Assembly (NCBI GenBank): GCA_006212115.1
Contig: PDUK01000001.1
Coordinates: 1 to 64,000 of the forward strand
Length of the DNA: 64,000 nucleotides
Direction: 5' to 3'
Source of the DNA: Thalassolituus sp.
GTDB taxonomy: Bacteria; Pseudomonadota; Gammaproteobacteria; Pseudomonadales; Oceanobacteraceae
Position numbers and translations under genes: made by a program. Shown here one piece after another: positions 1 to 64,000 of the stretch (positions are counted from its first letter, which is position 1; each line of letters begins with the position of its first letter). The notes under the pieces were generated by a model that had not been told where the DNA came from, did no database searches, and worked only from the letters and a program-made list of their open reading frames with translations.

Positions 1-127
1 GTTTTTCTTCGGGCACGGCTCCTTTGGGGGAATACCAGGCATAAGTATTCGCACTGAGTGCCGCAGATACGATTGCTGTGGCAAGTGTGAGGTAACGTGG
101 CCGGTATGATCGAAGTCCTGTTGTCAT
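1..127 (-). CDS. Secreted protein, N-terminal fragment (cut by window edge)
   Basis: The 42 visible codons begin at an ATG preceded by AGGA about 8 bases upstream. They encode a basic N-terminus (MTTGLRSYRPRY), a hydrophobic core (LTLATAIVSAAL) and a probable signal-peptidase I site after SANTYA. The product is therefore exported. The mature part starts WYSPKGAVPEE and then leaves the window, so no function can be given. The start is clear, but the protein family is unknown. Confidence 0.6.
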   Translation of the reverse strand, partial: MTTGLRSYRPRYLTLATAIVSAALSANTYAWYSPKGAVPEEK

Positions 128-244
128 TGTTTTTATCCTGGGCTGAAAATGGTCAGTCAGGTATAGGAGATCAGGTCTGAAAGGGCTGGTTAAATATGGC
201 CAAAAATAAGGAAATAAAAGAAAAGGTATAAAACGTCCTAGCCG

Positions 245-274
245 AAAAAAGCCACTCCGTAGAGTGGCCTTTTC
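245..274 (-). terminator. Intrinsic terminator of the small lipoprotein gene
   Basis: A perfect 7-bp stem, GCCACTC (251-257) with GAGTGGC (262-268) around a CGTA loop. Six A residues lie on one side and CTTTT on the other, so it can act in both directions. Read on the minus strand it ends the lipoprotein transcript. Confidence 0.8.
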
Positions 275-334
275 TGTGAAGCAAAACTAACTGCTATTTT
301 ATGGTGATCGCGTCAATTCACCGCATCGAAACTG

Positions 335-670
335 TTACTCAGCAGCTGCGGTCGCTGCATCGTCAATCTCATCCGCTACATCTTCAGCAGCATCTTCCGT
401 TGCTTCACCAGCATCCTCTGCGGCAGAAGAAACTTTATCTGCTGCTTTTTCGGCTGCTGATTTATCGGTAAAGGTATTTTCGACTGCAGCAGCGGCTTCT
501 TCTGCAGCATCCTCCGCTGCACGCATCGCGTCTTCCGCTTTGTCACCTGCCGCTTCGGCCATTTCTTCAGCTTCGGCTTTAGCTGTATCCGCCGTTTCTT
601 TGGCCTGTTCACATCCTGCCAGTACCAGACCAAACATCAGAGTAAGCATTGCGAATGTAATACGTTTCAT
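335..670 (-). CDS. Small Ala/Glu-rich lipoprotein
   Basis: This encodes a 111-residue protein starting MKRITFAML. A lipobox (LVLAGC) makes it a probable lipoprotein. The mature part is almost entirely Ala, Glu, Asp and Lys in heptad-like order and should form one long amphipathic helix or coiled coil. It resembles LEA-like or Lpp-like envelope proteins in composition, not in a recognisable family. The start at 670 was chosen because GGAG lies 6 bases upstream. An ATG four codons earlier overlaps that ribosome site. The gene is monocistronic and ends at a strong terminator. Function is unknown; a structural or stress role in the envelope is only an inference. Confidence 0.75.
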   Translation of the reverse strand: MKRITFAMLTLMFGLVLAGCEQAKETADTAKAEAEEMAEAAGDKAEDAMRAAEDAAEEAAAAVENTFTDKSAAEKAADKVSSAAEDAGEATEDAAEDVADEIDDAATAAAE

Positions 671-691
671 AATCATCTCCATAAGCTTTTA

Positions 692-711
692 TTTAATGAG
701 CTTACATTAAA
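692..711. promoter_or_regulatory. Short inverted repeat upstream of the lipoprotein gene
   Basis: TTTAATG and CATTAAA form a perfect 7-bp inverted repeat separated by AGCTTA, 22 bases upstream of the lipoprotein start. It could be an operator or a leader hairpin. The sequence is AT-rich, so chance is not excluded. Confidence 0.3.
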
Positions 712-777
712 TGACCAAGGCCAGACTACAAAGTTCCAACATCTGTAATTTTTCAAAAATCATTCGGTAAATTACTC

Positions 778-1899
778 TCAACTTCTCGACAGTAATCTCA
801 GGCGATCTGTAAAAGATCGATTCTGGCTATCAGCAACCTCTGGACTGACCAGCTCGCCTCGATATACGTTCAACCCTGCTAATAAGTGCGGGTCCGACAT
901 CAATGCGGATTTGATACCGTGATCCGCTAAGGTAATGGCAAAAGGAAGCACAGCATTATTGAGCGCCAGCGTTGATGTTCGTGCAACCGCTCCCGGCATA
1001 TTTGCTACACAGTAATGAACAACATTCTCTTCAATAAATACTGGGTTGTCGTGAGTGGTAATACGTGAAGATTCCGCACAGCCACCCTGATCAATAGCGA
1101 CATCAACAATCACAGCACGTCGTTTCATACTGTTTAGGTGACTGTATTTAATCAGCTTGGGAGCGGAGGCTCCGGGCAGTAATACAGCACCAATCACCAA
1201 ATCGGCTTTCGCCATGTAGTCGTCCAGCGCAGTGCGTGTCGAGTAAAGCGTACTGACACGATTACCGTACTGCTGATCCAGCTGACGCAGCCTTGGCATT
1301 GAGGTATCCATTATGGTGACATGTGCCCCCATTCCCACCGCAACCGACAGTGCGTTAGCACCAACGACGCCCGCTCCCAATACCAGAACTTCTGCAGCAG
1401 GCACTCCGCTGGCTCCAGCTAAAAGCACGCCGCGCCCACCGCCCTCCATTTCCAGACTGTGCGCCCCTGCCTGAACGGCCATACGCCCGGCTATCTCGGA
1501 CATTGGTGCTAACAGGGGTAATCGCCCTTGCTCGTCTGTGACTGTCTCGTATGCGATACAGGTAGCGCCAGACGCAATAAGCGAGTCAGTTAAGTCATGG
1601 TCTGGTGCGAGATGAAGATAGGTGAACAAGGTATGCTCTGGCGTCAGCAGTGCCACTTCACTTGGCTGCGGCTCTTTCACCTTAATGATGAGCTCCGATT
1701 GTTCGAACACATCCTCAGCGGTAGGGCAGATCTGACCACCGCTATTCTGATACAAGTCATCCGTGAAGCCGATTGCCTCACCTGCGGTTGTCTCTACAAA
1801 AACCTCGTGCCCACGGTGAATCAGCTCGCGCACGCTGTCTGGGGTCAAGCCCACCCGGTACTCGTGATTCTTTGTTTCTTTTGGTACACCGATCTTCAT
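778..1899 (-). CDS. ald: Alanine dehydrogenase
   Basis: A 373-residue protein, the usual length for NAD-dependent L-alanine dehydrogenase, which interconverts alanine with pyruvate plus ammonium. The N-terminus MKIGVPKETKNHEYRVGL is typical of the Ald/PNT family and contains the substrate-binding Arg. The Lys of IIKVKEPQ and the His of YLHLAPD fit the catalytic positions. A Rossmann NAD site (VLGAGVVGANA) lies in the middle, and the C-terminal VDVAIDQGGC segment is also conserved. GAGG lies upstream of the ATG. It is followed closely upstream by the acetyl-CoA hydrolase gene on the same strand (67-base gap), so co-transcription is possible. The likely role is alanine catabolism or nitrogen balance. 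Confidence 0.95.
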   Translation of the reverse strand: MKIGVPKETKNHEYRVGLTPDSVRELIHRGHEVFVETTAGEAIGFTDDLYQNSGGQICPTAEDVFEQSELIIKVKEPQPSEVALLTPEHTLFTYLHLAPDHDLTDSLIASGATCIAYETVTDEQGRLPLLAPMSEIAGRMAVQAGAHSLEMEGGGRGVLLAGASGVPAAEVLVLGAGVVGANALSVAVGMGAHVTIMDTSMPRLRQLDQQYGNRVSTLYSTRTALDDYMAKADLVIGAVLLPGASAPKLIKYSHLNSMKRRAVIVDVAIDQGGCAESSRITTHDNPVFIEENVVHYCVANMPGAVARTSTLALNNAVLPFAITLADHGIKSALMSDPHLLAGLNVYRGELVSPEVADSQNRSFTDRLRLLSRS

Positions 1900-1966
1900 A
1901 CTGCACCTCGCCGTTTCTTTGATTACAGCTTAGCAATGAGTATCCAGTCAGGCCAACATGGCAAGT

Positions 1967-3973
1967 TCAGGTATTCTGGAGCGCGTACCGCAGTAACCGG
2001 GCAGTCATCCACTCTTTAAGCGTATCTGGCTTACTCAAGTTCATACGTTCCAGTTCTTTCACGGAAGCAGGCAAACCCGGTCTGCAGGCATGCCATACAG
2101 TACGGAAAAGGCCTGACTTGGTGCTGGTCTGATTTTTCAACCACTGCAAGGCTTTCACCAGATGTTGTTCGACGTCGGTAAAGTCACTGCCTAGTGGATA
2201 ATCAGGCAGATGCCCCTCCGCCTTGAAACGTGACAGACTGTTGGCCAGAGTCTCTGCACGATTCTGGTTTTTGTACCGCGCCAATTGCGCTTCTTGATCA
2301 GGCCAGCTACTGGAAAGTTTGTTGGCGGCAACGGCTTCCTGGTGCAATTCGTCTATAGCGCTTCCCGCAGTGATACTGAGCATCCGCTTGATACACTCAC
2401 TGTCGGACTGAAAGCGCAAATCTGCAATGCCGTATTCGGTCACATAGATATCGCGCAGGTGGCGGGGTATGGTCAGATTCGCCAATGACCATCGAATATT
2501 GCTCTGCGTGGCATCTTTATCCGGGCGAGCTGCTTTCATCATCAACACAGAGCGAGCGCCAGGTAGATCGGCCGCCATTGAAACAAAATTGTATTGCCCA
2601 CCTACCCCGGATACCACACGACCGTCAGGCAAGGTTTCGGATACTGCCGAACCAAGCGGCGTAGCCATCATGCAAATATTCATAAATCGTGCATGCTGAC
2701 GTTGTGTTTTTTCGAGCTCAAATTCCGGGTTTGCAATCGAATTTATGCGCCCAATACGATCCATCGCCAGTGTATTATTCTGACTACCCTGCTCTTTTAT
2801 CCACTGATAAAAATCCGGAGATCCAAGATAAAACCCACCGCGAAGATAAACGCCTTCCCGATTTACTCTGGCGATATCTTCACTAGTGGCCGATTGATCA
2901 TTAATCCTCGACATAACGGCCAGGTTATCAATCACACGGCGTTTCATGATGCCCTTTTCAACCAATATTCTGAATCCTTCATTCACCATTTCACTGCAAC
3001 CGTAGACACCTTGTTTAAAAGGGTCTGTTCCGCCGAACTCTCTCACCAGAGGGGAGTCGGACAACGTTGGATTCAGCGCGTGAATGATGTCCTTGTACAG
3101 ATCGTTTTGTGTGTGTCGCAATACGAGTGCATAGCAGAGTGCATCAGCGAGCGCTCCAATTCCGATCTGCAAGGTGCCACCGTCTTTTACTAATAACGAT
3201 GCGTAAAAACCAATTGCATAATCAGCTGTGGAGACCAGCTGACGTGGCAAAGCGAAAAGCGTATCGTCCGTTGATTCAACAAGTACGGTACTATCAAAAA
3301 AGCCAGATGGTACAACAGCGCTGCCACCAACCCAGGGCAGATTCTGATCTATTTCGGCAACACAATACGGTCGCGATTTATTGGATTGTGCAATTCTATC
3401 CAACACGTCCTGAGTAAGATCGGTATTTGAAGATAACGACAGACTCCCGTTCTGGTCTGCAGCGACTCTCTGAAATACTAGGTTAATATCCTTCGTTGCC
3501 AGAGCATCCGCTACTTCGGTGTAATTCAGGCTATTGTAGTTTTGCTGGCCTTGCGATGAACGCAAATAGGCACCGGGCTGGGTATAAAACTCCTCCACAT
3601 GAATATTTTCCGGAAGCCGGTCAGCAGCCATGTCATCCGCATATTTCAGCCGGGGAAAATCGGAACCGTAAAGGCGTTTCACGAAGGGAGTAATAAATCG
3701 CGACTCAAGGTCCGATGAGGCAGTAGGAGGATTGAGCGATAGCGCCGTAAAGATAGTAAGAGACAGATCACTCCGTGCGGCTACTTCATCGTACAGCGCG
3801 TTAATTAAACGGTTGGGCTTTCCTATTCCCAGAATGGTCGCAAGACGGATATCAGGGCCACAGGTTTCTATGACCTTTGATACTACTTCTGAGTAGATTT
3901 CTGAGTGTGTTTCTGGGCGGGCTTTTGACTGGGCCTCTGAGCCACCCTCAACACTACGCTGCATCGTATCCAT
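1967..3973 (-). CDS. Acetyl-CoA hydrolase/transferase family protein
   Basis: A 668-residue member of the acetyl-CoA hydrolase/CoA-transferase superfamily, which moves CoA between acyl groups through a glutamyl-CoA intermediate. Family features include GIGKPNRLINAL near the N-terminus, an LQIGIGALADAL segment, the EFGGTDPFKQGVYGCSEM stretch and a GGQYNFV motif in the C-terminal domain. The N-terminal 40 residues are a low-complexity Ser/Glu extension that is not part of the fold. At well over 600 residues it belongs to the long form, not the roughly 500-residue Cat1/Ach1 form. Substrate cannot be told from sequence. A near-perfect 24-bp palindrome precedes the start. A second in-frame ATG three codons on is an alternative start. 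Confidence 0.85.
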   Translation of the reverse strand: MDTMQRSVEGGSEAQSKARPETHSEIYSEVVSKVIETCGPDIRLATILGIGKPNRLINALYDEVAARSDLSLTIFTALSLNPPTASSDLESRFITPFVKRLYGSDFPRLKYADDMAADRLPENIHVEEFYTQPGAYLRSSQGQQNYNSLNYTEVADALATKDINLVFQRVAADQNGSLSLSSNTDLTQDVLDRIAQSNKSRPYCVAEIDQNLPWVGGSAVVPSGFFDSTVLVESTDDTLFALPRQLVSTADYAIGFYASLLVKDGGTLQIGIGALADALCYALVLRHTQNDLYKDIIHALNPTLSDSPLVREFGGTDPFKQGVYGCSEMVNEGFRILVEKGIMKRRVIDNLAVMSRINDQSATSEDIARVNREGVYLRGGFYLGSPDFYQWIKEQGSQNNTLAMDRIGRINSIANPEFELEKTQRQHARFMNICMMATPLGSAVSETLPDGRVVSGVGGQYNFVSMAADLPGARSVLMMKAARPDKDATQSNIRWSLANLTIPRHLRDIYVTEYGIADLRFQSDSECIKRMLSITAGSAIDELHQEAVAANKLSSSWPDQEAQLARYKNQNRAETLANSLSRFKAEGHLPDYPLGSDFTDVEQHLVKALQWLKNQTSTKSGLFRTVWHACRPGLPASVKELERMNLSKPDTLKEWMTARLLRYALQNT

Positions 3974-3994
3974 ACTTGATCAGACCCTCAAATG

Positions 3995-4018
3995 CTGGGC
4001 AAGTTCGAACTTACCCAG
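3995..4018. promoter_or_regulatory. 24-bp palindrome before the acetyl-CoA hydrolase gene
   Basis: CTGGG-C-AAGTTCGAACTT-A-CCCAG is symmetrical about its centre apart from one C/A mismatch pair. It lies 21 bases upstream of the start codon on the minus strand. There is no U-tract, so it is not a terminator. Its continuous dyad symmetry fits an operator for a dimeric repressor. The identity of the regulator is unknown. Confidence 0.45.
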
Positions 4019-4107
4019 TACTTAGACAAGAGTTTTCATATCGAGCGGTACCTGTCCGCCCCTTCCTTCGAGCTTTGCCCCGGCTTTGTTTGGTATGGCC
4101 TTCGCCC

Positions 4108-6402
4108 TCAGCGACGTTTACGAGGTCCCGGTCGCTTACCGGCACCCACACTCCCTTTTGACTCGGTCTGTTTTCGCTGACCTGTTGGCTTTTTAGCTGA
4201 AACCGGCTTAGCTGCATTTGATTTGGCCGATGAGTTCCTGCCGGGCTTGTTTTTGGTGTTCGCACGCGCGCTCACATTGCCCGCACTCTTTTTAGGCTTA
4301 AAGCCCGGACGTTGTTGACGCTTATTTTCCACCTCGTCTTCGGCAGGAATCAGTGCATTAGGGCCGCTGCCGATCAGATCATGTCGACCAATACGTTTCA
4401 GCTCGGTGCGCAGTGCTGGCCAGCCACGAGAGTCGTGATAACGCAGGAAGGCTTTTTGTAAACGACGCTCTTCCATATTACGAGGGATGTGCATTTTCTG
4501 CGCTTTGTAGCTCATGCGCTGCAGTGGGTCTCGCTCAGAGTGATACATAGCTGTCGCCAGCGCCATCGGCGATGGGTAGAAGGTCTGTACCTGATCAACG
4601 CGGAATTTATTCCGTTTTAACCACAGTGCCAGATTCATCATATCTTTGGTTTCGGTGCCTGGGTGCGCCGCAATAAAGTACGGAATCAGATATTGCTCTT
4701 TGCCCGCCTCTTTCGAGAATTTATCAAACATTCTCTTAAAGGCATCGTACGTACCCATACCCGGTTTCATCATTTTGCTGAGCACGTTCATCTCTGTGTG
4801 CTCTGGTGCGATTTTCAGATACCCACCGACGTGGTGTGTTACAAGCTCGCGTACGTATTCTGGATCTTCTACCGCGAGGTCGTAGCGTAATCCTGACGCA
4901 ATCGCGATCCGTTTAATGCCCGGTAAGGCTCTGGCCTTACGGTACAGATTGGTAGTGGCGCTATGATCCGTCTTCAGGTTTTTGCAGATACGGGGGAATA
5001 CGCAGCTTAATCGACGGCAGTTCTTCAGTATGTCCATGCTCTTACAGTTAAGATGGTACATATTGGCTGTCGGGCCACCCAAATCTGAGATGGTGCCGGT
5101 GAATCCGGGTACTTTATCCCGGATCTGCTCAATCTCATCAATGACCGATTCCTCAGAGCGACTCTGAATCACACGTCCCTCGTGCTCTGTAATGGAGCAG
5201 AAGGTGCAACCACCGAAACAGCCGCGCATGATATTGACCGAGAACCGGATCATCTCATACGCGGGAATCTTGGCATCGCCATACGACGGGTGTGGCACGC
5301 GCTGGTACTGAAAGCCGAATACGCTGTCCATTTCGTCGGTTTCTAGCGGGATGGGTGGCGGATTCACCCAGATTTCTTTGGTTCCGTGCTTCTGAATCAG
5401 CGGTCTTGCGTTATAGGGGTTCGACTCCTGATGGAGGATACGCGATGCATGTGCATACAGAGCGCTGTCATTACGTACTTTCTCGAAGGAAGGCAGTCGA
5501 ATGACGGTTTTCTCCGGATCAAGATCAGACCGACGGTGAAGCGGCATGGGCACGATCTTAACCGGCATGACATCGTCGTCTTCCCCTTCGGTTGCATCAC
5601 CATTGGTGCTGCAGGTCATATTCTCCGTATCTTTCATTTCATACGGGTTTGGGATAGCGTCGATGCGCCCCGGCCAGTCAATTCGGGTCGAGTCCACTTC
5701 TGCCCAGCCTGCTGGGGTCGCGTCGCGGACAATGGTGGTCCCGCGAAGGTCAGTCATATCCGCAATCGCACGGCCCTGTGCAAGACCATGCGTCAGATCG
5801 ACAATGGCACGCTCGGCGTTGCCGTATAAAAGAATGTCTGCCCCGGAATCAATCAGAACGGAGCGACGAACCTGATCGCTCCAATAGTCGTACTGTGCGA
5901 TCCGACGCAATGAAGCCTCAATGCCACCAATCACAATAGGCACGTCTTTATACGCTTCGCGGCACTTCTGGGAATATACAATCACCGCCCTATCCGGGCG
6001 CTTACCCGGCTCGCCATGCGGCGTGTAAGCATCGTCAGAGCGGACCTTGAGATCGGCCGTGTAGCGGTTGATCATGGAATCCATGTTGCCCGCAGTAATG
6101 CCGAAGTAGAAGTTAGGCTTGCCCAGTGCGGTGAAGTCGTCAGGATTGTTCCAGTCTGGCTGAGCGATGATCCCCACCCGGAAGCCCTGAGATTCCAGCA
6201 TGCGCCCCATAACAGCCATACCAAAGCTCGGGTGGTCGACGTAGGCATCACCGGTTACCAGAATGACGTCACAGGAGTCCCATCCCAACTGATCCATCTC
6301 GGCACGCGACATGGGTAAGAAAGGCGCTGTGCCGAAACATTCGGCCCAGTAGGGATAATGAGAAAACAGATGTTGTCCGTTAGGATTGAGGGACTGACTC
6401 AT
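4108..6402 (-). CDS. YgiQ-family radical SAM protein
   Basis: A 764-residue member of the YgiQ/UPF0313 family. Radical SAM cysteines are seen in [19 protein letters not shown] (CxxxCxxC), preceded by the conserved [12 protein letters not shown] segment. The N-terminal third ([33 protein letters not shown]) is the B12-binding-like region of this family. The last 80 residues are Lys/Arg/Ser/Ala-rich and disordered, as in the E. coli protein. The reaction is not established for the family. The start at 6402 (MSQSLNPNG) is favoured because it matches where the E. coli homologue begins. An ATG six codons upstream (6420) is possible, and neither has a good ribosome site. Confidence 0.9.
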
Positions 6403-6464
6403 GGGTGACCGCGCTAACATAGGTGTAGGCGTGCATTATCTCAAAACGGCGGCAGCAAGTTAAG

Positions 6465-6487
6465 GCACCTGTATAAAGTACAGGTGC
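6465..6487. repeat. Intergenic hairpin
   Basis: GCACCTGTA pairs with TACAGGTGC (9 bp, loop TAAAG) between the isochorismatase-fold gene and ygiQ, both on the minus strand. No T-tract follows on either strand, so it may attenuate or protect RNA and is not a classical terminator. Confidence 0.45.
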
Positions 6488-6518
6488 GAGGATCAGTCAG
6501 TGAACTTACGCTATTCGA

Positions 6519-7058
6519 TCACTTGATCACGTTGAGGATTTCCCTGAACTCAGGGACACGACAACTGCCCACCAGCTCAAACAGGCACATTTCAACGCTG
6601 GTGAGACGTGCCCCGGCATCAACCATCCGATTCAGGCCGATCTCACGGTTCGCAGGCGTACGGGAAGACACACAGTCCGTCACCACCTCTACCTTGCGCC
6701 CCAGTTCAATCAAATCCCTTACCGTCTGATAGACACATATATGAGCCTCGAAACCCGCAACCAGCCAGGTATGCACCCCGCTCTCCTCAATTGCATCAAC
6801 AAAGTCTGGTTCACCGCATGCACTGAAGGTGTACTTAGGGGTCGGCTTGTGTCCAGAGAGCAATGGCAGTAGCTCTTCAGAAGTGCTCCCCAACTTTTCG
6901 GGATTCTGCTCCAACCACACCACAGGGAGATCCAATGCTTTGGCTCCAGCAACCAGGCTCTTTAATGCCTCATGCATTGCCTCAGATTCGTGCATGATGC
7001 GTGCGAGCTTCCCTTGTACATCGATGATAATCAGGCCGGTGCGTTGGCGACTCAACAT
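6519..7058 (-). CDS. Isochorismatase-family cysteine hydrolase
   Basis: A 179-residue protein of the isochorismatase/nicotinamidase fold (YcaC-like). The three catalytic positions can be placed: Asp13 in IIIDVQGK, Lys75 in KPTPKYTF and nucleophile Cys108 in EAHICVYQT. The cis-peptide region (VAGFEAHICV) is also typical. The family hydrolyses amide or ester bonds in small molecules, but the substrate cannot be read from the sequence. AAGGA lies about 6 bases before the ATG. It starts next to the nitrate-transport leader but reads away from it, so a link to nitrate metabolism is not implied. Confidence 0.88.
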   Translation of the reverse strand: MLSRQRTGLIIIDVQGKLARIMHESEAMHEALKSLVAGAKALDLPVVWLEQNPEKLGSTSEELLPLLSGHKPTPKYTFSACGEPDFVDAIEESGVHTWLVAGFEAHICVYQTVRDLIELGRKVEVVTDCVSSRTPANREIGLNRMVDAGARLTSVEMCLFELVGSCRVPEFREILNVIK

Positions 7059-7104
7059 AAAAAATCCTTACATCACAATGAGTTACGAGTTGGGATATTC
7101 ATTC

Positions 7105-7142
7105 TGCACCAGAGAATCAAGTATTCATAGCGGTCCGCACCA
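7105..7142 (+). promoter_or_regulatory. Possible NtrC half-sites upstream of nrtA
   Basis: TGCACCA (7105-7111) and CGCACCA (7136-7142) each match one arm of the NtrC enhancer consensus TGCACCA-N3-TGGTGCA. They lie about 170-205 bases upstream of the predicted nrtA transcription start. The opposite arms are poor. A third GCACCA occurs at 7268-7273. Support comes mainly from the adjacent sigma-54 promoter. Confidence 0.25.
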
Positions 7143-7283
7143 AAACAGGCCAAAGGTTAATTAGCATTTTGTGATATTAACTATCATCACAACTGATAGA
7201 AGCCTCGACAAAAAAAATTAACATTCTCTGTGAGGCCCATGATCGCTGGGCCGAGCAACTTATTTCAGCACCAGAATAAAAAC

Positions 7284-7300
7284 TTGGCACGGCGATTGAA
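7284..7300 (+). promoter_or_regulatory. Sigma-54 promoter of the nrt operon
   Basis: TTGGCACGGCGATTGAA matches the -24/-12 consensus TTGGCAC-N5-TTGCW in all but one base (A for C at the -12 GC). It lies 136 bases before the nrtA start codon. It predicts a transcript start near 7311, immediately before the leader hairpin at 7313, which supports both calls. Confidence 0.7.
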
Positions 7301-7312
7301 TTAACCGATTCA

Positions 7313-7332
7313 GAACTTCAATGGCGAAGTTC
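7313..7332 (+). ncRNA. nrtA leader hexaloop hairpin (ANTAR-target type)
   Basis: GAACTTC pairs perfectly with GAAGTTC around the six-base loop AATGGC. The loop has A at position 1 and G at position 4, the pattern described for RNA bound by ANTAR antiterminators such as NasR and NasT. It would form at the very 5' end of the transcript from the sigma-54 promoter. A terminator follows 30 bases on. Confidence 0.6.
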
Positions 7333-7362
7333 GCGATTTTCAAATCAAGATTTACAAAGCAA

Positions 7363-7413
7363 AGGCGCTTTCAACACCTGCTACGAAGCAGCGATGTTGA
7401 TGCGCCTTTTTTT
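7363..7413 (+). terminator. Leader terminator/attenuator before nrtA
   Basis: A long three-part stem: AGGCGC/GCGCCT (7363-7368, 7402-7407), TCAACA/TGTTGA (7371-7376, 7395-7400) and CTGCT/AGCAG (7378-7382, 7387-7391). It is followed by seven Ts. It sits in a leader with no plus-strand gene before it and ends 22 bases before the nrtA ATG. It can therefore only act to stop transcription of the operon unless relieved. The inner stem may also be read as CTGC/GCAG with the hexaloop TACGAA. Confidence 0.85.
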
Positions 7414-7435
7414 GTGGTTTTTTAAGGGGAAGGAA

Positions 7436-8818
7436 ATGCGAGGAATCAAGACACTGCGCCGCACATTTGTGAAAAGCGCACTGGTACTGGCAGCAGGTAT
7501 GGCAACGATGTCAGCACCTCTGGCGTCGGCTGAAGAATATGCAGAGAAAGAGGAACTGAAGTTCGGTTTTATTAAACTGACTGACATGGCACCTCTCGCG
7601 GTTGCATACGAAAAAGGCTACTTCGAAGACGAAGGCCTGTACGTCACTCTGGAAGCTCAGGCGAACTGGAAAGTACTTCTGGACCGCGTAATTGACGGTC
7701 AGCTTGATGGCGCGCACATGCTTGCGGGACAGCCACTGGGTGCAACGATTGGTTTCGGTACTCAGGCACACATCATCACTGCTTTCAGCATGGACCTGAA
7801 TGGTAACGGCATCACGGTATCAAACGATATCTGGAGCCAGATGAAGGAACACATTCCACACGAAGGCGGTAAGCCAGTACACCCAATTAAGGCAGATGCC
7901 CTGAAGCCAGTTGTTGAAAAATACAAGGCTGACGGCAAGCCATTTAATATGGGTATGGTATTCCCAGTATCTACGCACAACTATGAGCTTCGTTACTGGT
8001 TGGCATCTGGTGGTATCCACCCTGGTTACTACGCTCCTCACAAAGGCGACACCTCTGGTCAGATTGATGCAGACGCACTGCTCTCTGTAACGCCTCCACC
8101 GCAAATGCCTGCGACTATGGAAGCTGGCACTATTTACGGTTACTGCGTGGGCGAACCTTGGAACCAGCAGGCTGTATTTAAAGGTATTGGTGTACCGGTT
8201 ATCACTGACTACGAAATCTGGAAAAACAACCCAGAAAAAGTATTTGGTGTAAGCAAAGGCTGGGCAGACAAATACCCAATCACCCACAAAAAAGTCGTAA
8301 AAGCGATGATTCGTGCTGCGGAATGGCTGGATGCGAACAACAACGCAAACCGTCCAGAAGCAGTGAAAATTCTGTCTAAACCACAGTACGTTGGTGCGGA
8401 CTACGACGTAATCGCGAACTCTATGACAGGTACTTTCGAGTACGAAAAAGGCGACAAGCGTGAAGTACCAGACTTCAACGTATTCTTCCGCTACAACGCG
8501 ACTTACCCGTACTACTCAGATGCTATCTGGTACCTCACTCAGATGCGTCGTTGGGGTCAGATCTCTGAAGAAAAATCAGACGACTGGTTCATGGAAACTG
8601 CTAAGAAAGTTTATCGCCCAGACATCTACGCCGAAGCAGCTAAAGAGCTGATTAAAGAAGGCAAGCTGGACGCGAAAGACTTCCCTGATTTTGCAACAGA
8701 AACTGGCTTCAAAGCACCACAAGCAGACTTCATCGATGGCATCGTTTACGACGGCACCAAGCCAAACGAATACCTGAAGAAGTTCAATATCGGCCTGAAA
8801 GGGTCTGACAAAATCTAA
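7436..8818 (+). CDS. nrtA: Nitrate ABC transporter, substrate-binding protein
   Basis: A 460-residue CmpA/NrtA-family periplasmic protein that captures nitrate (or nitrite/bicarbonate in relatives). The N-terminus has a Tat-type signal, TLRRTFVK followed by a hydrophobic stretch and APLASA, with cleavage expected after residue 32. Family stretches include [40 protein letters not shown] and the YCVGEPWN segment. The start at 7436 was chosen for its GGGGAAGGA ribosome site; an earlier in-frame ATG lies inside the terminator hairpin. Codon use looks strongly biased, as expected for an abundant binding protein. It is the first gene of the nrtA-nrtB-ATPase-porin unit under sigma-54 and leader control. 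Confidence 0.93.
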
Positions 8819-8845
8819 TCAGACATTCTCTGATTATTGCTAAAC

Positions 8846-8871
8846 GGAGGGTGAGATTTATCTCACCCTCC
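8846..8871 (+). repeat. Stable hairpin between nrtA and nrtB
   Basis: An 11-bp perfect stem, GGAGGGTGAGA with TCTCACCCTCC around TTTA, just after the nrtA stop. No T-tract follows. Such hairpins behind binding-protein genes commonly protect the upstream message from exonucleases and so raise its level over the permease message. Confidence 0.65.
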
Positions 8872-8916
8872 CACTGAAAATGGTCACTGGGCTCCGCCCT
8901 GACCGAAGGAGTTGTT

Positions 8917-9921
8917 ATGAGTACTGCGCTGTCGAACATTGCCTGGATCTCGCCATTTATCAATATTGCTAAAGGCGAAGATGTTTCTGGAAATATCCAG
9001 ACGATCATTAAAGCTACGGGTCTTCCTTTGGCTGGTCTGCTGGTTTTCCTACTGATCTGGCAAGCCGCCGCCAGTAATATTAATACCTCACTGGGACAAT
9101 TCCCTGGACCCGGTGAAGTGATGACCCAGACGAAAGGTCTGTGGACTGAACACGTTGCTGAGCGAGAAAAAGCAACAGCCTTTTACGAGCGTCAGGAAAA
9201 GCGCAACGCCGCTCGGGTCGAAAAAGATCCAACCTACGTTCCTAAAATCCGCCCATATACGGGTAAACCGACATACATCGATCAGATTGGAACCAGTCTG
9301 GTGACTGTATTGAGTGGCTTCTTCCTGGCCTCTCTGATCGCCATTCCTTTTGGCATTGTTATTGGTCTGAGTGCAAACCTTTACAGCGCATTCAATCCGG
9401 TTATTCAGATATTCAAGCCTGTGTCTCCATTAGCATGGCTTCCGATTGTCACCATGGTTGTGTCCGCTCTCTACGTTAGTGACGATCCAATGGTGCCTAA
9501 ATCATTCGTGACTTCCATGATCACTGTCATGCTGTGCTGCCTGTGGCCAACCGTAATCAACACCGCTGTCGGCGTCGCATCTATTCCAAAAGATCTGGTA
9601 AACGTAAGCCAGGTATTACGCCTCAGCTACATGGAACACGTTCGTAAAATTGTACTGCCATCATCCATTCCAATGGTATTCACCGGCCTGCGTCTGTCAC
9701 TGGGTATCGCATGGATGGTACTGATCGCTGCAGAAATGCTGGCTCAGAACCCAGGACTCGGAAAGTTCGTATGGGATGAATTCCAGAACGGTTCATCCGA
9801 TTCACTAGGCCGCATTATGGTTGCCGTCATTACTATTGGTCTGATTGGTTTCTTACTGGATCGCATGATGCTGACTGTTCAGCGCAAAGTGTCATGGGAC
9901 AAGTCAGCGGCTACACGCTAA
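8917..9921 (+). CDS. nrtB: Nitrate ABC transporter, permease
   Basis: A 334-residue inner-membrane permease of the NrtB/SsuC/TauC group. The first membrane span (about residues 34-52) is followed by a charged segment of about 65 residues (ERQEKRNAARVEKD), then five or so further spans. The coupling motif towards the ATPase is in the EHVRKIVLPSSIPMVFTGLR region, and AAEMLAQNPGLGK is family-typical. AAGGAG lies well placed before the ATG. The 98-base gap after nrtA contains a stabilising hairpin, and the ATPase gene follows within 30 bases. The charged insert makes the protein slightly longer than most relatives. Confidence 0.92.
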   Translation: MSTALSNIAWISPFINIAKGEDVSGNIQTIIKATGLPLAGLLVFLLIWQAAASNINTSLGQFPGPGEVMTQTKGLWTEHVAEREKATAFYERQEKRNAARVEKDPTYVPKIRPYTGKPTYIDQIGTSLVTVLSGFFLASLIAIPFGIVIGLSANLYSAFNPVIQIFKPVSPLAWLPIVTMVVSALYVSDDPMVPKSFVTSMITVMLCCLWPTVINTAVGVASIPKDLVNVSQVLRLSYMEHVRKIVLPSSIPMVFTGLRLSLGIAWMVLIAAEMLAQNPGLGKFVWDEFQNGSSDSLGRIMVAVITIGLIGFLLDRMMLTVQRKVSWDKSAATR

Positions 9922-9948
9922 GCACGTACAGAATTGAGGATATTGATT

Positions 9949-10806
9949 ATGAATCCATTACTTGAATTAACTGATGTTGGTATTGAATTCCCAACACCAA
10001 AAGGCTCTTTCTGTGCACTTCAGGGTGTCGACCTGAAAATCAAGAAAGGGGAATTTATCTCGCTGATCGGACACTCTGGTTGCGGTAAATCCACCGTACT
10101 GAATATTGTTGCCGGTCTTTATCAGGCAACCCAAGGTGGTGTTGTGCTAAGTGGTAAAGAAGTTAACGAGCCAGGTCCGGAACGTGCCGTTGTGTTCCAG
10201 AACCACTCTCTTCTGCCATGGCTGACCGCATACCAGAATGTAGAGCTCGCGGTAAAACGCGTGTTTAAGGGCAAAAAGTCCAAAGTAGAAATGCGTGAAT
10301 GGATTGAGCACAACCTCGAACTGGTACACATGACTCACGCAATGCACAAACGCCCAGATGAAATTTCAGGCGGTATGAAACAGCGTGTGGGTATCGCCCG
10401 AGCTCTCTCCATGGAGCCTCAGGTTCTTCTGATGGATGAACCGTTCGGTGCACTGGATGCATTGACTCGTGCCCACCTGCAGGACTCACTGATGGAAATT
10501 CAGAAAGACCTGAATAACACCGTCATTATGATCACGCACGACGTCGATGAAGCAGTATTACTGTCCGACCGCATCGTGATGATGACCAATGGACCCGCCG
10601 CCACTATCGGCGAAATTATGGACGTTGAACTCGAGCGTCCACGAAACCGAATTCAACTTGCCGACGACCCGCAATACAACCGCTACCGTCAACAAGTTCT
10701 CAGTTTCCTGTATGAAAAACAGAGAAAACCGGATACCGATGCGCCCGCCAAGAAGGCTGCAAAGTCCGAGGAAATATCTGCAAAAAAGACTGAACAGGTT
10801 GCTTGA
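9949..10806 (+). CDS. Nitrate ABC transporter, ATPase
   Basis: A 285-residue ABC ATPase of the NrtD/SsuB/TauB type. Walker A is GHSGCGKST, the signature is SGGMKQR, Walker B is VLLMDEPFGALD and the switch His is in ITHDVDEA. The C-terminal 35 residues are a Lys/Ala/Glu-rich tail. The ATG at 9949 is chosen because GAGGA lies 8 bases upstream; a TTG five codons earlier overlaps that site. It lacks the extra C-terminal substrate-binding domain of cyanobacterial NrtC, so it is the NrtD-like single-domain form. It powers the nrtA/nrtB importer. Confidence 0.93.
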   Translation: MNPLLELTDVGIEFPTPKGSFCALQGVDLKIKKGEFISLIGHSGCGKSTVLNIVAGLYQATQGGVVLSGKEVNEPGPERAVVFQNHSLLPWLTAYQNVELAVKRVFKGKKSKVEMREWIEHNLELVHMTHAMHKRPDEISGGMKQRVGIARALSMEPQVLLMDEPFGALDALTRAHLQDSLMEIQKDLNNTVIMITHDVDEAVLLSDRIVMMTNGPAATIGEIMDVELERPRNRIQLADDPQYNRYRQQVLSFLYEKQRKPDTDAPAKKAAKSEEISAKKTEQVA

Positions 10807-10846
10807 CCTTTATACTAGAAACGGCTTCGAATTTAAGGAGAATGCC

Positions 10847-12007
10847 ATGCAAGCTAAGAAAACGTTACTGGCGATTGCTTTGGGGACCGCTACTCTGGGT
10901 GCATCTGCATATGATACGGAGTACGGTAATGCGTACGCTGACATCAAGTTGCGTTACGAATATGCTGATCAGGATGACGTAAATGATAAGGACACCGCAA
11001 CCGGTGTTATCGCTGACGCAGCCATTGGTTTCGAAACCAAAGATTACGAAGGCTTTAAAGTTTTAATCGAGCAAGAAGTAATCGCTGCACTAGTCGAAAA
11101 CTACCGCACTCCTTGGGGAGACGGTGATGACGATTACGACGTCATTGCAGATCCGACAGGTAACGAATGGAACCGTGCTCAGGTCAGCTATAAAAAAGAT
11201 GAGTTTGGTGCCGTTGTAGGTCGCCAGCGTATTATTCTGGACGATTCACGTTTCATTGGTAATGTTGGCTGGCGTGCGAACGAACAGACCTTTGACGCTG
11301 CGACTTTCACTTACGCAAAAGACGCACTGTCTGTTCATTATTCATTCCTGGATAAAGTTAATCAGATCAATGAAAATCAGCTTGACGTCTCCGACCACCT
11401 GATCAACGTCAGCTACAAAGTCGGTTCTGGCAAAGTCACCGGCTTCGCCTATCTGATGGACAAGGATGACGCAGAAGAAACGCGTGACACCTTAGGCGTC
11501 CGTTATGCAGGCAGCTCAATGGCAGGCGACACAAAAATCATATACTCCGGTAGCTTTGCAACACAGGCCACTGAAACTGCAACAAGTGACGCCGATACGA
11601 CTTACCTCGCCCTTGAAGCGGGAGCCGTGGTTTCTGGAGTGACTCTGGCTCTGGGTAATGAAACGCTGGGTAGCGACGATGGCAACGCTGCCTTCGCATT
11701 CCCATACGGCACCAACCATAAGTTCAACGGCTGGTCTGATGCCTATCTCGGTGGCGCTGGCGGCAACGGCCTTAGCGATACATATGTTAAAGCGGCTAGT
11801 GTTGTTTCTGGGGTGAAGCTGGTTGGTTTCTATCACACCTTCTCACCAGTAGAGGGGGATGCAGAACTCGGAAGTGAATTCGACCTGCTGGCTGTTAAAA
11901 AGATCGATAAGACCTTTACTGTTGGCGCAAAGGCAGCAGTATTCTCTGGCAGCGATATCAAACCAGACACTACGAGAATGTGGGCTTGGGTACAGGCGAA
12001 ATTCTGA
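10847..12007 (+). CDS. Outer-membrane barrel of the alginate-export/porin type
   Basis: This encodes a 386-residue protein with a signal peptide (KKTLLAIALGTATLGASA) and a body of alternating strands rich in Tyr, Gly and Asp. The last residue is Phe, as expected for an outer-membrane beta-barrel. Stretches such as NEWNRAQVSYKKDEFGAVVGRQ resemble the alginate-export (AlgE-like) porin group. That group is often found next to nitrate ABC genes in Pseudomonas-like bacteria. The start at 10847 has AAGGAG 6 bases before it. It follows the ATPase by 40 bases and ends at a strong terminator, so it is the last gene of the nrt transcript. A nitrate-uptake porin role is inferred from position. Confidence 0.75.
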   Translation: MQAKKTLLAIALGTATLGASAYDTEYGNAYADIKLRYEYADQDDVNDKDTATGVIADAAIGFETKDYEGFKVLIEQEVIAALVENYRTPWGDGDDDYDVIADPTGNEWNRAQVSYKKDEFGAVVGRQRIILDDSRFIGNVGWRANEQTFDAATFTYAKDALSVHYSFLDKVNQINENQLDVSDHLINVSYKVGSGKVTGFAYLMDKDDAEETRDTLGVRYAGSSMAGDTKIIYSGSFATQATETATSDADTTYLALEAGAVVSGVTLALGNETLGSDDGNAAFAFPYGTNHKFNGWSDAYLGGAGGNGLSDTYVKAASVVSGVKLVGFYHTFSPVEGDAELGSEFDLLAVKKIDKTFTVGAKAAVFSGSDIKPDTTRMWAWVQAKF

Positions 12008-12024
12008 TCCAACCTTGCTATACT

Positions 12025-12051
12025 AAGCGGCTCCTTATGGGCCGCTTTTTT
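12025..12051 (+). terminator. Terminator of the nrt operon
   Basis: AAGCGGC (12025-12031) pairs with GCCGCTT (12041-12047), followed by a run of Ts. It lies 18 bases after the porin stop codon. Confidence 0.85.
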
Positions 12052-12112
12052 CGTTTATGGCCCCCGGTTAATCGCCCATGAAAGTTAGCGAAAGGTGGTG
12101 TTGGCAGTGACA

Positions 12113-13345
12113 ATGAAGAAACTGGTCATTATCGGTAATGGCATGGCTGCGAATCGCATTCTCGAAGGACTGGCTGACGATCATCCCTATGACAGCATAA
12201 CGGTCCTCGGCGATGAAACAGTCCCCCACTACAATCGCATTATGCTATCCCCCCTCCTGGCACAAGAAACCACTCTCGCTGCGATTACTCCACACGACAC
12301 CCCCTGGTACGAACAGCACAACATGGCTGTAGTACTTGGCGACCCAGCCAAATCGGTAAATGCCGAGCAACGCAAAGTCACAACCGAATCGGGTGCAGAG
12401 TACGACTACGACAGGCTCGTTTTTGCCACTGGCAGCCGGTCGTTCATTCCTCCCGTAAAAGGCGCAGACCATCCGGATGTCATCGGTTTCAGGACAATGA
12501 CTGACGTCGATAAAATGGAAGAAAAGCTGAGTGGTTTACAGCATGCGACTGTTATTGGTGCTGGTTTGTTAGGTGTTGAGGCCGCTGTCGGACTGAAGCT
12601 ACGTGGCGTCGATGTTACACTGATACACCGTAATCCGGTTCTGATGAATCGACAGCTGGATGACAAGGCCTCGGCAATCTTACAAGACGCCTTGGAAGCT
12701 CGGGGGATTGAGGTGATAACCGGGGTGAACCCTGAAGAAGTCATCAGTAACGAACAGGGCATCGAGGCAATTTCATTCGCAACGGCGGATACTCTTAAGA
12801 AAAGAAATACTCAGCTGGTTATTTTTGCGACTGGCATCCTTCCGAATAAAGAACTGGCGGAGTCTGCTCAGTTTGATACGAATCGCGGAATCTGCGTGAA
12901 CGATCGAATGCAAGCCTCCTCCGAAGGAGTGTTCGCGCTCGGCGAGTGCTGCGAATTTGCAGGCCAGACCTATGGTCTTGTTGCCCCAATATGGGATCAG
13001 GCAAATGTTGTCATCGAACAACTGAAACACACTGGTCAGGCATCAACCGAGGCGCACTATATCGAACGCTCTCATCTCACCAAACTCAAAGTATCAGGAC
13101 TTGATATTCACAGCATTGGTGAATACATCGCACCGGAAGGTGCAGAAACTCTAAGTTTTGAAGATCCCGACCAGGGTTTATATAAGAAGATCATTATTCA
13201 GAATGATCGGGTCATCGGCGCGCTCTGCATCGGTGACGTTAACGACAGTAACTGGTATTACCAGTTACTGGAAGAACAACAGGATATTACTCCAATCCGG
13301 GATATGCTGATGTTCGGCGAAGCCTACTGCTCCGACGCAGATTGA
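12113..13345 (+). CDS. FAD-dependent oxidoreductase, probable electron donor for nitrate reductase
   Basis: A 410-residue flavoprotein resembling the N-terminal NAD(P)H/FAD module of NirB and the separate electron-transfer subunits of bacterial assimilatory nitrate reductases. The FAD site is VIIGNGMAANRILE, the second dinucleotide site is VIGAGLLGVEAAVGLK, and FAD contact TGILPN and GVFALGECCEF segments follow. It lacks the [2Fe-2S] BFD and siroheme domains of NirB. It begins 61 bases after the nrt terminator. The ribosome site is unclear, and GTG codons at 12095 and 12107 are alternatives to the ATG used here. Its place in the island suggests it passes electrons from NAD(P)H to the nitrate reductase at 20651; this is inference. 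Confidence 0.78.
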   Translation: MKKLVIIGNGMAANRILEGLADDHPYDSITVLGDETVPHYNRIMLSPLLAQETTLAAITPHDTPWYEQHNMAVVLGDPAKSVNAEQRKVTTESGAEYDYDRLVFATGSRSFIPPVKGADHPDVIGFRTMTDVDKMEEKLSGLQHATVIGAGLLGVEAAVGLKLRGVDVTLIHRNPVLMNRQLDDKASAILQDALEARGIEVITGVNPEEVISNEQGIEAISFATADTLKKRNTQLVIFATGILPNKELAESAQFDTNRGICVNDRMQASSEGVFALGECCEFAGQTYGLVAPIWDQANVVIEQLKHTGQASTEAHYIERSHLTKLKVSGLDIHSIGEYIAPEGAETLSFEDPDQGLYKKIIIQNDRVIGALCIGDVNDSNWYYQLLEEQQDITPIRDMLMFGEAYCSDAD

Positions 13346-13352
13346 CTACCCT

Positions 13353-13703
13353 TCACTGATCAGACCAGACCGCGAATTCGTTGCCACTCGGCTCTGTAAA
13401 ATGAAAGCGCCGACCTCCGGGAAATTCAAAAATAGGACGAACAATCTCGCCACCCGCCGCCGTAATTTTTGACATGGTATTTTCAATATTACGACTGTAG
13501 AACACCAACAAGGCCCCTCCTCTCGATGGGTCAGATGCCAGTGACGCCTGATAAAACCCACCCATAATGCCTTGATGATCAAATGCCGTATACGCCTCAC
13601 CGTAGTCGGTAAATGTCCAGTTAAATACCCGATTAAAAAATGCCTTAGTCGCATCCAGATCCCGAGCAGCAAACTCAACGTAATCCAATTTTTCGTGTTT
13701 CAT
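13353..13703 (-). CDS. VOC-superfamily (glyoxalase-like) protein
   Basis: A 116-residue single-domain protein of the vicinal-oxygen-chelate fold. It begins with LDYVEFAARDLDATKAFFNRVFNW and ends with FHFTEPSGNEFAVWSD, the two beta-alpha-beta-beta-beta modules of the fold. Metal-binding side chains are not convincingly complete, so it may be a binding protein, not an enzyme. AAGGA precedes the ATG. It is convergent with the flavoprotein gene, whose stop is only 7 bases away. No specific substrate can be proposed. Confidence 0.85.
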   Translation of the reverse strand: MKHEKLDYVEFAARDLDATKAFFNRVFNWTFTDYGEAYTAFDHQGIMGGFYQASLASDPSRGGALLVFYSRNIENTMSKITAAGGEIVRPIFEFPGGRRFHFTEPSGNEFAVWSDQ

Positions 13704-13738
13704 ACCGCAGTCCTTTATTTCAGTGCTTTATGTATACA

Positions 13739-15499
13739 TCACTGAGACAGCAGTAACCAGCTCTGAATAATAACAATAACAAGCAAGACGCCCGATACGA
13801 CAGGCCAGACTTTCTCTGGGTGGCGAGCCATAAGCGGTTTGTGCGCATGAGCGCCAATCAAAGCCGGGTTAGGTTTCGTCAGGTCTGACCAGAACTCAGA
13901 GTAGGCACCGTGACGTAGATGAATATCCGGGTGACACGCTTTTTCTATCGCTAAGTCCAACCACAAAGGAATATCCGATCTGTGTTCCCGAAGCGGCTGA
14001 TATTTCCACTGAGACGTCGACTTTGCTCCGCTGCGGTGTACCTTCTCCATTTTAAAAGGCTGCGCACCGGACAGCATCTCGTACACCATCACACCCAACG
14101 AGAATAAATCGCTCTGCATGGTAGCGACACCATCAATCACGTATTCCGGTGCGATATAGTTCACTGAGCCTACGGGGCAATCCTCATCGATTGGGCTCGC
14201 CACTTCTGATAGCCCTTTTACCAGAACAGTACCAAAGTCGATCAGTTTGACTTGTCCCTGAGCTGTGATCATCACATTCTCTGGCTTCAGATCACGGTGA
14301 ATCATACCCATACGCTGGAAGGCCCGAAGGCCAAGAACAATCTGCTCGATAATAACCCGGACTTCGCTCAGGTCCGCCATCGGGTGGTCATTGATCCATT
14401 GACGTAGTGACTCGCCCTCGACGAGTTCACAGATGTGATACATAAATCGACCATGCGCTTCAGGCGGCATAATTTTCATCACATTAGGATGATCAATGCG
14501 CGCACCAGCCCATTGCTCCCGAACAAACCCTTCGAGATAAACCAGATCTTCTTCGAAATTAAGTGACGGCGCTTTCAGCACATAGCGCTTTTTGTCACGA
14601 CGATTAAGAACACGATATAAATGGCTGCGTGTTCCTGAATAGAGGATCTGCTCAACCTCAAAATGATCAATGCAATCGCCAACATTCAGAACGGGCGGAA
14701 TAACCCGCTCAGTAAGCACCCTGTGCGCTTCATCAATATTCTGTTCAGGTAACGATTCGACACGAACGATAACCGCCGTGAGGTTATCATCACTGCCTGC
14801 TTCCAGTGCAGCATCAACCAGTGAGCGTGCGCACTTCTCAAACAACGTCTGATTGCGATCCTCACTGATATTTTCCAGCAGAACATCGCGAAGTCGTTTG
14901 TCGGTTAAGACTCCGTGCACGCCGTCGGTAGTCAGCAACAAGATATCGCCTTCTTCCAGAGGCTGACACAAGTAGTCCACCTCCAGATGAGTATCCATCC
15001 CGAGCGCACGACTGAGATATTCTTTTCCTTGCCCGTATTGGTGGGTGTGGTCCCTGGTCAGGCACTCAAGAGAGGTGCCACGCAAACGATAAATACGTGA
15101 ATCACCAGCGTGAAACGCATGCAACGTACTGGATTTAAGAACAATCGATGAAAATGTTGTAACCAGAGAATTATGACGTGCACTCGCCTGCTGCCCGTGA
15201 TGATACAACCAGGAATTCAATGAGCTGAGTACCTTGCCCGCGGCCGTTTTTACGTCCCAACTGTCTGGCGTACTGTAATAGTCGTTCAGAAAATGCGTCA
15301 CGCTCGTCACACTGGCTTGCTGAGCATTCTCACTGCAGCTCACACCATCAGCAATACAACAAGCGATACCCTTGTAACGAGCACTGCTTGCAGAGGGCTG
15401 CCAGGCGGCAAAGGCGTCCTGATTCTCAGGCTTGGTACCTGCGGTGCTGTAGCCTCCGAAGGTGATCTCGAGACTGGTGTTGCTATCGTTTAGTGCCAT
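13739..15499 (-). CDS. Fused PP2C phosphatase / Ser-Thr protein kinase, membrane-anchored
   Basis: A 586-residue two-enzyme protein. Residues about 10-248 are a PP2C-type phosphatase: ENQDAF, metal Asp51 in IADGVS, HAGDSRIYRLRG, LLTTDGVHGV and GSDDNLTAV. Residues about 278-540 are a eukaryote-like kinase: Lys309, HRDLKPENVM with Asp403, DFG at 421-423 and the APE equivalent at 450-452. Its glycine loop is degenerate (SGTRSHLY). Residues 566-584 form a single C-terminal membrane span, placing both enzymes in the cytoplasm. The same fusion sits beside nirB/nasA genes in Pseudomonas, so a role in regulating nitrate assimilation is likely but unproven. It lies behind the nasA terminator and has its own GGGTGA ribosome site. 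Confidence 0.92.
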   Translation of the reverse strand: MALNDSNTSLEITFGGYSTAGTKPENQDAFAAWQPSASSARYKGIACCIADGVSCSENAQQASVTSVTHFLNDYYSTPDSWDVKTAAGKVLSSLNSWLYHHGQQASARHNSLVTTFSSIVLKSSTLHAFHAGDSRIYRLRGTSLECLTRDHTHQYGQGKEYLSRALGMDTHLEVDYLCQPLEEGDILLLTTDGVHGVLTDKRLRDVLLENISEDRNQTLFEKCARSLVDAALEAGSDDNLTAVIVRVESLPEQNIDEAHRVLTERVIPPVLNVGDCIDHFEVEQILYSGTRSHLYRVLNRRDKKRYVLKAPSLNFEEDLVYLEGFVREQWAGARIDHPNVMKIMPPEAHGRFMYHICELVEGESLRQWINDHPMADLSEVRVIIEQIVLGLRAFQRMGMIHRDLKPENVMITAQGQVKLIDFGTVLVKGLSEVASPIDEDCPVGSVNYIAPEYVIDGVATMQSDLFSLGVMVYEMLSGAQPFKMEKVHRSGAKSTSQWKYQPLREHRSDIPLWLDLAIEKACHPDIHLRHGAYSEFWSDLTKPNPALIGAHAHKPLMARHPEKVWPVVSGVLLVIVIIQSWLLLSQ

Positions 15500-15512
15500 G
15501 TATTTTCACCCA

Positions 15513-15540
15513 TAAAAAAAGTGGCCGAAGCCACTTTTTT
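15513..15540 (-). terminator. Bidirectional terminator between nasA and the kinase gene
   Basis: AGTGGC pairs with GCCACT around CGAA, with seven A residues on one side and six Ts on the other. On the minus strand it ends the nirB-nirD-nasA transcript before the kinase/phosphatase gene. Confidence 0.85.
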
Positions 15541-15564
15541 CATCACTGTTTATCGCTGTTGCAA

Positions 15565-17031
15565 TCAGCTCACGCTGATCATCTCAACTGATCCGTCTTC
15601 ACGGACTTCAGCGATGTGGCCTTTTGGTTCTTCCATGAACAGCAGAGTGATAAATCCTACTACGGCCGTTGCCGCGATGACCATAAAGAATACGGAATAA
15701 TCGACAAACGACAGCACTGTCAGATAAGTAACCGCACCCACGTTACCGTACGCACCAGTCATACCGGCAATCTGACCTGTCAGACGTCGCTTGATCAGAG
15801 GAACCGCAGCGAATACCGCACCTTCGCCAGACTGCACGAAGAAGGAACAAGCCATTGCTGCAACTACTGCAAGCCATAGCGGCCAGCTGCTGTCGACCAG
15901 AGACATTACGAAGTAACCTACTGCCAGACCTGCAGTCAGAATCAGCAGGGTCGACTTACGTCCAAACTTATCAGACAACCAGCCGCCACCAGGACGAGAC
16001 ATCAGGTTCATAAAGGCATACGCAGAGGCAACCATACCCGCCATTACAGGATCAAGAGTGAAGGTTTCGGCGAAGAACAGTGGCAGCATAGAGACAACCG
16101 CCAGCTCTGAACCGAATGTTGCGAAATACAGTACGTTCAGAACAGCAACCTGCTTGAATTTGTACTGGTGCATTTCTGGTACAGGCTTTTCAAAGATCTC
16201 TTTGTTCACCTTCCATACCTGACTCACTTCGTAGACGAACAGCAAAGCGAGGCCGATATAACAGAAGATCGCGGTCGTTTCCGACAGCAAGCCAACGCCG
16301 TTTGGAGACAGCTTCCAGGTCAGCAGTGCAAGCGCTGCGTACATAGGAATCTTCATAAAAAGCAGGAAGAAGAAATCGCCCTTACTGGTTACTTCCATCG
16401 CACCGATATTTTTTGGTTTGAAGTAAGTAGAACCTTTTGGCGTGTCCGAAACGTTCATGTAGTACACGACGCTGAACAGCAGACTCATCACACCTGTGAC
16501 AGCAATGGCATAGCGCCAGCCGTCTTCACCACCAAACCACAGAGCAACTGCTGGTAGCGTAAAGGCTGCTGCGGCAGAACCGAAGTTACCCCAGCCACCA
16601 TAAATACCTTCGGCTGTTCCCAGCTCATTCGCAGGGAACCATTCACTTACCATACGAATACCGATCACGAAACCAGCACCGATGAAACCAAGCATAAAGC
16701 GCGCTACCGCGGCTTGAACAAAGCTGTCGGCAAACGCGAACATAAAGCATGGAATCGAACAGATCGCCAGCAAGCTGGAATAAACAACGCGCGGACCAAA
16801 GCGGTCCGTCAACATCCCAATAACAACACGCGCAGGAATTGTCAGAGCAACATTCAGAATCAACAGAGTCTTCACTTCAGACGTTTCAAGGCCAAGACTG
16901 TTGGCAATCGCCATCAGCAGAGGCGCGTGGTTAAACCAGACTACAAAGGTGATAAAAAATGCAATCCAGCTTAAGTGAAGAACTTTCATCTTTCCGGTAA
17001 ATGAAAAGATATTAAATTTTTCAGAGGTCAT
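15565..17031 (-). CDS. nasA: Nitrate/nitrite MFS transporter (NarK/NasA family)
   Basis: A 488-residue, 12-span major facilitator of the nitrate/nitrite porter family. The nitrate-signature regions are visible as [22 protein letters not shown] and [19 protein letters not shown] in the first half and [17 protein letters not shown] in the second. A central loop of about 60 residues ([18 protein letters not shown]) separates the halves. It imports nitrate across the inner membrane, giving this organism both an ABC and an MFS route. It is third in nirB-nirD-nasA, 58 bases after nirD, and is followed by a strong terminator. Confidence 0.93.
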
Positions 17032-17089
17032 AAAAGGCCTGTTTATCGTTTCTAATCAAGTTAAGTTAATTGGGATAGTGATATAGCGA

Positions 17090-17428
17090 TTACGCCGTGA
17101 CCGCAGAAGTAATCTGTACCACACCGTTCTCAACGCGAACGGGGAAATACTCTACGGAAACGTTATCATCTTCGAGGCACTCGCCATTGCTCAGGTCGAA
17201 ATGTTGCTTGTACAAAGGTGAAGCAACCACTGGGCGCTCACCAATCGAACCAACAATGCCGCGCGACAATACGTTCGCCTTTCCGAACGGGTCGTAATTA
17301 CTGATCGCGTAAATCGTTTCACCGTCACCGTATCGGAATACGGCAACCTGCTTTCCTTCTACCAGTGCACAAACGCCCGTGTCGGGTACCAAATCGCTCA
17401 GTGCGCAAACATTAGTCCAGTCAGTCAT
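17090..17428 (-). CDS. nirD: Nitrite reductase (NADH) small subunit
   Basis: A 112-residue protein with the Rieske-like fold of NirD: DTGVCALVEGKQVAVFRYGDG, then AISNYDPFGKANVLSRG and ASPLYKQHFDLSNGECL. As is usual for NirD, the Cys/His pairs that bind the Rieske cluster are absent. It therefore assists NirB and does not carry electrons itself. CAGGAG lies before the ATG. It follows nirB by 53 bases and precedes nasA. Confidence 0.95.
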   Translation of the reverse strand: MTDWTNVCALSDLVPDTGVCALVEGKQVAVFRYGDGETIYAISNYDPFGKANVLSRGIVGSIGERPVVASPLYKQHFDLSNGECLEDDNVSVEYFPVRVENGVVQITSAVTA

Positions 17429-17481
17429 TCTTCTCTCTCCTGCCCGCTGTAATCACTGCGGGCAAATCAATATGGGGTCGG

Positions 17482-20043
17482 TTAGCGTTTTTCGTTCAGT
17501 TCAACCAGCTCAATACGCTCCAGCTCTGTCGCAGGGCGTCGCTGACCACGTTCACGCACGTAGAGAAGGTTGTTGTCTTCTTCCGCAGCGTTAATGAAGT
17601 GACTGAAACGCTTGAGTTTCTCTGGTGACTCGACCGTTGTTTTCCATTCGCACTGATAGGTTGATACAACGCGTGTCATGTCGTTTTCGAGCTCATCGCA
17701 TACGCCGAGCTTGTCGTCGATAACGACTTCTTTCAGGTAATCCAGACCACCTTCCAGGTTTTCCATCCATACGGAGGTTCTCTGGAGCTTATCGGCAGTG
17801 CGTACGTAGAACATCAATACGCGGTCGATATACTTGATAAGTGTGTCGTCATCCAGTTCGGTCGCAAACAGATCAGCATGACGAGGACGCATACCACCGT
17901 TACCACATACATAGAGACTCCAGCCGGTCTCGGTAGCAATAACACCGATATCCTTCGACTGTGCTTCTGCACACTCACGAGTACAACCGGATACTGCAAA
18001 CTTAATTTTGTGAGGTGAACGCAGGCCTTTGTAGCGGTTCTCCAGTGCGATTGCCATCGACACTGAGTCCAGTACCCCGTAACGACACCAGGTACTGCCC
18101 ACACAGGATTTCACTGTACGCAGAGACTTACCGTATGCGTGGCCTGTTTCTAAACCAGCAGCAATCAGTTTTTCCCAGATTTTCGGTAGTTCGTGCAGCT
18201 GAGCACCAAATAAATCGATACGCTGACCACCGGTGATCTTGGTATAAAGATCAAATTCTTTTGCCACTTCGCCAATCGCAATCAGCTTATCAGGCGTAAT
18301 TTCACCACCCGGTACACGAGGAACAACCGAGTAAGTACCATCCTTCTGCATATTGCCGAGGAAGATATCGTTGGTGTCCTGCAGCGGCATCAGGTCGTCT
18401 TTCAGAACGTATTCGTTATTGAATGACGCCAGAATAGAACCAATGGTTGGCTTACAGATTTCACAGCCATGACCTTTACCGTGCCCTTCTACGACCTCTT
18501 TGAAGGTTGAGTAGCCTTTCACACGAATAATGTCAGCCAGTTCAACACGGGTATAAGCAAAGTGCTCACAGATGTCGTTATTGACTTCAACACCCAAAGA
18601 CTCAAGTTCAGCATCCATGACCTGCTTGGTCAGAGCGGCACAACCACCACAACCGGTCGCCGCTTTAGTCGCGTCTTTAACGTCACCCATAGTGCAGCAA
18701 CCACCTTGGACGGCCGCGGCAATATCACCCTTGCTAACGTCGAAGCATGAACAGATCTGGGCAGTATCCGGAAGTGCAGACACACCAAGACCAACCGGCT
18801 CTTCGTCACCCATCGCTGGCAGAATCAGGCTCGCTGGATTCCCGGGAATATCCATGTCGTTCAGCATCAGCTGCAGCAGAGTACCGTATGCTTCGGTATC
18901 ACCAACCAACACGGCACCAAGCAGTTTCTTACCATCGGCAGAAACAATCAGGCGCTTATAAACTTCTTCAATATCGTCGCTAAATACAAAGGACTGTGCA
19001 CCAGCAGTGCGAGCGTGTGCATCGCCGATGGATGCTACATCAACACCCAGCAGCTTAAGCTTGGTGCTCATATCCGCACCTTCAAACGAGAGCGCAGGGG
19101 TTTCAAGCTTAACCAAAGTATCAGTAATGTGGTTCGCGACCACTTTGGCCATCTGGTAGCCCGGAGCAACGAGGCCGTAAATCATGCCGCCCCACAGCGC
19201 GCATTCACCGATCGCGTAAATATCTTCTGCAGAGGTCTGGCAGTAATCGTTTACAACGATGCCGCCTCGTGGGCCGATATCAATGCCAAATTCTCTGGCC
19301 AGTTCATCCTGAGGACGAATACCAGCAGAGAAGAGAATCATGTCTGTTTCGAGGAAAGAACCGTCTGCGAAGTTCATGCGGTAGCGGCATTCTTCACCCG
19401 CGACGATTTCTGTTGTGTTCTTTTCGGTATGAACACTCACGCCGAGTGCTTCAATTTTGCGACGCAGCAGCTTGCCGCCGCCTTCGTCGAGCTGAACAGC
19501 CATCAAGCGCGGTGCAAATTCGACAACGTGGGTTTCGAGGCCAGCTGCCTTGAGTGCGTTAGCCGCTTCCAGACCAAGGAGACCACCACCAACAACAACA
19601 CCGGTTTTAGACACTTTTGCAGAGGCAGTGATATCTTCCAGGTCTTCAATCGTTCTGTAGACGAGACAGTGTTCCTGATCTTTTCCGGGAATAGGTGGTA
19701 CAAACGGGTAGGAACCTGTTGCCAGGATCAGCTTATCGTAACCTTCAATACGTCCAGATGAGGTCGTGATGGTCTTGCTGTCTGCATCAATGCTAACGAC
19801 CTTCTCATTCTTCAGGTAGGTAATGCCGGAATCGTCGTACTCAGCTTCTGTCGTCAGAGCAAGGTCATCAGCCGTCGCTCCGGAAAAGTATTTGCTGAGT
19901 TGAACCCGGTCGTAGGCCAGGCGTGGCTCTTCTGAAAAGGTAATTAATTCAAATTCCGATGCGTGCTCGGATTCTGCCATTGTGGCAAGGAAGTTGTGGC
20001 CAACCATACCGTTGCCTACAACAATAATGCGCTTCTTACTCAT
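17482..20043 (-). CDS. nirB: Nitrite reductase (NADH) large subunit
   Basis: An 853-residue siroheme enzyme reducing nitrite to ammonium in the cytoplasm. Order of parts: FAD site VVGNGMVGHNFLATM, NAD site VVVGGGLLGLEAANALK, BFD-like [2Fe-2S] domain (ICSCFDVSKGDI, CGGCAALTKQ), a second Cys-containing segment (CEICKPTIGSILAS), ferredoxin-like half domain (LYTKITGGQRIDLFGAQ), then the siroheme/[4Fe-4S] cysteines C647, C653, C687 and C691. Full length for the family. It is the first gene of nirB-nirD-nasA. Its promoter is a perfect sigma-54 match, and unlike the other two nitrate transcripts its roughly 98-base leader contains no terminator. Confidence 0.96.
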   Translation of the reverse strand: MSKKRIIVVGNGMVGHNFLATMAESEHASEFELITFSEEPRLAYDRVQLSKYFSGATADDLALTTEAEYDDSGITYLKNEKVVSIDADSKTITTSSGRIEGYDKLILATGSYPFVPPIPGKDQEHCLVYRTIEDLEDITASAKVSKTGVVVGGGLLGLEAANALKAAGLETHVVEFAPRLMAVQLDEGGGKLLRRKIEALGVSVHTEKNTTEIVAGEECRYRMNFADGSFLETDMILFSAGIRPQDELAREFGIDIGPRGGIVVNDYCQTSAEDIYAIGECALWGGMIYGLVAPGYQMAKVVANHITDTLVKLETPALSFEGADMSTKLKLLGVDVASIGDAHARTAGAQSFVFSDDIEEVYKRLIVSADGKKLLGAVLVGDTEAYGTLLQLMLNDMDIPGNPASLILPAMGDEEPVGLGVSALPDTAQICSCFDVSKGDIAAAVQGGCCTMGDVKDATKAATGCGGCAALTKQVMDAELESLGVEVNNDICEHFAYTRVELADIIRVKGYSTFKEVVEGHGKGHGCEICKPTIGSILASFNNEYVLKDDLMPLQDTNDIFLGNMQKDGTYSVVPRVPGGEITPDKLIAIGEVAKEFDLYTKITGGQRIDLFGAQLHELPKIWEKLIAAGLETGHAYGKSLRTVKSCVGSTWCRYGVLDSVSMAIALENRYKGLRSPHKIKFAVSGCTRECAEAQSKDIGVIATETGWSLYVCGNGGMRPRHADLFATELDDDTLIKYIDRVLMFYVRTADKLQRTSVWMENLEGGLDYLKEVVIDDKLGVCDELENDMTRVVSTYQCEWKTTVESPEKLKRFSHFINAAEEDNNLLYVRERGQRRPATELERIELVELNEKR

Positions 20044-20151
20044 GGCGATGACTCTCTCTTATCTGGACATTCTAAGGTGTCTCCTTAATAAGTGCGTCGT
20101 TGCTCTACTGAGTCCCACGCCGTTGCAGCAAACAGTATCGAGAGTGGTATA

Positions 20152-20167
20152 GCAACAAGAGTGCCAA
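20152..20167 (-). promoter_or_regulatory. Sigma-54 promoter of nirB-nirD-nasA
   Basis: Read on the minus strand, TTGGCAC-TCTTG-TTGC followed by TA is a perfect match to the -24/-12 consensus. It predicts a start near 20141, about 98 bases before the nirB ATG. In assimilatory nitrate genes this promoter class is normally driven by NtrC under nitrogen limitation. Confidence 0.8.
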
Positions 20168-20220
20168 TATCTACATTCTGTCCAATCAGCCCACAGCCAG
20201 TGCGGTTGCCAGTTGTTCAA

Positions 20221-20248
20221 TGCTACTTCCCGGCGGCCGGCAGTAGCA
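20221..20248. promoter_or_regulatory. GC-rich palindrome between the divergent nitrate promoters
   Basis: TGCTACT (20221-20227) and AGTAGCA (20242-20248) flank an inner CCGG-CGG-CCGG repeat. It lies upstream of both start sites, about 80 bases from the predicted nirB start. No T-tract follows. It could be a shared regulator site or a remnant hairpin. Confidence 0.35.
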
Positions 20249-20441
20249 TAAATGCAACAAAAGTGTGCCTTCAGCCGATCACCCGCACCACAAAATAGCA
20301 GCCGTCAGTTCAGGGGGAGCCTAGACGAAATTAATTCTTATTCAGAACCAAGCCAGAGTGTAAGATGTCCGGATTCGTCCACGCCAGTAATCATCGACCT
20401 TCCGCCGTGCGTATCAGAAAGTATTCCTCTGGCTCACAAAG

Positions 20442-20458
20442 TTGGCATTGTTCTTGTA
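20442..20458 (+). promoter_or_regulatory. Probable sigma-54 promoter of the nitrate reductase gene
   Basis: TTGGCAT-TGTTC-TTGTA keeps the -24 GG and the TTG of the -12 element with correct 5-base spacing. It deviates at two positions (T for C in GGCAC and T for C in the -12 GC). It predicts a start near 20469, just before the two leader hairpins. It is weaker than the nirB and nrtA sites. Confidence 0.55.
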
Positions 20459-20482
20459 AGACAGTTAACAAGACCTTGTGCA

Positions 20483-20528
20483 TTGGCAGGAAGCCAACTT
20501 CAGCGGTCCAGACACCAGTGTTGGTGTC
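20483..20528 (+). ncRNA. Nitrate reductase leader: tandem hairpins (ANTAR-target type)
   Basis: The first hairpin is TTGGC/GCCAA with loop AGGAA (20483-20497). The second is GACACC/GGTGTC (20511-20516, 20523-20528) with the six-base loop AGTGTT, which again has A at position 1 and G at position 4. A terminator follows 31 bases on. This repeats the arrangement in front of nrtA. Confidence 0.6.
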
Positions 20529-20558
20529 GTTGTTTTGTGTTGTGTTTATGAGCATTGG

Positions 20559-20590
20559 CGCTCGCAGGTTTCCTGCGGGCGTTTTTTTTT
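20559..20590 (+). terminator. Leader terminator/attenuator before the nitrate reductase gene
   Basis: CGCTCGCAGG (20559-20568) pairs with CCTGCGGGCG (20572-20581, one G-U pair) around TTT, followed by nine Ts. It ends 60 bases before the reductase ATG with no plus-strand gene upstream. It must therefore act as an attenuator. Confidence 0.88.
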
Positions 20591-20650
20591 GCCATAAGAA
20601 TGATTTAAAAGATCTGACGTGATCAGACAAAAAGATAACCGGGTTTTGCC

Positions 20651-23326
20651 ATGAGAGATCAAGAATTAAAGGTACAGACAACCTGCCCCTATTGCGGGGT
20701 TGGATGTGGTGTCGATATTTCCGGCACTCCTGATGAGGTAGCGCCTGTTGCGGGTATGAAAACGCACCCCGCTAATTTTGGTCGTCTCTGCGTGAAAGGC
20801 TCTGCGCTGCATAATACGCTGGGGCCTGACGATCGATTGTTGCACCCTACTCTGAATGGCAGCCAGACCAGTTGGGACGTCGCCCTTAATCTGGTTGCCG
20901 ATAAAATACGCCAGGTTATCTCTACACACGGCCCTGACTCCGTTGCATTTTATGGGTCTGGTCAGCTGCTTACCGAAGACTATTACGTTGCCAATAAACT
21001 GATGAAAGGATTTATTGGCAGTGCCAACATGGATACCAACTCGCGTCTTTGCATGGCATCTGCAGTTGCATCTTACAAACGCTCTATTGGATCTGATACC
21101 GTACCCGGCTGCTACGAAGATCTAGAGCAGGCTGACCTCCTCGTACTTACGGGCAGTAATGCCGCCTGGGCACATCCCATTCTTTTCCAACGTATGACGG
21201 CAGCGAAAAAAGCGCGCCCGGAAATGAAAGTGGTCGTGATTGATCCCCGTAAAACCGCGACCTGCGACCTTGCGGATCTACACCTGCCGATTAAGCCGGG
21301 TTCAGATACAACTCTGTTCAACGCATTGCTTACATACCTTCATCAGCAAGACGCGCTTGATAACGAGTTTATTGCAAACTGTTCAGAAAATATTGAAGCG
21401 GCGCTGGAAGCAGCGTCCGGCGCTGCCCGTGATTTTGCAGAACTGGCTGCAATTACAGATGTACCCGAACAGGATCTGGAAACGTTTTTCACCTGGTTTA
21501 AAGATACACCAAAAACAGTATCGTTCTACTCGCAAGGCGTAAACCAGAGTGTTGACGGTACCGATAAAGCGAACAGCATTGTCAATCTTCACCTTGCTAC
21601 CGGAAGAATCGGCAAACCAGGCGCATGTCCTTTTTCCATTACCGGACAACCAAATGCGATGGGCGGACGTGAAGTGGGTGGCCTCGCTAACCAGCTGGCT
21701 GCCCATATGGATTTTTCACCTGCAGACAGAGATCGCGTACGTCGCTTCTGGAACTCACCCGCTGTGGCAGAAAAGCCCGGATTAAAGGCAGTTGATCTAT
21801 TCAGCGAAGTAAAAAGTGGAAAAATCAAATTCCTCTGGGTCATGTCAACCAACCCATTAGTCAGCATGCCAGATGCCGATGATGTGAAAGAAGCCATGAA
21901 ACACTGCGAGCTGGTAGTAGTATCAGACTGCATGGCAAATACAGATACCACGGCTGCTGCGCATGTTTTATTGCCAGCCGCCAGTTGGGGCGAGAAAAAT
22001 GGCACGGTGACGAACTCGGAGCGTCGTATTTCGCGTCAGCGTGGATTTTTACCTTCACCCGGTGAAGCGCGCCCGGATTGGTGGATAATTTCCCAGGTTG
22101 CGCAGCGCATGGGGTACGAAGAAGAATTTTCTTACGATCACCCTTCTCAGATTTTCGATGAGCATGCACGCCTGTCATCCTTCGAGAATAACGGCAGTCG
22201 AGACTTTGATTTATCTGGTCTGGTTGGTATGTCGCAGGATCAGTACGACGCGCTAGCGCCTATTCAGTGGCCCGTTAACGAAGAATATCCAGAGGGACGA
22301 GCGCGCTTTTATGATGATGGTCGCTTCTACACTGCGAGTCAGAAAGCGAAGTTTATTCCGGTATCAGCCGAAACGCCTGTACGCAAGGACAGTACCTCAA
22401 GCGATACGTTAAATATGAATACCGGTCGGGTGCGCGATCACTGGCACACCATGACAAGAACGGCAAAAGCAGCCGTACTGGCGCGTCATATTGCCGAACC
22501 TTATGCAGACTTCCACCCTGAAGATGCAATGCGCCTCGGTATTCGCGATAACAAGTTAGTCCGTATCTTTAACGACCGTGGCCAGATAGTGGTCAGGGCG
22601 CAAGTCCGCACGGATCAGGCTCAGCGCAAAGGCGAAGTATTTGTGCCAATGCACTGGACCAGCCGCTATGCCAGTCAGGCGAGAATGGGTGCCCTGATCA
22701 ATAAAGATAATGATCCGATATCCGGTCAACCGGCATTAAAAATGTCGGATGTTCAGGCTGAAGCCTATCCGACTCAGTGGGAAGGTTTTCTCCTTACCGC
22801 CCGCGACCTTGGACCATTGGATACTGACTACTGGGTTTATAACGTCACCGACTCAGCGCATATGTATGAGATATCGGGTCAGAGTGATCCTGTCGAGTTC
22901 ATGGCGTCCGTACGAAATAAATTCGCAGCAAACAAATGGCTGATGTTCAGTGATCCGGCCAATCTACATTATCGCTTGTGCCTGATCGAAGACGACAAGC
23001 TCCAGGCGGTACTGTTTGTACATAAAGAATACGACTTCAGTAGCCGACAGTGGCTGATTGATACATTCGCGCAGGATGAATTATCCATGCAGGATCGCCG
23101 AGCCATTCTTGCCGGCCGTCCACTAGGTAAACAGGAAGACAAGGGCGCCATTATTTGCTCGTGTTTCCAGGTAGGCGAAAACAGCATTAAAGAAGCCATA
23201 GCCGGTGGCTGTGGCAGTGCCGAAGAACTGGGTAAGTCACTGAAGTGCGGAACAAACTGTGGCTCATGCATCCCGGAACTGAAGTCACTGATTGCAAAAT
23301 ACCAGCCCGCAGAGGCTGTGGAGTAA
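20651..23326 (+). CDS. Assimilatory nitrate reductase, catalytic subunit
   Basis: An 891-residue molybdopterin enzyme reducing nitrate to nitrite in the cytoplasm (NasA/NasC/NarB type). The N-terminal [4Fe-4S] ligands are C12, C15, C19 and C47. The Mo-bis-MGD part includes SRLCMASAVASYKRSIG and the INLHLATG-like NLHLATGRIGKPG segment. A molydopterin-dinucleotide-binding domain lies near residues 585-710. The C-terminus carries a BFD-like [2Fe-2S] domain (IICSCFQVGEN, CGTNCGSC), the form that takes electrons from a flavoprotein. It has no twin-arginine signal, as expected for an assimilatory enzyme. The ribosome site is weak. The methyltransferase gene follows 5 bases after the stop. Naming differs between genera (nasC in Pseudomonas, nasA in Klebsiella), so no symbol is given. 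Confidence 0.94.
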   Translation: MRDQELKVQTTCPYCGVGCGVDISGTPDEVAPVAGMKTHPANFGRLCVKGSALHNTLGPDDRLLHPTLNGSQTSWDVALNLVADKIRQVISTHGPDSVAFYGSGQLLTEDYYVANKLMKGFIGSANMDTNSRLCMASAVASYKRSIGSDTVPGCYEDLEQADLLVLTGSNAAWAHPILFQRMTAAKKARPEMKVVVIDPRKTATCDLADLHLPIKPGSDTTLFNALLTYLHQQDALDNEFIANCSENIEAALEAASGAARDFAELAAITDVPEQDLETFFTWFKDTPKTVSFYSQGVNQSVDGTDKANSIVNLHLATGRIGKPGACPFSITGQPNAMGGREVGGLANQLAAHMDFSPADRDRVRRFWNSPAVAEKPGLKAVDLFSEVKSGKIKFLWVMSTNPLVSMPDADDVKEAMKHCELVVVSDCMANTDTTAAAHVLLPAASWGEKNGTVTNSERRISRQRGFLPSPGEARPDWWIISQVAQRMGYEEEFSYDHPSQIFDEHARLSSFENNGSRDFDLSGLVGMSQDQYDALAPIQWPVNEEYPEGRARFYDDGRFYTASQKAKFIPVSAETPVRKDSTSSDTLNMNTGRVRDHWHTMTRTAKAAVLARHIAEPYADFHPEDAMRLGIRDNKLVRIFNDRGQIVVRAQVRTDQAQRKGEVFVPMHWTSRYASQARMGALINKDNDPISGQPALKMSDVQAEAYPTQWEGFLLTARDLGPLDTDYWVYNVTDSAHMYEISGQSDPVEFMASVRNKFAANKWLMFSDPANLHYRLCLIEDDKLQAVLFVHKEYDFSSRQWLIDTFAQDELSMQDRRAILAGRPLGKQEDKGAIICSCFQVGENSIKEAIAGGCGSAEELGKSLKCGTNCGSCIPELKSLIAKYQPAEAVE

Positions 23327-23331
23327 AGACG

Positions 23332-24087
23332 ATGAAAGAGACAACAAAGCAACCAGGAAAAGTATGGCTGGTCGGCGGTGGCCCCGGAGATCCGGAACTG
23401 CTCACGGTGAAAGCGATGCGCGTACTGAGCCAGGCAGATATCGTTCTTTATGACAGCCTGATCTCTGATGACATTCTCGATATGCTGCCGCAAAAATGCA
23501 CCCGAATTCATGTCGGAAAGCGCTGTGGCGCACACAAAATGACTCAGGTCGACATTCAGAAATTACTCCTGACCAGTGCACGTAAATACAACCGTGTTGT
23601 GCGCCTGAAAGGTGGCGACCCATTTATTTTTGGTCGCGGCGGCGAAGAGCTGGAATACCTTCAGCGTTTTGGTATTGAAGTTGAAGTTGTACCCGGTATC
23701 ACTGCTGCCGCTGGCTGTGCCGCTGCAGCAAAAATTCCGCTGACTCATCGTCAATACGGTAATGCACTGATGATGGACAGTGGACGTAGCCAGTTTGGTG
23801 AGTACCAGAAAAGTCATAATCCAACACGCGTATTCTACATGGGCGTTCGTCAGGCTGGGATGATTACCGCCAGCCTGCTAGAGGAAGGCCTCGCGGATTC
23901 AACCCCCGTGGCCTTGATCGCCAATGGCACGCTCCCTAATCAGGAAGTACATACTGGTGTGTTGATGGATTTACCCTTTTTAGCCGAACGATATTCAGGT
24001 GCAGGCCCTGCTCTGATTGTCGTTGGTGAAGTCGCAGCGTTTGCGGCTAAAAACCAGGTTCAGGCACACGGCGAAGCCGTTGCTTGA
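23332..24087 (+). CDS. cobA: Uroporphyrinogen-III C-methyltransferase
   Basis: A 251-residue SAM-dependent methyltransferase making precorrin-2, the first step towards siroheme for NirB. Family motifs seen are VGGGPGDPELLTVKA, VLYDSLIS, RLKGGDPFIFGRGGEE, VPGITAAAGCAAAAKIPLTHR and the PALIVVGEV C-terminal segment. The TGH motif that normally follows LTHR is replaced here by DSG (MMDSGRSQFG), and that loop is shortened. The start at 23332 has GGAG upstream and lies 5 bases after the reductase stop, so the two are co-transcribed. A terminator follows. No fused CysG dehydrogenase domain is present, so ferrochelation must be encoded elsewhere. Confidence 0.9.
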   Translation: MKETTKQPGKVWLVGGGPGDPELLTVKAMRVLSQADIVLYDSLISDDILDMLPQKCTRIHVGKRCGAHKMTQVDIQKLLLTSARKYNRVVRLKGGDPFIFGRGGEELEYLQRFGIEVEVVPGITAAAGCAAAAKIPLTHRQYGNALMMDSGRSQFGEYQKSHNPTRVFYMGVRQAGMITASLLEEGLADSTPVALIANGTLPNQEVHTGVLMDLPFLAERYSGAGPALIVVGEVAAFAAKNQVQAHGEAVA

Positions 24088-24159
24088 TCACGCCGGCCTC
24101 ACACGCCGGAATCCCAAGTAAGCTGTTGGTCCAATGCTGAAAAGCGATCTTTAGGACTC

Positions 24160-24192
24160 GCCCCGCGCCAAACGGCCCGGGGCTTTTTTTTT
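24160..24192 (+). terminator. Terminator of the nitrate reductase operon
   Basis: GCCCCG (24160-24165) pairs with CGGGGC (24178-24183), followed by nine Ts. Confidence 0.85.
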
Positions 24193-24321
24193 GCTTTCTG
24201 ATTTATTCGAACACTGTTTACTGTGTCGATCAGTCTGTTCGATAAACAAATAGATCAATATCAATTCTGGCTTGTCTTAATAATCTTAGTCAGCTCGCAA
24301 CACTTCCAGAAGCGGTATCCT

Positions 24322-25503
24322 ATGAAACTCAACCTTCCCCTCCTCGCGCTCGCATTGGGTGCGTTTGGCATTGGCGTCACTGAATTTTCACCTATGGGGA
24401 TGCTGTCCGTCATAGCCGGTGATCTCGACGTATCTATCCCCACAGCAGGCGTTCTTATCAGTGCCTATGCATTCGGTGTCGTCATAGGTGCACCCATAAT
24501 GACACTGGGGTTCGCTAGAATGTCGCGGCGGAATCTGTTGTTGTTATCCATGTCTATTTTCACCGTCGGTAACCTGATTTCTGCTATCGCAGACAGTTAC
24601 AGCAGTCTTCTACTTGGACGTATTATTACGTCCTTCAATCACGGGGCCTTTTTTGGCATCGGAGCGGTGGTCGCCACTCAACTTGTGCCACCGGAAAAAC
24701 AGGCCAGCGCGGTTGCCGCAATGTTCTCAGGTCTGACGATCGCCAATATAGGCGGGGTTCCACTGGCGACTTACGTCAGTGAAGTCATGGGCTGGCGAAC
24801 AGCGTTTATGGGCATGACCATTATCGGAGTCGCGACCCTGATTGCGTTACGTCTGTCTTTGCCCCGGCTGGAAGCAGACACCAGCGGCAGCATTAAGAAC
24901 GAGCTCAAGGTGCTGACCAAGGGCTCTGTTTTGTTCGCACTATTGCTTACCGTGGTCGGCTCGAGCTCAATGTTCACCGTTTTCAGTTACATCTCGCCTA
25001 TCCTCCTCGAGGAGACAAAAGCGGACGCCCTGTTCGTTTCCAGCATGCTGGTTCTGTATGGGTTAGGGTTAGCGGCGGGTAATTGGCTGGCAGGTCGGTA
25101 TGCCGACCGAAATCTTCTGGGCACATTGGTCATATCAATGGCAGCCACAATGATACTACTGGTGATCTTTGCAGCGACCATGCAAGTGATCTGGGTGATA
25201 CCTGTACTGATATTTCTATGGGGGATCAGTAGCTTTGCCGTCGTTCCGCCACTTCAGGCACTGGTGGTCTCTGAAGCAAAGGGAGCCCCAAACCTGGCTT
25301 CTTCAATGAATATTGCCGCGTTCAATCTTGGTAATGCGTCGGGCGCAGCCCTGGGCGGTAGCGTTATCTACCTTGGCTGGGGCCTGCCTGCAGTGGCACT
25401 GGCAGGAGCTGCAACGTCGGCTGCAGGTTTACTGCTAGTACTACTCTACCGTAAACAAAGTAAGCGCAGTAAAGACCCAACGACGCTCAGCCCACAGTCC
25501 TAA
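24322..25503 (+). CDS. MFS transporter, DHA1/AraJ-like
   Basis: A 393-residue, 12-span major facilitator of the drug:proton antiporter-1 group (AraJ, NepI and YdhP relatives). The N-terminal ALALGAFGIGVTEFSPMGML segment is characteristic. The motif in the loop after span 2 is GFARMSRRNLL, and SFNHGAFFGIGAVVA lies in span 4. Efflux of a sugar, nucleoside or drug is typical of relatives, but the substrate cannot be told. The start at 24322 was chosen to begin at MKLNLPLL directly before span 1; the ribosome site is weak. The gene has its own transcript after the cobA terminator. Confidence 0.87.
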   Translation: MKLNLPLLALALGAFGIGVTEFSPMGMLSVIAGDLDVSIPTAGVLISAYAFGVVIGAPIMTLGFARMSRRNLLLLSMSIFTVGNLISAIADSYSSLLLGRIITSFNHGAFFGIGAVVATQLVPPEKQASAVAAMFSGLTIANIGGVPLATYVSEVMGWRTAFMGMTIIGVATLIALRLSLPRLEADTSGSIKNELKVLTKGSVLFALLLTVVGSSSMFTVFSYISPILLEETKADALFVSSMLVLYGLGLAAGNWLAGRYADRNLLGTLVISMAATMILLVIFAATMQVIWVIPVLIFLWGISSFAVVPPLQALVVSEAKGAPNLASSMNIAAFNLGNASGAALGGSVIYLGWGLPAVALAGAATSAAGLLLVLLYRKQSKRSKDPTTLSPQS

Positions 25504-25509
25504 AACCGA

Positions 25510-25583
25510 GAGCCCTTAACTACGGTAGCAAGAGCCCTAGTAGGGCTTAACGGAGTATGCCTCGTGTAAGCCAGTAAGGGCTC
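25510..25583. repeat. Nested inverted repeats after the MFS gene
   Basis: GAGCCCTTA (25510-25518) is complementary to TAAGGGCTC (25575-25583). Between them AGCCC (25533-25537) pairs with GGGCT (25543-25547). The AGCCCT element thus occurs four times in 74 bases in alternating orientation. There is no T-tract. It may end or stabilise the MFS transcript or form a cruciform. Confidence 0.5.
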
Positions 25584-25632
25584 AGAATTGCCCAGACCCC
25601 ATCACAAGTTGTAAAGTGTGCGCCCAATTTCG

Positions 25633-27357
25633 ATGTCGTCCGGTAGTCCCATGCAAGATCAAAGCGCACAAAACACCCTGATAGAAGAGCTGAAAGCCAT
25701 AGTCGGAGCTAGTCACACCCTCACCTCCGCTAGCCGAATGCAGCCGTATACCAAAGGGTTCCGTTTTGGCAGCGGCGAAGCAATGGCGGTAATAAAACCT
25801 GGCGATCTGCTACAAATCTGGCGGGCCCTGCAGGCATGCCACAAGGCCGGTGTGATCGTAATTATGCAGGCCGCGAACACAGGGCTGACAGGCGGTTCGA
25901 CCCCCGACGGCAACGACTATGACCGTCCGATTGTCATCATCAGCACGATGCGTATCAGCCAGATCCAGCTACTTGATCAAGGGAAGCAGATCGTTGGCCT
26001 TGCAGGCAGTACCCTGTTCGGCCTTGAGGATACACTCGCGCCGCTCGGCCGAGAGCCGCATTCGGTGATCGGCTCCTCTTGTATTGGTGCCTCGATTGTT
26101 GGCGGCATCTGCAACAACTCGGGTGGTGCCCTGGTTCAACGTGGACCGGCCTACACCGAGCTATCACTGTATGCCCAGATCGACGCCAATGGCGAGTTGA
26201 AACTGGTCAACAACCTCGGCATTCACCTTGGCGATTCACCAGAAGAAATTCTGACCAACCTGTATGAACAGAAGTATACGGACGCCGATGTTTACCAGCC
26301 GGACGGCCGACTGTCCTCTGACAACGAATACCACGAGCGCGTACGCGACGTGGATGCAGACACGCCTTCCCGTTTCAATAACGATGGACGTCGTCTGTTC
26401 GAGTCATCAGGTTGTGCAGGTAAGTTGGCAGTATTCGCAGTGCGGGTCGACACCTACCCCAAGCCAGCGAAGGAACAGGTATTCTACATAGGTACAAATG
26501 ACACCGACGTGCTGACCAAAATACGTCGACATGTCTTATCTAACTTCGAGAACTTGCCTGTATCGGGTGAGTACCTGCACCGAGACTGCTACGCCGTCAG
26601 TAAAAAATACGGCAAGGACATGTTTGTTGTGATCGATAAGCTCGGAGCGAAAGTCATTCCGAAGCTGTTCGAATTAAAAAGAACCGTCGACCGTATTGCG
26701 GACAACTTCTCGTTCTTACCCGAAAAGTTCTCTGATCGTATGATGCAGTTTTTCAGCTACCTTTTACCATCGCACCTTCCGAAGCGAATGGACGACTTTC
26801 ATGAGAAGTATGACCATCATTGGATTCTCGAAATGAGCAATGATGGCGTTGATGAGGCACGCGCTTACCTTCAGGAATTCTTCAAGCAAGAAGATGGTGA
26901 TTACTTCGAATGTACGCCTGACGAAAGTGAAAAAGCCATTCTTCACCGCTTTGTTGCGGGCGGTGCCCTCGGTCGTTATCACCTGATGAACAAGAGCAAT
27001 CTGGGGCCAATGATGACCATCGACATCGCTCTCCGCCGCAACGAGCATCAGTGGTTTGAAGAGCTACCGAAAGAGATCGACGATCAGATTGCAGACAAGT
27101 TCTATTACGGTCACCTCTTCTGTCACGTTATGCATCAGAATTACGTTGTGAAGAAAGGCGTTGATGCAAAAGCACTGAAAAACAGAATACTTGCGGAGTT
27201 TGACTCCCGAGGCGCAGAGTACCCCGCCGAGCATAACGTCGGTCACGAATACTGTGCCAAGCATGATCTGAAGGAATTCTACAAAGAGTGCGACCCGACC
27301 AACTCCTTCAACGCAGGAATTGGTAAAACCAGCAAGCTAAAAGATTGGGCTGAGTAA
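25633..27357 (+). CDS. dld: Quinone-dependent D-lactate dehydrogenase
   Basis: A 574-residue FAD enzyme matching E. coli Dld in length and in many stretches: RKGFR-like TKGFRFGSGEAMAV, MQAANTGLTGGSTP, GREPHSVIGSSCIGASIVGG and ICNNSGGALVQRGPAYTE. It oxidises D-lactate to pyruvate on the inner face of the membrane and feeds the quinone pool. The membrane-binding basic region follows in the middle of the protein. No strong ribosome site is seen. ATG 25633 is used, and GTG 25618 or ATG 25651 are alternatives. It is monocistronic and ends at a 13-bp hairpin. Confidence 0.95.
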   Translation: MSSGSPMQDQSAQNTLIEELKAIVGASHTLTSASRMQPYTKGFRFGSGEAMAVIKPGDLLQIWRALQACHKAGVIVIMQAANTGLTGGSTPDGNDYDRPIVIISTMRISQIQLLDQGKQIVGLAGSTLFGLEDTLAPLGREPHSVIGSSCIGASIVGGICNNSGGALVQRGPAYTELSLYAQIDANGELKLVNNLGIHLGDSPEEILTNLYEQKYTDADVYQPDGRLSSDNEYHERVRDVDADTPSRFNNDGRRLFESSGCAGKLAVFAVRVDTYPKPAKEQVFYIGTNDTDVLTKIRRHVLSNFENLPVSGEYLHRDCYAVSKKYGKDMFVVIDKLGAKVIPKLFELKRTVDRIADNFSFLPEKFSDRMMQFFSYLLPSHLPKRMDDFHEKYDHHWILEMSNDGVDEARAYLQEFFKQEDGDYFECTPDESEKAILHRFVAGGALGRYHLMNKSNLGPMMTIDIALRRNEHQWFEELPKEIDDQIADKFYYGHLFCHVMHQNYVVKKGVDAKALKNRILAEFDSRGAEYPAEHNVGHEYCAKHDLKEFYKECDPTNSFNAGIGKTSKLKDWAE

Positions 27358-27371
27358 GCTGACGCACTGTC

Positions 27372-27406
27372 GACGGCAGAGGAATAATTTCATTTCCTCT
27401 GCCGTC
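27372..27406. terminator. Hairpin between convergent dld and acetyltransferase genes
   Basis: GACGGCAGAGGAA (27372-27384) pairs perfectly with TTCCTCTGCCGTC (27394-27406), a 13-bp stem between convergent genes. It overlaps the acetyltransferase stop codon. No T-run, so its efficiency as a terminator is uncertain. Confidence 0.6.
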
Positions 27407-27806
27407 AAGCCGGTTGCATCACCCAGCACCGTGGGCTTCTCTGATATCCGATTTTCCCGTAGTAGTCGTCGGCATCAGGAGCGGCAATAAGTATGATCTT
27501 GCATTTATTACCAAGTCTCGACTTTAGCGCGGACTGGAGCCCCTTCCCTACACCTGCTTTTTGATATTCTTCGGCAACAGCCAGATCGGAAAGATAGCAG
27601 GCGTAGTGAAAATCCGTAAGACAACGCGCAATGCCAATCAACTTATCATTGTGCCATGCGGTAACAATGAGGTTACTGTTACTAAGCATCCCTTCCATAC
27701 AAGTTTCATCTTCAACTGGTCTGCGCTCTGCCAGCCTGGAATCCCGTAGCAACGATATAAACTGCTCAGTTGTAATTCCAAAATTCGTTCTGTAATCAAT
27801 ATCCAT
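27405..27806 (-). CDS. GNAT-family N-acetyltransferase
   Basis: A 133-residue protein of the GNAT fold that transfers acetyl from acetyl-CoA to an amine. The acetyl-CoA-binding stretch LSDLAVAEEYQKAGVGKGLQ (Q/R-x-x-G-x-G/A) is complete, and the C-terminal DADDYYGKIGYQ is typical. Relatives with this end are often annotated only as GNAT; the acceptor is unknown. It is monocistronic on the minus strand. Confidence 0.87.
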   Translation of the reverse strand: MDIDYRTNFGITTEQFISLLRDSRLAERRPVEDETCMEGMLSNSNLIVTAWHNDKLIGIARCLTDFHYACYLSDLAVAEEYQKAGVGKGLQSALKSRLGNKCKIILIAAPDADDYYGKIGYQRSPRCWVMQPA

Positions 27807-27834
27807 ATTGCTCGAAACTTCACACTTATAAGGA

Positions 27835-28200
27835 TTAAACCTTAAAAAACTGAATGCTCAAAGGGTAAACCCATAGCTGTCCGTTATTCGCTTTTACTGC
27901 AGCAATGATCGCAAATATCAGGTTCAATGCGCCCAAAACAAAAAACGCCAGTGCGCCAATAATAAAAACCCAAAGAATAAAGCAAATGATGGAATAAATG
28001 ATCAGGCTCAGCAGCCAGTTGGCAGTAACTTTACCGTGACGGTCAATGTCATCATTTTTGTCCTTATTCATCAGCCACATCAAGATTGGCAATATAAGTC
28101 CAAGCCCAGGAATCAAAAGACTGGTCAGCTGGCTTAGGTGGATCAGGGTGCAATATGTATTAGCAGGCATGCCCCAGTATTCGTCATTCTGGTTACTCAT
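27835..28200 (-). CDS. DUF4870-type small membrane protein
   Basis: A 121-residue protein with three predicted membrane spans: LLIPGLGLILPILMWL, then a conserved charged turn (NKDKNDDIDRHGKV), then two spans in SLIIYSIICFILWVF and IGALAFFVLGALNLIFAIIA. This is the layout of the DUF4870/Tic20-like family. AAGGA precedes the ATG. Function is unknown in the family. It lies between an acetyltransferase and an SRPBCC-like gene with no obvious link. Confidence 0.82.
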   Translation of the reverse strand: MSNQNDEYWGMPANTYCTLIHLSQLTSLLIPGLGLILPILMWLMNKDKNDDIDRHGKVTANWLLSLIIYSIICFILWVFIIGALAFFVLGALNLIFAIIAAVKANNGQLWVYPLSIQFFKV

Positions 28201-28233
28201 GATCTTTCCTTTTATGGCAATCTACACTCGCTT

Positions 28234-28683
28234 CTACTGTATAAATCTTCGAAGCCGACGTCCACGATGCTTGAATAAAAAATTAACACACCACGCTACA
28301 GCATTGCTGGCAAATACTGGCTCGAATTCCAGAATATCGCGTATCAAACCCCCCGACTCACTCTCGATGACTTCACGACGGTGTTTCCATAACTTCATAG
28401 AGCCCATCTTTGAGCTTTCAGTGAAAGACTGCCCGTCATCGAACTTAACAAGAGTCACATGTGAATAGTCCACAGGAATGACGCCAAACAGCAATAGGCA
28501 GCTTTTGAAAAGTGGACGGCCAAGCGTTACCTCTACATCCGTAATTTTCTTAACACCTTTGGGTGCAGTCATCCGGAGTAAGGGCGACATCTCTTTACTG
28601 ATTCCGTCAACAGAGGTAATCCATTCCCAAGCAACTTGCGGAGAGACGGGAACACGACTTTCGTACGTGTAGTGATAAATCAT
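28234..28683 (-). CDS. SRPBCC/START-like hypothetical protein
   Basis: A 149-residue soluble protein without a signal. It starts IYHYTYESRVPVSPQVAWEWITSVDGISKEMSP, the strand-helix opening of the SRPBCC (Bet v1-like) ligand-binding fold. It ends with a helical region carrying a basic tail (KHRGRRLRRF). These proteins bind hydrophobic ligands, but the ligand here is unknown. AAGGAAGT lies before the ATG. Fold assignment rests on pattern only. Confidence 0.65.
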   Translation of the reverse strand: MIYHYTYESRVPVSPQVAWEWITSVDGISKEMSPLLRMTAPKGVKKITDVEVTLGRPLFKSCLLLFGVIPVDYSHVTLVKFDDGQSFTESSKMGSMKLWKHRREVIESESGGLIRDILEFEPVFASNAVAWCVNFLFKHRGRRLRRFIQ

Positions 28684-28795
28684 GAGTTACTTCCTTGTTC
28701 TATTTACCGCTGTATTTAATATACAAGCCATGCGTTTCCCTGATAGCGCAGAGCTCCTAAGTAGCCTAAATATGCCGGGCTTTGTCGTCAATACA

Positions 28796-28824
28796 TACAA
28801 AAACACCCCGCATTGCGGGGTGTT
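28796..28824 (-). terminator. Terminator of the alcohol dehydrogenase gene
   Basis: AACACCCCGC (28802-28811) pairs with GCGGGGTGTT (28815-28824) around ATT. On the minus strand it is followed by a run of Ts. Confidence 0.85.
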
Positions 28825-28853
28825 CTGAAATGCCTATCGAAGATGATCAGACA

Positions 28854-29900
28854 TCAGACCGACAGCGACGACATATCCATCACATAGCGATGAGAGATAT
28901 CACCTTTCGCCATAACGTCAAACGCATCGTTAACTTCGTCAGGACGAATGATCTTACATTCAGGGTGAATGTTATGCTCACCGCAAAAATCGAGCACTTC
29001 CTGAGTTTCTTTGATGCCACCAATTAACGAACCCGCAACGCGACGTCGGCCCATGATTAGCGGAACCGACATAAACTCGTCCATTGGACCAACCTGACCG
29101 ACAATCACCAGCGTTCCATCGACATCCAACAATGGCGCATAGGCAGTCACGTCATGTTTTACCGGGACGGTATCAATAATAAGATCAAAAGAAGCCGTTG
29201 CCTTTTTCATGGCTGCTTTGTCTGTCGAAGCCAGAATGCCTGTCGCACCAAGTTCTTTCGCATCCGCTTCTTTTTTCGTTGAACGACTCAGAACCGTTAC
29301 TTCTGCGCCCATTGCAACGGCGAGCTTCACAGCCATATGACCCAGTCCACCCAAACCGATTACACCTACACGACTCCCCTCTTTGACACCCCAGGTGCGC
29401 AATGGAGAAAACGTAGTAATACCAGCGCACAGGATTGGTGCTGCTTTCGCCATGTCCAGCGAGTCAGGAATGCGAAGAACAAATTCTTCACGGACCACAA
29501 TGTGTTTGGAGTAACCGCCTTGGGTAATCGTTCCGTCAACACGGTCTGGCGCGCCATAAGTAGGTGTCATACCCACCCGGCAATATTGTTCTTCATGATG
29601 ATGACATTGGTCACACTCCTGACAACTGTCCACCATACAACCGACGCCAACATTGTCGCCTACCTTGTACTGGGTAACTTCCGGGCCGACCTCAATAACT
29701 CGTCCCACGATTTCGTGACCAGGAACCAACGGATACGGCTGAGGACCCCAATCACCATTTACCGTATGTAGATCTGAGTGGCAGATACCACTGAATAGGA
29801 TCTCAATCGCAACGTCATTTGCGCGTAAGGCGCGACGCTCAAAGTGGTACGGAACCATCTCTGCATTTGAATCGTGTGCGGCGTAACCAACGGTTTTCAT
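28854..29900 (-). CDS. Zinc-dependent NADP alcohol dehydrogenase (YahK-like)
   Basis: A 348-residue medium-chain dehydrogenase of the cinnamyl-alcohol/aldehyde reductase group. Catalytic zinc ligands are the Cys of SGICHSDLHT, the His of PGHEIVGRV and Cys later in the chain. The structural zinc site is CQECDQCHHHEEQYC. The cofactor site is VGVIGLGGLGHMAVKLA, with STKKEADA after the second strand suggesting NADPH. Such enzymes reduce a wide range of aldehydes. GAGGAG lies before the ATG. It is monocistronic with a strong terminator. Confidence 0.92.
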   Translation of the reverse strand: MKTVGYAAHDSNAEMVPYHFERRALRANDVAIEILFSGICHSDLHTVNGDWGPQPYPLVPGHEIVGRVIEVGPEVTQYKVGDNVGVGCMVDSCQECDQCHHHEEQYCRVGMTPTYGAPDRVDGTITQGGYSKHIVVREEFVLRIPDSLDMAKAAPILCAGITTFSPLRTWGVKEGSRVGVIGLGGLGHMAVKLAVAMGAEVTVLSRSTKKEADAKELGATGILASTDKAAMKKATASFDLIIDTVPVKHDVTAYAPLLDVDGTLVIVGQVGPMDEFMSVPLIMGRRRVAGSLIGGIKETQEVLDFCGEHNIHPECKIIRPDEVNDAFDVMAKGDISHRYVMDMSSLSV

Positions 29901-30035
29901 TGCTGCTCCTCAATGAGTCTCTGAATTCTGTACGACAGTCTAAAGGTATAGGCTTTCGAAAGGTATGTCTGAAACAATGTGTTTCTTGCCCATTACAAGG
30001 AGCCATATAAAACGGCCAAGAAGAATCAGTAGCAA

Positions 30036-30075
30036 CTAGGGCACCTCATCACTGCATTGTTCAGAGGTACCCTAG
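30036..30075 (-). repeat. Imperfect 12-bp hairpin after the unknown membrane-protein gene
   Basis: CTAGGGCACCTC (30036-30047) pairs with GAGGTACCCTAG (30064-30075) with one mismatch and a 16-base loop. It ends one base from the stop of the unknown membrane-protein gene. No T-tract is present. Confidence 0.45.
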
Positions 30076-30076
30076 A

Positions 30077-30517
30077 CTACTCGTTAATACAACTGGCTCC
30101 TGGCGCTACAAAGACTATCTGCTCGAACAGTAACCACACGTGTGACGCCGCCTCACAAATCTGATATCCCTTGGGAATTAATACCCATTCAACAAGCTCT
30201 TCGACTATCCACGGTAAAGCAAATAGGAGAAACAGGCTGACAATCCCGATTCGAGTCAGTACTTTCGCCTCAAGTGCTGTCAACACTTTTCGAAGTAGAG
30301 CTTCCTTTGTTGTAGCGTAGGCCAGCACTACCAAACCTCCCCCCACACCCAGAAAGTAGAATGCACTTTTATCAAAAGTGATAATCTGATCTGAAAATGA
30401 GGACAGTAAAATGTATAGCTGTACAGTGAACCAACCTAGGGAGGCGAGACCGCCCAGTCCGAATATAAGTGGTCCGCCTACGCGCTCTGCTATCGACGGA
30501 GCATCATGATCCCTCAA
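30077..30517 (-). CDS. Unknown membrane protein
   Basis: A 146-residue protein with three probable membrane spans: GLASLGWFTVQLYILLSS, SAFYFLGVGGGLVVLAY and IGIVSLFLLFALPWIVEEL, and a C-terminal hydrophobic stretch with two Cys. I do not recognise the family. The start is a TTG at 30517, chosen because AGGAGG lies 5 bases upstream, almost ideal. No partner genes are evident. Confidence 0.7.
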   Translation of the reverse strand: MRDHDAPSIAERVGGPLIFGLGGLASLGWFTVQLYILLSSFSDQIITFDKSAFYFLGVGGGLVVLAYATTKEALLRKVLTALEAKVLTRIGIVSLFLLFALPWIVEELVEWVLIPKGYQICEAASHVWLLFEQIVFVAPGASCINE

Positions 30518-30623
30518 CGTATCCTCCTCGCTGAATTAAGATATTGGTTCAAGGCCGATGTCGCACACTGAATCATTGGGAAACAGCTAATGGCAAATAC
30601 TCGATCAACCTCGGAAAACCCTA

Positions 30624-31172
30624 TCAAAACCTTGATCCTGGTTGCCTTAGAAACTCAACTTCTTCTTCCGTCGACGGTCGTCCAAGGATTTCATTCCGGT
30701 GTGGATACCGCCCAAATCGATCAATAATGGCCTTATGTTTCAGTTCAAATTCATAGTTACTTTGAGGCGCATATTCTTTGAATAATTTTTCCGCAACCTG
30801 GTGAATAGCAGGCGATTCACTGTGCATATACGGCATCAACAAAAACGTACGCATATCTGAATTTGTCAGCGCCTCAAGAGCTCTCGACGTAATGGCTTCC
30901 TGCGTCAACGCAAGGGCAAGTGCATCCTGTTCGAACGCGGCTGCAGTATCACGATAAACATTTCGTGAAAACTGATCGAGCACGATAATTTCCGCAAGGC
31001 GCCCCTCCGCAGATGCCCTCCAACCGTATAGCTCACAACTTGCCGCCATATGGAGGGTGTCGCCAAAACGTTCTTTGAGTAGCAAATCAAAATCTGGATT
31101 TTTCACCCACCATTGCTTCGGTTCTATTTCCTCAAACCAGAAACTGATTATATCGGTGTGCGCTACTGTCAT
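30624..31172 (-). CDS. DUF924-family protein
   Basis: A 182-residue soluble helical protein of DUF924. Family stretches are DIISFWFEEIEPKQWW at the start, LAEIIVLDQFSRNVYR in the middle, LLMPYMHSES and IDRFGRYPHRNEILGR near the end. AGGAA precedes the ATG. The fold is TPR-like by family knowledge, and the function is unknown. It stands alone on the minus strand; its upstream region holds a small tandem repeat. Confidence 0.92.
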   Translation of the reverse strand: MTVAHTDIISFWFEEIEPKQWWVKNPDFDLLLKERFGDTLHMAASCELYGWRASAEGRLAEIIVLDQFSRNVYRDTAAAFEQDALALALTQEAITSRALEALTNSDMRTFLLMPYMHSESPAIHQVAEKLFKEYAPQSNYEFELKHKAIIDRFGRYPHRNEILGRPSTEEEVEFLRQPGSRF

Positions 31173-31241
31173 TCGGGAATTCCTGTTCTGTTTCGCGTCG
31201 ATGTAAGTGGCGATGCCTAGCTTTTCACAGAATGACGATTA

Positions 31242-31273
31242 GGGAGGTGATATTCAAGGGAGGTGATATTCAA
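31242..31273. repeat. Two tandem copies of a 16-bp unit
   Basis: GGGAGGTGATATTCAA occurs twice head to tail and is followed by GGGAG, the beginning of a third copy. It lies between tag and the DUF924 gene. It looks like recent slippage. Confidence 0.85.
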
Positions 31274-31321
31274 GGGAGACAGTACCCGAAGACCGATCTA
31301 TTCCAGTCTGGCTAAATAAGC

Positions 31322-31891
31322 TTACTTAGCGTTATCAGGGTGACAGGGACAATCGGTCATATGATCGTTGACCATTCCCATACTTTGCATAAAGGCGTAG
31401 CAGGTTGTCGGACCGACAAATCCAAAACCTAACTTCTTCAGGGCTTTGCTCATGGCTTTCGAGGCGTCGGTCTGTGCAGGACAGTCCTTGAGTGAATCAA
31501 AGCGATTAACAACCGGGGCACCGTCAACGTAGGACCACAGCCAGGTAACCCAGTCGTGTCCTTGCTCCTGCGCGGCCACCCAAGCCCTCGCATTCTTTCG
31601 AATGGCCTCAAGCTTGCCACGATGTCGAATTAAACCAGCATCCTGCATACAACTGTCAATATCCTCATCAGACATGGCAGCGACTTTAGCTGGGTCAAAA
31701 TCATGAAAGCGAGCCCGATAATTGGGGCGCTTTTTCAGTACTGTGATCCAACTGAGTCCAGCCTGCTGACCCTCAAGGCATAGTTTTTCAAACAGTCGGT
31801 TGGGTTCATAACAAGGCCTGCCCCACTCAGTGTCATGGTATTCAACGTACAAGTCACCTTGTGCCCATGAGCAGGTCTGCAGAGCACTCAT
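31322..31891 (-). CDS. tag: DNA-3-methyladenine glycosylase I
   Basis: A 189-residue base-excision enzyme that removes 3-methyladenine. The family opening CSWAQGDLYVEYHDTEWGRP, the LEGQQAGLSWITVLKKR helix-hairpin-helix region and the C-terminal MGMVNDHMTDCPCH are present. These supply the zinc ligands (the N-terminal Cys and His and the terminal His and Cys). It overlaps the methyltransferase gene by 4 bases (ATGA), so the two are translated together. Confidence 0.95.
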   Translation of the reverse strand: MSALQTCSWAQGDLYVEYHDTEWGRPCYEPNRLFEKLCLEGQQAGLSWITVLKKRPNYRARFHDFDPAKVAAMSDEDIDSCMQDAGLIRHRGKLEAIRKNARAWVAAQEQGHDWVTWLWSYVDGAPVVNRFDSLKDCPAQTDASKAMSKALKKLGFGFVGPTTCYAFMQSMGMVNDHMTDCPCHPDNAK

Positions 31892-32514
31892 TCGCCGGTC
31901 TCCGCTTTCTGGAAAACAAGTGTCCGGTTGTTAGCCGGCATTTCTTCGTCAGCACGCAAATACATGTGATGCTGACGCGCCAACAGAAGTACCTGCTCAA
32001 AGTCTTTGATACCGCTATCCGGATTCCGCTCGCGTAACCACTGATCCAACTCAACATTACCCTGGCTGGTATATTGCCCGTCGTAATTGTATGGCCCGTA
32101 AAGCATCAACAGTCCGCCTGCCTTTAACACACGACTGATACCACGAAACATCTTTTCGACTTCAGGCCAGCTAACGAAGTGCACGACGTTGGCACTGAAC
32201 ACGACATCTGCGTCGCGGGCAGGCCAGATATCCTGCTCAACATTCAATTCCAGAGGTTCGAGAAAGCCGGGTTGGTTAGCATGACGCTGCCACTGGCGGA
32301 CATCATCGAGACGTTCACGAAGTTCGGTAGGCTGCCAGCGGATACCCGGCAGATTTGCGGTCATGTAGGCGGCATGTTGACCCGTACCACTGCCCACCTC
32401 AAGCACGAAGGCATTCTGCGGAGCATACTTACCCAGAACGTCGAGTATAGGACGTTGATTTCTGAGGCAAGCTTCCGCGACGGGTAGCTCGGCGATCCCT
32501 GGTTCGTTGTTCAA
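31888..32514 (-). CDS. DUF938-family SAM-dependent methyltransferase
   Basis: A 208-residue class I methyltransferase-fold protein of DUF938. The SAM motif is VLEVGSGTGQHAAYM, followed by WQPTELRERLDDVR and the family segment FSANVVHFVSWPEVEKMF. The start is a TTG with GGAGAG about 9 bases upstream. It is directly coupled to tag. The acceptor is unknown; a link to alkylation damage is only suggested by the coupling. Confidence 0.88.
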   Translation of the reverse strand: MNNEPGIAELPVAEACLRNQRPILDVLGKYAPQNAFVLEVGSGTGQHAAYMTANLPGIRWQPTELRERLDDVRQWQRHANQPGFLEPLELNVEQDIWPARDADVVFSANVVHFVSWPEVEKMFRGISRVLKAGGLLMLYGPYNYDGQYTSQGNVELDQWLRERNPDSGIKDFEQVLLLARQHHMYLRADEEMPANNRTLVFQKAETGE

Positions 32515-32850
32515 GTAGGCTCTCTCCGCGTGTCCGGCGTTTTGTTGTTATATCCGTATGGTGCTTGATTATCTCACAGACGCAGAATGACACAACGGGC
32601 GTTCAATTGAATCAGGCGAATTACTTAGTCTTTTTCGAATCTGGTCGCATTTCATACAAAACAGAGTCATTTATGACAGCCGACTGCGCCAACACATTGC
32701 GTTCAGCGAATAGGTTTCGCCACCAACTTGGCTATCTCTATCCAGTTTCATCCGGCGGGTGCACAGCTAACGTGTTTCAGGGCTTATACAGGGGCGTGAC
32801 ATGCTTTAGAATAGCGCGATTAACTTACTATTAGATGGCCTGTTGTTACT
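32515..32850. other. 336-bp spacer before proS
   Basis: A divergent spacer with no supported gene. A weak promoter-like pair TTATAC (32784-32789) and TAGAAT (32807-32812), 17 bases apart, could serve proS. No hairpin or repeat stands out. Confidence 0.4.
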
Positions 32851-34596
32851 ATGCGCGCGACCCAATTCCTGATTGCGACCGAAAAAGAAACCCCAGCGGA
32901 CGCTGTTGTCATCAGTCATAAGCTGATGCTCCGTTCTGGCATGATTCGAAAACTGGCAGCAGGCTTATATACCTGGATGCCGCTGGGGTTGCGCACACTG
33001 CGAAAGGTCGAAGCAATTGTCCGTGAGGAAATGGACCGAGCGGGCGCACAAGAAATTCTGATGCCGACCGTGCAACCTGCAGAGCTGTGGGAAGAATCTG
33101 GTCGTTGGTACCAGTACGGTGGTGAACTGATGCGCCTGAAGGACCGCCATAATCGTGAGTTCTGCTATGGCCCAACCGCTGAGGAAGTGGTTACCGACAT
33201 CGCCCGCAATAACCTGAGCAGCTATAAACAGCTGCCAATGAATCTGTATCAGGTTCAGACCAAATTCCGCGATGAGACCCGCCCTCGCTTTGGCGTGATG
33301 CGTGCTCGTGAATTTATGATGAAAGACGGTTACTCCTTCCACGCCAGCGAAGAGAGCCTGCAGGAAACCTACGAGCGTATGCACGAAGCATACAGTCGCA
33401 TCTTTACCCGCCTTGGGCTCGACTTCCGTCCAGTACTGGCAGATACCGGGTCGATTGGCGGAGCCTCCTCTCACGAGTTTCATGTGTTGGCAGAATCTGG
33501 TGAAGACGATATTGCGTTCTCTGATTCCAGTGATTACGCCGCTAACGTTGAACTGGCCGAAGCCTTAGCGCCAACCGGCGAGCGCCCTGCTGCCAGCGCA
33601 ACACTGGAAAAAGTCGAGACTCCTGCTGTCAGCAGCGTTGAAGACGTAGCCAAATTGTTGAAGATCGCGACCAAAGATGTTCTGAAGGCGATTGTCGTTC
33701 GAGGCACCAGTGAAGCTGAAGATGCAGAAGAAGGTGAAGCGGGCGAACCCGTCGTTCTGTTCTTGCGTGGTGATCACCAGCTGAATGAGATCAAGGCCGA
33801 GAAGCTGCCGGGCGTTCTTTCCCCACTGCAGTTTGCCAGCGCCGAAGAAGTACAGAAAGTGGGCGGCGTTGCCGGGTTTACAGGGCCTCGTGGGCTATCA
33901 GCACGTGTCTATGTCGACCGCAGTGCAGCGCACATGGCAGACTTCACTTGTGGTGCCAACGAAGCCGATGCGCACTTCACTGGCGCAAACTGGGGGCGTG
34001 ACTTTGAAGAAGGTACCGTCGTCGATCTCCGTAATGTGGTTGCCGGTGACCCAAGCCCATGTGGCCAAGGCACGCTGGATATCAAACGCGGCATCGAAGT
34101 GGGTCACATCTTCCAGCTCGGAACCAAGTACTCAGAAGCTCTGAAAGCGACCGTTCTGGATGAAAATGGCAAGGACCGTGTGATGACTATGGGCTGTTAC
34201 GGTATCGGTGTTAGCCGCGTCGTCGCAGCAGCGATCGAGCAGAACAACGACGACAACGGTATTATCTGGCCCGACGCCATTGCGCCATTCCAGATCGGCA
34301 TTGTTCCTATGCACATGCATAAGTCTGAAGCCGTCAGAAATACAGCCGAAACTCTGTATAAAGAGCTGACCGAAGCTGGTTTCGACGTATTCATGGATGA
34401 CCGGGACAAGAAGACCAGCCCGGGCGTAAAGTTTGCTGATATGGAACTGATGGGCATCCCCCACCGTGTTGTGATCAGCGATCGCGGTCTGGAAGCAGGC
34501 ACTCTGGAATACAAGCATCGCAGTACAGAGGAAAAAGAAGATATTTCCGCTGACAGCGTGCTGGAAGTGCTGAAACAGCGGATCAAGCTGGGATGA
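32851..34596 (+). CDS. proS: Prolyl-tRNA synthetase
   Basis: A 581-residue class II synthetase charging tRNA-Pro. Seen are motif 1 around [18 protein letters not shown], motif 2 ([21 protein letters not shown]), motif 3 ([10 protein letters not shown]) and an inserted editing domain at about residues 240-390 ([19 protein letters not shown]). The presence of the editing insert marks the bacterial long form. The ATG is taken from conserved [15 protein letters not shown]; the ribosome site is weak. The lytic transglycosylase gene overlaps its end by 4 bases. Confidence 0.97.
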
Positions 34597-35216
34597 TCCG
34601 ACGCCAGTACACGGCCAATAGCCACCGCACTCGTTCTTTCGGGTGCGGTTTTACGCTGCTGTTGTTGCTGACGTCACTGGCTTCCCCCTCTTTCGCGATG
34701 ACCAGCGCGGAGCCAGATCCCGAACTAAGAACCGCTTTGATTGAGGCTGTCAGCGCCTCAGACTCATTTGGTGATAAGTTCGATGCTCAGGTCTGGCTGA
34801 TGGACATGTCCGGACGATTACAGCGATACCGGAGCATGCGCGATGACAAAGTGCGTCTCGAGCTGCTGAGGATGGTTCATCAGGAAGCCACACGCGCCGG
34901 TCTACAACCCGAGTTAGTTTTATCGGTGATACAAGTCGAGAGTGCGTTCGATCGCTTTGCGCTGAGTTATGTTGGCGCTCAGGGATATATGCAGGTTATG
35001 CCGTTCTGGAAGAACGAACTGGGGCGTACGGAAGACAACCTGATGGATACACGCACGAACCTCCGTTACGGCTGTACAATTCTGAAGCACTATCTCGATC
35101 GGGAAAAGGGTAATCTGATCCGCGCCCTCGCCCGCTACAATGGCAGCCTGGGCAAAACCAAGTACCCAGAAAAGGTTCTTATGGCGTGGGATAAGTACTG
35201 GTTCGTTAACTATTAA
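34593..35216 (+). CDS. Lytic transglycosylase, SLT-type
   Basis: A 207-residue exported protein with an N-terminal signal ([19 protein letters not shown]). It has an SLT lysozyme-like domain: the catalytic Glu is in [14 protein letters not shown], followed by [13 protein letters not shown] and [11 protein letters not shown]. It cleaves peptidoglycan to 1,6-anhydro products in the periplasm. It is coupled to proS by an ATGA overlap. This pairing of proS with a transglycosylase gene is known in gammaproteobacteria, but its meaning is unclear. Confidence 0.92.
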
Positions 35217-35223
35217 ATCCTGA

Positions 35224-35469
35224 TCAGGTAACAGGCTTCTCCAGCATCAACAATGCATCGGAGATATCAGCCAGCTTCTCTGCCATCAGAGTTTCAGCGT
35301 CATGTAAGCCACGGTTAGAGAAGAAACCACCCATTTCTTCGGCAAAGAAATCAATCAGAAACTCCGCCTGAAAACTACCCAACTCATCATCTAATTCCTC
35401 ACGAAAGTACATCTGCACCTTCTGAACCATGCGCGCCTTCTCTTCAGAAGTGAACTCCATCTTATCCAT
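35224..35469 (-). CDS. DUF2164-family small protein
   Basis: An 81-residue acidic helical protein. MVQKVQMYFREELDDELGSFQAEFLIDFFAEEMGGFFSNRGL is the DUF2164 core. AGGACG lies before the ATG. It ends 8 bases from the transglycosylase stop (convergent). Function is unknown. Confidence 0.88.
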   Translation of the reverse strand: MDKMEFTSEEKARMVQKVQMYFREELDDELGSFQAEFLIDFFAEEMGGFFSNRGLHDAETLMAEKLADISDALLMLEKPVT

Positions 35470-35623
35470 ACCGTCCTACCTTATGTTAAGCCCTGAAATG
35501 GCTCTGCGATAAAGGCGGATGAGCATGTCTGCGCCAGATCAGGTTGTCAAACAATGCAATCCTTTACATTGAATTAGATATTGTATAGCTTTTGTATTGC
35601 TATCTACTATTCAGGAGCTAAGG

Positions 35624-38092
35624 ATGTTTCTTATTACCCTACTCACGTTATTGGTGGCATTCGCCGCTGTGATGTTCTTCAACCCGGGCTTACTTATCGG
35701 CTCGGCTATCTTTACCGCCGTCTGGTTATCTACAGGGCTTATGACCCCTGCTATGGTTCATCCAGTCACGCTGGTCTTACTTGCCGGTGTTCTCGCCGTA
35801 TTGAACGTTCCCCAGTTGCGACGAGCACTTCTGTCCAAGTCTTTGTACAAAACCATCTCTGGCGTGATGCCGCAGATGAGCCAGACAGAGAGCGAAGCTC
35901 TCGAAGCCGGGACCACTTGGTGGGACGCAGACCTGTTTCAAGGCAAGCCCGACTGGGATAAGTTCGCCACAATCACCATGCCGACACTGACCAAGAAAGA
36001 GCAGGCCTTCCTCGACAACGAAGTGGAAGAGTTGTGTGACATGTTAGATGAGTGGGACATTCACCATCATCGCAAGGATCTGCCGCCAGAGGCATGGCAG
36101 TATCTGAAAGACAAAGGCTTCTTCAGCCTGATTATTCCTGAAGAGTACGGTGGTAAACACTTCTCACCTTACGCGCAGAGTCGCGTCATGAGTAAGATCG
36201 CCTCACGCTCCATCACAGGTGCAGTGACGGCGATGGTGCCAAACTCTCTCGGTCCCGGTGAATTGCTGGCCAAGTACGGAACCGAAGAACAGAAGAAGCG
36301 TTGGTTACCCGGGCTTGCCAAGGGTACTGAGATTCCATGTTTTGGTCTGACTGGCCCAGAAGTAGGCTCTGATGCTGGTTCCATTCCCGATCTTGGTATC
36401 GTGTGTAAAGGTCAGTACGAAGGCAAAGAAGTCATTGGTATCCGCCTGAACTTCGCCAAACGCTGGATTACCCTTGCTCCGGTCGCCACTGTGATCGGTC
36501 TGGCATTTAAACTACGCGACCCCGACGGCTTGCTCGGTGACGTTGAAACTCAAGATTACGGTATTACCTGTGCACTGATTCCCGCCGATCATGACGGCGT
36601 GGAAATTGGTCGCCGTCACTACCCCGGTGCACCGTTTATGAACGGCCCGATCAACGGTAAAGACGTATTTATACCCGTCGACTGGATCATCGGTGGTCCG
36701 GACATGGCCGGTAAGGGCTGGCGCATGCTTATCGAGTGTCTTGGTGCAGGTCGCGGTGTATCTCTCCCCGCTCTGGCAACGGCCAGCGGTGAAGTTGGCT
36801 ATCGTATGACAGGCGCATTCGGCAAGATCCGTCGTCAGTTCAAAACAGAAGTGGGTAAGTTTGAAGGTGTCCAGGAGGCGACCTCTCAAATTGCAATCCT
36901 GGGTTACACGCTTGAAGCCATGCGTCATCTTGTGACGAAAAGCCTGGAGTCCGGCACACCTTCTGTTATTACGGCAATGGCAAAATACCACGCCACAGAA
37001 ATGATGCGGACCTTGATCAACCACGGTATGGACGTGGCTGGCGGTCGTGCGATTCAGTTAGGACCTCGTAACTTTATGGCGCTGCCTTACCAGAGCGTTC
37101 CGATTGCGATTACCGTAGAGGGTGCAAATATCCTGACCCGCTCGCTGATGATCTTCGGTCAGGGCTCCATGCGCTGTCACCCATATCTGTTTGACGTCAT
37201 TCAGACTTTGCAGACAGACGACAAAGCAAAAGGTCTGGTCGACTTCGACCGTCTGTTCTTCGCACTGGCTGGTAACAGTCTGAGCCGTACCATGCGCGCG
37301 TTTGTACTTGGCCTGAGTGGTAATCGTCTGGCCAATGCGCCCGAGACAGCGGATGAGTTCACCAAAGAGTGGTATCAGCGTATCGACCGGATGAGTGCCG
37401 CACTCGCATCAGCGGCTGATTTGGCCCTGGGTATTCTGGGTGGTGACCTGAAGCGTCGTGAGCTGCTCAGTGCGCGTCTTGGTGACGTTCACAGCCAGCT
37501 ATTCATGGCCTGCAGTGTACTTAAGTACTACGAGAACCAGCCTGCGAGTGACGCCGAAAAAGTTCATGCACGCGCATCCCTGCATCATGCACTCTATTCG
37601 GCACAGGAAGCTCTGTTCGACTTCTACGACAACTTCACTGTTCCGGGCATTGCTGGTGTATTCAAACGACTGGCATTCCCGTACGGCCGTATTCTGAGAA
37701 AACCAGACGACAACCAGCTTCGCGCACTCGGCGATCTGATTATGGAGGACAACCCAGTTCGTCAGGCGTTTGGGCAGTTTATTCATAACAGCCTTGAGCA
37801 GGATGATGCATTTGGTCGCGTTGAGAGCACCTACCAGACACTGCTGACAGTGGAAGATGCGTGGGGCCGTTACAACAAAGCTGAATCGCGTGGAAAACTT
37901 GCAGGCGATGATATCGATGCGAGACTGGCGAGTGCGGTCTCTCAAAACATCATCACGCAGGACGAAGCGGACCGTATTCGTGAATACGACAAGCAGCGTT
38001 ACGACTCGCTCTTGACCGATGCGTTCGAGAAAAGCTTCTTTGTACAAGACGAAGAAGAAAAAGCAGAATCAGCAGCGTCTGACGCAAGCTGA
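35624..38092 (+). CDS. fadE: Acyl-CoA dehydrogenase (FadE type)
   Basis: An 822-residue long acyl-CoA dehydrogenase catalysing the first oxidation of fatty-acid beta-oxidation. The first 60 residues hold two or three membrane spans (FLITLLTLLVAFAAVMFF, IFTAVWLSTGLM). The FAD/acyl-CoA core includes CFGLTGPEVGSDAGSIPD, GRGVSLPALATASGE, FEGVQEATSQIAILGY and VAGGRAIQLGPRNF. The C-terminal part is a long helical domain. Its size agrees with E. coli FadE, not with ordinary 390-residue ACADs. The start at 35624 has CAGGAG 6 bases before it. Confidence 0.95.
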   Translation: MFLITLLTLLVAFAAVMFFNPGLLIGSAIFTAVWLSTGLMTPAMVHPVTLVLLAGVLAVLNVPQLRRALLSKSLYKTISGVMPQMSQTESEALEAGTTWWDADLFQGKPDWDKFATITMPTLTKKEQAFLDNEVEELCDMLDEWDIHHHRKDLPPEAWQYLKDKGFFSLIIPEEYGGKHFSPYAQSRVMSKIASRSITGAVTAMVPNSLGPGELLAKYGTEEQKKRWLPGLAKGTEIPCFGLTGPEVGSDAGSIPDLGIVCKGQYEGKEVIGIRLNFAKRWITLAPVATVIGLAFKLRDPDGLLGDVETQDYGITCALIPADHDGVEIGRRHYPGAPFMNGPINGKDVFIPVDWIIGGPDMAGKGWRMLIECLGAGRGVSLPALATASGEVGYRMTGAFGKIRRQFKTEVGKFEGVQEATSQIAILGYTLEAMRHLVTKSLESGTPSVITAMAKYHATEMMRTLINHGMDVAGGRAIQLGPRNFMALPYQSVPIAITVEGANILTRSLMIFGQGSMRCHPYLFDVIQTLQTDDKAKGLVDFDRLFFALAGNSLSRTMRAFVLGLSGNRLANAPETADEFTKEWYQRIDRMSAALASAADLALGILGGDLKRRELLSARLGDVHSQLFMACSVLKYYENQPASDAEKVHARASLHHALYSAQEALFDFYDNFTVPGIAGVFKRLAFPYGRILRKPDDNQLRALGDLIMEDNPVRQAFGQFIHNSLEQDDAFGRVESTYQTLLTVEDAWGRYNKAESRGKLAGDDIDARLASAVSQNIITQDEADRIREYDKQRYDSLLTDAFEKSFFVQDEEEKAESAASDAS

Positions 38093-38124
38093 GCAGCAGA
38101 TATCGCCCCAGCACCCTGGAGCAC

Positions 38125-38149
38125 CGGCGGCAAGGAAGCCGCCGTTATT
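38125..38149 (+). terminator. Terminator of fadE
   Basis: CGGCGGC (38125-38131) pairs with GCCGCCG (38138-38144) around AAGGAA, followed by TTATT. The T-tract is short. Confidence 0.6.
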
Positions 38150-38462
38150 GCACCAAAACCGGCGGTAAATCCTGATAAGGCGTGTTAAATACCTGAATGT
38201 TGTAATCCAGAAAATTATTAATTCGTAATATGTAATTCCCCGGCGCAATGTTGGGCATATAGTACATACCATCCGACCCCGTAAAATAACTGTATACCAC
38301 TTGCAGCCCGAAATTCGTTATCACGATTAACTGTACCGACGCAGACGATGCCGGGTACAGATCACCCGTGTAAGGGTGACGAATATCCACCCGCCCTCTC
38401 AAATTAGTTGCACAGGCAAGTTCGGATACCAACAGGACGAGAATGATCAGCCACTTATTCAT
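38145..38462 (-). CDS. Small exported protein, possible Ig-like/CarboxypepD-reg fold
   Basis: A 105-residue protein with a signal peptide (WLIILVLLVSELACA). It then has a beta-rich body with RGRVDIRHPYTGDLYPASSASVQL and GMYYMPNIAPGNYILRI. That pattern resembles the carboxypeptidase-regulatory/transthyretin-like fold. It is last in a three-gene unit and overlaps the preceding gene by 4 bases. GGAGCAGGG lies before the ATG. The function is unknown. Confidence 0.65.
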   Translation of the reverse strand: MNKWLIILVLLVSELACATNLRGRVDIRHPYTGDLYPASSASVQLIVITNFGLQVVYSYFTGSDGMYYMPNIAPGNYILRINNFLDYNIQVFNTPYQDLPPVLVQ

Positions 38463-39094
38463 TGCCCTGCTCCTGTCACCGGTGTCATGTAATTTGTTTC
38501 AGAGTATCGTTGTCCCGGCTGGGTCATTGTCAGAATTTCAATCGGTTCAATAAACTCGATTGTCCGTGCCTGTTCATTCACAACGATATTGGATGATGCC
38601 AGTGCACTGTCGGAAGTCAGGTTAATCTTGCCCCGTCCGAATCCTTTTACATCAAGCGTAATCATACGCTTCGGTGGAGAGCCATCCGGCGAGCCCGGAA
38701 TTTTAAAATGAATATCGCCATTTGCACTGCTGAGAACACGCGGTTCGAGAGATATTTCGAGAAGATCAAACAGCAAAGGATTATTAATTACGTTACCTTC
38801 ACCATCTTTAAGCTCAAGTCGCCCGACGATACTCCAGGTCGGTTCCGATGGGTTACGTATTTCAAGGATACGCTTCTCGGTTTCTGACAGCGCATTAATA
38901 CTGATGACTAAGGTAATAAGATACGCAGCAAACGCACCCGATGAGTTGATCTTCAACCCAGAAAAACTGCCACTGGCCACAACCGACGAGTTTGGGAATA
39001 TTTTGTAAATCAATATGGAGGGGACAAGAGGAATCAGGAAGTACGTTAAATACAACGCAAACGACAACATGATTCCTGCGATTTCTCTATCCAT
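38459..39094 (-). CDS. Unknown membrane protein with periplasmic-type beta domain
   Basis: A 211-residue protein with two N-terminal spans (GIMLSFALYLTYFLIPLVPSILIY and FAAYLITLVISINAL). These are followed by about 130 residues of beta-rich sequence (WSIVGRLELKDGEGNVI, RMITLDVKGFGRGKINL). GGAG lies before the ATG. Its tail overlaps the next gene, and it follows the lipoprotein gene by 28 bases. I do not recognise the family. Confidence 0.6.
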   Translation of the reverse strand: MDREIAGIMLSFALYLTYFLIPLVPSILIYKIFPNSSVVASGSFSGLKINSSGAFAAYLITLVISINALSETEKRILEIRNPSEPTWSIVGRLELKDGEGNVINNPLLFDLLEISLEPRVLSSANGDIHFKIPGSPDGSPPKRMITLDVKGFGRGKINLTSDSALASSNIVVNEQARTIEFIEPIEILTMTQPGQRYSETNYMTPVTGAGQ

Positions 39095-39122
39095 GAGACC
39101 ATCTCCATTTACGTTTTATCGT

Positions 39123-39719
39123 TTATTGCCAACTCATCATGGCATCGTACGTCCTGCAATTGGTTACCGAGTTAGCCGCGTCGGTAATAAACACCTGCTG
39201 ACTGGCCGATACGCCGTACGACAAATATTGAGAGCACTGCGCACTCTGCCCATTACCGACTACTACTTTGGTACCAGCCTTAAACTCACAGGTCACCAGC
39301 TTATCGAGAGGAGACCACTGGTAACAGATCTCATAGTCCTCGCGATATTGCGCAACCTTTCCATCAGGTCTAGAAAACGCCCACCATTTCCCATACTGAC
39401 TCGCTGGATTCGTGCTGTTCCAGGCCCGGTGCAAAATCACTTGTTTGATACCCGTGCTGATATACACCTGCCCCTGACATAGGCCTCCTTTGCCGGGCTC
39501 TCCCATCGCCTGAGCCAACAAACCTGCGTCAACCGCGGGGACAAAACTGTCTTTCATAGAGGTAGGTAGATCAGTTGTGCCGAGGCACGCCTCAGCCGCC
39601 ATGGGAACAGGCTGCGGCTCTTCAGCCTCAGACGTTGAAGCAGGCAACTGCGCACAACTCACGATGCTGGTTGCCAAAGCAACCGCCACGAATCCATTCA
39701 ATAATTTAACAGGCATCAT
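39123..39719 (-). CDS. Unknown lipoprotein
   Basis: A 198-residue protein with a lipobox (TSIVSC). Besides the lipidated Cys, the mature part has six further Cys, suggesting disulfides in the periplasm or outer membrane. Segments such as QVILHRAWNSTNPASQYGKWWAF are distinctive, but I do not recognise them. It is first in the three-gene unit with the membrane protein and small exported protein. A second Met immediately follows the first. Confidence 0.65.
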   Translation of the reverse strand: MMPVKLLNGFVAVALATSIVSCAQLPASTSEAEEPQPVPMAAEACLGTTDLPTSMKDSFVPAVDAGLLAQAMGEPGKGGLCQGQVYISTGIKQVILHRAWNSTNPASQYGKWWAFSRPDGKVAQYREDYEICYQWSPLDKLVTCEFKAGTKVVVGNGQSAQCSQYLSYGVSASQQVFITDAANSVTNCRTYDAMMSWQ

Positions 39720-39941
39720 AAATAGCTCGGATCGATACGATAGTTGATTTAAACGTTGATACAGCGGTCGCTTCAGTTAGCCGAGTGTTGTCGTGATTTG
39801 CAAGTCACAGCATCAGTTATCTTGATAAGGAACCAACAAGAAGGACAAATTGGCCGTATGTGCCATAGGAAATGGCGTAGTTGATCGCATCAGATTGGCT
39901 ATGTTTGTGTAAGCCTGTCACGGATCTTATGGAGATTAAAA

Positions 39942-41336
39942 ATGAAATGGTTCCTGCTTGTTTCCGCATCGCTTTTTTCGATTCCCTATGCGTCATCTGC
40001 TGAAATCAGCCAATGCCAGCTCCGATATCCCATCGTGTTGTCACATCATTTTGGCTTGCGAACAATTTGCCCGGACAGCTGGACACTGAGTGAATGCATG
40101 ATCCGCGAAGGCGATAATCTTCAAAAGTACTGCGCCCACTGGAGTGATGATCAAGGCTGTCTGGAGTGGGTACTTCCTGCGAATGAGGCCGACCTGCCGC
40201 CCAGAGTCGCAAATCTTTATGACGCGCGCCTGAAAAGAACGAGCGATATTGCGCAGTACCACCGATACTTCAGTAAGGACATCGTCGACCGACTAGAGGC
40301 ATGCGGTAACGACGTATTTATCGCCGATAAACCCGCCTACGCAACCTATCACGTCCGAGCGGCTTCATTACGAAATACCGTGCTACAGGCCCTGAACGAC
40401 ACCGGTGCCGAAAAAGTAGTGATCATAGGCACTTCTCAGGGTACTCAGGATGCTCGCTTTATGACGACCGTTCTACCTGTCGATGATGCAAACCCAAATG
40501 GTGATCGGATGCGCCGCCATGTTGCAGCTGTCGTCGGCTTATCCGGGGAGCATCAGGGCGCAGAAATTGCGACGATCGGAATCAGCGGCATGTACCTATC
40601 AAATTACGTGTTCGGAGACGGATGGATTGATCCCGTCGCCGGTGAAGCCTTCTGGGAGTTCGAAGAAGGCGAGCGTCTGAATACCGACCTGATGTGGCGG
40701 GAAGTTGGTGATACGCAATCGGATCAGGAATTGTATGACCAACCCTTGGTTCTGGTTGAAGGCTACGACCGCAGCAATCCGCTCGAATACAATTTCGATC
40801 TGCATGGGCAATTCCGCGCTTTTCTCAGTGGCCTTGCATCATTGTCGGAGCACTACATGCAACAGGACTTTCTGCGCGACGAACAGGCCTGGGATGCGTT
40901 GCTGGATGAAATAGGCGTAACCGAACGGGGCTGGTATGAGCTCGTAAATGAAGAAAATGAGAACTGCAACGGCGTCGATTATTTCAGCTATGCCGCCCGC
41001 ATTCGCTCATGGGACTACGAATATTGGGGAGATGCCACCTTCTACCTCGGGGTCACAGCCCTCTACGGGCAGAACGATGGATACACCACCATGGACTCAC
41101 AGAATTTCGATAAAATTGGCTATGCAGCATGCGCAGATGGCTCAAGTAATTTTCAGCACATAAAAACGCTCGACGGAAATATATTGAGCCATGGTTATTT
41201 TCATAACTACTTTACCGGCCGGAATAAATACTACGGGCCTCAAGATGCCTGGCTACAGGAACGTCCGCCCTACCGAGGCGATGTGGCAGACTTTTACGAG
41301 CAGATGATGAAAGATCTGATAGAGCGAGGTTACTAA
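39942..41336 (+). CDS. Secreted lipase-like alpha/beta hydrolase
   Basis: A 464-residue exported protein with a signal peptide cleaved after SSA (residue 20). The alpha/beta hydrolase triad can be placed as Ser165 in GTSQGT, Asp379 in YGQNDG and a His near 417-421 (SHGYFHNYF). The oxyanion strand is RYPIVLSHHFG. These positions and the NDG and His surroundings resemble family I bacterial lipases such as Pseudomonas LipA. However, the nucleophile elbow is GTSQG, not GHSHGG, and the protein is much longer with several Cys. A lipid ester substrate is likely but not certain. No lipase chaperone gene is next to it. Confidence 0.7.
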   Translation: MKWFLLVSASLFSIPYASSAEISQCQLRYPIVLSHHFGLRTICPDSWTLSECMIREGDNLQKYCAHWSDDQGCLEWVLPANEADLPPRVANLYDARLKRTSDIAQYHRYFSKDIVDRLEACGNDVFIADKPAYATYHVRAASLRNTVLQALNDTGAEKVVIIGTSQGTQDARFMTTVLPVDDANPNGDRMRRHVAAVVGLSGEHQGAEIATIGISGMYLSNYVFGDGWIDPVAGEAFWEFEEGERLNTDLMWREVGDTQSDQELYDQPLVLVEGYDRSNPLEYNFDLHGQFRAFLSGLASLSEHYMQQDFLRDEQAWDALLDEIGVTERGWYELVNEENENCNGVDYFSYAARIRSWDYEYWGDATFYLGVTALYGQNDGYTTMDSQNFDKIGYAACADGSSNFQHIKTLDGNILSHGYFHNYFTGRNKYYGPQDAWLQERPPYRGDVADFYEQMMKDLIERGY

Positions 41337-41392
41337 ACTAATCCAACGACACCTCTGACCCGCTAGTGATCTAGTCTGCTATTTTCTGCGCA

Positions 41393-41842
41393 CTAGTCTG
41401 CAAAAAGCGGGTCAAGACAACGGTGAACCGGACGACGGCATACTTCGCGCTGCGCCGCTGGAGTCTTCATCCAGGACATTACCGCCTGATCGTAGGCAAT
41501 GCGATCCGGCACCCCCGTCTCTACTGGCTGGCCAATGCTGTTCAGCAACGCTTCTTTTTCAATCGCGATATGGTCTGCAAGTCGCATAGCCAGCTCCTGC
41601 ATATCGCCATTTTCACGAGAATAAACGTCAATATGGAAAATTTCTTCGCCACGGTAGCGCTGAAATTCACGTATCTGTATCCACCGCGTTTCACTTGGAT
41701 CACTTTTAATGTTCCAGAGAGCGTAGTCATTAATAGTCTCTGCGTGAGTACTGAACGCAACGGTTAATAGAAGAGCAGAGAGCGCACTTGAGAACAGGCC
41801 TGACGGGAAGCCAGACATAGCAGCTCGGCGTAGAAATATCAT
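41393..41842 (-). CDS. Unknown exported protein
   Basis: A 149-residue protein with an N-terminal signal (SALSALLLTVAFSTHA). The mature part has WIQIREFQRYRGEEIFHIDVYSREN, then a helix and two Cys near the end (EVCRRPVHRC). I recognise no family. The start is uncertain; a Met nine codons in is an alternative. It converges on the lipase gene. Confidence 0.55.
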   Translation of the reverse strand: MIFLRRAAMSGFPSGLFSSALSALLLTVAFSTHAETINDYALWNIKSDPSETRWIQIREFQRYRGEEIFHIDVYSRENGDMQELAMRLADHIAIEKEALLNSIGQPVETGVPDRIAYDQAVMSWMKTPAAQREVCRRPVHRCLDPLFAD

Positions 41843-41890
41843 AGCGGTGGTGTCGTTGTTATTGTCGTTGGATCAATAAGACCATGGACA

Positions 41891-42304
41891 CTAACGATTG
41901 GCAACCTGTGAGGCCATACGACAACGCTCAGCTGGCACGAATAATTGCGTCATCAGGTAGTGTTTGAAATCGTCTGGATAGGGTCGTCCTTTCAAGGCTT
42001 CTTCCATACAGAGCAACCAGGCATCCCTTTCCGCCTCGCCAATCTTCAAATGCGCATGAGCCGGTGGAATGGCAATAGGTCCGTACTTCTCACGATATAA
42101 ACGCGGGCCGCCCAGCCAACCACATAAGAACCGAGTTAGCTTGTCACGCGATTCCGTCAGGTCGGCTGGATGCATCTCTCGGATTTGAGATGCTTCGGGT
42201 AAGGTCTCCATAGCGTCGTAAAATGCATCGACGAGGGCTTTAACGCCCTCAAATTCTCCCGCTGTACGGAAGGATGCATCCTCGACGCCATAGGAGGCTG
42301 GCAT
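41891..42304 (-). CDS. Group II truncated haemoglobin
   Basis: A 137-residue globin of the TrHbO (group II) class. It has the YGVEDASFRTAGEFEGVKALVDAFY opening, WLGGPRLYREKYG, probable proximal His83 in PPAHAHLKIG, and WG8 Trp96 in RDAWLLCM. Such globins bind O2 or NO and are linked to nitrosative or oxidative protection. The ATG at 42304 shares one base with the TGA stop of the preceding mksB-like gene (TGATG), so translation is almost certainly coupled. Reading further upstream in the same frame would overlap that gene by 66 bases and give a non-globin extension, so the short form is preferred. Confidence 0.9.
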   Translation of the reverse strand: MPASYGVEDASFRTAGEFEGVKALVDAFYDAMETLPEASQIREMHPADLTESRDKLTRFLCGWLGGPRLYREKYGPIAIPPAHAHLKIGEAERDAWLLCMEEALKGRPYPDDFKHYLMTQLFVPAERCRMASQVANR

Positions 42305-45300
42305 CAGGCAAACTCTTCCATAAAGTCGAGCGAAGCCTGGTGTCGTATTGTGCGGCGATGATTCGCCCACAACTCTTTCACCTTCTCTTGGTTACATTGC
42401 TGCCTGTCGACCAATACCCGGGTTTGTAATTCACCTTTTTTCAGACCACCGGTTAGCGGTACTTTCGAGAATACAAACTGGTTGGATACCAGATCCATAA
42501 ATGGTCCGGATTTACTTGTCGGCATGATAAACAGTAACTGAAGCCCCAGACTTTCTGTGAGGTAGTTAATCACCTCTTTCGAGCGGGTCTCATCCATTTT
42601 AGAGAAGGCCTCATCCACCAGCACAATACGCAGGTGGGTATCGCCTTCATTAAACCGGAATGCCGAAGTAATCGCTGCTGAACGGATGATGTAAGCCGGT
42701 GTTTCCAGCTGACCACCCGAGCCCGTACCGTACTGCGATAGTGCAATGGGATCTTTATTGGCTGGCTGCTTATAAATTTCGTACGAACGGTAATTACGAT
42801 AGTCGGAAATACGCTCGAGTTCACGCATGGCCTTCTGCTCGTCTTCATCAAGCAGCATGTTCATCAATTGATCACGCACTTTTACCGAACTGGCGGACAG
42901 CTCTGCAGTAAACAGTGTGGCACCGTCACCCAAGGATGGGTTCTTAATGACTTCATCGAAAAACTGGAAGTACTCTTTGTACTCAGGTACCCATTCCCAA
43001 TCGAACCAGTAGGTTTCACGGTCGGCACCAAATTGATGGTGCGCCAGCTCTTTGTTCAGGTCTTCGAGGATGCGCTTGCCATCGTTGATAGCCTGATAAA
43101 TAGAGTGACACAGGTTGGTCACAAAGACGTTATTAAAACTCTCACGTAGCTGATGCAGTTTGTCTTGTTTCTCAACCAGAATGTTGTTCTTCAGACGGTT
43201 GTGCACACGCTCGACTTCGCGCTGTAAATCACAAACAGACGTGAAGAACTTGGCACCGTGTTCGTCGCGATAGTCCGGTGTATAGACAATAGAATCGACG
43301 GTCTGGCAGGTCTGGTTATGCTCGGTAATATTACGCTCGATTTCATAAGCGATGGAGTTAAGCTCCTGCGAAACCGATTTACGCAGATTCTCAATCGCAT
43401 CGACCGGACTTTCTTCTGCCTCTTTGTCTGCCTGTTCAAGACGCTTCTCAAGATCGAAATCAGGCCAGATCCCAACAATAGAACGCAGTGCACTCTCTTT
43501 TGCATCGGCGACATCGGAAGTCTGCTCCTGATGTTCGCTAAGCGCTTTTACGCCTTTTTCAGCGTCGTTTAATTGTTGCTGTAAGCGTCCAAGCTCACCA
43601 TCGAGCTCTTTAATCTGAGCATCCAGATCGTCCGCTTTTTCTTTCAGGGCGGTAAACTCATGCTCGATATCTCCGAAGCTGGAAATATCGACGCCCTTAA
43701 GGGAGTTCTCTGCCTGTGTCATTGCATACTGGGTATCCAGCATGGCTTGCATCTGATCGGCAAAGCTCACATGTCGTAGTAGGTTCACTGCATCGAGAAG
43801 CTGCTGAGCCTGACGAAGCTGATAGTTTGCTTCATTGGCGACGTCTTCCAGCATATTCACTTCACTACGCTTGGCCGCCAACGCACGCTCACGCGCACCG
43901 AGACCAAACACAAGATCCGCATCTTCAAGATCGCAACGATAAATAGAATACGCGCCAGAACCCAGACCTTCTTTGGTCACACCGCGGCGTGTCATACGCA
44001 GCGCCTGGATATCGGCGACCTGCTCAACGGTACCGTAACTGGCTTCAAGATAATAACGTGCGGTAGCGTGTTCGAAATCCATCAGGTGAATGATTGAATT
44101 CGATGGAATCTTCATCCGCTCGCTGTCTTTCTTCGCTTTTTCGCCCTGAATAACACGGGCACGACTTCCACCCGGAATCTGGCGAAGAATATGCGCAGCT
44201 TCCGCTTCGAACGCGGACTCAACGATGATGCTGAAACGGGCACCACCGATATAACCTTCAATCGCACTTTGCCAATCCGGGTCGGTGACTTCAACGTAGT
44301 CAGCCAGGACACGAGGCTCTGCCTGAGGACACTCACGCATAATGGCTTCCAATGCCTGACGTACGTATCCGGGATAAGTCGCCTGACGTGCTTCGAGGCT
44401 CGCTATTTCGTTCTGTTTTTGCACCATACGATGCTTAGCTTGTTGTAACTTCTGATCACGGCGATCAGCAACACGTGCAATTTGATCGCGCAGTGATACG
44501 CCGCTGCTTTCAAGCTCAGTATCGTGGAAGCGTTCGCGCCAGCTGTTTACCAGACTCTGCTGCGCACGTGCATCATCGAGGTGGGCTTCCAGCGGTGACA
44601 AATCAATCCAGTCTTTACCAAGCAGCTTGCGGAAGTCGACGGCGCCGTTATCTTTAATGGCCAGTACTTCGCGGGCTTGCTCAGCAATACGCTTACTGCC
44701 GAGAGACGGTATTTCGGCCGCCACATTTGTTTTTTGCAGCGCGCCATAAAGAAGCTCAGTTGCTCGCAAAGACGCCTGCAGCATCTGATCCTGCTCAAGT
44801 AGCGGAATCGCCTGCTGTTGCAGCTTCGCTTTACCGTCGTTCAGCGCCTGTTCGGCAGCGTCTTTATCCTGAAGCGCATCAATACCCTGACGGCGCGCCT
44901 CCATGCTGATTAATTGCTCTCGCACCTGCTTGCGACGATCCTGAGCGACATCCCGCTCTTTCTGCGTTTTATTCAGCGACTCACGAATCTGCTGCTGAAT
45001 TTCTTTCGCGTTGAGATAGTTTTTCTGATCGTTCAGATAGCGACTTCGAGCAGCTGTGTATTCCAGTACGTTGTAGTCGATCCACTGGTCAATGTAGCGT
45101 CCGGCACTGTCACGTGTGCCACTCAGCATCTCAATGGATTCGGCCAGTTTATTGGCATCCGATTCCATCGCATAAATGGTCTTCATCAAATCGGAAACAC
45201 TGCGAATGGCATCGCCCATGTCTTTCGCTTCAAGAATTTCGTTAGCCACGAAACCATTGATGCTTTTGACTGGCTTGTAGGCCATAAACCGCGAGAACGT

Positions 45301-45945
45301 TCGCGCTGCGTTCATCGCTTCCCGCTCTGGAACCGCATCGTTACGACCACGCAATGCGCCATACAAGCGGCGCAGATATTGTTTCTTAGTATCGTACTTT
45401 TCTACGCTGTTCGGATTGATGCGCTGCGACAGATTTTTGGTCAATTTCCCCAGTGGAATCACTTCTTGCTGAGAGTCGTCGATATTGAGGAGAAAATCGC
45501 TCTGGGTCAGCTCTTCACCTGCAACAATAAAAAACTGAATGTCATTCTGTCGCGCCACTGGTGTGCCACCAGCCCGATCCACCGTCGCACTCACGCCAAT
45601 AATGGCCGTAAACGGGTCGCCGCTCTCACCCTGAGTCGGATAGAAAACCGCGGCGAGATAGCCCACTGCGCCGTTAGGTCGCGCGTAACTGCCATCGTCA
45701 CAACCGAGCACATAAGACGCCAGCGTCCGAACATTCTTCCCGCGCCCGCGCTGAGTCGCCTCGTCCTGACCCGGGTTGTAATGGAACAGAGTATCGTGCG
45801 CCGCCGTCATGATGGTCTGGATCGCATCTGCTGCTGTTGTTTTGCCCGATCCGTTACCACCGGACAGCAAGTTAATTGGGCCAAATTCAAATTCGGTTGC
45901 AGGGATATTGCCCCAGTTGATGTAGATAAACTTCTTCAGGAACAT
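42304..45945 (-). CDS. mksB: MksB/JetC-like SMC-type ATPase
   Basis: A 1213-residue SMC-like protein. The N-terminal head has Walker A GGNGSGKTT (residues 29-37) after INWGNIPATEFEFGPINLLS. Long coiled-coil arms (about 270-500 and 690-900) surround a hinge-like globular part near 520-680. The C-terminal head has signature GTGSGGQLETPAYI, Walker B LRIVLVDEAF and the D-loop SKMDE. This is the MukB-like condensin ATPase found in Mks and Wadjet systems, where it loops DNA. It follows the KITE subunit by 6 bases and is followed directly by a globin gene, where Wadjet would have the JetD nuclease. The assignment to the Mks group is firm; the subtype is not. Confidence 0.85.
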   Translation of the reverse strand: MFLKKFIYINWGNIPATEFEFGPINLLSGGNGSGKTTAADAIQTIMTAAHDTLFHYNPGQDEATQRGRGKNVRTLASYVLGCDDGSYARPNGAVGYLAAVFYPTQGESGDPFTAIIGVSATVDRAGGTPVARQNDIQFFIVAGEELTQSDFLLNIDDSQQEVIPLGKLTKNLSQRINPNSVEKYDTKKQYLRRLYGALRGRNDAVPEREAMNAARTFSRFMAYKPVKSINGFVANEILEAKDMGDAIRSVSDLMKTIYAMESDANKLAESIEMLSGTRDSAGRYIDQWIDYNVLEYTAARSRYLNDQKNYLNAKEIQQQIRESLNKTQKERDVAQDRRKQVREQLISMEARRQGIDALQDKDAAEQALNDGKAKLQQQAIPLLEQDQMLQASLRATELLYGALQKTNVAAEIPSLGSKRIAEQAREVLAIKDNGAVDFRKLLGKDWIDLSPLEAHLDDARAQQSLVNSWRERFHDTELESSGVSLRDQIARVADRRDQKLQQAKHRMVQKQNEIASLEARQATYPGYVRQALEAIMRECPQAEPRVLADYVEVTDPDWQSAIEGYIGGARFSIIVESAFEAEAAHILRQIPGGSRARVIQGEKAKKDSERMKIPSNSIIHLMDFEHATARYYLEASYGTVEQVADIQALRMTRRGVTKEGLGSGAYSIYRCDLEDADLVFGLGARERALAAKRSEVNMLEDVANEANYQLRQAQQLLDAVNLLRHVSFADQMQAMLDTQYAMTQAENSLKGVDISSFGDIEHEFTALKEKADDLDAQIKELDGELGRLQQQLNDAEKGVKALSEHQEQTSDVADAKESALRSIVGIWPDFDLEKRLEQADKEAEESPVDAIENLRKSVSQELNSIAYEIERNITEHNQTCQTVDSIVYTPDYRDEHGAKFFTSVCDLQREVERVHNRLKNNILVEKQDKLHQLRESFNNVFVTNLCHSIYQAINDGKRILEDLNKELAHHQFGADRETYWFDWEWVPEYKEYFQFFDEVIKNPSLGDGATLFTAELSASSVKVRDQLMNMLLDEDEQKAMRELERISDYRNYRSYEIYKQPANKDPIALSQYGTGSGGQLETPAYIIRSAAITSAFRFNEGDTHLRIVLVDEAFSKMDETRSKEVINYLTESLGLQLLFIMPTSKSGPFMDLVSNQFVFSKVPLTGGLKKGELQTRVLVDRQQCNQEKVKELWANHRRTIRHQASLDFMEEFA

Positions 45946-45951
45946 GGCTTG

Positions 45952-46908
45952 TTATTCTCCGAACAGACTGACGGGTTTGTTGGTATCGGAATCATCGTCA
46001 TTTGATACGACACTGGAATCAGGCTCATCGCCTTTGTTGTCCGATGCCTCATCAGTCTTATTTTCATCCAGCGGATCGCTTTGAGACGCGTCGGCCTGCT
46101 GCTCTCCGTCTGTGGTTGTTTCTGTTTCTGGCTCTGCGATTTCATCCTGACTTTCAAGATCGTCCTGAGCCTCAGCCGGTTCACTCTGCATATCTGGATT
46201 TTCGTTCTGAGCTTCAGACGCCTCGCCTTGAGCGTCTGACGCTTCGCCCTGAGCATCGGGCGCTTCGCTTTGGTCGTCTTCGTCATCAGAAGCCATCAGC
46301 TCTGTCAGTACTTCATCACTGACATAGCTCATGATCATCGGGCGTATACGAAGCCAGATATCGCCATCATGCACGCTGTCTTCATTCTGCAGCTGTACCA
46401 GACGCATCTGTCGGAGTTTACGGAAAAGCGCTTTCCGCTCGGTGACGTTGTCGGGCAGACTGCGCTTGAGCAGGTTTTTCATAGCAATGGTCAGGCCTTC
46501 CAGAGAGACCATCACACACCCCTGCTCGTCGACTGCACCTTCGCGAAGCGCCTTGTCGTACTGCGCGCGCAACACCAGAATCAATGCTACTTCGCTTTGG
46601 TTTAAACGCTGACGAAACGCGGGGTTACCTGCGTTTTGCTGGTTTTCGTCCATACCTGGCACCTGAGCACCGGGTGGATACAAACGGATAAACTGGAATC
46701 GCTTATCGTGCTGTATACGAATACCGAGAACCGAGAGATATTCGCCCACTAATTCTTCGATACGAACGTAACGGTCGTACAGTGTCTGCTCTACCTGAGA
46801 TTCGTCCCGGCAAATTACGCCGTAGTCTAAAAGTCGTACCAACAGCTCAGAGTAATCTTTCTGGCTGAGGCCTTCTTTTTCCAGTTCCCGATCTATTTCA
46901 TGCAACAT
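45952..46908 (-). CDS. mksE: MksE/JetB-like KITE subunit (DUF4194) with acidic tail
   Basis: A 318-residue protein. Residues 1-205 are winged-helix (KITE) type: [51 protein letters not shown] and [16 protein letters not shown], the DUF4194 pattern. Residues 207-318 are an unusual acidic, disordered tail. It begins with repeats of EASDAQGE and ends KPVSLFGE. The family normally stops near the end of the winged helices. It starts 26 bases after mksF and ends 6 bases before mksB. It should bridge MksF and MksB. Confidence 0.8.
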
Positions 46909-46934
46909 AATTCAATTCTTCTGGCTGGGCTGAT

Positions 46935-48500
46935 TCAGGACTGTTTCTGAACAAGCTCAAAGGTAAAGTGATCTTTTTTAATGAAGTAACCCTCGCCGTT
47001 TTCATCACGAGGGTTGTCATCGTAATCGATGCGAAATTCGAATTCAGACGACAATCCGTCCGCAGCCCCAAGACCGATCGCGTGAGCAACGGCAAGGAAG
47101 TCTTGCGCGGATTCAATCGGTATGTCGCGTGTCGAAATTCGTTTGCCACTACTGAGCTTGCTGCTCATAAAGTGGCGCAATGCTTGTTGGTTAACCAGGA
47201 ACGCCTGATCAAGAACCTGCTGGACGTATATCTCACGCCGCGCGTCCACATCGAAGTCGCCCTTGCCATCGTCCAGAGCCGCTTCAATTTTCTGCCGGGT
47301 CCGGCTGGCGTGAATGCGCACAGAAGCTGGATCGACCAGACGCACCTGCGGCACTTCCATTAGCTCTCCCGCTCGCTCTAATGCGTCCGCCTGTTCTTTC
47401 TCCGGGAGCGACGACAGATGTTTACAGACCGCCAGCACATCGTTGTGTTGCTGCGACGCCAGATAGCTCATCTGACGGATAATGATGTCAGCCCGCTTAG
47501 TAAAGCTTTGGAGGGCACGTCGCAATGCAGGAAGCATAATGTCACTGGCATTACGCATACGCAGTTCGATGCCGTCCAGAATGGTCCACAAGACGGAATT
47601 TCCCTCTTTGGCCAGCTCGGGCAAAAGTTCCCGTAAGCGCTTTTCAGCACGCGCTTTGAACTCAACGTCCTGCTTACGAATACCCTCAATCAGGCCCTGA
47701 ATCTGGTCGCGGTGCTTTTCAACGTTATCGGCGGACAAACGCACAGAAAGATCCGGTTGAAAGCGGTTTTCCATAAAATCGAAAAACGCTTCGCTGGCCC
47801 GCTCAATCAGTAGCTGGTCTTCCATCTCGCGCACGAGGTCGCGCTTGCGCTCTTCCAGCTCGCCAATCACGTCAGTGAAGTCGCTGATAATACGCTCGGA
47901 ATATTCGTAGGCATCAAGCAGGTCGTAGATGTCACCGCGCTCCTGAAAGGATTCCAGAGAGTTACGGGTATTACGGGTATTACGATGACGGGTTCGTGCC
48001 ATCGCTCTGCTTTCTTCGATGAATGGCTCGGTGAACTGCCGGCCATAACGGGTAAATCCAAAGGTGCTCTGCAGGTTGGCTTCGTCGACCTGCTTCTCCA
48101 GCCAGCCAAACTCGATCAGCTGATTCAACACCCAGCCTGCCTGTTCGCGACTGGTGCGGAAACGACTGTCACTGGACTCATCGTCACTGTCGTAGCCATC
48201 TGCTAACACAGGGGCCCGGACCAGCGCCTCCTGAAACACTTCAATCACGGTGTCACGCTGGATAGCCTGTCCGTAGTCGGCACTGCTGGAACTATACAGC
48301 CGCTGGTAGAGTTCTTTCAGACACTCCATCACTTGGGCTCGATACTTACCGGTTAGCGGGCGGAAAAACTGCCCCCGTTCCTGCTCAAAAAACATACGAT
48401 TTCTTATTATTCCAGCGCGGTCAAAGGTCAGTAGATTACTGAAACGGCGAGGCGTTGGCCAGCCCGATGAGAGGCTCGTCACAATGTCGGATTGGCGCAC
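46935..48500 (-). CDS. mksF: MksF/JetA-like kleisin subunit
   Basis: A 521-residue helical protein, first in the operon with mksE and mksB. It starts with a winged-helix-like region (RPLTGKYRAQVMECLKELY, EQAGWVLNQLIEFGWLEK). A long helical middle (IGELEERKRDLVREMEDQLL) and a C-terminal domain ending DHFTFELVQKQS follow. It is the kleisin that links the ATPase heads. It does not look like the DUF3375 form of type I Wadjet JetA. The start is a GTG at 48500 without a clear ribosome site, so the true start could be a little downstream. Its promoter region is shared with the divergent histidine kinase gene. Confidence 0.75.
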   Translation of the reverse strand: MRQSDIVTSLSSGWPTPRRFSNLLTFDRAGIIRNRMFFEQERGQFFRPLTGKYRAQVMECLKELYQRLYSSSSADYGQAIQRDTVIEVFQEALVRAPVLADGYDSDDESSDSRFRTSREQAGWVLNQLIEFGWLEKQVDEANLQSTFGFTRYGRQFTEPFIEESRAMARTRHRNTRNTRNSLESFQERGDIYDLLDAYEYSERIISDFTDVIGELEERKRDLVREMEDQLLIERASEAFFDFMENRFQPDLSVRLSADNVEKHRDQIQGLIEGIRKQDVEFKARAEKRLRELLPELAKEGNSVLWTILDGIELRMRNASDIMLPALRRALQSFTKRADIIIRQMSYLASQQHNDVLAVCKHLSSLPEKEQADALERAGELMEVPQVRLVDPASVRIHASRTRQKIEAALDDGKGDFDVDARREIYVQQVLDQAFLVNQQALRHFMSSKLSSGKRISTRDIPIESAQDFLAVAHAIGLGAADGLSSEFEFRIDYDDNPRDENGEGYFIKKDHFTFELVQKQS

Positions 48501-48560
48501 TCCACAATTGATCGCGAAGGAGTATACTGGCCCATATCACCAAGCGCCCCAAGCAAAGGA

Positions 48561-50996
48561 ATGTCTGTGTTCGGTTTCCCCTATTGCGGTCCCTTTCCGT
48601 CTGTTCTGCTCACCGTTCTGGTGTCGGTTTTGTTATCGCTGCTGAGCCCTCTGTCGAACGCCTCTGAGATGGCCGAGTTCAATACTTACTCTGGCTCAGT
48701 GACACTGACACCCGGCGAATCTGTACTCGCGGGCAAGCACTGGCGGTACATTGAGACATCGCAACTGACACCCGAGAAAGTACACACCCAGCTGGCGTCT
48801 CTGGATGTAGTTACAGCCTGGCAGCAAAGCACGGAAGACTACCTGAACCTGGGCATGGCACATGACGGCTATTGGCTCACCCTGTCAGTTACATCCGAGG
48901 AAGATGGGCAGTGGTACCTACGCAACCGCTATTCCCTGTTGGATCTCGCGATTCTGTTCCAGTGCCCGCACGGCGTCACTGATAGCAGCCAATGCTCCGT
49001 CACTCGGGGCGGAGACCGGATTCCTTACCACGAGCGGGTAATAGACCACCCTAATCTGATTCTTCCGGTGGATGTTTCCGCGGGCCAGACCTACGACCTG
49101 TACCTGTACGTCACCACGGAAGGAACCTATCAGCTGCCGATGGAGTTTGTAGGGCAAGAACAGCTTCAGGAGCAGTTAATCCATAACGGCGTGTTCCGGG
49201 GTGCGTACTACGCCGTGATGCTGGCGATGGCTCTGTATAATCTGGTTCTCTTTTTCGCAGTCCGAGACCGGCTCTACCTCTATTACACTGCCTTCGTCTC
49301 CAGCTTCCTGTTCTTTCATATGAACTTTGAAGGGTCGGCCTACGGTTACTTCTGGCCCGACTCACCCGAATTGAACAGTTTTATGGTGCCGCTTACCTTC
49401 GCCATCAGTCAGTTCTTTTTTGCTCTGTTTCTGCCACAGCTGCTGTACCTGAGAAACTACTGCCCGAAAGCCGATATGGTGTACCGGATTTATGTTCCTG
49501 TGACACTGGCATTTGCAGTGATGTCCTTTGCTGCGCCGTATCAGACCGCAGTAAGTTGGCAGAATTACGTCAACTCCTTCCTGGCCATTTATACCTTGAT
49601 TGCGGGTATACGCGCCTGGACGCAAGGACACAAGCCAGCGAAGTACTTCACCCTCGCCTGGCTGGCGTTCATGGTGGGTGTGGTGTCTGCCAACCTGAGT
49701 GCACTCGGCATTATTCCCGGCACGCCGCTCGTGCTCTATGGCTATCAGATCGGCTCTGTCTTTGACGTCATTCTGATCTCTCTGGCGATGGGCGCCCGGA
49801 TCAATATGCTGCGTGATGCCCGTGAACGAGACCAACGGCGCCTCACGGACAGTCAGAACGAATCCATCCGATTATTGAAGCAGTACGAAGACCTCTACCA
49901 GAATTCACTGTCAGGACGCTTCCAGCTGAACAGTCAATGCGAAGTCATAGGATGTAACCCCGCTTTTGCCAGCATTCTTGGATTCCGTAATGTCGATGAG
50001 GTGCTGCAGGTCAAACCGCACCTCGACCAACTCATCGAAACACCACAAGCCTCGATAGAACTGTGGGATGTTTTGGAACGCCATACGCAGGTCAGTGGTT
50101 ACGAGCTGACGCTGATGCCTAAACGTGGATCAGCCGTCAAAGCCATCCTTACCATGCGCCGGGATAAACGCGGTGACGATGCATGTTGGGCGGGCTCCTT
50201 CCTCAATGTGACCGAAAAATACGAGCAAGAAAACGCCCTGCAGAAGCTACAGGAAAACCGTCAGGCCTCAATGCAACAGCTGGTTATGGGTGTATCTCAT
50301 GAAATGAATACGCCCCTGGGCAATATTCGACTTGCTGCCACTCACATACAGGACCGAGTAGAGCACGACGTCACGCAGATTGATCCTGACTTCAAGTCAG
50401 CGATACACCAGGTCAACGACAACATAGCCCGGCTTGCTGATCTGAATAAGCTGATTCAGTCATCGATGGGCGATACTTCATCGCAGCAGCCAGACAGTAT
50501 TTACCTCAGATCCTGGTTCTCAACCTGGACAGAAGACACCCTGAAACGCTACCCCAAGCTTGAGCTGGAAGTCATTAGTTACCCTGATACGGCACTGTGG
50601 CGCGGTCAGGTTACGTTGCTGGAGCGGGTACTGAATCAACTGACAGACAATGCTGTAGTGCACAATGGCGAGGTGTATAACGGCACCCAACTCTACGTCC
50701 GGGTATCAGCGTCACTGGAAGACGACTCACTGACGATTGAGTTCCAGGACAATGGCCGCGGTATCAGTGCCGATGCCAAGGACAAAATTTTTATGCCGTT
50801 CTATACGACACGCCGCGCAGAAGCGACAAAGAAAGGATTAGGCTTGTACGAGGTTCATAATCTGGTGACGCACGTCATGGGCGGCAGCCTAAACTGTCCG
50901 GATGTGAATCAGGGTTTTGCTATTCAGATTACATTGCCCGAAGTAGAGCAGGAGGTGCGCCCAGCTGGAGATCTCCCCAGCCAGGCGAGTTGGTAA
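48561..50996 (+). CDS. 7TM-DISM sensor histidine kinase
   Basis: An 811-residue membrane sensor. After a signal-like span (VLLTVLVSVLLSLLSPLSNA) there is a periplasmic sensor domain of about 170 residues of the DISM extracellular type. Seven membrane spans follow (about residues 215-430), then a short coiled coil, a PAS domain (about 450-560) and a kinase core. The phospho-acceptor His is in MGVSHEMNTPLGNIR. The ATP-binding boxes are NQLTDNAVVHNG, FQDNGRGIS, FMPFYTTRR and GLGLYEVHNL. No receiver domain or partner regulator gene is adjacent. ATG 48561 begins MSVFGFPY, but AAAGGA abuts it; an upstream TTG at 48492 is possible. Confidence 0.85.
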   Translation: MSVFGFPYCGPFPSVLLTVLVSVLLSLLSPLSNASEMAEFNTYSGSVTLTPGESVLAGKHWRYIETSQLTPEKVHTQLASLDVVTAWQQSTEDYLNLGMAHDGYWLTLSVTSEEDGQWYLRNRYSLLDLAILFQCPHGVTDSSQCSVTRGGDRIPYHERVIDHPNLILPVDVSAGQTYDLYLYVTTEGTYQLPMEFVGQEQLQEQLIHNGVFRGAYYAVMLAMALYNLVLFFAVRDRLYLYYTAFVSSFLFFHMNFEGSAYGYFWPDSPELNSFMVPLTFAISQFFFALFLPQLLYLRNYCPKADMVYRIYVPVTLAFAVMSFAAPYQTAVSWQNYVNSFLAIYTLIAGIRAWTQGHKPAKYFTLAWLAFMVGVVSANLSALGIIPGTPLVLYGYQIGSVFDVILISLAMGARINMLRDARERDQRRLTDSQNESIRLLKQYEDLYQNSLSGRFQLNSQCEVIGCNPAFASILGFRNVDEVLQVKPHLDQLIETPQASIELWDVLERHTQVSGYELTLMPKRGSAVKAILTMRRDKRGDDACWAGSFLNVTEKYEQENALQKLQENRQASMQQLVMGVSHEMNTPLGNIRLAATHIQDRVEHDVTQIDPDFKSAIHQVNDNIARLADLNKLIQSSMGDTSSQQPDSIYLRSWFSTWTEDTLKRYPKLELEVISYPDTALWRGQVTLLERVLNQLTDNAVVHNGEVYNGTQLYVRVSASLEDDSLTIEFQDNGRGISADAKDKIFMPFYTTRRAEATKKGLGLYEVHNLVTHVMGGSLNCPDVNQGFAIQITLPEVEQEVRPAGDLPSQASW

Positions 50997-51009
50997 CTCA
51001 AGGGAAGAA

Positions 51010-53055
<2,046 letters not shown>

Positions 53056-53249
53056 TCATCAGTTGCAGCTCTGGCGGCTGCCTTCTCATCAATATGCAAC
53101 CAGTTTAGCCATTGGCCCGGCATTTGAAATGATCAAGTATTACGATAAAGATACCATATAGAACAAATATCATTTAATAAACAAACTGGCCCCCACAGAA
53201 AACATGGTCTAACTTTAATGGAGCAAATAAACCATCTGGAGTCTGCCTC

Positions 53250-54566
53250 ATGTTCTTCTCTCGCAAGCCTGCTGCGTCGGGCGATGTTAACGCCATAGAA
53301 TCTGAAAAATTAGGCATATTGAACGCGATTGAGAGCTCACAAGCGATGGCTGAGTTCAGCCCAGAGGGTATCGTTTTAAGAGCCAATTCCGAATATCACA
53401 AGCTGTTCGGTTTCCCGGACGGACACCTGACCGACCGGCCGCACCGGGAGCTTTGCCATAGCCGCGACATAGAGTCACCCGACTATCAGGAATTCTGGCG
53501 CAAGCTGGGATCAGGAGAGTTGGTCAACGGCCAATTCCGCCGCAAGAACGCCAGTGGACAGACACTCTGGCTGGACGGCACCTATGCTCCAGTCAAAGAC
53601 GCCAGCGGCCGTATCACAAAGATTGTAAAAATCGCCCACGACATTACTGAGCTTATGGAGGCGAATAACCATTTCAGCGATGCCTTCAAGGCCGTAGAGC
53701 GCTCAATGGCGGTGATCGAATTTGACGTCAACGGCGTCATTCAACGTGCTAACGACAACTTCCTGGGTGCGACGGGCTACACCGCAGCGGAAATCATCGG
53801 TCAGCATCACCGGATATTTATGCCGGCGGACGACGCCTCTTCACCAGAGTACGCTCAGTTTTGGGAAAACCTGGCTCAGGGCAAGTTCATCAGCAGCCGT
53901 TTCCGCCGGGTCCGCAAAGATGGTCAGGACTTATGGCTTGAGGCTTCCTACACCCCACTTATCTCATCCGAGGGTGACGTCTACGGCGTGGTGAAGTTCG
54001 CAACCGACATCACAGAAAGCGTACAGAAAGCACTGACCGAGAAAGAGCGTGCTGCCAGCGCTTTCCATATCACGACTGCAACCGAGCAATCCGCCAGTAC
54101 CGGTACCGATATTATCCAGCAAGCATCTGATGAAATGACCAAAGTTTCGACGGCGGTATCGGAAGCGGCAGCGGTAATCTCTGAGCTTGGCGCACAATCG
54201 GATATGATTACATCAATCGTTAACACCATTCGCGGTATTGCTGATCAGACCAACCTCCTCGCACTGAATGCTGCGATTGAGGCTGCTCGCGCTGGCGACC
54301 AAGGTCGTGGATTCGCAGTGGTTGCGGACGAAGTACGGCAACTGGCAGCCAGAACCAGTAGTTCGACGGAAGAAATTTCTCAGATGATCAACAAGATGCA
54401 AAGCGGAACATCAAAAGCGATTGAAAGCATGGAGTCATGCCAGACTCAGGCTGGCCAGGGGGTAGCCCTGGCAACGCGCGCCGGAGAGGTGATTCTGGAA
54501 ATCCGCGAGGGTACACGCGAAGCCGTAAATGCCGTCAGTATTTTCTCTGACAGTCTCAGCTCGTGA
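53250..54566 (+). CDS. Soluble PAS-PAS chemoreceptor (BdlA-like)
   Basis: A 438-residue cytoplasmic methyl-accepting protein with no membrane span. Two PAS domains (about 20-135 and 145-255) each end with the PAC motif ([11 protein letters not shown] and [11 protein letters not shown]). The signalling hairpin tip is [38 protein letters not shown]. The layout and length match BdlA of P. aeruginosa, which controls biofilm dispersal. GGAGT lies before the ATG. No chemotaxis genes are adjacent. The C-terminus ends at a hairpin that overlaps its stop codon. Confidence 0.9.
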
Positions 54567-54585
54567 GTCGCATGTGACGACTCAC
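54563..54585. terminator. Hairpin between convergent chemoreceptor and mrp genes
   Basis: GTGAGTCG (54563-54570) pairs with CGACTCAC (54578-54585) around CATGTGA, overlapping the chemoreceptor stop codon. There is no T-tract. Confidence 0.5.
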
Positions 54586-54621
54586 TCCGAATGACCCAAG
54601 CCTGGCGACCAACTTACTTAA

Positions 54622-55713
54622 TCAGTCGTCAGTGATCTGAATATCCGGGATCACTAACGGCGCATCATAGGTCATTAACGCAACCGCCAACCGTCGTGCC
54701 GCATGACGATACATCATGGCCACCTCAGAACAATCATCCGCTGCAACAACCGGAGTCCCGGCATCACTCTGCTCACGAATGTAAGTCGACAGCGGCAGTG
54801 ATCCCAGCACTGTGGTCTCATAGGTTTCTGCTAATCTGTCTGCGCCGTCAGTACCGAAAATATGCTCTGCGTGCCCACACTGGGAACAGATGTGCATGCT
54901 CATATTTTCAATCATACCCAATACCGGAATATCCACCTTGCGGAACATCTCGATACCTTTGCGAGCATCGGCTACGGCGATGTCTTGTGGCGTCGTCACG
55001 ATGACTGCGCCACTGACGGGGAATTTCTGACTCAGCGTAAGCTGAATATCTCCGGTACCCGGTGGCATATCGATAATCAGATAATCGAGCTCGCCCCACT
55101 GCGTCTGAGTCAGAATCTGCATCAAGGCGCCGGATACCATCGGCCCCCGCCAAACCATAGGGGTACTTTCGGTAACCAGATACGCCATCGACATGGTTTT
55201 CAGACCGTGCGCTTCAATCGGAATAAACCACTTATTATCGATGGTTTCCGGGCGAGTACCTTCTTCAATTCCAAGCATAATGCCTTGGGAAGGACCGTAG
55301 ATATCCGCATCAAGCAAGCCCACTTTGGCACCGTCTTTTGCCAGAGCCAGTGCCAGATTGACGCTGGTCGTTGACTTACCTACCCCACCTTTACCAGAGG
55401 CAATGGCAACAATATTTTTAACGTCTGAAATTGCTTCGAGGGCGGATTGCGCCTTGTGCTCGGTGACTTCCCACGAAATATTCACTACCGCAGAAGTACA
55501 TCCGTCGATGTTCTCAAGGGCAGTTTGAAGGAGTTGCGCGATTCCTACTTTGAGTGACTCACAGGGATACTCAAAATGAATATCAACCTCGATGCTGCCT
55601 GCATCGATGCGGATATCACGCACACAACCGGCACTGATCAGATCACTTTCTAAGTATGGGTCTGTGTATCCGCTCAGTGCGGCTTCAATTTGTGGCTGGG
55701 TTAATTGTGCCAA
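54622..55713 (-). CDS. apbC: Iron-sulfur cluster carrier protein Mrp/ApbC
   Basis: A 363-residue P-loop protein that delivers [4Fe-4S] clusters. Residues 1-90 are the MIP18-like domain. Residues 97 onward are the ParA/MinD-type ATPase with deviant Walker A SGKGGVGKST (107-114), VGLLDADIYGPSQG and DYLIIDMPPGTGD. The cluster-binding CSQC motif is present in MHICSQCGH. The start is a TTG with AGGTGA upstream. In many gammaproteobacteria this gene lies next to metG; here metG is not in the neighbourhood. Confidence 0.95.
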   Translation of the reverse strand: MAQLTQPQIEAALSGYTDPYLESDLISAGCVRDIRIDAGSIEVDIHFEYPCESLKVGIAQLLQTALENIDGCTSAVVNISWEVTEHKAQSALEAISDVKNIVAIASGKGGVGKSTTSVNLALALAKDGAKVGLLDADIYGPSQGIMLGIEEGTRPETIDNKWFIPIEAHGLKTMSMAYLVTESTPMVWRGPMVSGALMQILTQTQWGELDYLIIDMPPGTGDIQLTLSQKFPVSGAVIVTTPQDIAVADARKGIEMFRKVDIPVLGMIENMSMHICSQCGHAEHIFGTDGADRLAETYETTVLGSLPLSTYIREQSDAGTPVVAADDCSEVAMMYRHAARRLAVALMTYDAPLVIPDIQITDD

Positions 55714-55770
55714 GGTTCACCTGGTTTATCTGGGAGAAAACGCCGATTGTACGCCGCCGCCTTTCAGAAG

Positions 55771-57357
55771 TCAGGCATGCTCAGGAATACGTGGTACCGC
55801 CGCAAGTAAATGCTGTGTGTACTCGTGCTGAGGGTCACTCATCAGCGAATGAGTGTTCCCCTGCTCGACCAGCTTACCGTTACGCATCACCGCTACGCGG
55901 TGCGCAAGGTGCGGAATAATCGATAAATCATGGGTAATAAACAGATAGGACAACCCCATCTCCTGCTGCAATTCCTGCAACAGTGACAACACCTGCCCCC
56001 GGATAGATACATCGAGAGCACTCGTCGGTTCATCACAGATAATCAATTCGGGCTCTACTGCAATGGCCCGTGCAATCGCAATTCGCTGGCGCTGACCACC
56101 GGAAAACTCATGTGGATAGCGATGCAAGTGGGAGGCGTCCAGACCTACTCGCTTCAGCAACGTTTCAATACGCTGAAGACGAGATTCACTGGAGCCGCCA
56201 AGACCGAGGCTCAACATGCCCTCTTCAATGATCTCACGGACCGTCATACGTGGGTTCATCGAAGAAAACGGGTCCTGAAAGATAACCTGAATACGCTTTC
56301 GATACGGTGCAAATGCTCGCCGACTCAACGAGTCAACACGCGTGCCGTCAAAATAAATCGAGCCAGACTCAGTGTCTTCAAGACGAAGGATTGCGCGACC
56401 GACCGTGCTCTTTCCCGAACCGGATTCACCGACCAGAGCTAACGTTTCCCCACGCCCGATTTTTAAGCTGATGCCGTCAACTGCTTTGGTGTGGCCTACC
56501 ACACGTTGCAATACACCGCGCTTTTCCGGAAACCACACTTTTACATCCGTCACTTCCAGAAGTGGCGCATGTTCAGTTTCAGTTAAGTAATCATCCGGCT
56601 GCGGTAATGAGTGAATTAACTGGCGGCTGTATTCATGTTCAGGGCGAACAAAAAATTCCGAGCGTTCGGCTTGTTCGAGGATATGTCCATGACGCATCAC
56701 CGCAATGCGATCAGCCATTTCTGCCACCACGCCCATATCATGAGTGATCAGCAATACGGCGAGATCACGACTTCGACGTAATTCATTGAGTAGTTCCAGA
56801 ATCTGCTTTTGGATGGTCACATCCAGAGCGGTAGTAGGCTCATCTGCAATTAATAACTCGGGCTCACACGCCAGTGCCATAGCGATCATGACACGTTGTT
56901 TCTGACCGCCAGAAAGCTGATGCGGGTACCAGTTTATACGTGCATTGGCATCTGGAATACCGACTTCCTCAAGCAAGGCTACTATGTCTTCCCGCAGCGC
57001 TTTACCGCGATGCAAGGCAAGCACTTCACCAATCTGACGCCCTATTGTGTGAACAGGATTGAGTGAACTCTGCGGCTCCTGAAATACCATCGCAATCCGC
57101 CGGCCACGTACCGCATTCATCTGTACTTCAGTCAATGCAAAAAGGGAATCGTTACCTAAGCGAACATCGCCGTCCGTAATGTCCAGGCCATCGGCCAACA
57201 AACGCATAATGGCCAGACTGGTCAGGGACTTTCCTGATCCACTCTCACCAACCAGCGCAAAGACCTCACCAGCAGATATCGAGAAACTGATACCGTCGAC
57301 CAAGGGCGTATTGCCCGCCTTTATCTGGAGATTTTCAACATGGAGTAGAGGTTTCAT
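55771..57357 (-). CDS. Peptide-type ABC importer, fused double ATPase
   Basis: A 528-residue protein with two complete ABC domains. The first has Walker [19 protein letters not shown] and [12 protein letters not shown]. The second has [17 protein letters not shown] and [11 protein letters not shown]. This fused DppD-DppF layout is that of YejF/GsiA. It is the last gene of the operon and overlaps the upstream permease by 4 bases. It powers the import of oligopeptides or related compounds, substrate undetermined. Confidence 0.93.
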
Positions 57358-58739
57358 GAATTATCTCCGCTACCGCTCATTCGAGGATCGAACACATCCC
57401 GCACTCGGTCTGAGAATAGATTCGCTGCAAGAACCAGCGTAAACATAAGAATAAAAGCAGCAATGACAGACCACCAGACAACAGGCTCCCGCGCCAACTC
57501 TGAACGCGCCTCGTTAATCATATTGCCCCAGCTTTTCATCGACGAGTCGACCCCTACACCGATGTAGCTAAGCACGGCCTCGGCAAGAACAAAGGCACTG
57601 AAATCCAACACCAGAGCGATCAGAATAATATGCGTCGTATTAGGCAAAATATGACGCATAATCACGCGCCAACGACTGACCCCGAACGCATGCGCCGCCT
57701 GCACATATTCCAGCTGACTGACTTTTAGTGTTTCGGCCCGTAACAGGCGGCACAATCCTGTCCAACTCGTCATACCCAAAATGAAACACAGCGCGATAAA
57801 GCGGAAGTCCGCCCGATCACTCAATAACTTAAATTGTTCGGGGTTGGTTTCGATATAAACGTTAATTAACAGCACCGAGGCCGCGATCAGCAGAATGCCC
57901 GGAATCGAGTTCAGTGTGGTGTAGATGTATTGCACCACATCATCTACCCAGCCCCTGAAGTAACCAGCGGATATTCCCAACAGCACTGCCAGAGGCAGGG
58001 TAACCAAGGTCGCGAGTGTACCGATTAACACCCCCGTCCGGATTGCCTTAATAGCCCCGTATAAAACATCCTGCCCCACCTTGTCGGTACCCAGGACGTG
58101 GTAATACTGACTCATCTGTAATGCCCACGAAGACACAACGACGATGGCAGCAAACGTAAAGTAAATGACCGGCCACGGCAGGCGGGAATCCTCTTTTCGG
58201 ATATACCAATGATGAATGAACAGTACGATTAAAATTGGCACCAGAGTCCAGCCAATCGCCGTCAGGCTTTTCACCACTATATCTGCAACATGCTGTTCTT
58301 CCATCGTGATATGACTACCACCATGTTCAAGACGCGGAAATTCACGAACAACAGTGCCGTCATCAGACTCAATGTTTTCCTTGGCGAACGAATAGATGGC
58401 GAAAGGCGCAGAGTACGTTTTCTCGTCTCTGTCCAACATAGGCGCCAGTATCAGATCCAGAACACTGGTCATCTCGGGAGCATAATGCACATCCGTTGAT
58501 TCGGCCGTTGCTTCCAACCGCTTCTGAAAATGCAAAGAATCGGTTAAAGCGATCAATACATAGAACAAAATCACCATGAATGAAGCTGCGCCAATTCTAG
58601 ACTCAAAGACTTTCGCCCACCGTCCACGGGCCAGCGGATTCTTTAATACAGATACAACAAAGCAAAGCAGTGATGCGACCAGAATAAATATGAGTATGTC
58701 GCTCCACAGGAGATGTACGCGTACGTCAAATACTTCCAT
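57354..58739 (-). CDS. Peptide-type ABC importer, permease (DppC/YejE type)
   Basis: A 461-residue inner-membrane permease. The canonical core (GVLIGTLATLVTLPLAVLLGISAGYF, then YIYTTLNSIPGILLIAASV, and EAAA-loop region VQAAHAFGVSRWRVIMRHILPN) fills the C-terminal 260 residues. Ahead of it lie extra membrane spans. Between two of them is a large periplasmic-type loop of about 100 residues (SLHFQKRLEATAESTDVHYAPEM). This makes it longer than standard DppC by about 150 residues; YejE-type permeases have part of this. Stop and start overlap the neighbouring genes. Confidence 0.9.
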   Translation of the reverse strand: MEVFDVRVHLLWSDILIFILVASLLCFVVSVLKNPLARGRWAKVFESRIGAASFMVILFYVLIALTDSLHFQKRLEATAESTDVHYAPEMTSVLDLILAPMLDRDEKTYSAPFAIYSFAKENIESDDGTVVREFPRLEHGGSHITMEEQHVADIVVKSLTAIGWTLVPILIVLFIHHWYIRKEDSRLPWPVIYFTFAAIVVVSSWALQMSQYYHVLGTDKVGQDVLYGAIKAIRTGVLIGTLATLVTLPLAVLLGISAGYFRGWVDDVVQYIYTTLNSIPGILLIAASVLLINVYIETNPEQFKLLSDRADFRFIALCFILGMTSWTGLCRLLRAETLKVSQLEYVQAAHAFGVSRWRVIMRHILPNTTHIILIALVLDFSAFVLAEAVLSYIGVGVDSSMKSWGNMINEARSELAREPVVWWSVIAAFILMFTLVLAANLFSDRVRDVFDPRMSGSGDNS

Positions 58740-59716
58740 TAAGACAACCTCACGCGGGGATCGACCAGAGTGTAAGAAATATCGGTAAGCAGCAGTCCGA
58801 TGATGTACAACACAGAGCCGAGGAACACCATGCTACGTACAATGGCAAAATCCTGAGCCTGAATGGCTTCAAGCGTGTAACTGCCAAGGCCCGGTATACC
58901 AAAGAAGGATTCCACCAGCAGGCTTCCCATAAATAACGATGGAATCACTACCACCACGCTGGTCAGAATCGGGATCATACCGTTGGGTAAAATATGTCGG
59001 AACAGTACGGTCAGTTCAGAAACGCCTTTTGCACGTGCCGTCCGCACGTAATCTTTATTCGCCTCTTCCAGAAACAAAGTCCGGTACAAGCGCGTTCCGC
59101 CGCCGATCCCCGAAATCACGCCGATAATTACCGGCAACAGTAAAAACCGCCAGGCATCGACGCCACTGAGATATCCGGATACGGGGACCAGATTCCACTC
59201 TTTAGCGAAGAAAAACTGACCCGCAATAACGTAAAACACACCGGAGATCGACATCAGCGCGACACACAGAATCATGGCGCCGGTATCGAACAGACTGGCC
59301 CGGAACATCACCACAAACAAAGCAAAAGCTATGTTTACTGCGATGCCAATTGCGAACGTCGGCAAGGCGACCGCAAGGCTTGGCCACATACGCTGTTCGA
59401 TATCCGCAGCAATATTCCGACCGGCATCCGATTTTCCGAAATCAAGCGCAAACAGACTCAACGATTTTTCAAAGAAAATTGTCTCGGTAACAGCGGCTGG
59501 CCCTTCATGGGCGGTATTAAACAGCAAGGGCTTGTCGTAGCCCCGCTGAACTTTCCATTCCTGAATGGCCACTTCGCTCACATAACGGTCGCCAAGTTGA
59601 ACACGAGCCATCTGGTCGGGCGTATTCACGACGAAAAATAAGGCGAAGGTCAGGAGGTTGACGCCAATAAGAATCGGCACCGCATACAGTAAACGGCGAA
59701 CGATGTATGCCAACAT
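58739..59716 (-). CDS. Peptide-type ABC importer, permease (DppB/YejB type)
   Basis: A 325-residue permease. It begins MLAYIVRRLLYAVPILIGVNLLTFALFFV, the usual DppB start, and has the coupling loop YVRTARAKGVSELTVLFRHILPN. A loop between spans 1 and 2 carries the conserved periplasmic region (YDKPLLFNT). It overlaps the binding-protein gene and the next permease by one base each (stop/start TAATG type), so the four genes are translated together. Confidence 0.92.
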   Translation of the reverse strand: MLAYIVRRLLYAVPILIGVNLLTFALFFVVNTPDQMARVQLGDRYVSEVAIQEWKVQRGYDKPLLFNTAHEGPAAVTETIFFEKSLSLFALDFGKSDAGRNIAADIEQRMWPSLAVALPTFAIGIAVNIAFALFVVMFRASLFDTGAMILCVALMSISGVFYVIAGQFFFAKEWNLVPVSGYLSGVDAWRFLLLPVIIGVISGIGGGTRLYRTLFLEEANKDYVRTARAKGVSELTVLFRHILPNGMIPILTSVVVVIPSLFMGSLLVESFFGIPGLGSYTLEAIQAQDFAIVRSMVFLGSVLYIIGLLLTDISYTLVDPRVRLS

Positions 59717-61911
59717 CAGCGTTGTCTCCCTACAGTATTTACTCGGTGGTTAAGACGGCGTCGGTATCCCACGTAGCCCGGCAGTGCCAGCACAATAACA
59801 AGCAAAGCAACAAGCAGTAGTGGCCCCAAAACCGGGCGATTGGAAGACTCCTGCATGGCACTGCGCTGTTCAGGGTCAATGCGCATATATTTCAATACGG
59901 CTTTGCTGATGCCGTGCGGCTTACTGTTGTATACCCAAGCATTATTCAGCACATAGGAGTGTGGGTGGAACGTCGATGCCCAAGGCATATCATGTTGAGT
60001 GATATCGATCATTTCACGAATAATCGCCATACGCTCAGGAGAGTTTTCCATGAGTTTCATTTCACGGAACAGCTCATTATATCTGGGATTATCGTAGTTA
60101 CTGGAGTTTACCCCTGCCCCTTGCGTTACGACCTGACCGTTCGGGCCGTATAAAAGAAACAGGAAATTCTCTGCATCGGGGTAATCAGCCAACCAGCCCC
60201 ACTGAAATAGCTGAGCATTGCCAGTCTTCATTTTTTCTTTGAAACGATTGTAATCCGATCCACGGATATTCAGCTGGATTCCCAGCTGCTTCATTTTTTT
60301 AATCAGCCAGTCATGAGACGCGCCGCCGGACGACGAGACCGTTGTATCAAAGTTCAGCACCAGCGGCTCGCCGGTTTCGGCATTGCGTCCATCCGGGTAG
60401 CCAGCACGGGCCATCAGCTCTTTGGCGTAGTCGATGCTCTTTCGCACCGGTTTGCCATTTACCCAGTCGAACACTGAGGTGTTCACGCCCTCTTCGCCCT
60501 GCTGATAGCCGAATATGCCCGGAGGAATCGGACTCATGCCGGTTTCACCGCGACCGTTATAGAAAATAGAAATATATTCTTCCTGATCGTAAGCAATCGC
60601 TATTGCATGGCGCAGCAGTCGTTTACGCTCGCGCTCTTCCACCGTGCCTGTATCTCCCACTACCTCATCAAGCATATTAAAGCCGAAGTAGTAGGTGCCC
60701 GGCATCACGGCGATATCCAGTTTAATACCGCGGTCTCTCATATCGTCTGACAGTGCGATGCCCTCGGCATCAATACTGATCGCCTGATCAAAGCTATCAC
60801 TGGCCACACCGGAACGGTCGTAGTAGCCCTGCAAAAACTTGCTCCACAGTGGGATAGACTCTTTTTCAAGGCGGTATACAACTTTGTCGATAAAGGGCAA
60901 CGCCTGTCCGGCATCATCAAGTAAACCGGCCGCGCGGTCCGCAGGCTCACCTTCCGCTGGGTAAAAGTCGTCGCGGTAATTCGGATTACGTTCCAGAACA
61001 ATCGCCTCATTCGGATCGTTCTTAGTCATCATGTAAGGCCCGGTACCAATCGGATACCAATCCAGAGTGATATTGCGATCATTCATACCCGGCATGCTGT
61101 AGAAGCGATCAGCCTCAGGTGGCACAGGTGCGAAAAAGTGGAACGCGAGCCAGTAACTGAACTGCGGATACTTTCCCTTCAGGCGAACACGGAAGCGATA
61201 ACGATCAATCACTTCAATGCCATCAAATTCTATCGTCCGTAAGTCCAGCCACTCGCCGTCCTGCTGCGCTGCGCGCGCCTCTTTTGCCGGTTCGGCAAAC
61301 TCGGTCATGCCCTGAATGTACTGCGCCAATAGCCCACGAATCGGTGACAACAGAGTCGGGTCAGCCAGTCGGCGGATCTGATAGGTGTAATCCGCGGCCA
61401 CCAGTTCTCTGGTTCCTGTTTGAGCAAAATCACTCAGGGCGCTGTATTGAGACGCTTCAGCAGCGGTTTCAAACGCATAGTAAGGTTCGCCATCGTCGTT
61501 CAACGCCAGCGCCGGATGCGGCTGATAATAGATACCCGGCTTAATATCGAAGTAATAGTCACTGTATGCGAGGTCTTCTGCTTCGGCGGAAACCGGTTGT
61601 TCGTCCGCATTGCGATACACGATTTCGGGTAAAGCCGTGAGAGTGTTTGCTTCCAGTTCAAAAGGACGCTTAAGGTAGTGATACTGCAACGGTGGATCGT
61701 AGATCTGATCGATAAAACGCCCTTCGTCCGCGCTGTACGAGATCACAGGGTCAAGGTGTTTCGGCGGACCCGAGAAGTTGGAGTAGAGAATGTTCTTACC
61801 TGCATCCTCCGCGGGGTGAGGGTTGTTCCACGCTTGGTCAGAACAGCCAGTAACCCAGAAGGCCGTGCTGAGCATCAGAGCGATGCCAATGAAAGATTCC
61901 CGTATTTTCAT
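59716..61911 (-). CDS. Peptide-type ABC importer, substrate-binding lipoprotein with C-terminal membrane span
   Basis: A 731-residue family-5 binding protein. The lipobox is WVTGC (Cys23). The body has the SBP_bac_5 features YSNFSGPPKHLDPVISYSAD, IGTGPYMMTKNDPNEAIVLERNPNYR and LFQWGWLADYPDAENFLFLLYGPNG. Unusually, a hydrophobic segment (PLLLVALLVIVLALPGYVGY) near residues 697-717, followed by basic residues, suggests a second, C-terminal membrane anchor. Most relatives end before this and are about 520-600 residues. It is first in the operon, and GGGAAG lies before the ATG. Confidence 0.9.
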   Translation of the reverse strand: MKIRESFIGIALMLSTAFWVTGCSDQAWNNPHPAEDAGKNILYSNFSGPPKHLDPVISYSADEGRFIDQIYDPPLQYHYLKRPFELEANTLTALPEIVYRNADEQPVSAEAEDLAYSDYYFDIKPGIYYQPHPALALNDDGEPYYAFETAAEASQYSALSDFAQTGTRELVAADYTYQIRRLADPTLLSPIRGLLAQYIQGMTEFAEPAKEARAAQQDGEWLDLRTIEFDGIEVIDRYRFRVRLKGKYPQFSYWLAFHFFAPVPPEADRFYSMPGMNDRNITLDWYPIGTGPYMMTKNDPNEAIVLERNPNYRDDFYPAEGEPADRAAGLLDDAGQALPFIDKVVYRLEKESIPLWSKFLQGYYDRSGVASDSFDQAISIDAEGIALSDDMRDRGIKLDIAVMPGTYYFGFNMLDEVVGDTGTVEERERKRLLRHAIAIAYDQEEYISIFYNGRGETGMSPIPPGIFGYQQGEEGVNTSVFDWVNGKPVRKSIDYAKELMARAGYPDGRNAETGEPLVLNFDTTVSSSGGASHDWLIKKMKQLGIQLNIRGSDYNRFKEKMKTGNAQLFQWGWLADYPDAENFLFLLYGPNGQVVTQGAGVNSSNYDNPRYNELFREMKLMENSPERMAIIREMIDITQHDMPWASTFHPHSYVLNNAWVYNSKPHGISKAVLKYMRIDPEQRSAMQESSNRPVLGPLLLVALLVIVLALPGYVGYRRRLNHRVNTVGRQR

Positions 61912-62065
61912 TTACTTCCCGTATTGATGCGGCTGGTATCGACGATCCGACAATCTCTTTGAGTCTGCCAGCTTTTCACCACGACGCAAGTGGTCGTTAC
62001 TACTGTTCGTGGTAACAGTGCCGTAGTTTATTCCAAATAGCTATTAACACTAGTCGCTTATGTTC

Positions 62066-62095
62066 TTGTACGACATAACGCTATTTTGGGATAAT
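62066..62095 (+). promoter_or_regulatory. Probable sigma-70 promoter of rsxABC
   Basis: TTGTAC (62066-62071) and GATAAT (62090-62095) are 18 bases apart, with an extended -10 TGG just before GATAAT. They lie about 70 bases upstream of rsxA. The region also carries an interrupted inverted repeat, CCAAATAGC with GCTATTTTGG (62032-62089), which overlaps the promoter and could be an operator. Confidence 0.5.
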
Positions 62096-62164
62096 GCGCG
62101 CCCGGTAAATTTAGCGAAGGTCCGTTTTTGATGAGTTCGGACCGATAACGATAGTAGAGAAACG

Positions 62165-62746
62165 ATGACCGATTACCTGCTTATTCTGGTAAGCACCATC
62201 CTTGTGAACAACTTTGTACTTGTTCAGTTCCTGGGATTGTGCCCTTTTATGGGGGTGTCCAATAAACTGGAAACCGCCATAGGCATGGGTGCGGCAACGA
62301 CCTTTGTCCTGACACTGGCATCCGTCTGTAGCTATCTGGTCTACAACTATCTGCTATTACCGCTGGACCTTACTTACCTCAAGACCATCAGTTTCATCAT
62401 GGTGATTGCCGTTGTCGTGGGCTTCACTGAGCTGGCCATTCGTAAAACCAGTCCCCTTTTGTACCGGGTATTGGGTATTTTCCTGCCGCTTATCACTACC
62501 AACTGTGCGGTTCTCGGTGTTGCTCTGCTGAACATCAAGCGCGATAACACCTTCGTTGAGTCAATTTTGTACGGGTTTGGCGCAGCTGTCGGCTTCTCCC
62601 TTGTGATGGTCTTGTTTGCTGCCATGCGTGAGCGTATCGCTGTAGCCGATGTGCCAGCACCTTTTCAGGGGTCAGCCATCGCGATGGTGACGGCGGGCCT
62701 GATGTCACTGGCATTTCTGGGCTTCACCGGCCTGGTCAGCATCTGA
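62165..62746 (+). CDS. rsxA: Electron transport complex subunit RsxA
   Basis: A 193-residue inner-membrane protein with six spans. The family segments are [32 protein letters not shown] and [21 protein letters not shown]. RsxA/RnfA carries a half [2Fe-2S] site between the two cysteine-bearing half helices. It is the first gene of the Rsx/Rnf complex, which transfers electrons between NADH and ferredoxin and in E. coli keeps SoxR reduced. The rsxB gene follows in 9 bases. Confidence 0.97.
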
Positions 62747-62755
62747 GGAGGCCCA

Positions 62756-63352
62756 ATGAGTACTATCCTGATCGCAATCATTGTTCTGGCCGTTCTCGCA
62801 GCGGTATTTGGTGCGCTACTTGGTTTCGCCTCGGTAAAGTTTCATGTTGAGGGCAACCCCATCGTTGATCAGGTCAACGATCTGCTGCCTCAGACACAGT
62901 GCGGCCAATGCGGTTACCCTGGTTGCAAACCCTACGCTGAAGCCATCGCCGATGGCGACAAGATCAATAAATGCCCTCCGGGCGGTGAAAGCACGATTCA
63001 GGCACTCGCCGACCTGCTTGGTGTGGAACCAGAGCCTCTGGACGCCGAGCACGGTGCCGAAAAAGATGTACCTCTGGTCGCGGTTATTCGCGAAGACGAA
63101 TGTATTGGCTGCACAAAGTGCATCCAGGCATGCCCGGTTGATGCCATTCTGGGATCGGCCAAGCAAATGCATACGGTTATCGCAGATGAGTGCACCGGCT
63201 GCGACCTGTGTGTCGAGCCTTGCCCCGTAGATTGTATCGACATGGTGCCAGTCACGACCGACAAGAGTAATTGGTATTGGCAGGCCCCCACATCGGGTGT
63301 TGAGCTGATTGCGACCGATCGTCGATCTGTTCCAGCGGAGGGTCACGCGTGA
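62756..63352 (+). CDS. rsxB: Electron transport complex subunit RsxB
   Basis: A 198-residue iron-sulfur subunit. It has an N-terminal membrane span (residues 4-26), then a 4-Cys motif (C49, C52, C57, C73) and two ferredoxin-type [4Fe-4S] motifs, [12 protein letters not shown] and [18 protein letters not shown] lies before the ATG. It overlaps rsxC by 4 bases. Confidence 0.97.
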
Positions 63353-64000
63353 GTCAGTTGATTCAGTTGTTCGACTTTGACGGCGGCATTCACCCTCCCG
63401 AAAACAAGCACCAGTCAAATCACAGGCCGATCCGAAAGGCCCCGCTGCCCGATGAGCTAGTGCTGCCTCTGCATCAGCACATTGGCGCACCGTCAAAACC
63501 AGTTGTCAGCACCGGTGATACTGTTTTGAAAGGCCAGATCATCGCAGAGCCAGAGGGTTTCGTATCCGCGCCGCTTCATGCGCCAACCTCGGGCATTGTA
63601 AAAGCACTGGAATTACGTCAGGTTCCTCACGCATCCGGGCTCAGCGAACTTTGCATTGTGATTGAGCCAGATGGCAAAGATACCTGGATTGAGCGTCAAA
63701 GCCTGAGATCTGAACTGGGCCTGTCCGACGCAGATGCCCTGCCAGCTGACGAAGTGGTAGAGCGCATTCGCAATTGCGGTATTGCTGGTCTCGGCGGAGC
63801 TGGCTTCCCTACCGCAGTCAAGCTGCACACTGGTGACCACAATATCGACACGCTTATCCTTAACGGGGCTGAGTGTGAACCCTACATCACCGCCGACGAC
63901 ATGCTGATGCGTGAGCACGCTACAGAGGTCATTCGCGGTGCAGTAATCCTGCAAGGTGTGCTGACAGCACAGCGCTGCCTGATTGGCGTCGAGGACAACA
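63349..64000 (+). CDS. rsxC: Electron transport complex subunit RsxC, N-terminal part
   Basis: The first 217 codons of RsxC, cut by the window end. It starts at a GTG that overlaps the rsxB stop (GTGA). The N-terminal [17 protein letters not shown], the lipoyl-like domain ([25 protein letters not shown]) and the start of the NADH/FMN domain ([30 protein letters not shown]) are typical. The [4Fe-4S] motifs lie beyond the window. Confidence 0.95.

Follow-up and report, generated by a model that had tools for sequence, protein, structure and literature searches.

Organization of the locus

Four consecutive genes on the reverse strand of the window, the 64,000-nucleotide stretch of Thalassolituus sp. 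DNA that we analysed, encode the kleisin, KITE and SMC subunits of an Mks/Wadjet complex and a truncated haemoglobin; Pfam and PADLOC searches bear out all four identities and positions proposed in an earlier note on this DNA. The JetA-like kleisin gene mksF occupies 46935–48500 (− strand) by its longest open reading frame (Pfam JetA PF18982, 1e-28; PADLOC JetA1, 2e-229); its real start is likely the ATG at ~48395, and the match to the PADLOC JetA1 model starts at residue 36. Downstream lie mksE (45952–46908, − strand), encoding a JetB/MukE-like KITE protein (DUF4194, 8.6e-36, residues 24–201; PADLOC JetB1, 1.4e-117), and mksB (42304–45945, − strand), encoding a JetC/MukB-like SMC ATPase of 1213 residues (PADLOC JetC1 PDLC00515, 2029 bits over the full length; SbcC_Walker_B, 1.2e-18). 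The C-terminus of MksE (window 45952–46270) is a long, acidic, repetitive low-complexity tail, the length of which varies among relatives (proteins of 226–330 residues).

The ATPase motifs of MksB are intact, with both Walker A (GGNGSGKTT) and the VDEAF of Walker B (VLVDEAF) falling in invariant alignment columns. Full-length MksB relatives within the order are 45–98% identical, and a phmmer search of MksB against the PDB returned no match. By uniting a JetA/MksF kleisin, a DUF4194 KITE protein and a MukB-like SMC in one operon, the locus has the gene set of a chromosomal MksBEF condensin. A gene for a 7TMR-DISM sensor histidine kinase (48492–50996, + strand; Pfam 7TMR-DISM_7TM, 1.3e-45; HATPase_c, 7.6e-18) is transcribed divergently from mksF, and its product is a possible regulator of the mksFEB operon.

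The globin and its junction with mksB

The last gene of the operon (41891–42304, − strand) encodes a protein of 137 residues (Bac_globin, 82.8 bits, 2.9e-23). Its closest sequences in the PDB are solved group II truncated haemoglobins (2xyk, 1ux8, 2bkm, 4uur and 1ngk), which upholds the earlier assignment to that group. Residues H83, W96 and F28-Y29 align to 2xyk and 1ux8 and are invariant in ten linked homologues; we take H83 to be the proximal histidine F8, W96 to be G8, and F28-Y29 to be B9/B10 of helix B. Compared with known group II proteins (the 2-on-2 haemoglobin 2xyk, Bacillus YjbI 1ux8, 4uur and M. tuberculosis HbO 1ngk), the Thalassolituus sp. globin has the same fold family, length, and positions of the proximal histidine and tryptophan, and differs only in its genomic position. 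A dN/dS of ~0.06 against close relatives, where it could be computed and with dS near saturation, indicates purifying selection and thus a real gene.

The stop codon of mksB and the start codon of the globin share one base (TGATG), as the earlier note described and as is seen in the junction sequence GTTTGCCTGATGCCAGCC.

Distribution of the mksB–globin linkage

We surveyed 44 genomes of the family, which fall into eight genera (g1–g8); the locus of one of them (G411) is cut by contig ends. In five genera, every one of the 21 genomes that could be resolved has the globin immediately after mksB (eight of g1, one of g2, one of g4, nine of g5 and two of g6), including Thalassolituus maritimus, T. 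alkanivorans, Oleibacter, Bacterioplanes and Oceanobacter-like metagenome-assembled genomes. We therefore reject the idea that the adjacency is limited to the Thalassolituus sp. of the window, an outcome that would have spoken against the earlier note. The arrangement is nevertheless confined to one family. No globin adjoins mksB in any genome of g3, g7 or g8, and none was found next to it in the further genomes with this gene that were checked in the order or in 13 taken from the rest of the class. The mksB tree unites the linked genomes in a single clade (support 96/91), which requires one change, a single gain. Linkage has since been kept across five genera, with mksB identity down to 75%, even as the gene content beyond the globin varies. 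A single gain in a single family, neither repeated nor kept across distant lineages, is not the distribution that marks a functionally linked globin–condensin system.

At 18 of the 21 junctions, mksB and the globin gene overlap by one or four bases; the other three have gaps of 142–180 nucleotides. In one genome (G409, L151), a strong hairpin, CCCTTTCAGTGCAAAGGTGTTTGCACTGAAAGGG, lies directly after the mksB stop codon and before the globin, and is possibly a terminator that uncouples the two genes. In a g5 genome (G418:C24, L155), mksB is split into open reading frames of 679 and 535 codons by a frameshift or a sequencing error.

At the other end of the operon, the 7TMR-DISM histidine kinase gene adjoins mksF in the majority of genera with globin linkage, and likewise in g8, where the globin is not linked; the linkage of kinase to mksF is therefore older than that of the globin to mksB.

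Globins at the ends of other operons

Irrespective of where it lies, the globin occurs in 43 of the 44 family genomes and belongs to the core gene set of the family as a whole. We compared its neighbourhoods at 80 named loci and in the unlinked family genomes, with the families of ten neighbouring genes confirmed and the other neighbours named from their sequences. Throughout genus g3, the globin ends the series hisS-yfgM-bamB-der-globin. In g8 it follows minCDE-pqiA, with or without an intervening gene for a PpiC-type rotamase. In Oceanospirillum the gene before it is yciH (SUI1) or a GIY-YIG gene; Competibacteraceae have argG and a glyoxalase-like gene in that position, and Cellvibrionaceae have rlmB. 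A same-strand upstream neighbour is present at 59 of 85 distinct globin loci, and at 30 of these 59 the globin gene overlaps that neighbour or lies within 30 nucleotides of it; the neighbour is mksB in 17 cases and another gene in 13. In one genome (G076), the der stop codon and the globin start codon share a single base (TAATG), the same coupling as that of mksB and the globin. Found in this way at the tails of unrelated operons, the globin has the behaviour of a passenger at operon ends, staying with whichever partner its lineage gave it.

Probable absence of a JetD/MksG nuclease

A JetD_C profile search found no match in the Thalassolituus sp. genome, with Corynebacterium glutamicum positive as the control, and neither did an MksG profile that we built from relatives in which mksG directly follows mksB, the locus itself included. 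JetD/MksG is thus likely, if not certainly, absent from this metagenome-assembled genome, which is 84.5% complete. The earlier description of an operon without this nuclease therefore holds, and these two profiles also gave no sign of the JetD homologue encoded elsewhere that would have counted against it.

Across the family, the MksG profile matches only two of the 44 genomes, both of genus g3 and without globin linkage, and in these mksG is convergent to mksB; the other 42 lack MksG whether or not the globin is linked. Of 70 further genomes of the order that carry mksB, 22 give a match, and in 19 the gene is intact and lies directly downstream of mksB. An mksFEB operon without the nuclease is therefore the usual arrangement, whether or not a globin follows. 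As g7 and g8, the sister genera, have neither the linked globin nor MksG, the most parsimonious order of events is that MksG became scarce before the globin arrived. The implication of the earlier note that the globin stands in the place of JetD does not survive this comparison, and we reject the globin as a replacement for MksG, given that sister genera without the linkage are also without MksG.

The JetB docking motif IFDR is missing from MksE both in the presence and in the absence of MksG, which makes its loss uninformative as a marker of nuclease loss. In one genome (G190, L192:3529–3927), a truncated mksG of 132 codons out of ~400 lies directly 3′ of mksB, a nuclease gene in decay.

Globin and mksB phylogenies

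The globin tree, built on ~138 columns with fast and uneven rates, follows the mksB tree poorly. With outgroups and g7 in the data set, the AU test rejects a single clade of linked globins (p 8e-9); within the family without g7, the rejection is weak (p 0.03). The globin data also reject a grouping of g2 with g4 (p 4e-4), which mksB joins at 99/96. Within the linked set, the globin tree recovers g1 and g5 as the mksB tree does. This conflict may stem from model error, from unlinked globins having been transferred, or from replacement within the slot after mksB; none of these requires a functional link to MksBEF. In two genomes (G416 and G417; L159 and L160), the globins after mksB are unusually diverged, at 51–53% identity to that of the window, and mksB is typical of g5.

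Discussion

The locus very probably encodes an ordinary chromosomal condensin of the nuclease-free MksBEF type, to which a globin has been added as a passenger in this clade; chance gene order, not a new machine, most likely explains the pairing. Of the two readings offered in the earlier note, this is the first, and what favours it is that relatives have the globin behind unrelated operons. By homology, the MksF kleisin and the MksE KITE protein would bridge dimers of the SMC ATPase MksB, which would handle chromosomal DNA without a JetD/MksG effector. The globin would be a separate small metabolic or housekeeping gene, probably for O2, NO or redox chemistry, that reached the 3′ end of the operon in the ancestor of the five genera. 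Gene order suggests that it is now expressed from the mksFEB transcript by translational coupling, as it would be at unrelated operon tails in relatives. We infer that globin and condensin do not interact physically.

Several observations sit less easily with a passenger. Linkage in five genera, the tight overlap at most junctions and the changing genes downstream of the globin would also be expected under selection for joint expression. The same features could be claimed by the second reading of the earlier note, a haem sensor or NO scavenger tied to a loop extruder, in which the globin would be a functional accessory of MksBEF that senses O2, NO or redox state or guards the ATPase against oxidation, with loop extrusion responding to O2 or NO. 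What speaks for such an accessory is the conserved linkage, and we regard it as very improbable: the linkage arose once on the mksB tree, most mksB genomes are without it, and in sister genera the orthologous globins are tied just as firmly to other partners, der or the min operon. Moreover, the three junctions without overlap, one of them bearing the hairpin, leave the genes apart, and neither Pfam nor the alignment of linked homologues revealed an extra interaction domain in the 137-residue globin. There is similarly little chance that, within this clade, the globin serves as a haem-based regulator or oxidative protector of MksBEF that is co-translated with the SMC for stoichiometry. A search of the literature, including a gene-neighbourhood query, found no link between truncated haemoglobins and condensins. 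The mismatch between the globin and mksB trees could instead mean that the slot after mksB was refilled more than once by different globins through xenologous replacement, with selection keeping a globin there for its expression level. This idea, which adds to the passenger reading rather than displacing it, is an unlikely but appreciable prospect: it would account for the rejection of a single clade of linked globins and of the g2–g4 grouping, but the alignment is short and its rates fast and uneven, g1 and g5 are recovered within the linked set as in the mksB tree, and much of the conflict comes from g7 and outgroup globins, which are unlinked and possibly transferred themselves.

Plasmid defence by a Wadjet (MksBEFG) system, with its nuclease encoded elsewhere or replaced by the globin, might be suspected from the PADLOC labels JetA1, JetB1 and JetC1 and from a relative, Thalassolituus maritimus (G179), that has JetD elsewhere in its genome. 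We nonetheless judge this highly unlikely for the locus. The Thalassolituus sp. genome has no JetD_C or MksG match, and a globin has no nuclease chemistry. The JetD of T. maritimus sits in its own complete JetABCD operon, on a different contig from the mksFEB–globin operon of the same genome, and the SMC of that operon is of a distant type, like those in the order that are ~24% identical to MksB. The existence of this separate, complete Wadjet speaks against mksFEB being the plasmid-defence system of these bacteria. When the T. maritimus JetC was used as a query, no match was found in the Thalassolituus sp. genome (G000), in a search run without a control.

A precedent in the literature also favours the reading of a nuclease-free condensin: in Pseudomonas aeruginosa, MksBEF without a nuclease is a chromosome organizer, one that probably originated when JetD was lost (PMC10586767, review). 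The Thalassolituus sp. locus shares with it the mksF-mksE-mksB order, subunits of the JetA, JetB and JetC types and the lack of JetD at the locus, and adds the globin downstream and the divergent 7TMR-DISM histidine kinase upstream. Wadjet type I (JetABCD, MksBEFG) has homologous kleisin, KITE and SMC genes in identical order, whereas the Thalassolituus sp. operon lacks the JetD/MksG Toprim nuclease and its MksB belongs to a subfamily ~24% identical to the Wadjet JetC proteins of other genomes in the order.

More broadly, these results correct an inference from a single genome, in which a conserved, tight overlap of globin and condensin genes resembles a functional unit until a look at relatives places the globin behind several operons unrelated to one another. 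Nuclease-free MksBEF is also nearly universal in this clade, and a genome that has it can harbour a true Wadjet as well, which should make the clade useful for comparing the two SMC subfamilies. In T. maritimus, JetABCD is directly followed by Gabija genes GajA-GajB and a RadC-like gene (L190, G179:C16:19000–33000), forming a small defence island.
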